Part shown: piece by piece, positions 1-64,000 of the stretch | How the letters are laid out: the number at the start of each line of letters is the position of its first letter | Numbering within the stretch: position 1 is the first letter of the stretch | NCBI GenBank assembly: GCA_916048095.2 | Contig: OU696584.1 | Coordinates: 958,501-1,022,500 of the forward strand | DNA from: Sacculina carcini | Lineage: Eukaryota; Arthropoda; Thecostraca; Sacculinidae | Reading direction: 5' to 3' | Length of the DNA stretch: 64,000 bases | Program-made: the position numbers and the translations under genes | Notes under the pieces: generated by a model | What the model was told of the DNA's origin: nothing | The model's database searches: none | Seen by the model: the letters and a program-made list of their open reading frames with translations, nothing else

Positions 1-588
1 CGCTTAGTGAGGTTTCAGTTGGTCATCCAGGATTCAATCGTCCAGGGCTGTTGTAAAGACAAAACCAAAAGTCCAAATATATTAACAGACAGGCGCGCGG
101 ATGCATGACACACGCACGCACAAACACATTTCATTTATTCAAACATTTGTAATGCGCAATTTACACAAGTTGTCTCAAATACGCAAACATAGACACATTT
201 ATATATAAATGCATACACATAAACGCACAGTTCAAACACCCGCATATAGACACTATATGGACCAATCAGCGGCGATCCGGTCACTTGTTCGCCGCCGCGG
301 GGCATGAACACTTGACAAACACACACACACACACACACACACACGGTCGTACAAGTTAAACCTCACACAAACAGGCACACTAACACACTCACTCACAATA
401 TCTCTCATCGTACACAATCTCACGACAGTCGATCCACGCTGGTCCATTTGTTGACCATTGATTACTGCCTGGGTGAATGTTTCACGCGAAGCCACCTCGT
501 CGGTGCGATATTTCACAATATGTATCCCTGTGGTGTCCGAGTTAACATCCGCCTACAATTCCTTCTTTCATTCTATGTAGCGCGTTGC
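1..588. other. Non-coding, low-complexity left edge
   Basis: I see no gene here. About 128-240 holds a copy of a dispersed element end also found near 24.76 kb and 30.69 kb: a short stretch with two GCGCA/TGCGC-like arms around a 'TTGTCTCAAAT' core, flanked by CA-rich sequence. A (CA)n run lies near 318-342. Confidence 0.5.
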
Positions 589-2364
589 TGTGCTTGTGAG
601 TGTGTAGTTGTGGGTAGTTGTGGGTAGTTGTAGTGTTTGTGAGTGGGTAGTTGTGGGTAGTTGTGGGTAGTTGTAGTGTTTGTGAGTGGGTAGTTGTGGG
701 TAGTTGTGGGTAGTTGTAGTGTTTGTGAGTGGGTAGTTGTGGGTAGTTGTGGGTAGTTGTGGGTAGTTGTAGTGTTTGTGAGTGGGTAGTTGTGGGTAGT
801 TGTAGTGTTTGTGAGTGGGTAGTTGTGGGTAGCTGTGGGTAGTTGTAGTGTTTGTGAGTGTGTAGTTGTGGGTAGTTGTAGTGTTTGTGAGTGGGTAGTT
901 GTGGGTAGTTGTGGTGTTTGTGAGTGTGTAGTTGTGGGTAGTTGTAGTGTTTGTGAGTGGGTAGTTGTGGGTAGTTGTAGTGTTTGTGAGTGGGTAGTTG
1001 TGGGTAGTTGTAGTGTTTGTGAGTGTGTAGTTGTGGGTAGTTGTGGTGTTTGTGAGTGTGTAGTTGTGGGTAGTTGTAGTGTTTGTGAGTGTGTAGTTGT
1101 GGGTAGTTGTAGTGTTTGTGAGTGGGTAGTTGTGGGTAGTTGTAGTGTTTGTGAGTGTGTAGTTGTGGGTAGTTGTGGGTAGTTGTAGTGTTTGTGAGTG
1201 TGTAGTTGTGGGTAGTTGTAGTGTTTGTGAGTGTGTAGTTGTGGGTAGTTGTAGTGTTTGTGAGTGGGTAGTTGTGGGTAGTTGTAGTGTTTGTGAGTGG
1301 GTAGTTGTGGGTAGTTGTAGTGTTTGTGAGTGGGTAGTTGTGGGTAGTTGTAGTGTTTGTGAGTGGGTAGTTGTAGTGTTTGTGAGTGGGTAGTTGTGGG
1401 TAGTTGTAGTGTTTGTGAGTGGGTAGTTGTGGGTAGTTGTAGTGTTTGTGAGTGGGTAGTTGTGGGTAGTTGTAGTGTTTGTGAGTGGGTAGTTGTGGGT
1501 AGTTGTGGGTAGTTGTAGTGTTTGTGAGTGTGTAGTTGTGGGTAGTTGTAGTGTTTGTGAGTGTGTAGTTGTGGGTAGTTGTGGGTAGTTGTAGTGTTTG
1601 TGAGTGTGTAGTTGTGGGTAGTTGTAGTGTTTGTGAGTGGGTAGTTGTGGGTAGTTGTGGTGTTTGTGAGTGTGTAGTTGTGGGTAGTTGTAGTGTTTGT
1701 GAGTGTGTAGTTGTGGGTAGTTGTAGTGTTTGTGAGTGTGTAGTTGTGGGTAGTTGTAGTGTTTGTGAGTGGGTAGTTGTGGGTAGTTGTAGTGTTTGTG
1801 AGTGTGTAGTTGTGGGTAGTTGTAGTGTTTGTGAGTGGGTAGTTGTGGGTAGTTTTAGTGTTTTTGTGAGTGTGTAGTTGTGGGTAGTTGTGGGTAGTTG
1901 TAGTGTTTGTGAGTGTGTAGTTGTGGGTAGTTGTAGTGTTTGTGAGTGGGTAGTTGTGGGTAGTTGTAGTGTTTGTGAGTGGGTAGTTGTGGGTAGTTGT
2001 GGGTAGTTGTAGTGTTTGTGAGTGGGTAGTTGTGGGTAGTTGTAGTGTTTGTGAGTGGGTAGTTGTGGGTAGTTGTAGTGTTTGTGAGTGGGTAGTTGTG
2101 GGTAGTTGTAGTGTTTGTGAGTGGGTAGTTGTGGGTAGTTGTAGTGTTTGTGAGTGGGTAGTTGTGGGTAGTTGTAGTGTTTGTGAGTGGGTAGTTGTGG
2201 GTAGTTGTAGTGTTTGTGAGTGTGTAGTTGTGGGTAGTTGTAGTGTTTGTGAGTGTGTAGTTGTGGGTAGTTGTAGTGTTTGTGAGTGGGTAGTTGTGGG
2301 TAGTTGTAGTGTTTGTGAGTGTGTAGTTGTGGGTAGTTGTGGGTAGTTGTAGTGTTTTTGTGAA
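589..2364 (+). repeat. 33-bp minisatellite, nearly C-free on + strand
   Basis: Tandem 33-bp units are built from GTAGTTGTGGGTAGTTGTAG followed by TGTTTGTGAGTGG. Some units carry one or more extra 12-bp GTAGTTGTGGGT blocks, and G/T variants alternate at the unit end (GTGG or GTGT). The + strand holds almost no C over about 1.77 kb; I noticed one, near 834. Long apparent reading frames on both strands (His/Tyr/Pro-rich on -, Val/Gly/Ser/Cys-rich on +) come from the repeat lacking stops and are not genes. Confidence 0.95.
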
Positions 2365-2459
2365 TGATTCGACTTGTGTGATTGCCTGGTTGCCTTTCTA
2401 TATTTTTTTCTGCTTGAGTTTTTGGGTATCGCCTGGGTTGTGCTTGGACCAATATATCA

Positions 2460-2610
2460 ACTTAGCTCTTTTTTCTCAAACTATCTATATCTTTGTTTGT
2501 TATCAGTGTTTTTGGTACACGGGGTGACCGCAGGGTGGTGATAGTGCTTGCACTCACCCCATGCTACGACATTTGCCTGGAACTAATAATAATAATAGCA
2601 ATAATAACAA
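2460..2610 (+). mobile_element. LINE 3'-end fragment (sense +)
   Basis: The segment with CTCAAACTATCTATATCTTT, then GGTGACCGCAGGGTGGTGAT and TTTGCCTGGAACTAATAATA, matches in sense the 3' tail of the truncated LINE at 57.3-58.4 kb. It ends in an (ATA/TAA)n tail, as 5'-truncated non-LTR elements do. Other copies lie near 7.0, 17.65, 22.74 and 29.43 kb. Confidence 0.65.
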
Positions 2611-3027
2611 TATTAACATCGCCTTTTGCTGGTTGACGCTAAATGTGTAAGAAATCAAAAACATTAGATTGAGAAAATTTGATTAAACGAATTTCTTCCA
2701 GTCCCTCGCCTCCTGCAAAGGCAGCACATTACATTAGAACGCTAAACCTATTCTAACCTAAAATCTAAGGAAAATATAGAAACGTTTTTGTGCGTTTTTG
2801 AAGCGTTTTTATACATTAGCATTTTTTATGTTCTTGAATCCTTACACATTTAGCCTAGACCCCTTTCGCTTGCGTATGGGAAACTGTCTTGGTAATGTAA
2901 GAAGTGTTACTTTCTGAAAGCAATTGAAGATTTGAGCTGACATTTTCAAGGGAATAAGCAAGCAGGCGGCATAGCACGATTCAATGTGATATCGCGCTTC
3001 TATTATCTGTATCTACTTTTAGAATGC

Positions 3028-3066
3028 TGATTGGTCAATGAGGCGGGAAATGTGCGTGGTATAAAG
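3028..3066 (+). promoter_or_regulatory. Candidate PRPSAP core promoter (CCAAT, E2F-like, TATA-like)
   Basis: Within 40 bp are an inverted CCAAT box (ATTGG at 3030), an E2F-like GGCGGGAAA at 3042-3050, and TATAAAG at about 3060, some 190 bp before the PRPSAP ATG at 3251. The arrangement suits a core promoter. The transcription start is not known, and a pyrimidine-poor TGTGTGCAG just before 3231 could instead be a 3' splice site of a 5'-UTR intron. Confidence 0.35.
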
Positions 3067-3250
3067 CAAGCATCGTGTACCAAAAACTATATTTGCTAAT
3101 TGGAATTATGACTGACGTGTGACCAAAAATAATATTTGATTTTTTAAGAGATGCACAATAAATCGTGTCAATATTAGACAGTCAGTCAGTCAGTTTGGTA
3201 GTAGTAGTTTATTGATGCATGTATGTGTGCAGATTGTCCGCGGCATCATC

Positions 3251-6200
3251 ATGAACGCCAGTGTGAACAACGGTGACATAATGATTCTCTCAGGAAACTC
3301 GCACCCCGCTCTTGTGCAAGCCATCGCCGAGTAAGTGAAACTGACATTTCCATTCAATGCTGGTTGTATATACACGACTGCACAGTAGCACTAAACAGGA
3401 AACAATGTGCAGTATGGTTTGTAGTGGAAACAGTGCGATTCAAATTATGTGTGTCCAATTAAATATCGACATACGTGAAACATTTGTGTATTAACGGTTG
3501 ACAAATACACGACCTTCTGATGATGATGATGATGTGTGATGATTGATAATGATGTGTGATGATTGATAATGATGATGATGATTGATCATGGTGATGTGTT
3601 ATGATGATGGTGATGATGATTGATAATGATGATTATGATGATGTGTGATGATTGATAATGGTGATGATGGTGATTGGTGATGATGATTGATGATAATGAT
3701 GGTGATGATGATGTGTGATGATTATGATGATGATGTGTGATGACTGATGATATGTGATGATGATGATGGTGATGTGTGATGATGATGATGTGTGACGAAT
3801 GATGATGGTGATTGGTGATGATGGTGATTGATGATGATGATGATGATTTTGATGATGCTGTTGCCCCCTAAAATATGCCAAGCCCCCTTAAGCCCCTCAA
3901 AAATGATAATCATGAACATTAAAATTTCTTACCACTGTAAATGAAGTCCTGTAATTATGGTTAAACTTCCAGGACTCAATCAGTGTGCCCCAGTCCCTTA
4001 TTATTATTATTATTATTACTATATATTATCCCTTATTATTATTATTATAATATTATGTAGTCAGCGTTCGAGTGTAGTTCTTCATGCTTCGTCAATACCC
4101 TCAACTTTTTTCTCAGCCCCCACAAGTTTTTCCTTAGCCACCCCCCCCCCCCCCCCCCCAGCCCCCCACCGAAAATATTCTGACGCCGCCACTGAATAAA
4201 ATGCATTGACGATCTAGCTTTGGGTGTTGAATCAGGGTTGGGAACCACTGATCTAAAAGTCACTAACAACCTAGCCTCTTTATGCACAGGAGCATATTCA
4301 GCATGTTAAAATAAGTTTAATTGTCAACATGAGTTCCAGTTAGCAGTACATAGGATGACAGGGCCGTGTCAGTGTTTAACGTTCAGTGTTTAAGTGTAGA
4401 GTTGTGATCGTTCAATCCGTCGATTCGACTTCTCCTTCAGTTCGAGGTTATTTTCGAACCAATGTATAAGTATTGACGTATCGCAGTATCGCTCTATGTG
4501 TATATCATCAAATTGTTTTCACAAAGATGAGCATTTCTACATGTATATCGTGCTATATTACAATTGTTCTCGCTTGTGTTGTAATTAACCCTTGCGACAG
4601 GAGTGTCACACATACTCCACTAACCATCGAACTCACTAGCACAAATACTCTCTTTAATATTCCATTCGACACAGGCTTCATTTCAGTTGGCAAGAATACA
4701 ACTGTATAAGGTATATATTACGCAGAATAGTTGTTTTAGAATCATAATTTCGCTTGTGTTGGGGCTGACAGTACCAACTAACTTTAGCATCATCTTCAAC
4801 TTTGACTGTAACTTTCTGAACTGATGTTTTAGAAATTGTTGTTTTTCTTGATGTCATGTCATATTCCGATACAATTCCAGTAGTTACAGTGTCCATTATG
4901 TCTGAATTTCTCACACACACATATATACTTATTACATAGATGTTTGTGCCTGTATGTATGTAAGTGTGCGCGTGTGTATAGGTAGGTATATTTAAATGCA
5001 TAAATAAGCGTGCGTGTGTGTGTGTGTGGGCGCAGTCATCTTGAAATACACCCGGGTGCTTGTCTTGTTTACAAAAAGACCAACCGGGAAACTATGGTGG
5101 AAATTCAGGAGTCGGTTCGTTGTCGATCAGTTTACCTGCTTCAAACTGGGACACAGTGAGTAGATCCGGGAGTATAGGTGGTCTCGAGGCTTGCCCGTGC
5201 CGCTGCAGTAGTTGGTGCAGGCTTATTATCCCTCTCATAGTATATGGATGCCGGTTTTTGTAGTTTATCATTGACAATTAGGTTTCTGCGTTGCACACTG
5301 ACGCATGCTTTGTAGTTGTTTGCTTGCGCTGTTTTTGAGCCTGTGTTTTGCCATTTTTATCCAAGAATATTAGATATTCTCATCAGTGTAGAAAGAAGGG
5401 GTGCTCAATCATATTGTGCACGAGTTTGCTCGCCGGCACACTGTCACATCATTGTCATGAACACTAATACCATTGAGCTGGGCTGTTCGCCTTTGTAGCT
5501 TGGTTTTTGGTTGGCGCACTTCGTGATTGGCTTCTTGTGATTTGGTTCACTACGTCCAGCCTGTCGCTCGGTAATAATGCATGTTGCTACTTGTATGTGT
5601 GTGCGGGTGTGTGCAGCAAGCTGGGTTGTGAGCGGGTCGAGATGATAGTCGGAAAATTCGCTAACAACGAGACTCAGGTAGAAATTCTGCGCTCGTTGCG
5701 GGGTCGCAATGTATACATTGTACAGACAGGCGGCACTAGGTGAGACTACCAGAACACACACTTTCAACATATTCTATGCAACAATCACTGTATTGTCCAC
5801 ACACTCTCAACATATTCTATGCAACAATCACTGTATTGTCCACAAACTTTCAACATATTCTATGCAACAATCACTGTATTGTCCACACACTTTCAACATA
5901 TTCTATGCAACAATCACTGTATTGTCCACACACTTTCAACATATTCTATGCAACAATCACTGTATTGTCCACAAACTTTCAACATATTCTATGCAACAAT
6001 CACTGTATTGTCCACACACTTTCAACATATTCTATGCAATAATCACTGTATTGTCCACACACTTTCAACATATTCTATGCAATAATCACTGTCTTGTCCA
6101 CAAACTTTCAACATATTCTATGCAACAATCACTGTATTGTCCACACACTTTCAACATATTCTATGCAACAATCACTGTCTTGTCCACACACTTTCAACAT

Positions 6201-8181
6201 ATTCTATGCAATAATCACTGTATTGTCCACACACTTTCAACATATTCTATGCAATAATCACTGTCTTGTCCACAAACTTTCAACATATTCTATGCAACAA
6301 TCACTGTATTGTCCACACACTTTCAACATATTCTATGCAACAATCACTGTCTTGTCCACACACTTTCAACATATTCTATGCAATAATCACTGTATTGTCC
6401 ACACACTTTCAACATATTCTATGCAATAATCACTGTATTGTCCACAAACTTTCAACATATTCTATGCAACAATCACTGTATTGTCCACACACTTTCAACA
6501 TATTCTATGCAACAATCACTGTCTTGTCCACACACTTTCAACATATTCTATGCAACAATCACTGTATTGTCCACACACTTTCAACATATTCTATGCAACA
6601 ATCACTGTATTGTTCACAAACTTTCAACATATTCTATGCAACAATCACTTCTTGTCCACACACTTTCAACATATTCTATGCAACAATCACTGTATTGTCC
6701 ACACACTTTCAACATATTCTATTCAACAACCACTGTCTTGTCCACAAACTTTCTGCGTTCTGTTCTGATAAATGCTTCTGTCTTTGACTGCACAGTTTGA
6801 GTACAGAAGAGGCTCAGTTTACGAGTCACTAGCGGTACGCTTTTCCAGCTGGTCATAATTGTTCGTGTATTTGTCCTAGCTTCTATTTGAGAGCAATATT
6901 TGAGAAGCGTTTAAAATCACATATTCACGGCATGATCTCGCGTATCATCAGGTATTTCAACTGCAAATATAAATTCGTGGCTTGTTGAATAGTTTTAACT
7001 TCATAATTATTATTATTATTATAAATTACAGGCAAATACGGTAGCATGGGAAGAGTACAAACACTGTCACCATCCTGCGGTGGCCCCATGTACTGGAAAC
7101 ACCCAAAACATATAGAGAAAGAGTTCGAAGATAAATGATTTCTAGAAAGAAAGATAATTCGAAAATGAAACAATAAATACCAATAAATAATAAACTATCA
7201 TCCGATAACACTGCATAATGTCACTCCGCCCACGTTCCTCAATTAATAATAATAATCAACAATACATATGATTCAATATACAACAGTCAACACTGAGTAA
7301 AAGTATGATTTAATAAATATCAACAACCAATAATAAGTAGTAACAAATAGAGAGTGAACTAATTCATTTGTGTTTGCAACACTAACATTTCCAGCACACA
7401 ATTTTGATACATTAAATATCCACATAGGAGTAAAATTCAAGCATTGTAGTTTAAGTGGCGCCAAACTATACTTACAAACTCATTATCCAAAACACGTGAC
7501 AAATTTCCCATCTCCTGTTCGTTTTGCTTGATTGTTTCTTCAATGTTTTCTTGTTTTGTTTTGCTTGTTACTTCATTTTCTCCCGTGCGCGGGTATTATC
7601 TTGTACGACAGCGATTTTAGTTGCGTTCATCTAATTGTTCTTCTGCCAATTTCTGTTACTTTAGCTTGTGTATTGAGACAATGCATTCAGTTTCATAATC
7701 TCACACACATGCATCCGCGCATACACACAACCACACTTTAGTCGTTCCACACTTTAGTTTTTAACCACACTCCTTTAGTTGGTATAGTCGCACTCGCTCG
7801 CACCTAGCGTGTATGTATGCTTGTCTGTGCATATCTAGCTAGCAGCCTGCTGAAGTGACGATGACATGCTTGCAATGGTTGAGGGAATCAGTTGTTCTAT
7901 GGTCAAACATGCCAATTCGCTGCTTCCGCTTATACCCATGACGCATACATTCACACGAACCTATTTCTCTTTTGTATGTATAGACTAAAATAAATTTATT
8001 TATTTATTTCTATAAATAAATGGTAATTATAATTCCCTACGGAAAGCTTTCATTTTCAAGTTTTTGTATGAATAATTCTTTTTCAGCTTCAGATATTGCT
8101 TTCTGATTAATGTTTAGCCTATATTTACTTTGACGAACACTACTGAAATACAATTATGCACATATTCAACTGAAGCATGCT

Positions 8182-8232
<51 letters not shown>

Positions 8233-11200
8233 ACGTGGTCAGAGATGTGAACAATGGTATTATGGAGCTGTTAGTGATGGCTTATGCATGCAAGACGTCA
8301 TCGGCGCGCAATGTTATTGGCATTCTGCCGTTCATGCCGTACAGCAAGCAGTCGAAGATGCGCAAGCGTGGCTGTATTGTCAGCAAGCTGCTGGCCAAGA
8401 TGATGGTGAAGGCGGGACTCACTCATATCATCACCATGGATCTGCACCAGAAGGAGGTGCAGGGCTTCTTTGACTGTCCCGTCGACAATCTGCGAGCCTC
8501 GCCATTCCTACTCCAGTATATACAGAACCAGGCGAGTGTGTATGCGCGTCTGCTGCTGGCTATACAGGAAAAATGCGGCAGTAATATCCACGCGCACAAA
8601 AATCCTCCCATATTGAGTTTCAGTCGCAATTATTCTACACTGAAACATTCAAACCCTGTTTTGCAGTATTATTAATTTCAGTGGTGGATCTAGCAAATTT
8701 GATGTTTAGAGCTTGGTATTATTGGTAATAGCCAAGTAAACAAGGGTTACTCAACCCTCATGGCACAATACATCAGTTTTCACCAGCTAAAGCCGTCATA
8801 ATGCTTGTCAATGGCGGACCAAAGACCATTTTGTTATGAGGAAAGTTGGTTAGTTTGTGTAAGGTTGTGAAGTGGTATATTCCATATGAAGTGTTATGAA
8901 TCATCGTTCAGTTAGCTCCTCATTCCAGAATATGTTCAACACTATGTCGTTACTAATCACCTTGCTTTCCTGCAAATTACTTGTGTCTAGTGAGTAAATT
9001 GCACTTGTCTGATGATTTTCCCCTAGCACTGTCTACGTGTGTGTGCCTGCTGCAATATTTATACACAATTTGGAGCATTTTACGCGTTAACATTTATATG
9101 CAATAATAGTATTTATGGCCAATTTCTTCTTGATTGATACATGCGTTACGGTCTGTTATACTTGAATACTGTTACTGTTATACGGGAAGTACTTGCAGTC
9201 ACATGCTTGTGTTAGTGTGTTTTACTACTTCAAACTGGGTTCTCCTCGTATTTCAGCGTGAAACATTGTGATTTCGGTAGTTCATTTTGAACTCATTAGG
9301 GTTCGGTGTTCCCCTGAAACACAATTAATGAATTAATCAACCAATTATCTCCAATAACAGATGATTGAACACTTATTGTCTGGTTAATCGTATACATCTT
9401 TTATACACTGTGTGCGTAAAATGTTGAATGATTCTAAAAAAATTAGTCAACAACCAACTCTAGTATCGCCATCAAAAATGTTTCAACGCACCACCACGCA
9501 CCCATATTTTCGTCATAAGCGCCTGGGAGAGCAGAAACACAAGCATATTTAATATTTCAAGGTTTTTTGCAACAAACAGCAACCAAATACCAAATAACAG
9601 TATTTAATATCAAACAATATTTAACACTGGTAATTCTTGTAATTTCTCTAGAAATTGTTTGTTTAAAATGACCGAAGTGTGTTTACTGTTTTGTGCAATT
9701 GTCAATTGATATTTGGTACTTGAACGGCCACTCAGATACCTGACTACCGTAATGCAGTTATTGTCGCCAAGGACCCGGCATCTTGTAAGCGCGCCACTTC
9801 ATACGCTGAACGACTTCGCATTGGTCAGTGCACACACAGACACAGACACACACCGCGACTGTTGACATGTTAGCATTTGTGTTAGCATCAGTGGCGGTGC
9901 AAGAATTGCGGTGGAGGGTGACTGAGGAAAAGAGATGTCGGGCTTGGAGGAACATGAGGAACTACACTAAAAATGCTCATGTTTAGGATTTCTCGGGGGA
10001 AAAGGGACTCAGAAGGCTGGTGGCATTCTTGGGAGAGGACTTAAGCCTCTCCAAGCCTCCCCTTGGGCCGCCACTGATTGGCATATGTACTGAAAATCAC
10101 CAGCTAGAAAAATGGCCTTCCAAGAGAAATAGAAGCGGTTAAAGATGATTAGGAAAAGCACACAAACAAATTAGTTGATTCTGAGCAATAAAACTGAGCT
10201 GAATGACCGGGAAATTGCTAGATATTGAAACACAAATAACAGCCATGACTGGAATGATGAACGAGCAGAAGGAAACATTTTGTGACTGGCCAAGCTTAGC
10301 TTTGCATTTCTCCGCTATATATTCATCATTTTTCATCATGTTTCCTCGTAGCTTTGATAGTCCCGATTACTTGTATAAGTTGCAATTGACTTGTGTTTTA
10401 TTTTGTCGGTATGTCGTTTGGTTGACTTAATATCCCAGTGACTTGTTCATGGTTGTTATTGTTGTTTCTATTTCTTGAGTGAATTGAATCAATTCTAATC
10501 CCGCTTCACCTCATTCAATTTCGTGTTTGTTTTTATCTTTCTATGTTACACTTATTCAAATATGACCGGTCTTCCCATTTTACACTGTTAATTGAGTTTA
10601 ATGAGAATAATGATTGCAATTTCTCGATTATCCCGTTTAGTTTTACTTTTTCAAAATGTCTTTTTTTATCGTCAGCCGTTCTTCTGGCATGTGATCATTT
10701 TAACTCAAACGTACATGTGATGTCCAGTACAAGTGCACTGAAAATCACTCACCATTACACGCTTATTGTACACTTGTATCTAGTGCAAGTGTACATACAG
10801 CAGAAACACGGACATGGCCCCAATTGGAACAAAGTCTATTTGAGACAACATTTCCTTGCGCTCCCACACTCTCTCTTTGCCGTCCTAATCCAGCTGGCAG
10901 CATACCAACCTGACCTAACCGGGTCGGATTATGTAGAGGTTGAGAGTGGTCGTGAGGTTTGTCTCAAATAGTCCGTGTCTCAATTGGGGTAGTCTCCCAG
11001 AAACACACAGGTACGGCACAATGTGGCCACTCGACACAAGCTGCCACTCTCTCTCTCTGAGCCGAGTCAGTCAGTGACCAACTGTGTGGTCGTGGCAGGA
11101 ATCGCTGTCATTCACGGCGAAGCGAAGACGGTGGGTTTTGACGACGACGGATTGTGTGACGTTGATGACGTGAATGTTGATGATGATGATGATGGTCGCA

Positions 11201-13400
11201 CGTCTCCACCACCCTGTCGTGTCACCTCCTCGCAGGACAATCATGTCGCGGCAGCTACAACACAACGTCACGCTCCACGCGTTCACTCTTCTGCCTCGAT
11301 ATCGGTGCTTATTACTGCACTGGCTTCATGCATGTATTCTGTCTTTGTCGCTGTTATTCAGGCGAAATATGCGCTGTCAGGTTCACTTTTATCACTTTCG
11401 TTATTTGATAGTATTCTAGGCAGATCAAGTATTGTTGTGCATTGTAGGTAGCAGTGTTGTGGTTGTTTGTGAGCAGTTCTGCTTTCACTTCATCTTGTTT
11501 CATTTACACAGTGCATGTTTTATTTCTAATGTGACTGTTGATGATCTAGGTGCAGGGCGCACTGCAGTCGTGAAATGTTTGCCACTCCTGTCGTTTCAAC
11601 TGGTTCATTCTAGTTTAATAATAATATGTGTGTGTGTACAAGGTGGAGGTGAACCCGTCGCGTATCATGTCAATGGGCTTGAATGGCGTGCCGATGCAGG
11701 CCGCCAAAGAAAAGCCGCCGATATCGGTGGTGGGTGATGTCGGAGGTCGTATCGCCATCATGGTGGTCAGCACTAACACTAACACCACGACTAATACATC
11801 ACCGTATTCACCTGTCCCGCCAAATACTCAATCCTTCATCAAACAGCTAGACAAACACATTACATCAGTACTTCTTAACATGGGTTCTATTGAACCACAG
11901 GGGTTTGGTGAGTCAGCTTCAGAGGTTTGGTTCACCCACTAGTATGATTCGTGACGTGAAGCTCTGCTTGGCTATCATTGACTGCAGTTAATCACAACAC
12001 ATCGCTTGGTCTTGATATCTGTGCTGCAAGCAACTCGGTCCACTCAGTAGTAGCATACTTGTGTGACTGTCTTGATCGTACGTGATTCGTGATTTTTCTC
12101 ATTTCAAACGTGAAGAGTTTGATGAATGCATGTATAGAAGTTGTGGGTTCAATAAGGTTGAGAACCACTGCAAGGGATATAAGGGATTCGTCTTTTCAGC
12201 AATATCGACATACACGTACATGTATGTTCTTGCTAATTATCGTAGTCGTGTTGAAATGCGGTTAAGTGACTAAGTGAAATAAATGTAGTATTTTTAAAAT
12301 CTTTTTTGCAAATCTAGTGTGCACATATGCGTGTCTGTGTTTTTGTCTATGCATGACTATTAGGACGACATAATAGACTTGTCTGTGTTTGTATGTATGT
12401 ATGACTATTAGGATGACATAATAGACGACGTGCGTTCGTTCGCGGCGGCTGCTGAGTTGTTGCGTGAGAGAGGTGCTTATAAAATATATGTGCTCGCCAC
12501 TCACGGACTTCTCTCGGCCGATGCGCCTCGACTCATTGAAGAATCAGATATTGACGAGGTGAGTGCATTTGCTACACTCTCAACATGCTAGATTAACAAG
12601 TATTTGTAAGTGCTTTACTCAAGTGTGAATCCAGATTGGTTGAGTGAGAAGTGAAACAGTTTATTATGTATTCAGCATGCGGTCACTGACACTGGGGGGG
12701 TTCAGGTCCCCCAAATGTTTCCATCAGCTTGTCATAACCAAGAGATTCACTAAGAGAGGTGGAGAAAAAATATTTTGTGTAGAACTTGTTGATATAAGCA
12801 TTATCGCAAAGACGTTGTATAATGATGCATGTACATGACTGATCACCCCCAATATTCAGCCCCTCCCAAAATTTCGTTCTGGATCCGCCACTGCATGCTA
12901 TATTGGTTGCAGTTGTATATTTGAAGCAAGTTGAGGAATTATTGGTTGAAAGTGGTATTTTGGTTTAGCTTTGTTGGTTAAGCTTGCATTACGACTTAAA
13001 ATACTAGGACCAAGTCAACATTCATCCTAATACCAGGCATCGCAATGCTTTCTTGATTTTCATAATTATTAATATTTTTCTGTCACCGCTCCATTGCCCC
13101 GTAACAATTGCTAAATCAACCACAGGTCGGGAACAAGTGATGTGAACACCCCTGTCATCTATCGTGCTATCACTATCACTACGAATTGTACATGTTTTCA
13201 TCTGTGAAGAAGTCAGTTGGTATAATTGTTGGTGAGTGCAGGTGGTGGTGACCAACTCTATACCGCACGAGCTGCAGAAAATCCAGTGTCACAAGATCAA
13301 AACGATCGACGTGAGTATTCTGTTCGCCGAGGCGATCAGGCGTCTTCATCACCAGGAAAGTCTCAGCTATTTGTTCAGAAACATCTCGATGGAGGACTGA
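3251..13400 (+). CDS. PRPSAP: Phosphoribosyl-pyrophosphate synthetase-associated protein (8 exons, 404 aa)
   Basis: Regulatory, non-catalytic partner of PRPP synthetase in the cytosolic complex that makes PRPP for nucleotide synthesis. Coding exons: 3251-3330, 5617-5739, 8243-8531, 9736-9823, 11099-11304, 11643-11765, 12412-12558, 13242-13400; they sum to 405 codons with phases matching at each junction. Recognisable blocks: [16 protein letters not shown] (exon 2), [11 protein letters not shown] and [14 protein letters not shown], the PRPP-synthetase signature (exon 3), AVIVAKDP (exon 4), VIHGEA (exon 5), [18 protein letters not shown] (exon 6), DDIIDDV, the PRPP-loop region (exon 7), and [10 protein letters not shown] at the C terminus (exon 8). 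The MRKRG and SKQ residues point to PRPSAP rather than catalytic PRPS. Exon 5 carries the PRPSAP-specific insertion, here acidic (a run of Asp) and longer than in vertebrates. Intron 3 uses a GC donor. Donors of exons 5 and 6 are weak, so those two boundaries are the least certain. Confidence 0.9.
3520..3856 (+). repeat. Imperfect GAT/TGATGA microsatellite
   Basis: An irregular run of GATGATGAT, GTGTGATGATTGATAATG and related words lies in PRPSAP intron 1. The His/Ile-rich frame on the opposite strand comes from the repeat. Confidence 0.9.
3857..4197 (-). mobile_element. hAT-like non-autonomous element, one end lost
   Basis: Read on the minus strand it begins CAGTGGCGGCGTCAGAATAT and carries the same interior as the element at 38504-38771: a G-run, a 'TGAAGAACTACACTCGAACG'-type block, a block ending GGACTTCATTTAC, and finally 'GGCATATTTTAGGGGG'. 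Its far end merges into the GAT microsatellite with no inverted repeat visible. It contains a run of about 20 C on the + strand. Confidence 0.55.
5755..6752 (+). repeat. 43-bp minisatellite with higher-order structure
   Basis: About 23 copies of a 43-bp unit (ACACTTTCAACATATTCTAT followed by GCAACAATCACTGTATTGTC and CAC) lie in PRPSAP intron 2. Three variable sites (ACAC/AAAC, CAAC/CAAT, TGTA/TGTC) recur in order, giving a 3-unit then a 4-unit period. Because 43 is not a multiple of three, all three + frames look open for long stretches; these are not genes. Confidence 0.95.
7005..7365 (-). mobile_element. LINE 3'-end fragment (sense -)
   Basis: It runs from a (TTA)n tail through ACAGGCAAATACGGTAGCAT, GGTGGCCCCATGTACTGGAA and CACTCCGCCCACGTTCCTCA to AAATAGAGAGTG, in the same order as the 57.3-58.0 kb LINE copy. 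It lies in PRPSAP intron 2. Confidence 0.65.
8178..8226 (+). repeat. (TG)n just upstream of PRPSAP exon 3
   Basis: A perfect TG run ends 16 bp before the exon 3 acceptor at 8241-8242, taking the place of a normal polypyrimidine tract. Confidence 0.9.
9889..10076. mobile_element. hAT-like MITE, 188 bp
   Basis: The ends are inverted repeats: CAGTGGCGGTGCAAG at the left and GGGCCGCCACTG at the right. They are flanked by near-identical 8-bp sequences (gttagcat and attggcat, 6 of 8 equal), which suits an old hAT insertion. It lies in PRPSAP intron 4. It has no coding capacity. Confidence 0.6.
10810..10997. mobile_element. Mutator-like MITE candidate, 188 bp
   Basis: Inverted ends of about 40 bp (GGACATGGCCCCAATTGGAA at the left; the complement of the right end starts GGAGACTACCCCAATTGAGA, and both go on to CTATTTGAGACA) are bounded by a perfect 9-bp direct repeat, CAGAAACAC, at 10801-10809 and 10998-11006. 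A 9-bp duplication and GG ends fit Mutator-like elements. It lies in PRPSAP intron 4. Confidence 0.55.
11866..12170 (+). mobile_element. hAT-like MITE family, copy 1
   Basis: It begins CAGTACTTCTTAAC and ends GGTTGAGAACCACTG, inverted ends typical of hAT elements. The interior is nearly identical to the copy at 20319-20637 (for example AGCAACTCGGTCCACTCAGT). No clear target duplication is visible. It lies in PRPSAP intron 6. Confidence 0.65.
12331..12426 (+). repeat. 48-bp tandem duplication over the PRPSAP exon 7 acceptor
   Basis: Copies 12331-12378 and 12379-12426 are adjacent and similar. Each contains GACTATTAGGA followed by GACATAATAGAC, that is the 3' splice site plus the first codons of exon 7 (Asp-Asp-Ile-Ile-Asp). 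Only the second copy continues into the conserved exon. Use of the first acceptor would run into a TAG after 15 codons. Confidence 0.85.
12690..12892 (-). mobile_element. hAT-like element remnant
   Basis: The right end reads GTTCTGGATCCGCCACTG, the complement of a CAGTGGCGGATCCAG-type hAT end, with C-rich blocks (CACCCCCAATATTCAGCCCC) like those of related elements. The left end near 12690 has a G-run but no clear inverted repeat. It lies in PRPSAP intron 7. Confidence 0.4.
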
Positions 13401-13792
13401 AGTTATTCTGCGCCGTATCTTTCACGTACTCGATTAATGACAGTATCGTGCACTCTGACTACAGGACAGCATTGCTTATGCACTCGTGTATAAAACGTTC
13501 AACATGCGGGCTAAACCTTGATCGAGTTCTGGAAGCAGCCTGAATTATGACCGAATCTGTCTGTAATGTGTGTGCATTGATGAGGGAGAATTTTCCGACA
13601 TGAAATATTTGTGCAGTTGATGTTTTTGTTGCTTTTGCATTTAACACGGGACGTTTTTTATTGTGATCATGCGTGCATATACCCATTGAGTTATGTAAAT
13701 GTGTTTGTCAAAAACAATTGTGACATTCAATTCAATAGTCTGGTTGAGAGGTTCAACAAATGTGTTGAAAATACTTGTGACTGCAAATGTTT

Positions 13793-13798
13793 TTTATT
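13793..13798 (-). terminator. Polyadenylation signal for DPH7 (minus strand)
   Basis: AATAAA on the minus strand, about 165 bp past the DPH7 stop and inside the likely PRPSAP 3' UTR. Confidence 0.4.
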
Positions 13799-13869
13799 TT
13801 GTTTGTATGCGCGACGGTTATATTTCCACGGGGTTTTATGCGATTATTTTGCACCTCAGTAGTTTGCAC

Positions 13870-13875
13870 AATAAA
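13870..13875 (+). terminator. Polyadenylation signal for PRPSAP
   Basis: AATAAA, 470 bp after the PRPSAP stop and 86 bp before the end of the convergent DPH7 coding region. Confidence 0.45.
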
Positions 13876-13960
13876 TGCACAGAAAACAGTTGTCAATGTA
13901 TTCAATTCAAAAAGATCACTTTGTCTTTGAACTTGGCATTTTGTCATTGAAGTTGGCCAT

Positions 13961-15121
13961 TCAATCAGCAAGTGTCCACAAGCACAATCGCTGATCATAA
14001 AATGAGCACGTGGCTAGTGATGCAACATGGGCTTGTTCTGCTGCATCTTCACCACTGACCTCATGAACCCAGTCAGCACCGTACACCATGCTCTCGTGCG
14101 GAGGCGTGCCGAAGCTGCTCACAATTCGAGAACCGTCCATATCGATCACACAAGCTCCGGCATGCATACAGGCAGCCAACAAGACGTCAGTCTGTCGTGA
14201 TTGGTGCCAGTTGGTGCTGCGTTTCAGCCGCCATATACCACCGCCCGTGTTCACAACACACAGGGGAGTGCGCCAGTTTCGCTCGTCCCACGACATCACC
14301 GCTCCGTCGTATCCTCCACTAACCAGACCGCTGCCAGAACGTGCCGCCAATAAGCACGTCACCCCCGACTGATGAGGACGCCGACACCACAGCTGTCCGC
14401 CGCTCGCCTGGCGCGTGTCAAATGCCCGCAGAGTACAGTCATCACCGGCCGTGTACACAACGTCGTGTCCATGTTGACTGCTGAGTGCACAAGTCCACGC
14501 TTCGTGGTCGTTGCATTGCGCGCTCCATATGGTCTGTAAGCAGACATGCTCGTCTTGGAGCAGTTCAGCAGCGACATGAGCCAGCATCAGAAGATGAGCT
14601 CGACCTCGCGAGTCTGTCACCAGAAGATGACGGCCATCACTCGACCAGGCTAGTGACAGGATCATAGTCACTGCTGCTGCATCTGTGTCTGCTCGGTCTG
14701 CTGAACAACACTGCCATTTGCCCACACAACACAACATCCACGTGCTAACCGCATCATTTATATGACCGTCCTCGATATCGCGGTCGTCGCGGAGCCGAAA
14801 AAGTCTGACAGATCCGTCCGAGAAAGCTGCTGCTGCTAGGGCCGTCGTATCATCACAAATTGTCCAGGCAATGTCTAGAACCGCCGGTGTTTGCAGCTGC
14901 TGAAGCTGAGTGCGCGTGCGAACGTCCAACAGAGAAATACTGCCGTGTCTAGTTGATGAGTGGTTGTCATCGTGCCGGTCAAGATGGTAGGTTCCGCAGA
15001 GCAGCAGGTGAGAGTGTGCGACCAATGGACAAAAAGCGAGACAATCGGCCGGCTGCGGACATTTCCAGCACCAGTCGAGCCGAGCTGAGGCACATTTGAC
15101 ATCATTCTCGCCGGATCGCAT
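13961..15121 (-). CDS. DPH7: Diphthine methyltransferase homologue (WD40), intronless, 386 aa
   Basis: WD-repeat enzyme of diphthamide synthesis; family members remove the methyl ester from diphthine on elongation factor 2 before amidation, in the cytosol. Family blocks in order: an N-terminal LLLCGTYHLDR segment, LDIAWTICDD, WSSDGRHLLVTDSRG, VVYTAGDDCTLRAFDTRQA, LVSGGYDGAVMSWDERN, GGGIWRLKRS, LLAACMHAGACVI, SMVYGADWVHE and LATCSFYDQRLCLW at the C terminus. Length is close to family size, with the disordered insertion seen in mammals missing. The ATG at 15121-15119 was chosen; one more in-frame codon upstream is GTG. There are no introns. It is convergent with PRPSAP and lies 212 bp downstream of CDK2AP on the same strand. 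Confidence 0.88.
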   Translation of the reverse strand: MRSGENDVKCASARLDWCWKCPQPADCLAFCPLVAHSHLLLCGTYHLDRHDDNHSSTRHGSISLLDVRTRTQLQQLQTPAVLDIAWTICDDTTALAAAAFSDGSVRLFRLRDDRDIEDGHINDAVSTWMLCCVGKWQCCSADRADTDAAAVTMILSLAWSSDGRHLLVTDSRGRAHLLMLAHVAAELLQDEHVCLQTIWSAQCNDHEAWTCALSSQHGHDVVYTAGDDCTLRAFDTRQASGGQLWCRRPHQSGVTCLLAARSGSGLVSGGYDGAVMSWDERNWRTPLCVVNTGGGIWRLKRSTNWHQSRQTDVLLAACMHAGACVIDMDGSRIVSSFGTPPHESMVYGADWVHEVSGEDAAEQAHVASLATCSFYDQRLCLWTLAD

Positions 15122-15261
15122 CACCAGAACGCACTATATTCACATACAATTGCTATACTAACGACTGATGTCCCTATGACGATTGTGATATTTCCTCTCG
15201 TGTTATCGACAGTATAGGAGGTAGCAATTCAAATAGGAGCGTTCTGCAGGAACAAGACACA

Positions 15262-15267
15262 TTTAAT
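15262..15267 (-). terminator. ATTAAA signal between CDK2AP and DPH7
   Basis: Minus-strand ATTAAA, 67 bp past the CDK2AP stop and followed 17 bp later by a good 3' splice site (CTTGTTCCTGCAG, AG at 15245-15244) ahead of DPH7. Confidence 0.35.
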
Positions 15268-15333
15268 CGAATATGAACGAACGACAAATGGTGAATGATA
15301 CAAAAACACAAACACGCACGGGAAATTCTGAGG

Positions 15334-15609
15334 CTAAGACTTGGCCGTACGCTCCACCTCCAGCAGACACTCTCGCACCAAAATCCTGGCGTGCCCAATG
15401 CCGCGTTTCAGTCGTTCAGCGCTGCTCTTGCTGCCCGAGTAGGTGGGGCGGACGTCGCGGCCCATGTCCTCGATCACGGCCAGCAACTGAGAATACTTGG
15501 ACAACGACGCGTGACGCTGTTGCTGCTGATGTGGCGGCGCTGCAGACTCAGCGAGAGATGAACAGCGTTGAACCGACGGAGACGAACACTGAGACCGATC
15601 GTACTCCAT
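15334..15609 (-). CDS. CDK2AP: CDK2-associated protein / DOC-1 homologue, 91 aa
   Basis: Small nuclear protein of the DOC-1 family, known as a CDK2 partner and a NuRD subunit. The C-terminal half carries the whole conserved domain: [40 protein letters not shown], then [15 protein letters not shown] at the end. The N-terminal half is Ser/Gln-rich and not conserved, as in the family. The ATG at 15609-15607 starts an intact single-exon frame; an upstream exon cannot be excluded but is not needed, since 91 aa is close to the family's usual length (115-126 aa). It is followed on the same strand by DPH7. Confidence 0.85.
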
Positions 15610-16880
15610 CCGGCAATACTTGTGTCCGCAGTTCTCTCAGAGTGTGGCTCTTCCGTCGACTCACCAAGGGGTTTCCTGTTTATTTCTCTCGTTCTCTCTG
15701 TATATCTGAATGTACCAGACGAAACGACAGTTGCACAAAACAAGGCAGTGATTCGTCACGCTAGCATGTTGATCTATAACGCTTATTTACGTGCTGTCTC
15801 TAGCATGTTGAACTCCTATATTTAACCGTTAATCGCTATGTTTCTGTTATAGGTCTGTTAATGTTTCTCATCCCTTCTTATACAGCAGCTCTATAAAAAC
15901 ACGAGACTTCTCATAATATTAACTATTGGCGTTCCAAGCGAGCACCAGTGTGTTGATAGCATATGGCGCGCCCATCATCTCATCTACATCTACAGCCCAA
16001 CTCCTAGTAGATTCGCGCGGAAAAACCAGAGACAGGATTCGAATCGTGATACTCTGACAGTACATAAGTCAGAGCAACTCAGAATCTCAGCTTTCTCATA
16101 TAAACGCACTCAACAATCTTACTTATAAAATACGGATTAGTTTTTACACCGGATCGAATACTTCCTAACATCGAGCACTTTCATTGAATGGACAAATCAA
16201 ACACATGACATGACGGAAAATGTATTTTTGTGAAATGACCTATAGCTATCCACGTAGATGCATTAAGATGCTTTTTCTGTTGGCCTTTAGAAGCTCACTT
16301 CCTATGACACTTGCGAAAAAACGTACAGACTGAAAAACTTTCTGATATCCCAGCATAATACCGGTCATACATTAGCAAGCGCGTGAGCTTAACATAGGTG
16401 TAAAGATCAAAAACACATACTCTGAGTACAAAAAACTTACGAGATCAACCAAACTACACTGAAGCTTCCACAACGCAACGCACCGCCTTCGAATGCTGTT
16501 GTCAGACATATGGTATGTAACAAAAATATTTTCACCTCTGATATCTTTTGTGATTTATTTGAGCAGTTTTATATATTATACGCCAATATCCAATCGTAAC
16601 AAGATCTTGGGCAACAATTTTTGTTAACATTTTTGAATCTCTTGAACTGAGGTGGGTGTTACCTAATTCAGACATATGTGGTTGGTGATTGTACTCGAGT
16701 GTTTGTTTTCACTGTTTATAAAAATCTGTGACGCTGCACCGATTAGGGATTCTATTGTATTCAAACTGGAATTGTGAATTGTGACAGAAAAAATTGGCGG
16801 TATATCTTTGCTGTAGTTGTTTTTTTGTTGACTGGAAATATTGACTAAAGAATCTCATTTTTGCTGGCGGTTTCTTTAAT
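15610..16880. other. Intergenic, between divergent CDK2AP and USP
   Basis: This must hold the promoters of CDK2AP (-) and the deubiquitinase (+). I see no gene. Near 16023-16090 the minus strand has a B-box-like GATTCGAATCC next to a 7-bp hairpin (CTCTGAC...GTCAGAG), possibly a worn tRNA-derived SINE, but no A-box is convincing. Confidence 0.4.
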
Positions 16881-18660
16881 ATGTGCGAGTTAAGTGTGGA
16901 TTTTCCAGAGGTTTTTCCCAGCCAAAACTCTTTGTACACGCTACCTAGAGTTAATATGGGTGAGAGTGCGCTGAAAAAATCTGACCCTGTCCCAGCAAAG
17001 AGCGCCACTATCTCGAGAATCGAAAATCCGATGCCTGCCAGCTGCGACTTTGCCAAGCTGCATCGTCGTTCTTCACTGCGCAATTTGAGCAGTTTGTTTG
17101 GCCGGGTCGTGCGCACGGTGACCACATTGCCGCGGGATCGTAATTCACGCAAGTACGGCCTGCACGAGGCTGACACGGGGGAGATTTTTGTGCAGTACGC
17201 CGAGGACCAGGTTCCCGGGGTCGTGGGGCTGGCCAACCACGGCAACACATGCTTCATCAACGCGGTCGTTCAGTGTCTCAGCAACACGGACACACTGGCA
17301 GAGTATTTGGTGTGCGGACAGTACAAGGTGGACTTGTGTCACCGGCGGCGAGCCAACGCCAAAAAGTACGGCACTCGTGGAGAAATCACCGAGCAGCTGG
17401 CTGCCACACTGCGCGCCATCTGGTCGCGCCAGTACACCGCCGATGTGTCGGTCCAACTGAAAGCGTGCATTGAAAAGTTTGCCAAACATTTTCGCGGTAG
17501 CGATCAGCATGACGCTCAGGAGTTTCTCATGTGGCTGCTGGATAAGGTGCACGAGGACCTCAACACGGCCACCAAGCGCAAATACAAGATGACCAAGGTG
17601 AGCTACCGGCTTTCTGCTACTGCTCTCCATATACATTTTAACGTGTTTATTAATAATATTTATTACGGGGAAATCCAGTAGCATGGGAAGAGTGCAAGCA
17701 CTATTACCACCCTACAGTGACCTCATGTACCGGAAACGTCCAAAAAATGTAGAAAGAAAGAGTTATAAGAGTAAAGGCTTTAGTCAGATATATGAAGCTA
17801 ATGATGGAAGAAGCAAAAAAATATACGATTAATAAAAAATATTTGTCAAATCAAAAGGCTAAATAAAGGTACATGCATACAATTGTGCCACAGACTGGTT
17901 GAGATAATGTAGTGAGGCAAAATCAAGCAGAAATGTTGCTCACTCACGTTGATGTTGTTGAAAAACACTTTAAATATTAACATGATTGTTGTTGTAATTA
18001 ATTACACTCAAGCACGCGCACATGTGTCAACAAGTTCTTAAATGATATAGATATTGAAGCGTTGTATGCTTGTTTGAAATTCCCTCTGTCAGCAAATGTT
18101 TGAGAGATGTTGGCAAACTTCACATGTGTCGGGCGCTAATGTAATTCAGCCCAGTTGTCAGTGACAATAGCGATGTTATATAGACGTTGTACACGAGTGT
18201 GTCGAGCTAAACTACACTAGTCGTAAATTAAGACAATTCATCATTTTGTTCTCCACTAATTGAACTATTCCTCGGTCGCTATTTTCTGTGATATGTTTTT
18301 CAGTGCAGATTGTTTTTGTGAGTTTGGAGTGAAATAATTCTTATTTGATTGTGTTTTTCCAGATCAGGATATATTTTCCCTGGTTTGATTGAATGTTTTG
18401 TCTTAATTTTGCCATTTCCAAAGCCTTGCTGTCTGATCGTACTTTTCTAGCTTATTCTCTGCGAAATAAAAAAAAACTTCAAAACGTGGTTAAATAGCTA
18501 CTGCTTATATCAGACTCCAGTAAGACCAGATTTGACCAAATTATTCAGTTATTATTGTTAACAGTCAACAACATAGCTTTGCATACACACACACATACTG
18601 ACACACACACATACCGTTTTTGAACCAGTTACGACTCGCAGCTTATAACTGAAGTGTATT

Positions 18661-18717
<57 letters not shown>

Positions 18718-20065
18718 TTGTGACAGAGTTCGCAGGACAGTCGGTGTGACGAGCTAGTAGCGGCCGAGTCGCTGGCCAATCATCAACGATGTAACGCCAG
18801 CATTGTCCAGGACATTTTCCAAGCACAATTCAGGTGACCAACACACACACACATACACACATACATATACACATATAGGCGTTCCCATACACCTGTGTTT
18901 CTCAACATTTTTTTTGGCAGTGATCCGAAAATGTGCACACATCAAGCATGGCGACCCAAGTTTACATAGATATACTAGTTGTTCTTATAAGTAATCATGC
19001 TTTCAGTCGTAATTTAATCCAGTCATGGTCTGCTTCGATCGAATCATGATTATAATTACCTGCCTCCAAACTCTATGACATATAATCTATTGTTAGAATA
19101 TCGTGTACTTTTAGACATTTTTTTTCTAGCTTATTTCATGCGTTCATAATTCTATTTGGAACACTATATTGTTGATTGTTTGTGTGTTTGTCAGGTCTTC
19201 TCTGCGCTGTCCCAGTTGTTGTCGCGAGAGCAACACATTTGATCCATTCTTGTGTATCAGCGTTCCTGTCGTACAACGGCAACGGCGCCATCTTCTCATC
19301 AACGTCGTCTATATCAACCAACAACCGCGCCTGGTTCGTGTCTGTCTGTATGTATGTCTGACTGACTGTCTGTGTGTCTGTCTGTCTGTCTGTCTGACTA
19401 TGTGTCTCTCTGTCTGTCTGTCTGTCTGTCTGTGTGTCTGTCTGGCTGGCTGGCTGGCTTTTTTTGTTGTTTTATTCTCGTATTTTATTTCTGTCCATGC
19501 TTTTTTCGACATAGTGCATGCTTATTTATTGTCGGCAAAATTATTCTTTCACTCACCTCTTGAATAGATAGCCATGTTGCTTTCTCCCATATAACACTGC
19601 TTTTTTGCTCACTAAAACACTGGTTCCAGAACTGACGTTGAGGTTCACAATACTGTCAGGTTGCTCCGTAACGTTACGCATTGGTGAATTATTGATTAAG
19701 TTCAGCAGCGACCATCAAAAACTCTCACGAGACGAGCAAGAAATCAACTGAAAACTGCAAGACAAAAATCCAGTTTAATCTCGTTTGTGTGAATGAGAAC
19801 ATACATGTGAACATGTGTGTGTGTGTGTGTGTGGCAGGTGCGCATGTGTTTCAGTGTGGCCAGTGACAGTAATGTGTACAATGTGCGAGAACAGGTGTCA
19901 CGTGACACCGGCCTGCCTCTCTCTCACTGTCTACTGTGTCAACTCAACCAGACCGGCTTCATGAAGCCTCTGCTAGGTGCCCCTGTACACACTGACACAC
20001 TGAAACACTGACACACACACACACTGATACACACACACACTGACACACACACACACACACACTGC

Positions 20066-20096
<31 letters not shown>

Positions 20097-20123
20097 ACAC
20101 ACACACACACACACACACACACT

Positions 20124-20178
<55 letters not shown>

Positions 20179-21975
20179 ACACTGACACACACACACACAT
20201 ACACACACTGACACACACATACATACTGACACACACACACTGACACACACACACACACACACTGACACACACACACACTGACACACACACACACACACAC
20301 ACACATATTGCATTAGTCCAGTGCTTCTTAACCTGGGTTTGGTGAGTCAGCTTCAGAGGTTCAGTGGTTTGGTTCACCCACTAGTATGATTCGTGACGTC
20401 AAGCTCTGCTTGGTTATCATTGGCTGCAGTTAATCACGCCACATCGCTTGGTCTTGATATCTGTGCTGCAAGCAACTCGGTCCACTCAGTAGTAGCCTAC
20501 TTGTGTGACTGTCTTGATCGTACGTGATTTGTGATTTTTCTTATAATACTTCAAACACATGTAGTTCGATGAATGCATGTATAGAAGTTGTGGAGTTCAG
20601 TAGCTGCAATAAGATTGAGAACCAGTGTATTTGCACATTAATAACGCACTCCACATCCACTAGCACATCCACCACTAGCACATCCACCACTAGCACATCC
20701 ACCACTAGCACATCCACCACTAGCACATCCACCACTAGCACATCCACCACTAGCACATCCACCACTAGCACATCCACCACTAGCACATCCACCACTAGCA
20801 CATCCACCACTAGCACATCCACCACTAGCACATGATCGTGTCGAGCGTTGACCAGCGTGGTGCATGTCGTGGTTGTGCCTGACAGTGTCGTGTCTTGTGA
20901 CTGAAAGTTGAGCGTACTGTTGTGGGATGTGTGTGTATCTGTGTCTATGTATGTGTATATATATATGTGTGTCTTGTCTGTGTATGTATGGGATTATGGA
21001 TGTGTGTGTGTTTGTATGTGTGTGTGTGAGTCTTGTCTGTGTGTGTGCATTTGTGTGTACGTGTGTGTGTGTGTCTGTATTGATATGTATGTGTATGTGT
21101 GTTTTTGTGATATCAGACACGGATGTTGTGAGTTCACTGGCAGTTGAGCCATCATGTGTTGATACTGATGACATGATGGCTGGTTCGGAACAGTTGTACT
21201 GTGTCGAGATGCCCTCGGTATCACCGCTAGATGACACCATATTGCCCACCCCCACTGTCACGCTGCTCTGGACCAACCTGTGTCGTCACGCTGACAGTGA
21301 TGACAGGCTCAGGAGGTGTGTCGCTCACAAATACACCATAACCCGGGCCAGCTTTCAATACAACTTGCTACTCCATATTCTCCATGGTGGGCTCATTGGC
21401 CAGATATGTTTCATGAAAAATAATTCTGTATGTCAAAGTTGTATTCATCCAAAAGGACAAGCTTCATTATATTATGAATTATATCAATGTTAATAAAGTA
21501 CAAATATGTGCAATAGTTGGATTCAAAACGTAAATTAACACGTAAATGATCAAAGAAAAGAAGAGTTTTTTCAACATACTGCATATGTGGAAGAAACAGA
21601 GCAATAGAAAAATACTACCGGAGAAAAGTTCAAAATTTAGGAAGGCTTATTGTATTGTACTAGTAAAACCCTAGTATTTCAGTCCTGGAAGGTTTCACGG
21701 GCTTAATGACCGGCATCTACAGTACATTACATTGAAAAACTCGCACGAACATGCATATTACACCTCGTCAATACGAGAAATTCACCAAGCCTGCACGAAA
21801 TACTATGTGCGATATGGTTTCATTGAAATGAGCAACTATATATTGGATCTATTATATACTAGTATTGCTAATGATTGATATTATTATGCTCTTGTGTTTG
21901 ATACAACATTCATCACAAATGACCTGGTATCTGCAACAAATGTGACATTCGAGTGCCGAATTATCCCCAATGTTA

Positions 21976-22012
<37 letters not shown>

Positions 22013-22268
22013 TTAGGTTCGGTTCTCCATATCTGATGCAGGTGCCTTGTGATGTGCTCTACGAGGATCTGCAGAAGCTGATGTTGAAGGAAATGTCGAC
22101 CATTGTTAAGCCGAGTGTACTGGGATCTGTTCAGAAAGTGAGATCACTCATTCTTCTATGGATCTACACATTTTCACATTCACATTCATTTCACGGTCAC
22201 ACACACACACACACACACACATACACACACTCGCACACACGCACACGCACACACACACACACACACAA

Positions 22269-22354
<86 letters not shown>

Positions 22355-25300
22355 ACACACACACTGGTACACATTAGAAGGAGATTGCTCTATTCTACAT
22401 CAGTGGCCCAGTTGGTAGAGAATATTCACAGTGTATCTGTGTGATAAGTGTTTGTTGTGCTGAATGTTTGGTCCGGTATTGGTGTGGTCCTGCAGATTAA
22501 TCAGTCGATCGTTCAAGATGTTTTTCAAACAAGCAGTTCGTGTGATGATGTATATATATTTCGTGTGACAAATTTAGACAGCTTATAAAATAAGAGAGAA
22601 TTTATGAATTCAAAAACATTTCCTACGCATTATATCTTGTATTCATTTCACTTTCATTGATTCGTGTTTCATTTTTACATCACTTAGCGTTTGATAGTTT
22701 TGAAAACTATACATTATACCGGTTGTTTACTTGACATGCTTTTATTATTATTATGATGATTAATGACAGGCAAATTCATTAGCATGCGATGATTGCAAGC
22801 ACTATTTCCACCCTGCGGTGGCCCCACGTGTACCAGAAGCGTCAAAAATAATATGGAGAGTTAGAGAAAGACGTGCTAAGTTAGTGTTTGTGTGTGTTGT
22901 GCGTCCAGGTGCCATTGTTCAAGATACAGCTAGCTGGCAGCGGAATATGTCTGGACAGCGGTGAGTCGCGACCGTTGATCAGCGCCGAGTTTGTCTCTGA
23001 TTGCGCCTCTGCCTCTGGTGGTGATATGACTGGCGTGCAATGTGCTCATGTGTCGAGCTCAATGCAACACGTCACACTGCACCTACTGTGGTCTACCAGC
23101 GATGTCGACAGGTTCGTGAGTGTGTTTGTGAGTGTGTTTGTGTTTGTGTGTGTGTTTGTGTGTGTGTTTGTGTGTGTGTTTGTGTGTGTGTTTGTGTGTG
23201 TGTTTGTGTGTGTGTTTGTGTGAGTGTGTGTGTGTATGTGTGTGTGTATGTGTTTGTGTGAGTGAGTGTGTGTGTGTATGTGTGTATGTGTGTTTGTGTG
23301 AGTGAGTGTGTGAGTGTGTGTGTGTATGTGTTTGTGTGTATGTTTGTGAGTGTTTGTGTGTGTGTGTTTGTGTGTATGTGTTTGTGTGTGTGTGTGTGTG
23401 CATGTGTTTGTGTGAGCTTGTGTGTGTGTATTTGTGTGTTTGTGTTTGTGAGTGTGTGTGTGAGAGTGTGTGTGTATGTTTGTGTTTGTGTTTGCATGTG
23501 TTTGTACACGTACTCAAACACGTATTGTCTCCTAAGTGTTGAATCACTAGTGTAGAACTCACTTTAAGTTAATCACAATCTCCCGTCTTGAAGACACCAA
23601 CTACATTGTGTGTGTGTGTGTTTTGTGTGTGTGTGTGTGTGTTGTCAGTATGTTGGTGAGCACCGAGGAGCACATGGAGGTTCACCGTAGTGTCCGCGAG
23701 ATGGCGGCACAGTCGATGTGTGCTGTTACATTGGAGGAATGTCTGCAGTTATACACCAAGTGAGCTGTTCTTGCTTGTCATGTGTTGTGATATAATTCGA
23801 TTGTGGTCGATTGTATCGTGTGTTCATCCACCATTGTTGTGATCAGTCTAGAACTGGTGTTTCTAAACGGAGGTATTGTTCGGGGTATGAGAATCATATG
23901 TGGGGAGTCTGGCACTCGGGTTTTTATATAATAAAACAGATGTATTCATGTTTTTCTCTTAGTAATCCTTATTTGAAGTACATTAAGCTCAATCGATTGA
24001 AATAGTCGTCGAGCTGGAAGAGATACCATCAAATACGAGTATTGGTGATAATTATTTGAACAGTCAAGTAAAGTCAGGGGTTATGGGAGCATAATCGACA
24101 AATCATTATGAGTATCGAGTTATCCAAAGGTTAAGAAGCTGTAGAGCGCGGGTGATGTGCGAGTGTGTGTTGATTGAATCTGAACACAGGCGGTTCACTT
24201 GTCGTAGCATGGTTACAATACTGTCGCCTCAACTGGCACACGTTGTAGAAGACGCCTGACACAGATAATATCAGGCTAGGTGCTGTCTTGCTACTAACAG
24301 CATGCAACTCAGTAAATCCAATATCGTGGTGGCTATATTCACCAGTTCACCACCGGTGTTTACCTGTAAGAGGTTTATTGGCCAAACACCTAGCAGCAAC
24401 AGAAGGTAGGAGCTGTTGAAGGACGGGTAGGATGTTTTTATCCGCCTAAGGTCGTGTGGTAGCAACATCTCAGTTAGATCTGAAAGCAGGGTGTTCGTTG
24501 CTGAGTGTATTGATGTACACAAGAAGAAACAAGTTAGTAATTATGCTTGTGTGTGTGTGTGTTACTCAGGACAGAACAGTTGGGTCCTGAGGACAGTTGG
24601 CGCTGTTCCTCATGTCATTCCAACCAGCAAGCCGAGAAAAGACTCAGTTTGTGGTCGGTGCCTGATATTCTCGTGGTGCATCTGAAACGATTCAGACAAG
24701 TACTCTCCAACACACACATACACACAGCATACACACACACTGACACACATACAGACACATTTTGTTTCATTTCATTTATTCAAACATTTGTAACGCGCAA
24801 TTTACACAATTTGTCTCAAATGCGCAAACATGGACGTATGTGTATATATAAATGCATACATACACACAATATACATACATGGCACACGCAAATGTTTGAA
24901 CGAAATACTCTTATTTACATAATGAGGTATACATTCGGTATGCAGGGATACCAATATACACACACACACATACACATGGTTTATACAGGACGGGTTACGC
25001 ACATACATACATACACACACGTACACACACGCCCATGGGCACCATACATACAGAAACAGCCATCCACTCAACAAATACAGATACACACGTATAAATACAG
25101 ATCCAATAGAAACAGGCTGAATCGTAACTGTTAATACGTTTTTGGCAACTAATATGCCTGCTTGGTTGCGTTATTCGCCTGAATAGTGATCGAGCTGTGA
25201 TTGGTAATCTGTCCACACCAAGATAGTACATTTATCATGGTTAATTGGTGTGACATTTGGAATGGGACTGTTTTCAGTCTCCTGCGGGCCACACATTCTT

Positions 25301-26437
25301 GTCTATTCACATGCACTCCTAATACCAAATATTCTCTTTTATAGACGCACAGGAGAGTTGTACACGAATGCGTGCTGCTTCAGATACCTACACCTCCAGC
25401 TCTGATGAATATATACTCTAATTAACCAGGGTTAACATAGGGGGCCGTGGCTCTGGAAACATCATCTCTGTCTGTCTGTCTGTCTGTATCACACACACGA
25501 GTGCACGAATAGGACTTGATTCACTCAGCATCGTTCATTATTCCATGTTTTACATTCACATATCAACACTTGCACATGAATACCATAACTTACGTTCCCT
25601 ACGTGGATACGATATAGCTGTTCAGAAGAGCAAGCTTTCTTGAACGATATTGTTCGTTTGAGCGCCTCTGGTGCGCGCACAATTTTCATTCCATCGGTAT
25701 ATATCCTTGTGTGTGTATGTGTGCGTGTGTGTGCGTGTGTGTGTGTGTGTGTATGTTGAAGACCAACAACCAGCAGACCATGTCCAAGTTGACTACGCGG
25801 GTTGATTTTCCCGTGCATAATCTAGATATGCAGTTTCACCTGGCTTGTCGCGACACATCCAACTCTCACACATCTTCCACCAACACAGTGAGTTTAGCCC
25901 GGCCTTCTCATTGCTTCTCTATGTATTGATATAGTAGGTGAAGTTGTGTATTAGCGTGTACTGTTGTTCTGCTATGTGAACTGGAAACTTATCTGTTCGA
26001 ATATCTGCCGTGTGTCGGATAACATTAAAATATTTAATTGCTGACTTGATGCTAGTGGAGGGCGAATGTTTCCACCTTTCACACCATTTCCCATCAACAC
26101 GCGCGTGTGTGTGTGTGTGTGTTGAGATGGCGGGTGTAAGTGGTGGAGGACTGGCAGCTCGTGCAGTGGCTCGAGTTCCCCTGTGGCCATCATGGCGTCG
26201 TCACCAGCGTGTGCCCGGTGCAACAAGCAGTATCACAACTAGCGCCGCCCACAACAATGTATCTTACACAGGCAGCGGCTCAACAGCAACAGTTCGCAAC
26301 ATGTACCAGCTGTACGCCGTGTGTTGTCACCACGGTCGTGACATGCTCAGTGGACATTACACAGGTCGGCCCATCACTGCCATCACACTAACAAATGCGC
26401 TCATACATTGGCAATATGATGAGAAACAGTCAAATGG

Positions 26438-26496
<59 letters not shown>

Positions 26497-29400
26497 TCAT
26501 TGATATTAATATGATACACATCAGTAGCATTGTGTCAGACGTACTGTTTGACCCTGTCGTTAATACAGTTGTGTTGTCTCATAACACCCTTCATTGTCGA
26601 GTTTAGTTCATCTAGGCAATGGTGCGGTGAATATGTATGTACCCATTGGTTTATTCTCCGCGAGATAGGTGTGGGATATTATTTCCATATTGTTATGTCA
26701 CAAATTGTATTATATATATGCATGTGTGTCTGTGTGTTTGTCAGCGTTGTGTCGCAACTCGGTGGATGGTCAGTGGTACAAGTACGATGACACGAGAGTT
26801 AGTGTTGTAAGCGAGCAGGAAATTGTCACCTCAGATGCCTATCTTCTCTTCTATCATCGCAACTCGTCGCATCCGTGCTATGGTGCGTCGCTCACTTGGA
26901 TACCTCCCTCTTACTTCATCACTCACACACACACAGGCAATTTATACCGTTGGAATTCTTACATTACACCTTGATCTTTGATTTTAATATCAATAAAACA
27001 CAAGTATATTGTATTTTTCGTCAAATGTGTGCCCTGAAGTTTAGATGTGTTGTTTGTGGTCGGTTTATTGGTCTGTTGTCCAATTCCTGCCAGTAAATAT
27101 CACACGCCACAATTGTCTCCAAAATCATGCATTTAATCCTGAGATACAGCAGTTATTTTGCCGAATAAACAAGATGGCGGTCAAGCTGCAGTGTGAAAGT
27201 TGATTGTACAGCTGCATTTTGATGTGTGGTCTGTCATAATGGTGTCATAATGGTGTCAGTTGTGATGTCATAATGGTGTCAGTTGTGATGTCATAATGGT
27301 GTCAATTGTGGTGTAATAATGGTGTCAGTTGTGGTGTCATAATGGTGTCAGTTGTGGTGTCATAATGGTGTCAGTTGTGATGTCATAATGGTGTCAGTTG
27401 TGGTGTCATAATGGTGTCAGTTGTGGTGTCATAATGGTGTCAGTTGTGGTGTCATAATGGTGTCAGTTGTGGTGTCATAATGGTGTCAGTTGTGATGTCA
27501 TAATGGTGTCAGTTGTGGTGTCAGTTGTGGTGTAATAATGGTGTCAGTTGTGGTGTCATAATGGTGTCAGTTGTGATGTCATGATGGTGTCAGTTGTGAT
27601 GTCATAATGGTGTCAGTTGTGATGTCATAATGGTGTCAGTTGTGATGTCATAATGGTGTCAGTTGTGATGTCACAATGGTGTCAGTTGTGATGTCATAAT
27701 GGTGTCAGTTGTGATGTCATAATGGTGTCAGTTGTGGTGTCATAATGGTGTCAGTTGTGATGTCATAATGGTGTCAGTTGTGATGTCATAATGGTGTCAG
27801 TTGTGGTGTCATAATGGTGTCAGTTGTGGTGTAATAATGGTGTCAGTTGTGATGTCATAATGGTGTCAGTTGTGGTGTCATAATGGTGTCAGTTGTGGTG
27901 TAATAATGGTGTCAGTTGTGATGTCATAATGGTGTCAGTTGTGATGTCATAATGGTGTCAGTTGTGGTGTCATAATGGTGTCAGTTGTGATGTCATGATG
28001 GTGTCAGTTGTGATGTCATAATGGTGTCAGTTGTGGTGTAATAATGGTGTCAGTTGTGATGTCATAATGGTGTCAGTTGTGGTGTCATAATGGTGTCAGT
28101 TGTGGTGTAATAATGGTGTCAGTTGTGATGTCATAATGGTGTCAGTTGTGATGTCATAATGGTGTCAGTTGTGGTGTCATAATGGTGTCAGTTGTGATGT
28201 CATAATGGTGTCAGTTGTGGTGTCATAATGGTGTCAGTTGTGGTGTCATAATGGTGTCAGTTGTGGTGTCATAATGGTGTCAGTTGTGGTGTCATAATGG
28301 TGTCAGTTGTGGTGTAATAATGGTGTCAGTTGTGATGTCATAATGGTGTCAGTTGTGGTGTCATAATGGTGTCAGTTGTGGTGTCATAATGGTGTCAGTT
28401 GTGGTGTCATAATGGTGTCAGTTGTGATGTCATAATGGTGTCAGTTGTGATGTCATAATGGTGTCAGTTGTGGTGTCATAATGGTGTCAGTTGTGATGTC
28501 ATAATGGTGTCAGTTGTGATGTCAGTTGTGGTGTCATAATGGTGTCAGTTGTGATGTCATAATGGTGTCAGTTGTGGTGTCATAATGGTGTCAGTTGTGG
28601 TGTCATAATGGTGTCAGTTGTGGTGTCATAATGGTGTCAGTTGTGGTGTCAGTTGTGGTGTCATAATGGTGTCAGTTGTGATGTCATAATGGTGTCAGTT
28701 GTGGTGTCATAATGGTGTCAGTTGTGATGTCATAATGGTGTCAGTTGTGGTGTCATAATGGTGTCAGTTGTGATGTCATAATGGTGTCAGTTGTGATGTC
28801 ATAATGGTGTCAGTTGTGGTGTCATAATGGTGTCAGTTGTGGTGTCATAATGGTGTCAGTTGTGATGTCATAATGGTGTCAGTTGTGGTGTCATAATGGT
28901 GTCAGTTGTGGTGTAATAATGGTGTCAGTTGTGATGTCATAATGGTGTCAGTTGTGATGTCATAATGGTGTCAGTTGTGGTGTCATAATGGTGTCAGTTG
29001 TGGTGTAATAATGGTGTCAGTTGTGGTGTAATAATGGTGTCAGTTGTGGTGTAATAATGGTGTCAGTTGTGGTGTCATAATGGTGTCAGTTGTGGTGTCA
29101 TAATGGTGTCAGTTGTGGTGTAATAATGGTGTCATAATGGTGTCAGTTGTGGTGTAATAATGGTGTCATAATGGTGTCATAATGGTGTGTTCGGGGTTTC
29201 AGTCGGTACAAGATGCTTTCTGGTTTAGTATGATTGAGAAATATCAGATGACAATAACAGAGTCATATGAAAAGTGCTAATATTTGCCAGTAGCTGAACA
29301 TGGTTGAATGTTAGATCGTGTGTAAGTTCAATAATGCACCCGTTAATAATATTTATACGTGACATTATTTCGCTGGTATATTTGTTTTGGTGGAGTTTTT

Positions 29401-31969
29401 TAGTGTCGCTTGGGCTCACACACTAACTTGGCTCGTTTTTCTCAAACTATCTATATCTTATGGGCGCTTCCAGTACATGAGGTCACCGCAGGGTGGTAAT
29501 AGTGTACTTGCACTCATCCCATGCCACTGTATTTGCCTGTAATTAGTAGCAATAATGATGATGTGTTTGTGTGATAAGACGCGGTGGGTGGTCGCAATCA
29601 CTGGGCGTACAGAATACGTCGTGTATGTGCCTCGCTGTCGGCGGCCAACAGCTCATCTAGCACGGCAGGCTACCAGGCGCCAGCTGACAGGAGGCCGGCG
29701 GGGACAGAGTCATCAGTCACCCGTGATTCCTCCTGCACCCCGCCCGTCTCCACCAGCAGTAATACCGGTGACTGTCTGACAGCACGTATCAAGTACATGT
29801 CCGCCGTTGTTTCAGTGCACAATTCTACTGTGTATTTTCCATGACTCACTTAATGGCCAGAACTATTTCAGACTGGATGTTGGATGTTGGTCGTGTGTGT
29901 TCAGAAGAAGAACAGAAACCCTGCGACTGCGCTGATAAGCAGGACAATGAGCGTGCACGATCAAGAGAGGAACAATCATGTCTGGTCAAGCCTGCCATCA
30001 CGTCCGCCTGTGTGCAACATATGGTGAGTTTTGTGCTGACACTGCTGGTTCACATACACACTGCAGCCTCTGTTTCACTGGCACGCCGGTCTGTTTTTCC
30101 ACTATCTGGTCAGAATTTCGCTGAGATTCGGGAAATTTAATTAATGAAAAAAGTATATTTATTTAACAAAAACAGGGTGATTACTGGTAAATAATCACAA
30201 ATTCACTAATAAAAATCAGTCATTTCTATTGCCACAAATATAATTAATCAAAGCGACGTTTAATTAGGCTATTTTTCTTATTATAACTTCAGGTTGATTC
30301 TTCTGAAATTCTACGATAATTTCCAGGGCACATTTTGCATCAATAGAGAGTTATTGAGCATGAAATCATGTGTGTGTGTGTGTGCAGTATAAGTCGTGCA
30401 ATATACAGTCAGAGAGTGATGGGCAGAAGCGTGGCGGTGACATGAAAGACACGACTGTCGGTGTCAGTGTGTGTGTTAGCGATCATCCAGCAACACAGAA
30501 CAGTTATCATAATGACCGTGATAATCACGCCACAGACGATCTCACGCCCATCAAGCCGCAAGTTAGTGTTCTCTCACATACACACACACATACACACAAA
30601 CACAAACAAACACACACTCACACATACACACACACAAACACACACATTCACAAACAAAAACACACTCACACACACACAAACATTTCATCACATTTAAACA
30701 TTTATATTGCGCAATCTCTACACACAATGTGTCTCAGATGCGCAGACAGTAGAATTTACAGCAATTAGAATGAGGCATTGAAACAACACATACACTTATA
30801 CGTACACACACGCATACATACACGCACAATCTTTGAGTGAGCTCCACAGATAGAATAAAAACATTTTTAAGCAAAGTCTGAAAATTCTTAATCAACTGGA
30901 AATAATGTTATTTTCAAATTCATCCATTTTCTAATTTTGCCTAGGAAACGGTTTTACATGTTACGTTAGAAAATTGTTGTTGGATTCAGCATTATCAATG
31001 CTTGTTTAAATCTTTCTTCTACTCTATTTCAACACATTAATTCCGATTGCCACAATTCCTCCCGCTCTAAACTCTCCAGGATGCTATTTGGACCTCTCTT
31101 GCGACCCAGTCTCCCACATTCTCGCTTCCTTTACATCACTATCACCTTATCCGCCTATTCCTTCTGCTAGGCGGTTGATTGTTGTTATTGTGTTTGTGTC
31201 GTGTTCTGTCTGTCATATTGTTGTTATTGTGTTTGTGTCGTGTTCTGTCTGTCATATTGTTGTCATTGTGTTTGTGTCGTGTTTTGTCTGTCATATTGTT
31301 GTTATTGTGTGTTTGTGTCGTGTTCTGTCTGTCATATTGTTGTCATTGTGTTTGTGTCGTGTTCTGTCTGTCATATTGTTGTCATTGTGTTTGTGTCGTG
31401 TTTTGTCTGTCATATTGTTGTCATTGTGTTTGTGTGTTTGTGTCGTGTTCTGTCTGTCATATTGTTGTCATTGTGTTTGTGACATGTTCTGTCTGTCATA
31501 TTGTTGTCTTGTGTTTGTGTCGTGTTCTGTCTGTCATATTGTTGTCATTGTGTTTGTGTCGTGTTCTGTCTGTCATATTGTTGTTATTGTGTGTTTGTGT
31601 CGTGTTCTGTCTGTCATATTGTTGTCATTGTGTTTGTGTCGTGTTTTGTCTGTCATATTGTTGTTATTGTGTGTGTGTTTGTTGTCTTGTGCACCTGGCT
31701 CGGATTGTTGGCTCTCGTCTTTGTCAAATTGATTTTCAATCGTATCGCTCCCGAGTCGTTGAGCGCGCTGTAACAAGTACATGTTGTTGTTGCAGGTTAT
31801 TCTGATAGGACATGGCAGCGCGGGGGGTCCATTGTTGGAACAGTCGCATAATTTCGGCGACAATATAAAAATATTTGTCGGTCGTCAAACCACCGCCACA
31901 ACTTCATCATCCAGCACTGACACACAGGAGCCAGCTATCAGTACTCCCAGCGGCCTCCTGGCTAACTGA
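16881..31969 (+). CDS. USP31/USP43: USP31/USP43-type ubiquitin carboxyl-terminal hydrolase (16 exons, 1030 aa)
   Basis: Cysteine protease of the USP family that removes ubiquitin. Exons: 16881-17597, 18727-18833, 19195-19333, 19838-19976, 21117-21315, 22017-22137, 22909-23111, 23649-23759, 24570-24699, 25762-25887, 26127-26364, 26745-26882, 29579-29792, 29861-30023, 30388-30561, 31796-31969; 1031 codons with phases matching throughout. The Cys box is [20 protein letters not shown] (Cys124), followed by [20 protein letters not shown]. Two CxxC pairs, RCPSCC and WRCSSCH, form the zinc site; [28 protein letters not shown] and the His box [20 protein letters not shown] (His741) follow. The order of blocks and the Ser-rich tail after FYHRNSS match USP31/USP43 rather than other USPs; I cannot choose between the two. 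A second Met at 16956 is an alternative start. Exon 10 uses an AAG acceptor. Most acceptors follow (GT)n instead of a pyrimidine tract. Confidence 0.88.
17640..17765 (-). mobile_element. LINE 3'-end fragment (sense -)
   Basis: The word order GTAGCATGGGAAGAGTGCAA, GCACTATTACCACCCTACAG and GACCTCATGTACCGGAAACG matches the LINE tail at 57.35 kb. It lies 50 bp after USP exon 1, in intron 1. Confidence 0.65.
18663..18716 (+). repeat. (TG)n before USP exon 2
   Basis: A nearly perfect TG run directly precedes the acceptor at 18725-18726. Confidence 0.9.
19988..20306 (+). repeat. (CA)n with CACTGA interruptions, USP intron 4
   Basis: A CA run broken by regularly placed CACTGACAC begins 11 bp after the exon 4 donor at 19977. 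A complementary GT-rich stretch (20925-21110) precedes the exon 5 acceptor. Confidence 0.9.
20319..20637 (+). mobile_element. hAT-like MITE family, copy 2
   Basis: It begins CAGTGCTTCTTAACC and ends GATTGAGAACCAGTG. The interior matches copy 1 at 11866-12170. It has inserted at, or is bounded by, the end of the (CA)n run and is followed at once by a 15-bp minisatellite. It lies in USP intron 4. Confidence 0.65.
20651..20832 (+). repeat. 15-bp minisatellite ACCACTAGCACATCC
   Basis: About 12 near-perfect tandem copies lie in USP intron 4. The Thr/Ser frames on + and Val/Asp or Gly/Cys/Ala/Ser frames on - are repeat artefacts. Confidence 0.95.
22199..22370 (+). repeat. (CA)n, 5' part of USP intron 6
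   Basis: A CA run with few interruptions begins 61 bp after the exon 6 donor at 22138. Confidence 0.9.
22735..22865 (-). mobile_element. LINE 3'-end fragment (sense -)
   Basis: A (TTA)n tail, then CAGGCAAATTCATTAGCATG, GCAAGCACTATTTCCACCCT and GCGGTGGCCCCACGTGTACC, in the order of the 57.35 kb LINE tail. It lies in USP intron 6. Confidence 0.65.
23112..23512 (+). repeat. GT-rich microsatellite (TGTGTTTG words), USP intron 7
   Basis: It begins right at the exon 7 donor and continues for about 400 bp. A second (GT)n lies before the exon 8 acceptor, so here both intron ends are GT-rich. Confidence 0.9.
24755..24850 (-). mobile_element. Retroelement 3' tail with GCGC stem-loop
   Basis: On the minus strand, ATGTTTGCGCATTTGAGACA leads to AATTGTGTAAATTGCGCGTT and then a TTTGAATAAATGAAATG tail. 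The GCGCA and TGCGC arms can pair around a short loop, a 3'-end form seen in LINE and SINE families. Copies lie near 128-240 and 30690-30760. It is in USP intron 9. Confidence 0.5.
27232..29189 (+). repeat. 23-bp minisatellite, about 85 copies, USP intron 12
   Basis: Units of GTCATAATGGTGTCAGTTGT followed by GAT or GGT repeat for almost 2 kb with little drift; variants are GTGATGTC, GTGGTGTC and GTAATAATG. A few units lose the TCATAATGG part. It fills most of the 2.7-kb intron between exons 12 and 13. Confidence 0.95.
29425..29562 (+). mobile_element. LINE 3'-end fragment (sense +)
   Basis: CTCAAACTATCTATATCTTA, GGTCACCGCAGGGTGGTAAT and ATTTGCCTGTAATTAGTAGC match the LINE tail in sense. It ends about 16 bp before the exon 13 acceptor of the USP gene, so the LINE tail supplies part of the intron's 3' end. 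Confidence 0.65.
30578..30682 (+). repeat. (CA)n, 5' part of USP intron 15
   Basis: CACACA/CAAACA words begin 16 bp after the exon 15 donor at 30562. A retroelement tail copy follows at about 30690-30760. Confidence 0.85.
31176..31683 (+). repeat. 39-bp GT-rich minisatellite, USP intron 15
   Basis: About 13 copies of a 39-bp unit (ATTGTTGTCATTGTGTTTGT followed by GTCGTGTTCTGTCTGTCAT). Cys/Val/Leu-rich frames in three phases are artefacts of this array, since 39-bp units keep frame. Confidence 0.95.
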
Positions 31970-33600
31970 TCACTGCGAGTCTCTAAGTTGAGACGTTCGT
32001 CTTGAAAAACAAACATTCACACACACGGAGTGAGCCAGTTTGATCGCGTCACCTGGTATAATTCGTATTGAACATCTTCCTCTGGCGGCATCATGTGGAG
32101 TGTAGTCGGTACGTGATTGGGCGTGAAGCGAGCGTCTGATAGGAAACTGGTCGTGTGTAGTGAGACTTTTAATTGGTCTACTGCAGAACTGATCCCAAAT
32201 GACCGACATAGAGCGCCACTACAATCTTCAATACACAGTTTCAATGTTTTTATAATCGGTATAATGCTTTTTAGTGCAATGACCGTGTTTATGTGTCAGT
32301 GTATGTGTGTGTGTGTGTCAGTGTGTGTTGATTCGATATGCAACAAGAGATATTATCGTCTGGTCAGTCAATCATTTCACGCTGTATTCCTGCATATATT
32401 GTATTACAAGTGGTAGCCAATGAGAGACGGCGGCATTTGCATTGTGCTCTATTTATTCATTGTCGCTAGATGTGCAACTAGTTGGTGTGTGTCAGTGTGT
32501 GTGTGTGTGTGTCAGTGTGTGTGTGTGTGTCAGTGTGTGTGTGTGTCAGTGTGTGTGTGTGTGTGTGTGTGTGTATCTTTTGATGTGTGTAAACATATTT
32601 TTGCTCAAATTCAGAAAATATTGGCAGGATGCGCACATGTGACGTGTTGTAGTTATCTTGGTGGCGTTTCGAAGCCTGGGTCCGCGACCTTGGCTTCATA
32701 CGTTCAGCTAACTTGAATATTTCATCTGCTTGTGCTACTCAGCCAGCTGTAAACACTAGAAATGACAAACATATTTACCGCATCATTCTTTTTTCATTGC
32801 AATTACGTGGGATAATGTTTTTGCCAGCCAGCCTGTATGTGTGTGTGTGCGTGTGTGTGTGCATATCTTATAATGTTTAGTTCGCCGATCATCGTTAATA
32901 AATGTATTCAGTGTTTTGTGCACCATGCAACAACATTTATATGTATATTTTCACACGACCAAAATGAGCAAACCCGTTTGCCATATTGGACATAATATCC
33001 CGTACTGAATTGTTGCTACAAGTCCACACTTAATACGTCTTGTTACTTAATCTCTGTATCGCTAAACTCCAGCCGATTTAGAAATGCAATTCATCTGAAA
33101 GCGGCTATCGCAGCTCATCAAATAAGAGGATCGAAAGCAATCATTTATGTCCAATACTCGAACATATCAGCTCGTATATGGCAAAGCAAATTTCAATAGC
33201 CCCACTTTTGGTTGCGATTTTCTCTGACCACACTCTGTGCGGTGATAACCAAACTCTGAGAGCATGCATATCAGCTCAATGTACAAGCTGACAAAATACT
33301 CGCACACAAACACATGCTAACTCACTTATGAAAACACACGTGCACACACACATACATACAAATTTCAATAGACCCGCTCTTGGTAGTGACCCGGATAATT
33401 ACCGAAAAGTTGTGTTGTTGCGACGACTCAAACCGAAACAGGAATGCGATACTGATAACTCAGACAACGAATGAAAAAATGGATATGATATATGACCAGA
33501 CCTGGAAATCGGAAAATTCCAGTAAGTCCTTGTTGAAGGAAACTCGGTACGCTAATGCAGTGACAGTGAACGGTCTGTTTGAATACAAATAGGAAGTGTT
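31970..33600. other. Downstream of USP: 3' UTR and intergenic
   Basis: I see no gene. There are GT microsatellites at about 32300-32335 and 32487-32575 and an AATAAA near 32898. The stretch 33380-33590 has a short open frame but nothing recognisable. Confidence 0.4.
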
Positions 33601-34625
33601 GATGTTGAGGTTACTCAGTTTATCTGGCCGAACAACCTCGAGCAGTTGAGGAAGGAGACGGCACTGTGACCGGGTTCTTGCACAGTTCGGTGGTTGATTT
33701 GATGTGTTGGCGTCTGAGTTGTGTGTGCTGTGCGGTGTTACATGATGTGTGTGGTGTGTGGTGTTGAATTGCAATCTGGACAGGTGTCATCGATTGAGTC
33801 ATTCAACCTTTTCTGATAGGACAGAAGGGCAGGATGATGACCGCATCTCAACCTGGCCAGATGCACCTTGTTTTCGCGTGTGAGTGTGTTTTCTGATTTG
33901 TGTATATCCGATGGGTGTCTTTGTAGAAGTGTGTTGTGCTGTAGTGAGTGTATGGCTTTCCGTGCGATCTCTGTATGTATATGTTTCTTGATTGATGTGC
34001 GTGGGGGAGCTGGTGGAAGCCATGTGAAAATTTGTCTGTGGTAAAGTGTGCTTGGTGTTGTTTTTATGGTTCTGTTTGTGTTTTCTTGTGTTGTGAGGTG
34101 ATGTAGTGGATGTGCTGTGTTGGTGACTGCTGCTGCGAGTGTTTGTGTGCCTCTCATGTCTAGGTGGTGTGTCAGTCTCAGGATTTTAGTTTCGTGATGG
34201 AGGTGGTCTACTGGTGTGGTGGCTGTACAATCTGTGATTGTTCTGAGTGCGGTGTTTTGAAGTGTTTGAGGTGTGTTGGTGTGGCGTGTTGCAAGATTGC
34301 TAGCCCATGCTGGGATAGCATATTCTATCACGGGTCGGATGTATTGTTTGTATATGGTGGTTGTGGTGTATTTGTTGTGTCCGAAAGTTGTGTGTGAGTG
34401 CTTTCATTGTGTTGAGGCGTGGGGCTGACTTTGGTTTTGATGTTGGTGATGTGTTGTTTGAATGAGAGGTGTGTGTGGGATGATCGTGTTGTTGATAGTT
34501 ATTTGTGGTGTGTAGTTGTGTTCAGAAGTCCAGTTGGTGATGAGTGTGGCTGTGGATTTGTCCGGTGCAGATTCACAGCACGTTTGCTCATCTCGAAGTA
34601 GCATTACGGAGCTTTGTCGAAACAA
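33600..34625 (-). pseudogene. Decayed non-LTR retrotransposon, C-terminal part of ORF2
   Basis: On the minus strand, frames resemble the region after the reverse transcriptase palm: a TPQITINN block, then IEYAIPAWASNLA, LQNTALRTITDCTA, HLARLRCGHHPALLSYQKRL and a CPDC zinc-knuckle start with a later His/Cys pair. The pieces lie in different frames near 33.78 kb and 34.4 kb, so at least two frameshifts break it. Its sequence differs from both the 57-58 kb and the 60-64 kb LINEs, so it is a third family. Confidence 0.75.
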
Positions 34626-34692
34626 ACAAGTTGAATCAACCGGTGCTAATATTGAAGCGAGAGTAATATTTTGAAAGTTACATCGAATAGGA

Positions 34693-35088
34693 CTACGTCA
34701 ACTTCGGAAAACGTATCATTCCGTAGAGAACAGCACCTGTGACGTGCGTGTTCACAAACAATTGACGATTCTGCGGCGTCGCCAACACAACTATATTGCT
34801 GGGGATCGGTGCACGGAGGACGGGCACAACACCACACACATGCTGTCTTAGTCGGGCTGGTCGTATTCGGCCGTTATAAATTTGCACGCGTCTGTCACCG
34901 TCCTTTGCTTCGTCGACTGTCGTCTCGATGATGAAGTCAGCCACTCGAGGTACATCTAAGTGTTCACACTCGAGCAGCGGGCCGGTCTGTCGTGCAGTGC
35001 CCGTCGTATCAACTAAATGAACATGTTTACATACGACAGAGCCAACAATTCCGTCAGAGCAACCGCAGTCATACATGCACGCACACAT
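34693..35088 (-). CDS. Unidentified ORF, 131 aa
   Basis: The open frame starts at the ATG at 35088 and ends at 34693; the frame is open a further 49 codons upstream without an ATG. Base composition (GC-rich with mixed amino acids) is like the real exons here and unlike the AT-rich sequence on either side. Visible stretches are LECEHLDVPRVADFIIETTV, RRVQIYNGRIRPARL and SNIVVLATPQNRQLFVNTHV. I do not recognise the family. It has no clear domain, signal peptide or membrane segment. It could be one exon of a larger gene, or part of the neighbouring LINE. Confidence 0.4.
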   Translation of the reverse strand: MCACMYDCGCSDGIVGSVVCKHVHLVDTTGTARQTGPLLECEHLDVPRVADFIIETTVDEAKDGDRRVQIYNGRIRPARLRQHVCGVVPVLRAPIPSNIVVLATPQNRQLFVNTHVTGAVLYGMIRFPKLT

Positions 35089-35239
35089 TTTACGTGGACG
35101 GTATATGAGCACAAAAGATGAGCACTTACAGTGGACTAGGTCCACAAGGTGATGAACCAGTATTGACGACAAATGTCGCCGGAAAACATTTCGAACACTA
35201 CTTCCTGTTGCACACGTGACTAATGAAAAATTCACGTAT

Positions 35240-36455
35240 TGCTGCCTGATTACAATATATTTATTTTGTATGAAATAAATATTCGACGAAAATACTAATT
35301 AAATATTAAATAAATTCCTTCATAAATGATATAAACTCAATTTTGAAGTTTCAGCGCATTTCTTCTTACTGAGGGATATTGTCGTTTGACAATGCAAGGT
35401 CACTTTATAAAAATTGATAAATTTTCAAATGTATACACCTATTTTTATGTAATTTAAATCAGAATCGTTCAAAACATGGCAAACATCATACTCTAAAAAA
35501 ATATATATACTTGGGGAATCGTATCGCATGGCATAATCGTATACATGTGCAATCGTATCGCTAGGCTGTGAGTGGCAGCTTTGTGTTTATTGTTTACAGC
35601 GTGATAGGTAAGGTGTATTGGGTAATATTTAGTAAGTGATATTAGGTGGTATTACGTGATATTTGTAGTGATATTAGGCGATATTAAGTGATATTGATAG
35701 TGATATTAGGGTTATAAGTCATATGAGTGTATTAGCGTGATAGGTAAGGTGTTATATTTTGTGTTGTTATATTTTCATATGTAAAGTTGTGGTCGTTGTT
35801 CATTATTCCAATAATGAGTTGAGTTGGTTATATGATTAAATTTAGTTTTCATGTGCGGATTTGAACAGGTTCTTATCCAACATCACGCCTATTTCACCTT
35901 TTCATCTCATATCCATGGTTTATAAATCAGTTCATGTTTTCGTCTGACAGTTGCCGCATGGTCATTTTGGCCGGCGCATTCTATAAGACCAAATAACAAC
36001 AAAGCAGTCAAGTAACATTGGCATAAACGCATAAATACGATACATTATGTGAATGAATGAAGTGCATGACTCAGGATTATGGTGAAGTAAATGCAAAACG
36101 TTGATCACACGGAAGTTTATTCTGCATTGTTCATCTTCGCTCTCATAACTGTAGAGAAACTGTTGAGTTGAATTCGATCATCTCTTGTTTTATACCAAAC
36201 TTGATATTTCTGTCCAAATTTAGCTTTGGCTTTTGTTTGTAGCGGTCATAATTTATGCAGGGACGTTGAATGCTGATGTGAAATATGAAAATAGCTGTTG
36301 ATTCTTACTTATTGCAACTTTTTCAATGTTTTTCAGCCGGCCTGCGTCAAATCATTGCAAAATATGTGCTGCTTTTGTGCGCACCAACCTCTCCTCTGTA
36401 TATGCATTGTCTGTCGTTGAGTCAGCAATGATTTATTATGAATGCTGATACATGT
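35240..36455. other. AT-rich intergenic, upstream of the CDK20 array
   Basis: I see no gene. About 35628-35705 holds a short run of GTGATATTA-like words (GTGATATTAGG, GTGATATTTGTA). CDK20's true promoter may lie here. Confidence 0.4.
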
Positions 36456-37178
36456 GATCAGTAGCAAGTGAAGTGATGGATCAGTAGCAAGTGAAGTGAT
36501 GGATCAGTAGCAAGTGAAGTGATGGATCAGTAGCAAGTGAAGTGATGGATCAGTAGCAAGTGAAGTGGTGGATCAGTAGCAAGTGAAGTGATGGATCAGT
36601 AGCAAGTGAAGTAATGGATCAGTAGCAAGTGAAGTGATGGATCAGTAGCAAGTGAAGTGATGGATCAGTAGCAAGTGAAGTGATGGACCAGTAGCAAGTG
36701 AAGTGATGGACCAGTAGCAAGTGAAGTGATGGATGAGTAGCAAGTGAAGTGATGGATCAGTAGCAAGTGAAGTGATGGATCAGTAGCAAGTGAAGTGATG
36801 GATCAGTAGCAAGTGAAGTGATGGATCAGTAGCAAGTGAAGTGATGGATCAGTAGCAAGTGAAGTGATGGATCAGTAGCAAGTGAAGTGATGGATCAGTA
36901 GCAAGTGAAGTGATGGATCAGTAGCAAGTGAAGTGATGGATCAGTAGCAAGTGAAGTGATGGATCAGTAGCAAGTGAAGTGATGGATCAGTAGCAAGTGA
37001 AGTGATGGATCAGTAGCAAGTGAAGTGATGGACCAGTAGCAAGTGAAGTGATGGATCAGTAGCAAGTGAAGTGATGGATCAGTAGCAAGTGAAGTGATGG
37101 ATCAGTAGCAAGTGAAGTGATGGATCAGTAGCAAGTGAAGTGATGGATCAGTAGCAAGTGAAGTGATGGACCAGTACC
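36456..37178 (+). repeat. 23-bp array running into the CDK20 start codon
   Basis: Units of GATCAGTAGCAAGTGAAGTG followed by ATG repeat at exactly 23 bp. The first unit ATG is at 36476 and the real CDK20 ATG is at 37166, which is 30 periods later. Each unit reads ATG-GAT-CAG-TAG (Met-Asp-Gln-stop), then CAA-GTG (Gln-Val). One unit has GTG for ATG, one has GAG for CAG, and a few have GAC for GAT. The final unit reads ATG-GAC-CAG-TAC and goes on as the gene. G at -3 and +4 makes each ATG a good start context. Confidence 0.95.
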
Positions 37179-40100
37179 AGGTACTTGGTTGTATGGGTGA
37201 GGGAAGTCACGGTCTGGTGCTGCGAGCTCGCTGCGTGCGCACCAGTCGTTTGGTCGCTCTCAAGAGGATAAGAGCGCTCACTTGCTCGGGCTCGTTGAAC
37301 GTGTTGGTGTTGCGCGAGATGCTGGCCATGCGTCAATTAGAGGCTGGCACTTGTGATGGCGCGCATGACAGCCAAGTGGAAGACAATCATGATGTCGAGC
37401 GTACTGGTGGAGTGAACATTGTCAGATTGTGGGATGTGTTCGCTCACGGAGCTTCTCTGGTGCTGGTAATGCAGTATATGAACACGGATTTGTCGCAGGT
37501 GAACCGTGCTCGTCTTTCTTCTGTCATTGCATCTTTTTCCATCCGTTGTGTTATTTTGAATTAAGAAAAATCCAAAACAAATTGGATTTGAGAACACTGA
37601 TATTCTGTACATTACGTGTGAACTAAGCGTGCACAAACCAACATCATCGTTTCCATTGTCAGCTGAATAATGAATCAGTTAGGCTTTGTTTGTCTTCTTG
37701 CTGCGATATTCCCCGTGAAATATGAAATCGATGATCGGTCCGCGGCATAGTAAATAGTAAATATTCCCTGTATTTTTTACAGGCTAAATTAGGAGAATTA
37801 AATAAATTCAGTGGATTTTCTAGACGATCGCCTGAACATGTATTTGTATCAGGTGATTGGTGATATCAACCAACACTTGGGTTTGGCTCGAGTTAGACGC
37901 TATATGCACGCGCTGCTCAGTGGCCTGATGTTCCTGCACGAGCGAGGCATGTTGCATCGTGATATCAAGCCGTCCAACTTGCTCATTGATCAAGGCGATC
38001 GTCTCAAACTGGCTGACTTTGGCCTGTGCAGACTACGTCACGCCACCAGGCCTTATACACACCAGGTGATTCATCATGAATTACACATCAAATCTGGCTC
38101 AACCCATTTCCTGCCGTCATTGCATTGATTGCATCAACTTGGACATTTCCAAGCTTGTATATCAATGTAGTTCTTTTTTTTTAAATATTACGTTGATATC
38201 AAATAAATGTTCCTAATTAATATAGCCTAATTATTTAATGTGTGTTAATATAGACATAAAACTACAAAATGCTATTATTAAGTGATCTCGTATGATATCA
38301 CCGGGAGGTAAAGGCTTAATAAAACAACGTTTTTTCTTTTTTCATATCCTCTCCACAGTTTTCATGATTTCAATTTAAAAAAGTCATAAATCACAACCAT
38401 TTATACCAGCCATACTCCAAGACCATTACATTTTATCTCAAATATTAATATCCCTGTCGCATTGGTGATGAAGTTATTACGATTCTTACAGCGGGGAAGG
38501 ACGTAGTGATGGCGCCAGGATTTTCCAATGGGGGGGCTGAGGAAAAAGTTGTGGGGCTTGGCGAAGCATGAAGAGCTACACTCGAACGCTGACTACATAA
38601 TATTATAATATGGGCCTGGAGCACACTGATTCAGTCCTCGAACTTGAACCAAAATTACAGGACTTCATTTACAATGGTAATACATTTTTATGTATATGAT
38701 TTGGGGGGTTTGGCATATTTTTGGGGGGGCTGAAGTTCCCCAAGCCCCCCTCCTCCTTGGCGTCGCCACTGGAAGTACTCAATTTTGTCTCAGTGAAAAT
38801 ACGGTGTTTGTGCGTTTATATTCTACGCTATTTTAACCGTGTATAAAGAGACCATTTTCGGTCTAGATTTTCACTGTGAAAATAGCTGGTCTCTTATTCA
38901 TGGGTGTAATTCTTTTAGCATCAGTATGATATCTGATGAAACATTTAATGAAAGCATAACTTTGTGGACTTGTGGTGGACTCCGTGGTGCAGTGGCTAGC
39001 ACACCCGCCTTTCAAGCGGGAGGTCCGTGGTTCGAATCCCGGCGGAGCAGAATTTCATCGGGCGAATTCTATAATCCAACAGCCCCTGTCAACCCAGTAG
39101 TAAATGATGGTACCAGATATCAGTCATGTGTTGTGTCATGCATTCTGGGGAGGTGGCCCTCTCACGTCCTAATACGTATTACGTCCATTTGGCGTCATAG
39201 CGTGGAGAGGGTCGGTTCTGCGGTGACAGCGAGCTGCACGGGACACACCTGTGTGTTCATAAGCTTCGGCTTCTTCCAGTGTAGCAGCTGTCACTTAGGC
39301 ATTTAACCTTTTAACCTTTATTTATAAATATAATTCAAAATTCATTTACATCTATTTTCAGCCATTTCATGTAGCTATTTCAAATCTGCCAGGTTACATT
39401 AGCAATGTCAAATGCAATTTCTATGATGAATAAAGTTTTTCATTACTTAAACTTCCAGAATTTTTGGCAAATAGTTGAACTGGTCTTACACACTTGAAAA
39501 TACATGTTGGTGTGGGGGTAGGTTGCGACCAGGTGGTACCGTGCTCCCGAACTGCTATTTGGCGCCAGACGCTACTGTTCGGGCGTGGACATGTGGTCGG
39601 TCGGCTGTGTGCTAGCTGAAATGATCAACCGAGCCCCGCTGTTCGCCGGCCGCTCGGATATTGAGCAGTTGATAGTAGTGGCTCGAGCACTTGGCTCGCC
39701 CTCACTCACTGACTGGCCCCAACTGGCTGCATTGCCAGATTATAATAAACTGCCGATGCCTCACTTTCCGGCGCCGGCTCACAATACAGCACTAACAGCG
39801 GTCGTGCAGCCGTGCAGTCAGCTGGTGCCCGAGGCGGTGGACTGGCAGCGACGCTTGTTATCTGCCCTGCTAGTGTATCATCCGGCACGACGTCTATCTG
39901 CCAGCCAGGCTCTGCACTCTCTCCCTCCACCATCATCACCATCATCGCCACTACACTCTCTTCCTCCACCATCATCACCATCACCGCCACTACACTCTCT
40001 CCCTCCACCATCATCACCATCACCGCCACTACACTCTCTTCCTCCACCATCATCACCATCACCGCCACTACACTCTCTTCCTCCACCATCATCATCATCA

Positions 40101-40724
40101 CCATCACCGCCACTACACTCTCTTCCTCCACCATCATCATCATCACCACTACACTCTCTCCCTCCACCATCATCACCGCCACTACACTCTCTTCCTCCAC
40201 CATCATCACCATCACCGCCACTACACTCTCTTCCTCCACCATCATCATCATCACCGCCACTACACTCTCTCCCTCCACCATCATCATCATCACCGCCACT
40301 ACACTCTCTCCCTCCACCATCATCACCATCACCGCCACTACACTCTCTCCCTCCACCATCATCACCATCACCGCCACTACACTCTCTTCCTCCACCATCA
40401 TCACCATCACCGCCACTACACTCTCTTCCTCCACCATCATCATCATCACCGCCACTACACTCTCTCCCTCCACCATCATCATCATCACCGCCACTACACT
40501 CTCTTCCTCCACCATCATCACCATCACCGCTGTGTGTGCCGTCATTATCGAGTGGCACGGTGACCCCGGTCGGTCATGATGCGACCTCATATCTCGCTGT
40601 CACATCAGTATCGCCCAACTTAGTTAAACCGGTCGAATTATCAGTCATTAATGAGAAAATTGTGTTTGACCGACTGCGAAAACAATTGGACGAATTTCGC
40701 CTCGTTTACTGTAAGATTCGCTGA
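37166..40724 (+). CDS. CDK20: Cyclin-dependent kinase 20 homologue (3 exons, 582 aa) with repeat-expanded tail
   Basis: Ser/Thr kinase of the CDK20/CCRK family, which regulates ciliary kinases and cilium length. Exons 37166-37498, 37853-38065 and 39522-40724, all joined in phase 0. MDQYQVLGCMGEGSHGLVL (start and P-loop) mirrors the family's MDQY start; ALKRIR holds the ATP lysine (Lys33). An acidic insertion follows the C-helix. Then LHRDIKPSNLL, LADFGLC, the activation segment [20 protein letters not shown] (split by intron 2 after THQ), VDMWSVGC and LPDYNK. After RRLSASQAL, where vertebrate CDK20 has a short tail, sixteen copies of LHSLPPPSSPSPP-like sequence follow (about residues 315-519), then a 60-residue tail to the TGA. 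Family length is about 346 aa. The start lies in the last unit of the 23-bp array. Whether the repeat is translated is not proven. Confidence 0.88.
38504..38771 (+). mobile_element. hAT-like MITE (CAGTGGCGG family)
   Basis: The left end is TAGTGATGGCGCCAGG and the right end is GGCGTCGCCACTG. Flanking 8-mers gaaggacg and gaagtact share six positions. The interior matches the element at 3857-4197. It lies in CDK20 intron 2. Confidence 0.55.
38975..39325 (+). mobile_element. tRNA-derived SINE candidate
   Basis: The head resembles a tRNA: an A-box TGGTGCAGTGGC, a D-arm GTGC...GCAC, a perfect anticodon stem CCCGC/GCGGG with loop CTTTCAA (anticodon TTC), and a perfect B-box GGTTCGAATCC. The T-stem and acceptor stem are mispaired, so it is not a working tRNA gene. 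A 250-bp unrelated body follows and it ends in TTTAACCTTTTAACCTTTAT, a short repeated tail as SINEs have. It lies in CDK20 intron 2. Confidence 0.6.
39911..40530 (+). repeat. 39-bp coding minisatellite in CDK20 exon 3
   Basis: Sixteen units of about 39 bp (CACTCTCTTCCTCCACCATC followed by ATCACCATCACCGCCACTA), with lengths of 33, 36, 39 or 45 bp, all multiples of three. Change in length is mostly loss or gain of ATC/ACC triplets. The CDK20 frame is open throughout; two other + frames and two - frames are also open, so openness alone is weak evidence. Confidence 0.9.
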
Positions 40725-41386
40725 TTTATGTGAAAATACAACATGCGTCCATGAATTAATGCTGTTGAGAATTGCTTTAGTAAGTCATTTTGACATTTTA
40801 TCTCGGGATTTGTGGAATTTTCGGAATTTAAGGTAATATGTTTGGAAGAACGAATATAACAGTTGTCGTTTTGTCATTGTTCTTGTTTTGAGTTCAATTG
40901 TAAACCCAGGTGAGTGTGGTTGCATGTTGGCATCAATATAGGCGGCGGCAATGCTGGCGTTGTCTTGGGAACTGTTGAATCAGCACAACTGGCATGTTAT
41001 ATGTGATTGAGCGCGTTCATATAAGTTGGATACTCCTTCACTTAGTGATGAGCGACCAGTCTAGCAACATGCATTAATGCATTAACCGATGCATTAATCT
41101 GCAACAGCCTGAATGAGAAGTTCAGTTCATAATTGCAACCGAATTGCAAGTGTTCAGTTAGTTCCTCATCTTAATAATGATATTGCGGTGCGGTAGTACA
41201 TGTTGATACTGACATTACACACTCACACACATATAAGTGCATTTTTGTGTGTGTGTGTGTGTGTGTGTGTCTGTGTATTTGTCAATCACGCTCACACATA
41301 ATACCACAAAAATATAACAAAATATATACATAGACCAGAAGTGAAAGTGTTTCTCTATCACATGTTGTTCGAATAACATCAGAACC

Positions 41387-42012
41387 CATGGGCGTAGCTC
41401 CTGTATGGTTGTGGGGGGTATATACAGGCCCCGAAAAACTGGCTGAAGGTATGAAATATTTTATGCAATTATATTCCCGAGAATTTTGCTGAGCTCAGTT
41501 CATTAGGTATATAATCAAAATTAGCATAGCAAAAAATAACAATAAATTATACTATTAATTATTACGCAATATACTTTACATTGTAAGTATGTGTTGCATT
41601 GTAAGTATGTGTTGCATTGTAAGTATGTGTTCAAATTGTCGTTTGATCCCTCCTCACATACTCTCACTCCCTATGCTACGGTCTGATTCCACAATTTGAT
41701 CGGTCTGATTTCATGGTTTAGTCTGCTCCTGTCATGTGCTTTCTGTTGTAGATATTTTTCTCTAATTGTGTTGCCTTTTTTCATGTGTGATCTGCTATGT
41801 GTTTGAAGTCTGTGCGTTTTTGTTATTTGGCGTTAGTTTTGGTGTTACGTTGCGCGCGCGTGTATATGTGCGCTAAATCAAATATATTGTTTGTTTTGTT
41901 TGTTCAATTGAATAGGCCGAAAATAGCCGAGGGTCGCATACAACTGAGCCAACTGAACACTAATGCATGATGACTGTCATCCCCCGAGCCTTCACACAAA
42001 TCTACGCCCCTG
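41387..42012. mobile_element. hAT-like non-autonomous element, 626 bp
   Basis: Ends are CATGGGCGTAGCTCC at the left and AAATCTACGCCCCTG at the right. Flanking 8-mers tcagaacc and tcagaaat share the first six bases. The interior has no coding capacity. It lies between the convergent CDK20 and TMEM231 genes. Confidence 0.6.
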
Positions 42013-42446
42013 TCAGAAATGAGTTCATCTGCAATATTATTATCATGCAAACCAATTAAAACAACTTCATTCCAGGAGCATTTATAGCGTATAAATCCTT
42101 TTATTGCAAGATTTTGCAAGCGCAATGGGACCATACACAAACACACGTAAGTATAAACTCATATAAAAATACACAGCAATTGACACACACGCGACAAATT
42201 ACATCAACCACACACATGAATTACTGATGATGGAGTTTGCTACATGAAAATACGGTTCATGTTTGGCCGTCTATCAACAGAAGAGCGGTCAGTGTACACG
42301 CGGTGTTAAAAAGCACAGCACAAATACAACATCGAAGAGCCAATATTGCGATCAAGATCATGAGATCAATTGTGTTGGTAATGCATAACAACACCGCTGA
42401 CAATACTAAGAACTTAAAAATATAACGTCAATTTTAATAATACTAT

Positions 42447-42452
42447 TTTATT
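42447..42452 (-). terminator. Polyadenylation signal for TMEM231
   Basis: Minus-strand AATAAA, 104 bp past the TMEM231 stop. Confidence 0.4.
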
Positions 42453-42555
42453 TAATTAATACTATTTAATTATACTATTAAATATATTTAATTAATACTA
42501 TTTTAGACAAGCAAAAACATACCAAACACAAAACAAAAGCTTACACATCTTGTTT

Positions 42556-43611
42556 CTAGAGCATTATGTGGCCACGAACGCACCAGCGATCGACACTGAC
42601 GTGCGTGCTGAACAAATTACCGGAGAAGAGCCAGCGAGTGAGCCAGCCAAACACGAGCGATGACACGATCAGCACAGCCGCGTACTGCAGCCACGCCCAC
42701 TGCAACACTCGCCATACGCCAGGCCGGTAGTGAACCACTTGTCGGTCCGGGTAGTTGACGGTCAAGTCGAGTCGAAAGCGTCGAGCTCGCCGTATCGGAG
42801 ACAACGTCGGAGTCCAGTGCGTGAAACGAGTCTCAACCTCAGCAGTTAAATTACGAGCAAACATCTGGGCAATGATCGATGATAGAGTCGGCACGGGGTG
42901 TCCTTGGTTCATATCGCTCTTATGACGAGTGTCAGCGAAAACATCACCAGGAGATGACGAGGCGGAGGACGGACGGTGGTCGGACAAGAGATGACGTTGT
43001 CTCAGTTTCATTTCGGACAACACTTGCACCGCCGACACATCGTCTGCTGTCATGCCTTGTCGTGGGTCCACACTCACCATGACCAGCCAATCTTGCGTTA
43101 AACGTTCTGTCTCAGCACCGTGCAAACTGACCGAGAAACCGAGCAACATCTCGAGCGACCGCATTCTCTGCCACGGCGGCATTACAAAATCAGCGACCAA
43201 ATGCAGTCGCTCGCTGCGTCCGTCACGGTCCACGTCCTGCTCGCGACTCTCGACGTACGGCACGGCTCGTGCGGTCGACGGATACACCCGTGCGTCAGAC
43301 AGTTGCGGAATGGTCGACCACATCTGGTAGCCGCCGCGAGGAAGTATCACCGGCCCCTTGTCTCCAGTCTCGCTGGCACTCCAGTCATCGGTGTGCAACA
43401 CACACAAGCATTCGTGGGTGAATCGTACACTGAGAGGCTCCCGAGCGACGGCCATTTTGAGCCACAACGCGCCGCCGTTATAAACAACCACCAGCGGTAC
43501 CAGCAGCCACAACAGGCGACACACGCAGCTGAACGCAAAACCGGCCGTCCAGAATGCGGCCCGATGTCGCACAACAGGACATTCCTCATGCAACGTGTAC
43601 AGTGTGGACAT
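42556..43611 (-). CDS. TMEM231: TMEM231 homologue, intronless, 351 aa
   Basis: Two-pass membrane protein of the MKS/B9 complex at the ciliary transition zone, part of the diffusion barrier between cilium and plasma membrane. The start MSTLYTLHEECPVVRHRAAF parallels the family's MxLYELFSHPV start, so the ATG at 43611 is preferred over one 23 codons upstream. The first membrane segment is about residues 20-43 (VCRLLWLLVPLVVVYNG). Then LWLK, SVRFTHECL, MWSTIPQLS, VESREQDVDRDGRSERLHL, YRPGVWRVLQWAWLQYAAVL and a second membrane segment near residues 300-325, then a short tail. Length is slightly above that of vertebrate TMEM231. No introns. It is convergent with CDK20. Confidence 0.85.
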   Translation of the reverse strand: MSTLYTLHEECPVVRHRAAFWTAGFAFSCVCRLLWLLVPLVVVYNGGALWLKMAVAREPLSVRFTHECLCVLHTDDWSASETGDKGPVILPRGGYQMWSTIPQLSDARVYPSTARAVPYVESREQDVDRDGRSERLHLVADFVMPPWQRMRSLEMLLGFSVSLHGAETERLTQDWLVMVSVDPRQGMTADDVSAVQVLSEMKLRQRHLLSDHRPSSASSSPGDVFADTRHKSDMNQGHPVPTLSSIIAQMFARNLTAEVETRFTHWTPTLSPIRRARRFRLDLTVNYPDRQVVHYRPGVWRVLQWAWLQYAAVLIVSSLVFGWLTRWLFSGNLFSTHVSVDRWCVRGHIML

Positions 43612-44216
43612 TACAGACAACCCTGGTGCCACAGATACACTGGCAATAATACAACCTGCAGTTATTGCAAGCACAAGCAATGCGGCCGCTTAGCTTGGCT
43701 CATTTACATTGCACACAAGTGTCAAATAAATGCTTAATCGCACATACCAATTATCATCTAGTTTTGCCATAGAAAAACAGGGTCCTAACTACCCGAAACA
43801 AATAATGAACACGTTTTGTGTATATTGTACTTGTCTTGCGATTTTCATTGAATTACATAAATTACGCGTTGAATAAAAAATACAACCTTTTTCGTGTTCT
43901 CATTTCACGTGTTTGCCTAGCGTTGATTGACAAAGTGTTTGTATGTGTGTGTGTATATGTGGGTTTGTGTGTATATGTGTCAGTGTATATGTTTGTTTTT
44001 TGTTTGTTTGTATGTATTGTCATTCAACATCAAGTACACAAATAGAACACTACAAAAACAAAACAAATGACAAAGTCCGCCGAGCATCGCTCCTTAGCAG
44101 ACTTGATGTTAATTATATGGAATTAATATAGTTGACATTTGTGATGGATAGTAATATAGCAAACTACACATATATATGATAATATGCATGAGTACATGAT
44201 GTATATGTATGTGTCA

Positions 44217-44248
<32 letters not shown>

Positions 44249-44599
44249 GTATGTTTGTGTAGTGTTGACTGCATTTAGCGTGTTCGAGGTTGGCTGCTCT
44301 CCTTTACGTGTGATCGCTATCATTCGCGTTGTGATATTGTGATTTCTTTAACACAATATAATATAGAAATATATAATATAATGAACATAATGAGTACAAT
44401 ACAATAATATATAAAATAAAATATAGAAATAATATAAATGAAATGTACTATGAAAATAATTTAATAGGTGTGATAAATGAAATAATAAATTGATTATAGC
44501 TGACAAAATGTAAGCTAAAATTGAATTAGCCAAACGTACGACATAAAATTCACACCACCGCTAGACCACAAATAAAAACCAGACAATACAAACAGTATG
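43612..44599. other. Intergenic, AT-rich
   Basis: TMEM231's promoter should lie at the left edge. There is a (GT)n near 44215-44245 and an A/T-only-like stretch at 44345-44520. I see no gene. Confidence 0.4.
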
Positions 44600-44607
44600 C
44601 TGATCAC

Positions 44608-45816
44608 TAGGGCTGTCAAAAAAGTAACCTAAAAATCAGAAAAAAGTAACTTTATTTTCGAGAAAAAGTAACCTAAAAATAACCTGAGTTTTAAAGTTAT
44701 TATCACTTTTGTATCGTTTTATCACATGTTCATCACGCCTTTGCTGATTAGTGCGCTATGTGAAATACACGGTTTGTTTGTTGTTTGTTTGTGAACATAT
44801 AAAGTAACCTAATAACCAATAAAAAGGTAACCTAAAAATAACCTCCTTCAAAAAAGGTCAATTTCTGTTTGCAGTTCTGAAGGAAGAAAATACACCAGTC
44901 CTTCTTTTTTATCATCTTTCCGAGTTGGTACTACTTTTCCACCCTCTCCGATCTGGTACCATTTTTACAACAAACAACCAAAAGTGACTTAACATAATTT
45001 AGCTAACATCGAAAAAAGGAGCAAAACCATCAGAATATAATTTTAAGTGGAAAGCTCATACAAATGCGGAATACACTAATTGCAAATGTAAATATTTTCC
45101 GTAATGGTCGCAATAATGTTCTTTATATTTTTCAATGGAACTTTTTATCAAATAGCACGTACTACAGTAGCGTAAACACTGCATGTGTTAATGCCCTCCG
45201 TCCTCCCATATGTCAAACGTGGGATAATGGCGCCATCTCACGCCCTGAAAACCACGTGCAAATTCCTGTTAAAGTAAATACGTACAGTGAAGTGCTACAG
45301 TGCAGTATCTGGTATAGAGAGCTCACACATCGTACTATACCACGCTCCAAACATCTCACGACACCATCCGGTTCGTGGACATTTCCTAAAATGGAATTAC
45401 ACTATCCTGCGTACCCAAAAACGTATAAATATCTTGTAGCACGGACATTAAGATGAATATCAATTGCTAAATCCTAACAGCAGAAATGTTGACATTTCTT
45501 GATCTTCAGACCTAATATTCCATCTCTTTTCCTATTTTATCCTCATATATACCGTTTTTGTGTCTATTATCTGCAAAAAGTCACCAAACTTCGTGGTAAA
45601 CTTACCTAATTACAAGAAAAACAACAAAAGTTAACCTAACGATAAAAAAGTAACCTTAAAAGCAAAAAAGTAACCTAACGATGAAAAAGTAACTTTTGGT
45701 AACCTAATAACTTGTTTAATAATTATCGTACACAACTTTTTCATGCAGTTTTAGGTAGCTTAGGAAAAAGTGACCTTTAGGTGAAAAAGTAACTTTATTA
45801 ACTTTTGACAGCCCTA
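44608..45816. mobile_element. hAT-like element, 1209 bp, perfect 8-bp target duplication
   Basis: Ends TAGGGCTGTCAAAA and TTTTGACAGCCCTA are exact inverted repeats, and CTGATCAC stands on both sides (44600-44607 and 45817-45824). Both subterminal regions are packed with AAAAAGTAACCTAA-like words. The central frame at 45064-45456 resembles no transposase I know, so the element is probably non-autonomous. Confidence 0.85.
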
Positions 45817-46327
45817 CTGATCACATAGGATCGTTTGCGCACATGCACACATTCAGGTCAAATTGACACGAATAAGCGAACACTTCTAGTACAGCATAAT
45901 TCTTACCGAATTTGTAACAGCAACAAACAACACACGCGACTAGTGGAGCAACACGTCCAACCGGCAACTGACCATGAAAATCGATGCCATAAACCACATT
46001 CCCCAATACTACGAGTGCCGACAATCAATGTCTGTGTCCGGCTAAAACTGTCAAGCCTAACGCCATCTGTTGATAAAATCGCCAACCACTCATCGATCTT
46101 GAAACGACAACTCGTTGGAGCAAGCAGCCGCGCATACACACAAACACAGTGACACACGGACACCAACAGAAGTTATAATAACAAACATACATGCAGCATA
46201 CTGACTGCGGTATGTTCTCCAAGGTGATATGTGCTTCCGGTGTGATCAAAGAATATACTTCATGGGTGTAGACAGTGTTAGGTAAGAACGCTTTCGCAAA
46301 CTCATTCCATGCACACGCACACAGAAA

Positions 46328-49300
46328 ATGACCCTGGACAGTGTTAGTTACAGGGCTGGTAACACACGCCAAGTATGCTCGATGATGTCGGATCGGTGTC
46401 ACAAGGAGGACAGCATCGAAGACGACGATATTGGCCTGCAGACTCGACGCCTGACTGCCGAGAATGAGTCCCTGGACGACGCTCTGCTGCAGATTCAACT
46501 AGAAGAGGAGCAGGTGAGTCTCAAGCACCAGCTGATCAGGCAGAAACAGCGCGAGAACGAACTCAGTGAGAAAATCCAGATGGAGAATGAGGTTGACCAA
46601 GAGATTGCGCACGAGCAAAGCAAAATATGTGATATCAGGTCAAGCTTGGACATGTCAAACCAGCAACAGCAGCAAACAATCGCCGAAGTCACCTGCGCAA
46701 ACGCCTCAGGCCAGGTGAAATCTAACTCAAACACCAACGGAATAGTGATAGAAAAGCACACGGCAGCGCACTCCACCATTAATAAAGCAACAACGCAAAG
46801 CGGGTCTACGCCAAAACACCTTCCGCAAACAACAGCTGCTAAATTACCCACACACATTAACAGCAGTGTCAAAAGTGCACAACGAGATCAATTCACCAGC
46901 TCCGGCCTAACCGCTTGGGAACCAACGACGACGACGAAAACGCCACAATCTCAACAGGGGAACCATAACAGCATGGCTCACCCACTCCCTAGTACAACAA
47001 GTACCAATATCATCGAGCCTATGCGGCATGTCGACATCAGTGGTGGCTTGTACTCGAACCGTGCCGAGAACGCGCATCCTTCGTCAACGAACCACGTTCT
47101 CCAGTTGTCGACAATACAAGGTCCGGTCAGTGTGGATGTGCGCTCACAGCGAGGTGTTGTCATAGCAAGTCAGCAAGATTGTGGGAGAACTTCACTCGAG
47201 GAGCGGGACCCGTGTGACCTCATCCAACAAAAGTACCCGACTTCACCGTCCAGAACCAGCAGTACTAGACATGGCCTATCAGACAACACTCGCCACACAA
47301 AAATGATGGCGACCTCAGCAAGTCGGTCAACATGTCCGCTGACTCAGTACAACCTGACCGACAGCATCACCTCGACAAACAACAAAAGCGAACTGATAGC
47401 CCAACAACATAGCCCCAATGGCGTCGACGCAAACAACTCAACAGCACCAATCGACGACATAACTAACGCGCATGCAGTCTCGTCGATCAAACACGCATAC
47501 CTAGAGAGAGCGCAGCTGTTGCCACAAGATATTATGACTGCCGCCACGCGCTCACCCAGAATATATTCGCCTGCTCGGTCTCCTAGCAGCGATCCAGTCT
47601 ACAGCGTCGATACCGTGATAGGGGAACCATCAGATAACTTTCTTATTCGCAACCAGCACGATGAGACAACTCTGCGTGACTCAACAATCGCCAGGACTCA
47701 ATACCGGCCATCGCCGCGAAGAGCTCACCAACTCGCCGATGGTACATCCAGCTCGCTCATCAACTACACAACACCGACCCAGTACGTATCCAAACACGAT
47801 ATGCCCATCGATATTCGGAGGAGTACGTCCTCCAATGACTACGCGATACCTCAACATCACTTAATGCCCATCACCACTGAAAGTCAAGCCGCCGCCTATA
47901 AATCAGTGCGTCGACGAGTGATGAGTGCTGCAGACACGGCCGATCCACGATCGTACCGCGCCTATCAAGAAACCATAATCCAACAAGTGGTAGCAGGTGG
48001 CAGACGGCCAGAGGACCGCCTCGATCCACGCGATTACCAACTGGACACGATGCAGGACTATATACACGCCCGGCAGCCCGCACACCCGGCGCCGGACTAC
48101 AATCAGCAGCGGAACTACCTCGTGCCGGATATGCACGCCGACTACGAGTGTGTTGATCGTTTAGGCCGGGGAATACCCCGATTGCGGCGATACCCGGACA
48201 CACACGACTACTCACAATCGCTGGCCGTTGTAAACCAATTGAGACCGACAACAAGAAACTTCTACTATGTGGACGAACCTTACTACCCGCACGAATTCAG
48301 CCCGCCTCCGACTCCGCACAGAACCGTCGCGCTTCCGCACGTCAGAAACGGCTACAGTGACTGTACTCATACTGACACACCACCACGCAATCTCCGCCAA
48401 CCTGTCACAAGCTCGTTCGTCGACTACTACGACCAGACACCACCGATGACCGCTCTACACGATCCCCATCACGTGCAAATGTACGAGGAGATGCGCGGTC
48501 GCTCAATGATCCGCCAGCGCGATCATGCACATCTGATCGACGCATGTGTCCGAAGCCACAGTGAGCGTCGTTACCGCAAACAGCTGCGACGTTGTGAACG
48601 CCGTATGCGTCGCAGTGGTCGTCATGATCACATAGGGATGTCCGGCGGCGACGCTCTCCGCCACGTCACCCTGCGTCGCAGCCGACACCATCGCGACTTT
48701 GGACTGACTATTGCCGACAGCGGTGGTGATGAGTCAGGAGACGGCCGCCCCGGCATTGTGCTGGACCGTGTTGATCCTCATAGTCCGGCCAGTGGTGCAG
48801 GTCTGTGCTGCGGAGATGAGCTGATCATCGTGAACGGAGTTGATGTGCGTAAACTCAGTGCCGCCGAGACGACACGTATTCTGTACGCCGCTGCTGGGCC
48901 GCTGGAGCTGATTGTTCGTACCGTCACTCACACGGCAGCCACCGCCAACGACGCATACATCTGGGAGGACCGATACGGCCGGCAAGTGTCGCCACCTATG
49001 TCGTTGACGCACATCGCCTCTCGCGTGCCCTTCAAACGACTCACCTTGCAACTGTATATGGGAGAGCAGCTGGGTGTGTCGGTGCGCGGCGGTCGCGACT
49101 TCGGCCTGGGCGTGTTTGTCAGCAGAGTACAGCCTCAGTCGCCGGCTGAGGACGCAGGCTTGCGTGTTGGAGACGAGATTGTTCAGGTGAACGATCGAAG
49201 ACTGGCCGAACTCAGCCACGACGAGGCTGTCTTCATGCTCAAGTACTGCAAGACGCTGGTGATGACGGTGTGTTCGCACGGCAAGGTGCCCCAGGCAACA

Positions 49301-49393
49301 GGCGACCAATATCGGCACCACGGCCAGCAGCTCAACATGCACGGAATCGCGCCATCACAACTGCGCGGTTTGAAAGCTGTATTGCATTCATAG
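46328..49393 (+). CDS. Whirlin/PDZD7-like protein with two PDZ domains, intronless, 1021 aa
   Basis: Probable scaffold of the whirlin/PDZD7/harmonin group, proteins that organise Usher complexes at cilia and stereocilia. Residues 44-105 form a Gln/Glu-rich coiled coil (for example LEEEQVSLKHQLIRQKQREN). Residues 110-770 are low complexity, rich in Ser, Thr, Asn, Arg and Tyr, and probably disordered. PDZ1 (about 778-862) begins RHVTLRRSRHHRDFGLTI, like whirlin PDZ1. YIWEDRYGRQVSPP parallels the whirlin linker. PDZ2 (about 902-985) has GVSVRGGRDFGLGVFVSRVQ and AGLRVGDEIVQVNDRRLAEL. Whirlin's third PDZ is missing. ATG 46328 is the first; Met19/Met20 are alternatives. A 3-kb single exon is unusual for the family. 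Confidence 0.7.
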   Translation: MTLDSVSYRAGNTRQVCSMMSDRCHKEDSIEDDDIGLQTRRLTAENESLDDALLQIQLEEEQVSLKHQLIRQKQRENELSEKIQMENEVDQEIAHEQSKICDIRSSLDMSNQQQQQTIAEVTCANASGQVKSNSNTNGIVIEKHTAAHSTINKATTQSGSTPKHLPQTTAAKLPTHINSSVKSAQRDQFTSSGLTAWEPTTTTKTPQSQQGNHNSMAHPLPSTTSTNIIEPMRHVDISGGLYSNRAENAHPSSTNHVLQLSTIQGPVSVDVRSQRGVVIASQQDCGRTSLEERDPCDLIQQKYPTSPSRTSSTRHGLSDNTRHTKMMATSASRSTCPLTQYNLTDSITSTNNKSELIAQQHSPNGVDANNSTAPIDDITNAHAVSSIKHAYLERAQLLPQDIMTAATRSPRIYSPARSPSSDPVYSVDTVIGEPSDNFLIRNQHDETTLRDSTIARTQYRPSPRRAHQLADGTSSSLINYTTPTQYVSKHDMPIDIRRSTSSNDYAIPQHHLMPITTESQAAAYKSVRRRVMSAADTADPRSYRAYQETIIQQVVAGGRRPEDRLDPRDYQLDTMQDYIHARQPAHPAPDYNQQRNYLVPDMHADYECVDRLGRGIPRLRRYPDTHDYSQSLAVVNQLRPTTRNFYYVDEPYYPHEFSPPPTPHRTVALPHVRNGYSDCTHTDTPPRNLRQPVTSSFVDYYDQTPPMTALHDPHHVQMYEEMRGRSMIRQRDHAHLIDACVRSHSERRYRKQLRRCERRMRRSGRHDHIGMSGGDALRHVTLRRSRHHRDFGLTIADSGGDESGDGRPGIVLDRVDPHSPASGAGLCCGDELIIVNGVDVRKLSAAETTRILYAAAGPLELIVRTVTHTAATANDAYIWEDRYGRQVSPPMSLTHIASRVPFKRLTLQLYMGEQLGVSVRGGRDFGLGVFVSRVQPQSPAEDAGLRVGDEIVQVNDRRLAELSHDEAVFMLKYCKTLVMTVCSHGKVPQATGDQYRHHGQQLNMHGIAPSQLRGLKAVLHS

Positions 49394-52300
49394 TGTAGCC
49401 CACTGGACCTTACTTACCAGTTTGTATGGGCAAAGCAGTGTTTGTTAGCTTGATCCGACCTAGTTCAGTTTCTTTGTATAACTGGCACTTTCCTAGCTAA
49501 CTGCACAACACAACTGCACAACACGTGTGCCTTTGGGCATTGACAGAGCTGATTATGACGCCGGGGAAACATGCTCAGATCAAAGTGAGAGCCGACATTG
49601 AAACATGGCTGATATCAAACATGTGTATGCACCCAATAACACCAGGCCTATTTCGCACTTCATTACTCTCTGGATCATATTCTTACAAGGAAACGAATGC
49701 AATAAAACTCATTCCTCAGACGTTAACGCCCAGCGTTGTCGCCAACTTTGACAGGCAAAACGGTCAAAATGAGGGCCTCTCAGTAGTGTTCGAAACACTT
49801 GCGAAACGCACAATCTAGTACAACTATCTTCACAACTATGTTGAACAATATACGAGCTTTCTTAGAAGCACCTATAACACAAGTACACATCTATATTCTC
49901 AGTTGCAAACATAGTTACACAAAGTACACTTGACTCTATATAGCACGTTAACTGATAGCACGTTACACGTTTCTCAGTGACTTGTGTATAAACACCAAAA
50001 TGGTTGCAACCTTGATCATGTATGTCATAATATTCATATTGGTGTGCACGATTTCCGAACAAAAGTGTACTTTGAAACGCCGTATATTGGAATATCCCAT
50101 CTGGAGAGTCCACACCACAATATCACAAGTGTATGCGTGTTTGTTATAGAATTTGTTCATGTCACAGTTATGTCATGTTTATGTCACAGTACGTGTTATG
50201 AGTGTTGTACAAGCAGATTTTGTTATTAGACCAACATATCAGATGTTATTGTTGTGTAGCTAATGGGTGTGTGTGTGTGTTCGCATGTACGGATGTATGA
50301 AAAATACAAGCCACTCAGCATTTATTGAGTGAAATGGGAGTATTGCCTACAATCAGCGCGTATTTTCCCCGCGGGGATGAATATGACCGGGAATGAGATT
50401 GCAGAAGCACTTTGATGCCTAACCTAACCCAGTGAAATTGAAGCGTTACACCTACCATCTGCAATGAATGCTCACCCACTCTTTCTTGCCACACTGCAAC
50501 GCAGCCCTTGCAGTACACCTGGGCAAATTCAGTGTACCAGCCTATACGCGCGTAGTGTATTGTATGTATTGTATGTTTTGTACGCGCAAAACCTAGTGGT
50601 TCCGAGTGAGATTATACTACTTAATAAATACATGAATAATCAAGTTAAAATCACGCTAGATGAAGTTTTGCATATCACCACATTATACTATTATATAGTT
50701 TCTAAACTATTTAAAAGATCTGACACAGCGGTAATCGGTTTGGGAGTCTTCGTTTTTGGGAGTGTGGTGGAGAGGAGTGGTAGCTTGGCAAGAATGGGGG
50801 AACGACTGCAACAATAAGGAGCGATAATCCACCTGGGTTGGCTCCTGTTGCAGTCGTTCGTTGGATGAATAAACAAGTGGGATTCGTGTGCGCCCCTGTG
50901 AGAATGAACGCTATATCAAGTACATGGTTGTTGTTGATTGCGGTGCACCAGTCAGACAATTATAGCATCATGTCGAGATAACTGAGTGTAGCGTCGGAGC
51001 GATGGCGAGCGAATCTGAAATGTGGCTTAACCCACGCGTATATTGAAATTCCACACAGACAAGTTACCTGGACGAGACCTACACCTAGACTGATTTGACT
51101 CTATAGCCTGACCCCGATTGTACATTGCTATCATGCGTGCCTTCTTCTGATTGGTCCATTTCACAATCGTACGATACACGTCACAAAACAATTGAATTGG
51201 TGGGCCATCTTTACAATCGCAATACATCACTAGATTACAACGCACATTATACAAGACACTACACTGAACCCGGAGAAATTATGCAGACAATTGGTGACGC
51301 AGGACAATCATTTGTGACGCAGGACAATCATTTGTGACGCAGAATTGTCATTTGTGACGCAGGATTGTCATTTGTGACGCAGGACAGTCATATGTGACGC
51401 AGGACAATCATATGGGACGCAGGACGGTCATATGTGACGCAGAATTGTCATTTTTGACGCAGGACAGTCATTGAACAAGCATACTGAATTATATCACCCG
51501 TGAATTGCACATGAGGACCAGATACTGGTCAATGATCTGCTCGTCTAACCATCGTCTGGACTCAGTGAGTTCTTGAGTTGAGTTCTGGAACTCAAGTTGT
51601 TCTTGGCATTTGTTGAACGTCGCCCAATTGACGAAAGTTCTCTCGTCGAAAGTTCCTTGGTCTGCAAAATGTAACCATGACATTACAAATATCAACCTCT
51701 TCACCGGATTCCGCGTAATACATTTAAACTTTCACAATACAGCTGTCAAATTGCATTCAGTCAAGCGTCTAAATCGGAAAAATAGACAAATTTCATTTCA
51801 TACCTCGAACGCGCATTTGTCGTTGAAATGACGATGGTGCGACCTCAATGCTGCTCCATATACGAATTATCTTATATGATTTTGTATTTTATTTATATAG
51901 GAAAACCACACTTAGCCATGAGAAATCGTACCGAGAAGACATTGCACGTGAGATGAATACTGAGCATTGTTTGAAATGCGCACAATGCGGTGATGACAAG
52001 CCTCTGAATACACCAGTTGTTCTCAATCTCACCCCTCTATTACCCCCGAAAAATTGTTAAAATACCCCCAGGCTAGGCACCAAAGGAATACACATTGAAT
52101 ATAAAATTAAAAAATATATGGAATTGAAATATCATGTGTTTCCTGTCTATGATTTGTGTTTATAATGTCTATTTTATATCTTTGAGAATATTTGCAGTGA
52201 TTGAAAATCTTTTTTTTAATTCACTTCGGTATGGAATTTCGTGCCAGAACTTCACTAACTTACGCCTACTCATTACAGGTTCTTATAATGAGGCATATAA

Positions 52301-53289
52301 ACATATATTTCATTCAAAAGAGGCGGCGTCAAGTTATGGCAATTCCCCTATGAAAAATACATCCATGCCGATTTATTTCATATATTAAATTCCGCGTATA
52401 TTTTCCATATCAAATTACGATTCTGCACCATTTTAAGATATTTGTGACAAAATTATTTTAACGTAAAGTACTTGGGATATGTATTGTCTGAAATTTTAAG
52501 CAATGTCAATTGAAGGTTAGCGGGATTCGATAAGCGAGCTCGTGCTTTGGCGTGGTGGCGTGAGTTTTGCTGGGTTTGTTGATTGTTCTCGTCGTTTTGC
52601 GTTTGTATTCTTCACTTACGTTTATTAATCCAACGATTAGTTTACTTATCTACGTTTTAATACTTCTTAGCTATATGCCATTTATTTCTCCTGAGTATTT
52701 TACGAACAGTGACACTGTCAGCCCTGTTCCAATTCTTTTAACCTTTTAACATCGGCATTTTGATCGGTTTTTACAAAAAATGCACTGTTTTGGTTGTTCA
52801 TCTCGATGTCTTTGCATCTATCGCCACAAAACAAAATTACCACCCTTCTTCCACTATGATTGATGCAACGTGTAGAAGTGGTAACAGTTGGCAGTTGCTT
52901 TTACTTTGGACATTATCAGCACAGTAAGCCAATGAATCAAACGTTACCAAATCGACACGTTCGGCGTTATAGGGTTAAGCACGATTTGGTCGTGCTTTTC
53001 GTTTTCCACGCATGTTCTCACGCAAGCGATCGCGAAATATTTGGTGAAACCTTCCATTTCACATCTTATTCTTTCTTTGCCATATCCTTCATTGTGTTAT
53101 TTTTTCATTCACGTTTTGATTTGTCCCTCAATATTTCAAGTTGAATTTCAGTATTTAAGCTCTTGACGAGTTAATTTCTGCTTCAAGAGCATTGAGAAGT
53201 ACTTCAAAAGTACTATTTTGCGCCACATAACGCGTACGAAATTGTATTTCACCAGGTTTGTGTTGTAACAAGTACGAATATTATTGGTC
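49394..53289. other. Intergenic, whirlin-like to pyruvate kinase
   Basis: An AATAAA at 49701 could end the whirlin-like transcript. A 20-bp minisatellite lies at 51291-51470. I found no coding region; short frames at 49525-49818, 52134-52388 and 52860-53144 show no family resemblance. Pyruvate kinase's promoter should lie near the right edge. Confidence 0.45.
51291..51470 (+). repeat. 20-bp minisatellite, 9 copies
   Basis: Nine exact-length units of TTTGTGACGCAGGACAATCA, with GGACAATCA alternating with GAATTGTCA and GGACAGTCA, total 180 bp. Confidence 0.95.
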
Positions 53290-55836
53290 ATGGAGGAGGC
53301 TGGATCAGTACTGGAGCACGCTGCCTCGTTGAGTATCAACAGTTTGTCGCGCGTCGCTCGCAAGTCTGGCATCGTGTGCACAATTGGACCTGTGACGCGG
53401 TCAGTGGAGCGTCTGGTCGAGCTTATTGAGGCCGGCATGAATGTGGCGCGCATGAATTTCTCGCACGGCACACACGAGTATCACCGCGAGACCATGGCCA
53501 ACGTGCGGAGCGCTGTCGACGTGTACAGCAAGAAGGTGAGCACATAGCGTGTCATTACTGAGGTAGTTCAACATGGGCCATATGAGCCCCTTGGGAGGTG
53601 TGATGTTCTCTTTGAGGGAACCTAGGAAGAAATTACCGTATTTGCCGGTGTATAAGTCGACCCCCTAAAATTCGACGGAAATTTACGATATTATGATATA
53701 TCCTTTGTATAAGTCGAGCTGAATTGTTTCATTATATTGAACTTTTATATTAACAATTATATTATAATGCGACGAACGCTTTAAAATGATTCAGTTTCTC
53801 GCTGTTTGATGAGTCTGACGGACGCACACCCACGCACAATGAGATGCATGAGATACGGCATTGGTTACCATCACATCTGAAGCGATGAATACGAAGTTAA
53901 ATTTTATTACTCAGTATATAAGTCGAGGTCGATTTTTGATCGAAAAAGGTCGACTTATACACCGGCAAATACGGTAATTATAATTGGGAGCACCGTGTTT
54001 TTTCATGGGTCAGGAAAAATACATGCTGAAACAGTTTATTCCTTTGTTTTATTACATTCGATGTTCTATTCGTCGAAGTTCGTGTATGTCTGTGTGTTCA
54101 CCCCACCTGTATGTACAGTCGTGGTGTTGTTTTGGTGGTCGGTGGAAATAGTTGCGGGCTTATATGAGCTAATCCTCTCGATAAGTCTCATCACGACGAT
54201 CCATGCGTGTATATGGCACCACAAGGACTTTAACAGTGAACTAGCGAGCCAGTGTTCAGCAGGCGTCATACAAGCAGTAATATCGATCCCAGACGCTAGC
54301 TTATGCTCTTGCTAGATTTAGTCACAAATACACACACAACATGCACACCCACGAGCATTCGAGTGTGATATTTGACCTGCGCTTGATTGTGGCAGGTGGG
54401 ACGTCGCGTGCCGATTGGCATTGCGCTCGACACCAAGGGTCCTGAGATTCGTACTGGCCTGCTGGAAGGCGGGGCGAGCGCCGAGGTTGAGCTACAGGCG
54501 GGCGGCTCTGTTACACTGACCACGGACGCGGCATATGAGTCGCGCTGTACTGCTGATATGCTCTACGTCGACTACGCCAACATCACGCGCGTGCTGCCGG
54601 TGGGTGCGCGCGTGTTCATCGATGACGGCCTGATATCGCTGGTGGCCGAGCGCGTCGAGGCGACCGGAGTGGTGTGTCGCGTGGAGAACGGCGGACTGTT
54701 GGGTAGCAAGAAGGGTGTCAACCTGCCTGGCACGGCGGTTGATTTGCCGGCCGTGTCCGATAAGGACCGCGGCGACTTGCAACTGGCCGTCGAGGAGCAG
54801 GTGGACTTTGTGTTCGCCTCGTTCATCCGTGATGCGGCCGGCGTGCATGCCATTCGCGAGATCCTCGGCGAACGCGGCCGTCATATCATGATCATCTCCA
54901 AGATCGAAAACCACCAGGGCATTCGCAACATGGACGAAATAATAGCCGCCTCCGATGGTGTGATGGTGGCTCGAGGTGATATGGGCATCGAGATTCCGCC
55001 CGAGAAAGTGTTCATTGCGCAGAAGGCGTTGATTGCACGCTGCAACATTGCAGGCAAGCCGGTGATATGCGCCACGCAGATGCTCGAGTCAATGGTGAAC
55101 AAGCCGCGACCCACACGTGCCGAGGTGTCGGACGTGGCGAACGCTGTGCTGGACGGCGCTGATTGTGTCATGTTGTCGGGCGAGACTGCCAAGGGACGAT
55201 ACCCGCTTCACTGTGTGCGTATGATGGACAGTGTGTGTCGTGAGGCTGAGTCGGTCATCTGGCATCGCTCCTACTACTCGGACGTCTGCAACCTGGTCAC
55301 AACTACTACTGAATACTGAACTCTCTCTCTCTGTATCTCGCTGTCCTCCCTCTCTCTTCCTTCTCTCTCTCTATCTCTCTTCTACTACTTTCTCTTTCCA
55401 TCCTTATTCTTCATTTTTCTCCCGTTCTCTCTATAGCTCTCTCGCCTTTTCACTGCTCCACATCGCTACTTCTAGCTTATTGCTGTCTGTCTGTTAATGT
55501 GTGTTGTCTGTCTGTTAATGTGTGTTGTATGTCTGTCGGTTAATATCTGTTGTATGTCTGTCTGTTAATATCTGTTGTATGTCTGTCTGTTAATGTCTGT
55601 TGCTTGTTGTTTGTTCGTTTTTGGAGTGTCGTTTTTCTTTTAGTTTTCGTCGCTGACACTTATGCTCGCTATATTGTGTGTGTATGTGTGTGTGTAGACT
55701 GGCAGTGTGGATCGTGGAGTGTCTGTGACAATGGCGGCAGTGGGAGCGGCTATTAAACTGAAGGCAGCTGCCATTATTGTCCTCACCACCACCGGCGTGT
55801 CAGCACACCAACTAGCCAAGTAAACACCGACACACC

Positions 55837-55868
<32 letters not shown>

Positions 55869-56752
55869 AACTCGCCAAGTAACCAGCGACATACACATCA
55901 ACACGTGTATGTGTGTCCACATGCATGCACTCCAGGTTGATATCGAAATCGGTAGTTTGTGTCAGTTTTTATCGTTGAATTACACTTGCATAAAGGAGCT
56001 GACGAACAGAATGAGGTCAATTCCTGATGTGAAGCTTCTGCTGCAGCCAACGGTCCACGAAAAAACACTTCGTAAAATCGTCATTTAGAAAGAAATATTG
56101 TATTTGTGGTTGTTTTACTTTAAATAGGTCTATTTTATTTCCGCGTTTTGCTTTCAATAGAGCCATTAAGTTCCTCATTTTCCAATGGTGCGGTTGACTT
56201 TTTCTTTTGACTTTTTTGACCAGTTGAATGATCGACTATAAAGTCGAAGACTGAAGGGAAAATATTAATCACTGATTCTACATTTCATAATCATGAATAG
56301 GGAACATAAAACAATTGGACAATATGGAAATTACAGACAATTCAACCCGAATTATTATTATTATTAGCATTTATCGTTTGCGATAATACGGTAGTGCACA
56401 CGCATGGTCAGTGCATATTGTGTGCGTGTGTGTGTGTTTGTGTGTGTTTGTGTGTGTGTATGTGTGTGTGTGTGTGTATTGTGGCAGATATCGTCCACAG
56501 TGTCCCGTGTTGGCCGTGACGCGGTTTGAACACGTGGCTCGCCAGTGCCACTTGTACCGCGGTGTGTACCCGCTGATGCACGCACAGGAGCGTCGCGAGG
56601 ACTGGCTGCAGGATGTGGAGGAGCGACTGCAGAGCGGCATCACATACGGCCAGCAGGAGGGTCTGGTGAAGACTGGCGACGCTGTCATCATGATAACCGG
56701 CTGGAAGGCGGGTGCCGGGGCCACCAATACCATGCGTGTGGTGTACGTGTGA
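53290..56752 (+). CDS. PK: Pyruvate kinase (4 exons, 510 aa)
   Basis: Glycolytic enzyme: phosphoenolpyruvate plus ADP to pyruvate plus ATP, cytosolic tetramer. Exons 53290-53535, 54396-55295, 55698-55819, 56488-56752; 511 codons, phases match. Blocks: [37 protein letters not shown] (substrate/K+ site), [13 protein letters not shown], then the B domain, [28 protein letters not shown] (active-site Lys and Glu), [15 protein letters not shown] (Mg-binding Asp), [35 protein letters not shown] and [10 protein letters not shown]. The effector loop [12 protein letters not shown] corresponds to the vertebrate fructose-1,6-bisphosphate loop, with Thr-Thr-Gly-Val-Ser in place of Lys-Ser-Gly-Arg-Ser. C terminus is [18 protein letters not shown]. 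Exon 2 was ended at CTG|GTCACA; unspliced, the frame would stop at 55319 and lose the C domain. Confidence 0.93.
53631..53979. mobile_element. MITE with near-perfect 30-bp inverted ends, PK intron 1
   Basis: Left end AATTACCGTATTTGCCGGTG continues TATAAGTCGACC; the right end is its exact complement. The word TATAAGTCGA recurs inside. AATT on both sides may be target duplication or part of the ends. 349 bp, no coding capacity. Confidence 0.75.
55826..55866 (+). repeat. (CA)n next to PK exon 3 donor
   Basis: ACACCGACACACCGACAC then a pure CA run starts 6 bp after the donor at 55820, and is followed by a second copy of the exon end plus donor (CACCAACTCGCCAAGTAA). Confidence 0.9.
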
Positions 56753-57008
56753 GAGAGATGCTCTCTACTGCTGGTGGATCAGTGTGGTTGTGCTAAATTT
56801 GGCCGTTTTTTCTCTGTACTCGAGCTCATTACATAGTCACTAATATCTGTATGTATGTGTGTCTGTGTGTGTGTGTGGTTTATGATGAGCTTGCTAAATC
56901 GACTGGTGATAATGGTTTGAGTCGACGGGTAAGTGCATTAGAAAACAAATGAAGGTTGGAAAAGATGGCAAATTCTATCAAAAATATATCTATGGACAAA
57001 ATTTGCTG

Positions 57009-57014
57009 AATAAA
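57009..57014 (+). terminator. Polyadenylation signal for pyruvate kinase
   Basis: AATAAA, 256 bp after the PK stop. Confidence 0.4.
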
Positions 57015-57112
57015 ATTGATATGATCAATATATTGTTTATTGTTGTATGCGATGAGTTTAAATTGTGACGTTATGCAGTTTAACTGTTCATTTCTCGTTG
57101 GTTTCATGTTTC

Positions 57113-57281
<169 letters not shown>

Positions 57282-57339
57282 TGTTTTATGTCGCAGTTCT
57301 TATGCATGTATGGCTTTTAGATTTTGCGCTGTTATTATT

Positions 57340-58410
57340 ATTATTAATTACAGGCAAATCCAGTAGCATGGGAAGAGTGCAAGCACTATTACCACCCTAA
57401 GGTGGCCCCATGTACCGGAAGCGCCCAAAAGATTCAGAGAGAAAGACAGTTCGAAGAGAAAAAAGTCTAGAAAGAGATTTGGAAAGAAAATAATAAAAAA
57501 ATAACAATAAATAATAAACCATCATCCGATAACAATCCATAATGTCACTCCGCCCACGCTCCTCAATAAATAATAACAATCAACAATAAATATGTGATTC
57601 AGTAAATAACAGCCATCAATAAATAAGAATAAATATTAACAAATAAGTAATAAATAACAATCAAGAACAATACATATGATTCAATAAGAAACATCCAACA
57701 ATAAATATAAATATGATTCAATAAGTAACAACAACACAAATAAATATGATTCAATAAACAATAACACCAATAAATATGATTAAATAAACAACAACAACAA
57801 TAAATACGATTCAATAAACAGCAACAACAATAAATATGATTCAATAAACAACAACAACAATAAATATGACTCAATAAACAGCAACAACAATAAATATGAT
57901 TCAATAAACAACAACAGCCAAAAAGTAAAAGTATAATTTAATAAATAACAACAACCAATAATAAATAGTAATAAATAGAGAGTAAAATAGGAATAAATAT
58001 AAATAAATAGAAAATAAATAACAATAAATATGAATAAATATACAATTAATAAGACTCAACAGTCAATTCCGCTCTTTCAGTAGCATTTCATTTACTTTGG
58101 CCTTGAATTTGTTCAAATTGTTCTGCGAGAAAGCCTCCTCCTTCAACGTGTTCCAAGTAGACACAGTGGCCGGAAGAAAGCAACGTTGGAAGTGTTTTGT
58201 ACGACAACGAATTGGAGCCATGCACTGGGAATGCTGTTTGGATGTAAACCGTGTGCTTCTTGCTGCCACGAAATCATCAGGAATTGACTTGCTCATCGGA
58301 TGATGGTCGTTGTTAACAAGTAATTCACGGGTGAGGTAGTGTTGTGTGGATATTCTGGCTGCAAGTTCCAGTTTGGCGTTATTGTTTACTTGTTCTACTA
58401 ACGTGTTAAA
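57340..58410 (-). mobile_element. 5'-truncated LINE: ORF2 C-terminus and 3' UTR
   Basis: On the minus strand a frame from about 58408 ends at 58063 and reads NNAKLELAARISTQHYLTRE, then MSKSIPDDFVAARSTRF and FLPATVSTWNTLKEEAF, the type of tail found after reverse transcriptase in non-LTR elements. The 3' UTR then runs leftwards through about 13 imperfect AAATATGATTCAATAAACAA-like units (seen on +) to a core block and an (ATA)n tail at 57340. This core block is what recurs at 2.46, 7.0, 17.65, 22.74 and 29.43 kb. Confidence 0.75.
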
Positions 58411-58563
58411 TTAGTGTTTCGCTTGGTGTTATTTGTTGATTGTGGCTGGCCATTGACGTTGATTTCAATATATTTTGTTGAGCAATTTGTTGTTTCACTG
58501 GTGATGTTCATTTGATGCTGGTGTTGTGTTTGTCGTTAGGTCGGCTAGACAATTTATATGACT

Positions 58564-58659
58564 GGATCATATTGTGAGAAGATCAATGGATCATAGTGTG
58601 AGAAGATCAATGGATCATAGTGTGAGAAGATCAATGGATCATAGTGTGAGAAGATCAAT
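58564..58659 (+). repeat. 24-bp tandem repeat, 4 copies
   Basis: Four copies of GGATCATAGTGTGAGAAGAT followed by CAAT, exactly 96 bp, with one A/T change in the first. Confidence 0.95.
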
Positions 58660-59224
58660 GTCTTATGGAGACAACGGATTCACCGTTTCGAAAGGTGCAA
58701 ACAATAAAAACAGAATAATTGAGGAAAACAATACTAGAATGTGATAATGCAAGATGGAGAGAAGTAGAATATATGAAGGGTGAATGTGAAAATGGAAGAA
58801 TGATGATAAACAAGAGAAATTGCTTGATAAAGCTCCGCCTTCAAAACTAGAACAACAAACCTACAATCAAACAATACATAAAGCAGGCGACAGGTATTTT
58901 GTACATGTGACGTGGAGGATCTGAAACACTATATTGTCGTATCCAGCATATGCTAGAAAGATGAGGAGACCAGTTTTCAAATTTCCTACATGGAGAACGA
59001 AGATAATCTCCCGGGCGAGCTGATATTAGAAATGAGATTTAACTCCATACCGGAGATATCGTGTATGTATTTTTGAAAATTAGAAAGGTTAGGGATAATA
59101 AACTAAAGAGGGGAAGGACGATTAAAGCATAAGGATCAAAGAAAGATCGAGATAATAATTATATACACAAACCGAACTAGGCATTGTAGGCATTGGCCAT
59201 GTTCCCGTCCAAAATTTGAGTCTT

Positions 59225-59430
59225 TTTTAGTTCGGGGGAGAAGGATAGAACAGAAGAAAGCTGCCGTTACAGGGTGCACCAACTCTTCTGAATCATCGCC
59301 CCCCGTCCTGATAGTAGTTGCTCGAAGGGAAGAAGCAGAGGGTCCCCTTTTAGTTGCCTCTTACCACACGCAGCGGGAACGGCGGTGTGACAGCGGTACT
59401 ATTCTAATCCCCTGACCGCAGGACAATTTG
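59225..59430. other. Possible retroelement relic
   Basis: GTTGCCTCTTACCACACGCA and TATTCTAATCCCCTGACCGC resemble 3'-region words that recur in invertebrate non-LTR elements. No frame and no ends are visible. The call rests on resemblance only. Confidence 0.25.
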
Positions 59431-59465
59431 AGTCTCACTTGTTGCGAAATCGAAATCCTTTTTTC

Positions 59466-59721
59466 CATTTCCATATCACAGATAAACATGAATGTCAACA
59501 AAATCGTTGAATACCGTAATATTAAAACTTGACAAAATGTTCGGAAAATATTGAATACTTATTGATAATATACGATTTCGCTACAATTTCAGTCCGACGT
59601 GCTGCAAAATCCTTATATATCAAGAAGTATTCAATATTTTCCTACATTTTGTAATGGTTGGATTTCACGGTATTCAACGATTTTGTTGGCCTTCATGTGT
59701 ATTTGTGATATTGAAATTCTA
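59466..59721. repeat. Long inverted repeat (hairpin), arms about 110 bp
   Basis: The left arm has CAACAAAATCGTTGAATACC and GGAAAATATTGAATACTT; the complement of the right arm carries the same words in the same order, with scattered mismatches. The loop is roughly 35 bp. It suits a foldback element or a dsRNA-forming locus. Confidence 0.8.
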
Positions 59722-60470
59722 ATTTAGAACTTGAATATATGCAGTAATGTACATTGGTATATTTTTCGCATTGCCGCGGAAGTCCAATAATGTGGCTGTG
59801 GTTCGACTATTGTGGCGCCTATCAGTATCAATTATTTTGAGTTCGTGTGTAGTAGGGCGGTTATATTATACCGGTAAGTGGTATTGTTTGTCCGTTCTTT
59901 TGGCTCATGACTCAATTATGATTGACATACTTAGTGAATGGGTGTTTATTTGTGAAATATGCATTGTCTGATGTTTTCTGGGTGTGCGTTGTGTGCCCCA
60001 CCCATTACAATGCTTAGTATGGTAGTTTTCGTTCATCTCCAGTCGCATGACTGGGATTTGTGAGTGTTTTCCAGTAGGGCTATTACTGACTGTCTAGTGG
60101 CCCAATTAGCAGGCGTTTATTTCGTGTTTTTTGTAAACCTTTCGAAACTGTATCATCATTATCCGGTACATATATTTCTTCTCCACGTTGTGGTTTTTTA
60201 TTAAGCAATTTTACATCACATTACATTTTAGACGGAACAAGAACATGTTAAGATATAAATAGATAACATATATAAAAACATAACTGGAATAAAACATCAA
60301 TCATATGAAATTGTAGATGAGAGTGGACATATAAACGGAGGTAGATTGGGTAAAAACAAGTAAAAGAAGGTGGGTAAGTGAACAAAATTTTATTCCTTCG
60401 TAATTTCCTTCCTTCATATTCCTTCGTAATTATTTAACGTGGAAATTTTCTATTCATTTTCTTAATTCGT

Positions 60471-60508
60471 AGTTCTTAGTTCTTAGTTCTTAGTTCTTAG
60501 TTCTTAGT
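60471..60508 (+). repeat. (AGTTCTT)5 at the LINE 5' edge
   Basis: Five perfect heptamers end where the ORF1 frame of the next LINE begins, so they probably mark the 5' boundary of that insertion. Confidence 0.85.
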
Positions 60509-60570
60509 TCCAACGCACTGACTGTGATAAGGGCTATGCCGACACTGTAAAGGAGGCAGCTGTTCCAGTA

Positions 60571-61128
60571 TTGCAGAATATTATAAAGGACGAAATGGAG
60601 CAGCTTCGGAAGAGACAGGCGATTCAAGAGGTACAACTCAAGGAAAGCCAAGAAGCTAGAATTAGAGAATTACGGGATGAAGATGCAAGGATGAACAATA
60701 TTATCATATTCGGAATGCAGGAAAGTAAGGAGAAAGAAGGTGTCAAACGGAAGAAAGATGATGACGCTTTTATGAGCCAGTTTTTGGGAGAAGGACTGGA
60801 ATTTGACATGAAACAGAATGAATCCATGAAAATATCCAGGATAGGTAAACTGGATGAAGCAAGTGTGCGGCCAAGACCAGTTATGATTGAATTGGAGTCA
60901 TCAACAGTGAGGATGGAGGTTCTGTCGCATGCAAGAAATCTCAAAGGAAAGGAAAAATACAAGAACATTGTACTACAGCATGATCTGACCAAGCAACAGA
61001 GGGAAAACTTGAAGAAGCTTGCGTTAGAGCGAAAAGAACTGGAGAACGAGTCATCGGGGGACTATATCTTCAGAATCAGAGGTCCACCTGGCCAAATGTT
61101 CATAAGGAAAATCAAGAGACAACACTAG
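60571..61128 (+). CDS. LINE ORF1 protein, 5'-truncated
   Basis: 185 codons, open also upstream to about 60508 but with no ATG, which suggests the start is lost. The N-terminal half is a charged coiled coil (MEQLRKRQAIQEVQLKESQE), followed by MNNIIIFGMQES, the RNA-binding fold start seen in LINE ORF1 proteins, and a basic C-terminal part ending IRGPPGQMFIRKIKRQH. It is followed 77 bp later by ORF2. Confidence 0.65.
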   Translation: MQNIIKDEMEQLRKRQAIQEVQLKESQEARIRELRDEDARMNNIIIFGMQESKEKEGVKRKKDDDAFMSQFLGEGLEFDMKQNESMKISRIGKLDEASVRPRPVMIELESSTVRMEVLSHARNLKGKEKYKNIVLQHDLTKQQRENLKKLALERKELENESSGDYIFRIRGPPGQMFIRKIKRQH

Positions 61129-61205
61129 ACCCAAAGACCACAAAAAGTATAGTTGAAGGTAGAAAAGTAAAGTTTCATAATTTACGGGATCAATCAAAGT
61201 ATTCT

Positions 61206-64000
61206 ATGTTGTTTAACTGTTGGTACTGTAACGCGGATGTGTTAACGAACAAAATGGTTGAGTTGAGAACAAGAATCTCGAATGCTGATATTTCTCCAGA
61301 TATCATAATGATCAATGAAGTTAAACCTAAGACTCCAAGGTACATGCCAATGGAATCGGAACTGAAACTAATTGGATTCAGTATGTTTTCTAATCTGAAT
61401 AAAAGCGGCCGGGGAATTGTGATTTATGCTAAAAACCATCTTCAAGCAAGAGAGGTTATTTTCAATAGTGTCTATTGCGAATCTGTCTGGATTGAGATTA
61501 GTCTAATGGGAAGCGATCTGCTGCTAGCTGGATGCATCTACCGAAGTCCTAACAGTGAAGCGGAAAATACTAGCGGGTTGAACAAATTGCTGCAGGAGGT
61601 GGATAAACACAAGGCATCACATTTTTTGGTAGCAGGAGATTTCAACTTCCCGAAGATAGATTGGAAAGATTGGCACACAGAGGGTGATGAAACTAGCGAG
61701 GAGTTTTTATTTCTTGAAACACTGAGAGAAAACTACTGGTATCAGAAAGTAATATTTCCGACTAGGGCTAGAGGAACGGATCATCCCACATTGCTTGATC
61801 TAATTCTAACGAATGAGGAAGACATGGTTGAAAATATGGAATATTGTTCTCCTCTTGGCAAGAGCGATCACGGAGTCATAGAAGTTACCTACAAAGCCTA
61901 TAGAAGACGAGAACATACGAAACAGAAAATTAGATTATATAATAGGGGGGATTACAATAGCATGAAATCCAATCTGACAAGTTGTTGGCGTGAAGAAATA
62001 AAAAATTATAAGAATATTGAGGACAAATGGGAATGTTTTAAAGGAAAAATCTTACAATTAGAACGGGCACATATTCCAGAGAAGAACAGTAAAGGCCTTC
62101 ACATTGATAATGATCGAATGGCTCTGGATCCCAAGATACGAGCTGAAATCAACAAGAAACACAGGTGCTGGCAACGATATATTGAGACGAAGGATCCTGA
62201 TAAGCATTAACTATACTGTAGGCAGAGGAACAGGGTGAGGAAGATTACTCGAGAAATAGAAAGGTTTGAAGAACGTGAGGTAGCCAGACTGGCCAAATCT
62301 TACCCGAAAAAATTTTGGTCGCATGTGAAGCGGAAGTTGAAAACATCTGCTAGTATTGCAGATTTGAAAGTTGAAAAAAATGGAAGGACAGAAGTCGTTA
62401 CAGGAAATATTGAAAAGGCTGAAGTATTGTCGGAACATTTTGCTCAAGTCTTCACGAAGGAGGACAATACTCACGAAAAATTCTCGGAAAAGACAGATGT
62501 TATTAGTGATTTGGTGATCACTCAGCAGCAGGTGATGGAACAACTGAATGGATTGAAAACGGACAAATCTCAGGGTCCTGATGGACTTCATCCCAGAGTG
62601 TTGAAGGAACTTAGAGAGGAAATATGCGAAGTTATTACTGATATTTTCAACGCGACTCTTGTAACAGGTGAAATACCAACTGACTGGAAGTTGGCAAACA
62701 TCAGCGCAATTTTCAAAAAAGGCAATAAATCGGACCCGAGTAACTATCGACCGGTGAGTTTAACCAGTGTTGTTTGCAAGATCATGGAGAAAATAATCCG
62801 TACTCATATTCTAGACCATGTGAAAACACTGGGAATGCTTTCCTCGGAACAGTATGGTTTCCTCACGAGAAGGTCAACGGTTATCCAGATGTTGAATGTT
62901 GTGGAAGAATGGACTGCAGCACTGGATGAAGGGTGTGAGACGGATGTTGTCTACATGGATTTCCAAAAAGCCTTCGATAAAGTACCGCATTATAGATTGC
63001 TACATAAACTGGAAGAACATGGTATAACTGGTCAAATATTGAAATGGATATCATCGTTCTTGGTGGGAAGAAAACAAAGAGTGCACATAAAAGGGGAAAA
63101 TTCAGGATGGGATCATGTGCAGAGTGGTGTGCCACAAGGCAGCGTATTGGGGCCAATTCTCTTCATCTTGTTCATCAACGATTTACCTTGTAATGTTCAG
63201 TCGCGGATATATATGTTTGCGGACGATACAAAGATATTTAGGCGGGTTGATTCACAGCAAGATTGTACGATGCTCCAGGAAGATTTGAATCAACTTCAAA
63301 AATGGTCAGTAGAAAATCAACTGCCTTTCCACCCTGACAAATGTAAACATTTGAAAATCCACAGCAAGTATCGTTCACATTTAGTGACAAGATATCACCT
63401 CGGAAATAGTGTGGAACAAGCTGACATACAGCAAGTCAAAGTTGAAAAGGACCTGGGAATCGTGACTGATGAGCACCTTCCTTTCTCAGCCCATATCCAG
63501 AGTAAAGTCACTAAAACGAACCAGATAATGGGTCTGATAAGACGAACGTACAAACATCTGGACATTCCAACGTTTCGTCGACTTTTCAAAGCTGTAGTGA
63601 GGCCTCATCTGGATTACGGTCAGGCAGTTTGGTCTCCGTACCTGAAAAAGGATGTAACTGCCATTGAAAATGTCTTGAGGAGAGCATCTAAGAATATTCC
63701 CGGTTTACATGGTATGACATACCAAGAAAGGTTACGATTGTTGCAGCTGCCTACCATGTTGTATAGGAGAATGAGAGGAGACATGATCGAGATGTATAAA
63801 ATTATGAATAACAAATATGACAAGGACGTGAATATGAGATTTGAGAAAAACGAAGGAGTGACTCGAGGAAATTGTATGAAGGTAATTATGCCTAGATGTC
63901 GAACTAGAAGGCGGCAAAAGTATTTTTCCGTGAGGGTAGTGGATGTATGGAATAGTTTGCCGAATAATATTGTAGAGGCTCCAAATATTGTATCATTTGA
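61206..64000 (+). pseudogene. LINE ORF2 (endonuclease + reverse transcriptase), CR1/L2-like, one in-frame stop
   Basis: The endonuclease runs from 61206: MINEVKPK, GRGIVIYAK, AGCIYRSPNS, VAGDFNFPKIDW and SDHGVIEV cover the catalytic Glu, Asp-Asn and Asp-His. A TAA at 62208-62210 stops it. The same frame is then open for the remaining 1.79 kb to the window end, with reverse transcriptase motifs SNYRPVSLTSVVCKIMEKII, VYMDFQKAFDKVPH, SGVPQGSVLGPILFILFIND and YMFADDTKIF, and a tail with LIRRTYKHLD and VVDVWNSLPNNIVEAPN. Only one break is visible, so the copy is young or recently active. The 3' end lies outside the window. Confidence 0.88.

Follow-up and report, generated by a model that had tools for sequence, protein, structure and literature searches.

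A 23-bp minisatellite overlapping the start codon of CDK20 in Sacculina carcini and probably derived from it

CDK20 and its surroundings

The window, a 64-kb stretch of the Sacculina carcini genome, contains a CDK20 gene and, directly in front of it, a tandem array of short repeats. The following features are referred to in the text.

36317..36336, plus strand: candidate T-rich splice acceptor with its AG ending at 36336, which would place the array in a 5′ exon
36456..37165, plus strand: minisatellite of 23-bp period in front of CDK20, comprising a partial copy followed by 30 full units
37148..37152, plus strand: TCAGT in the last upstream unit, putatively initiator-like
37161..37183, plus strand: last array copy in natural phase, which matches at 19 of 23 bases and takes in codons 1-6 of CDK20, start codon included
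37166..37498, plus strand: CDK20 coding exon 1, starting MDQYQV
37853..38065, plus strand: CDK20 coding exon 2, which holds HRD and DFG
39522..40724, plus strand: CDK20 coding exon 3, up to the stop codon
39915..40530, plus strand: second CDK20 minisatellite, a 39-bp repeat detected by TRF, in frame within the last coding exon

The three coding exons give a product of 582 residues with a kinase domain (Pfam Pkinase, E = 3.4e-52), whose residues K33 and E51 and motifs HRD, DFG and APE were invariant in an alignment of ten sequences. The gene was assigned to CDK20 on account of these intact catalytic motifs and of its best named relatives, the named homologues being mostly CDK20; the best PDB sequence matches among those listed were CDK7 and other CDKs. 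The closest homologue among the matches listed was 52% identical, and none of the 120 CDK20 homologues listed bore a barnacle name (about 8000 candidates were scored per search). Exon 1 exists as a single copy in the genome. Directly past the kinase domain, the 39-bp array encodes a run of 13-residue SLPPPSSPSPPLH-like repeats. In intron 2 there is a tRNA-like sequence (38978-39049; Rfam tRNA, 53.3 bits), judged by eye to be possibly part of a SINE.

On the minus strand CDK20 is adjoined by the gene for transmembrane protein 231 (42556-43689; Pfam TM231, 2.8e-42); both are ciliary genes. Another open frame of the minus strand (33738-34403) resembled, by eye, the C-terminal part of a LINE reverse transcriptase. 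The window also holds a pyruvate kinase exon, the best named matches of which came from Amphibalanus amphitrite (78%) and Pollicipes (77%), other matches lying at 77-79%. Judged by this one exon, the nearest named proteins are those of barnacles. COX1 had no match in the assembly (two candidates scored; the control was positive in 8 of 14 genomes), so that a mitochondrial contig is probably missing from it; contig C14, of suggestive length, yielded no mitochondrial genes either.

Composition of the array and its relation to the start codon

TRF delimited the array to 36456-37176, with a period of 23, 31.3 copies, 98% matches and no indels. Its copies run head to tail at a period within about 10-100 bp, as is usual for a minisatellite. 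The CDK20 ATG at 37166 stands in exact 23-bp register with it: 30 full units were found at the positions 37166-23k (k = 1 to 30), as a preliminary description of this DNA had claimed, and a partial copy lies 5′ of them, the repeat letters beginning at 36456. According to the same description every unit reads Met-Asp-Gln-stop. This applies to 28 of the 30 full units, but not to one that reads MDE-stop (36729) and to another in which the ATG is replaced by GTG (36568). An ATG is present in 29 of the 30 full units, in agreement with the earlier count of about 29 upstream ORFs. The units are nearly identical to each other, as in arrays with turnover. Searching the 264-Mb genome (43 contigs) for the unit with up to two mismatches yielded 31 matches, 25 of them identical and six with one base difference, every one of which resides inside the array; no copy outside the CDK20 array was found at this threshold.

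In its natural phase the unit reads AAGTG-ATG-GAT-CAG-TAG-CAA-GTG. Since the last copy in this phase (37161-37183) is the CDK20 start itself, the array is not merely located upstream of the gene, from whose ATG it is 0 bp away, but overlaps the first 18 coding bases. From the ATG onwards, 14 of 18 bases are equal between CDK20 and the unit, and the similarity ends past codon 6. Under the base composition of the window, at least 14 matches out of 18 in a fixed register have a probability of about 5e-6 (1.4e-4 for 11 out of 15 when the ATG is left aside), and beyond the array neither strand of the window showed a second 14/18 match to the unit. A common origin of the unit and the CDK20 start is thus very likely. 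All four differences between them affect third codon positions (P = 0.004-0.005 under random placement), which agrees with what had been noted before and is the pattern expected if some of the changes arose on the side of the gene under coding constraint. They also suggest, as far as such differences can hint at age, that gene and array parted long ago.

The preliminary description had taken the version of the gene to be the older one. A start of the type Met-x-x-Tyr was found in at least 82 of 120 listed CDK20 homologues (counted from the 20 commonest N-terminal prefixes), and Met1 and Tyr4 were invariant in the ten-sequence alignment. The Tyr codon of CDK20 therefore represents the conserved state and the TAG of the units the derived one, which bears the claim out. 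As a pointer to the older side, codon usage was mixed and did not settle on which side the changes occurred. GTA, as found at the CDK20 start, encodes few valines (4 of 30 in CDK20 with its repeat left aside, 0 of 34 in the pyruvate kinase exon). CAA, as found in the unit, is likewise the less common codon for its residue (5 of 17 and 1 of 6, respectively), and GAT and GAC are about evenly used (10:8 in CDK20, 8:12 in the pyruvate kinase exon). Because CDK20 is intact and the Met-x-x-Tyr start widespread, we consider the derivation of the array from the CDK20 start region, proposed earlier, to be well supported; the register, the 14/18 match and the restriction of the unit to this place in the genome point the same way.

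Two further relationships were tried and rejected. The window contains another array of period 23 (also 46 and 69) at 27240-29188, with about 85 copies of a sequence unrelated to the CDK20 unit; kinship was dismissed as the best rotation matched at 10 of 23 bases, a value reached by 4395 of 5000 shuffles. An N-terminal extension of CDK20 through the array fails on stops, which occur within a few units in all three frames.

To put the array into the context of this genome, minisatellites (period 10-200, at least five copies) were counted in 16 stretches at fixed positions. The 160 kb sampled comprised 22 arrays, equal to 7.4% of the sequence, and ten arrays of this type are present in the 64-kb window. 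Matches amounted to at least 90% in nine of the 22 and to at least 97% in three, many being degenerate TG-rich repeats. In period, copy number and homogeneity the CDK20 array falls within the sampled range; it differs from ordinary minisatellites of this genome in that its unit contains the start codon of a gene. Scaled to the genome, the sample corresponds to about 36,000 arrays. With a gene number of 25,117, borrowed from the Sacculina carcini draft (298 Mb, 58% repetitive; PMC9582164), random placement would put the start codons of about 79 genes within the final 23 bp of an array lying upstream, a rough value that ignores selection; the nine arrays with at least 90% matches alone would account for about 32 by the same arithmetic. 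As chance alone should place dozens of start codons at the edges of arrays, the array by itself is no evidence of a role, and a single start-codon array of this kind does not need a special cause.

The units as upstream ORFs and the 5′ end of the mRNA

Each typical unit forms a three-codon upstream ORF (ATG GAT CAG TAG). The term start-stop ladder, used previously, turned out to be a misnomer, since two sense codons sit between the ATG and the stop. Between 36339 and 37165 there are 36 ATGs. Of these, 28 lie in the context GAAGTGATGG (G at -3, G at +4) and thereby match the CDK20 ATG, as had been stated before; one further unit ATG has the context GAAGTAATGG, and the remaining seven do not represent the start codon of a unit. 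Hence 29 short ORFs with a usable start context precede the main ORF, the stop of each unit being separated by 11 nt from the ATG of the next. With the TAG disregarded, the unit frame (MDQ-stop-QVK-stop) ends at a TGA that overlaps the next ATG, so a 23-bp repeat of the CDK20 start makes upstream ORFs anyway.

The possible cost of the units was estimated by a scanning simulation covering nine parameter pairs, each cell being run 6000 times, with a single recharge distance of 100 nt and stalling excluded. With 30 units in the leader, 0.08-0.83% of the ribosomes initiated at CDK20 in the model if 30-50% of them resumed scanning, and 9.2-9.6% if 90% did. In absolute terms, most of the loss was already caused by the first one or two units. 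As the number of units rose from 2 to 30, the modelled output still fell, about twofold at 90% resumption, 15-24-fold at 50% and 50-120-fold at 30%, so that a dial based on copy number would be possible in principle, albeit on a low output. Few ribosomes would reach CDK20 through the full array according to these figures, which makes it plausible that its mRNAs avoid most units. The real cost may be below the modelled one because reinitiation can be independent of spacing: for DENR-MCT-1, independence of the distance between upstream and main ORF has been described (PMC5972666).

As to where such mRNAs might begin, the TCAGT within the GATCAG units is a motif which we take to be initiator-like. 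With a putative transcription start at A 37150, in the last of them, the leader would be 16 nt long and free of upstream ATGs. Among the 20 bases up to and including the AG, there are 4-5 T for eight AGs of the array and 6-9 T for five acceptors taken as real, which were placed by protein homology and by eye. Acceptor tracts placed by protein homology at 39502-39521, 55678-55697 and 56468-56487 are G/T-rich rather than pyrimidine-rich, that of CDK20 intron 2 being among them. A stable RNA structure over the last units and the start (236 nt) was looked for and rejected, as 150 of 200 shuffles were at least as stable (z 0.63).

Interpretation and significance

We favor, as the probable explanation, an ordinary minisatellite that was seeded on the CDK20 start and is tolerated since the mRNAs begin within or close to the 3′ end of the array or avoid most units. 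A 23-bp stretch reaching from roughly -5 to +18 relative to the CDK20 start codon would have been duplicated in tandem, whereupon the copies upstream of the real start would have expanded and been homogenised into a minisatellite, while the last copy would have remained the constrained start of CDK20. The process is ordinary for this genome; its site of origin is unusual. The array presumably has no evolved translational role. Working CDK20 mRNAs would start inside its 3′ end, with the last TCAGT as one possible site, or bypass most units in some other way, and mRNAs starting 5′ of the array would be poorly translated. In favor of tolerance we counted the lack of a stable RNA fold (z 0.63), the second array in CDK20 and the many minisatellites of the genome. 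Against it we counted that to place the transcription start within the array is guesswork, that the base rate of arrays is rough, that the cost of the units may be smaller than modelled, and that the candidate acceptor at 36336 would bring the array into the mRNA. The third-position differences also speak against it, since they suggest an old split and thus a long persistence of the array, which is not easily expected of a costly element.

A related, though unlikely, explanation is that the array acts as a repeated promoter, the initiator-like TCAGT giving rise to starts at many units and hence to mRNAs with varying numbers of upstream ORFs. The motif occurs in each GATCAG unit, and a start at the last one would leave no upstream ATG in its 16-nt leader. 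However, the resemblance to an initiator is a putative one, a given 5-mer is found by chance in a 23-bp unit with a probability of a few percent, and the GACCAG and GATGAG units lack TCAGT.

We are more doubtful about a translational function, in which the 29 three-codon upstream ORFs would be part of the mature CDK20 leader and throttle its output through repeated rounds of initiation, loss and reinitiation; the output would then be set by copy number together with initiation or reinitiation factors. The identical start context would suit such a function, as would the decrease modelled for 50% resumption, 15-24-fold between 2 and 30 units, and the T-rich candidate acceptor ending at 36336. 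Human PPAR-delta leaders with 4-14 upstream AUGs provide a precedent, as more AUGs went along with less translation (PMC2045109), and the distance-independent reinitiation by DENR-MCT-1 would help to sustain it. In human cells, however, DENR-MCT-1 aided start-stop upstream ORFs only (PMC5972666), to which the units do not belong. In addition, transcription of the array is an assumption of this explanation, the modelled output is very low at 30-50% resumption, and an array in this genome needs no selective reason. Still less do we expect that the array of about 30 start-codon steps is retained in the mature mRNA and maintained by selection to brake translation, repeat length and factor levels setting the amount of the kinase.

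Removal of the array by splicing, in cis or by spliced-leader trans-splicing, at the AG of the last unit beside the ATG appears very improbable. AGs are available at several points of each unit, and G/T-rich acceptors do occur in this genome, as in CDK20 intron 2, but the eight array AGs compared are preceded by fewer T than any of the five reference acceptors, and a literature search for spliced-leader trans-splicing together with barnacle yielded only a software tool of the same name. That an unrelated 23-bp array ended at the start codon by coincidence is hardly credible. Arrays are indeed frequent in this genome and the likeness is limited to 18 bases, but a fixed-register match of this quality has a chance of about 5e-6 and no equal in the window.

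The nearest known case that we found to a tolerated minisatellite seeded on a start codon is the 28-bp enhancer-region VNTR of human TYMS (TSER), likewise a minisatellite adjoining a start codon, which is located 13 bp downstream of the array (PMC3320636). Its copy number, two or three in most people, has been reported to affect transcription (PMC7712088). In the parts of these sources used here, the TSER repeats are discussed for their USF1 E-boxes and repeats that copy the start codon are not mentioned, whereas the CDK20 unit copies the start and overlaps the coding sequence. Nearer in mechanism are leaders with several short upstream ORFs before the main start, such as those of GCN4 and PPAR-delta. 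Their upstream ORFs are known in the mRNA, those of CDK20 from genomic sequence alone, and in PPAR-delta up to 14 upstream AUGs stem from spliced exons (PMC2045109), compared with 29 near-identical upstream ORFs of a tandem array spaced by 11 nt from stop to ATG. The start-stop elements of Hoxa11 and Arabidopsis NIP5;1 share with the units the very short upstream ORF; there, the stop directly follows the AUG (PMC8172242), unlike the units, which contain Asp-Gln before the stop and downstream of which a stable structure was not found. Among the matches listed from the open-licence PMC literature, none described an array with a unit that contains the start codon of its own gene.

If the array is transcribed, it would constitute a natural dose series of near-identical upstream ORFs in front of the start codon which they copy, and with length alleles the cost of each extra upstream ORF could be determined within a single gene. 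Without transcription of the array, the locus would illustrate how, in a minisatellite-rich genome, a repeat can reach into a start codon while the protein is protected by the choice of the transcription start.
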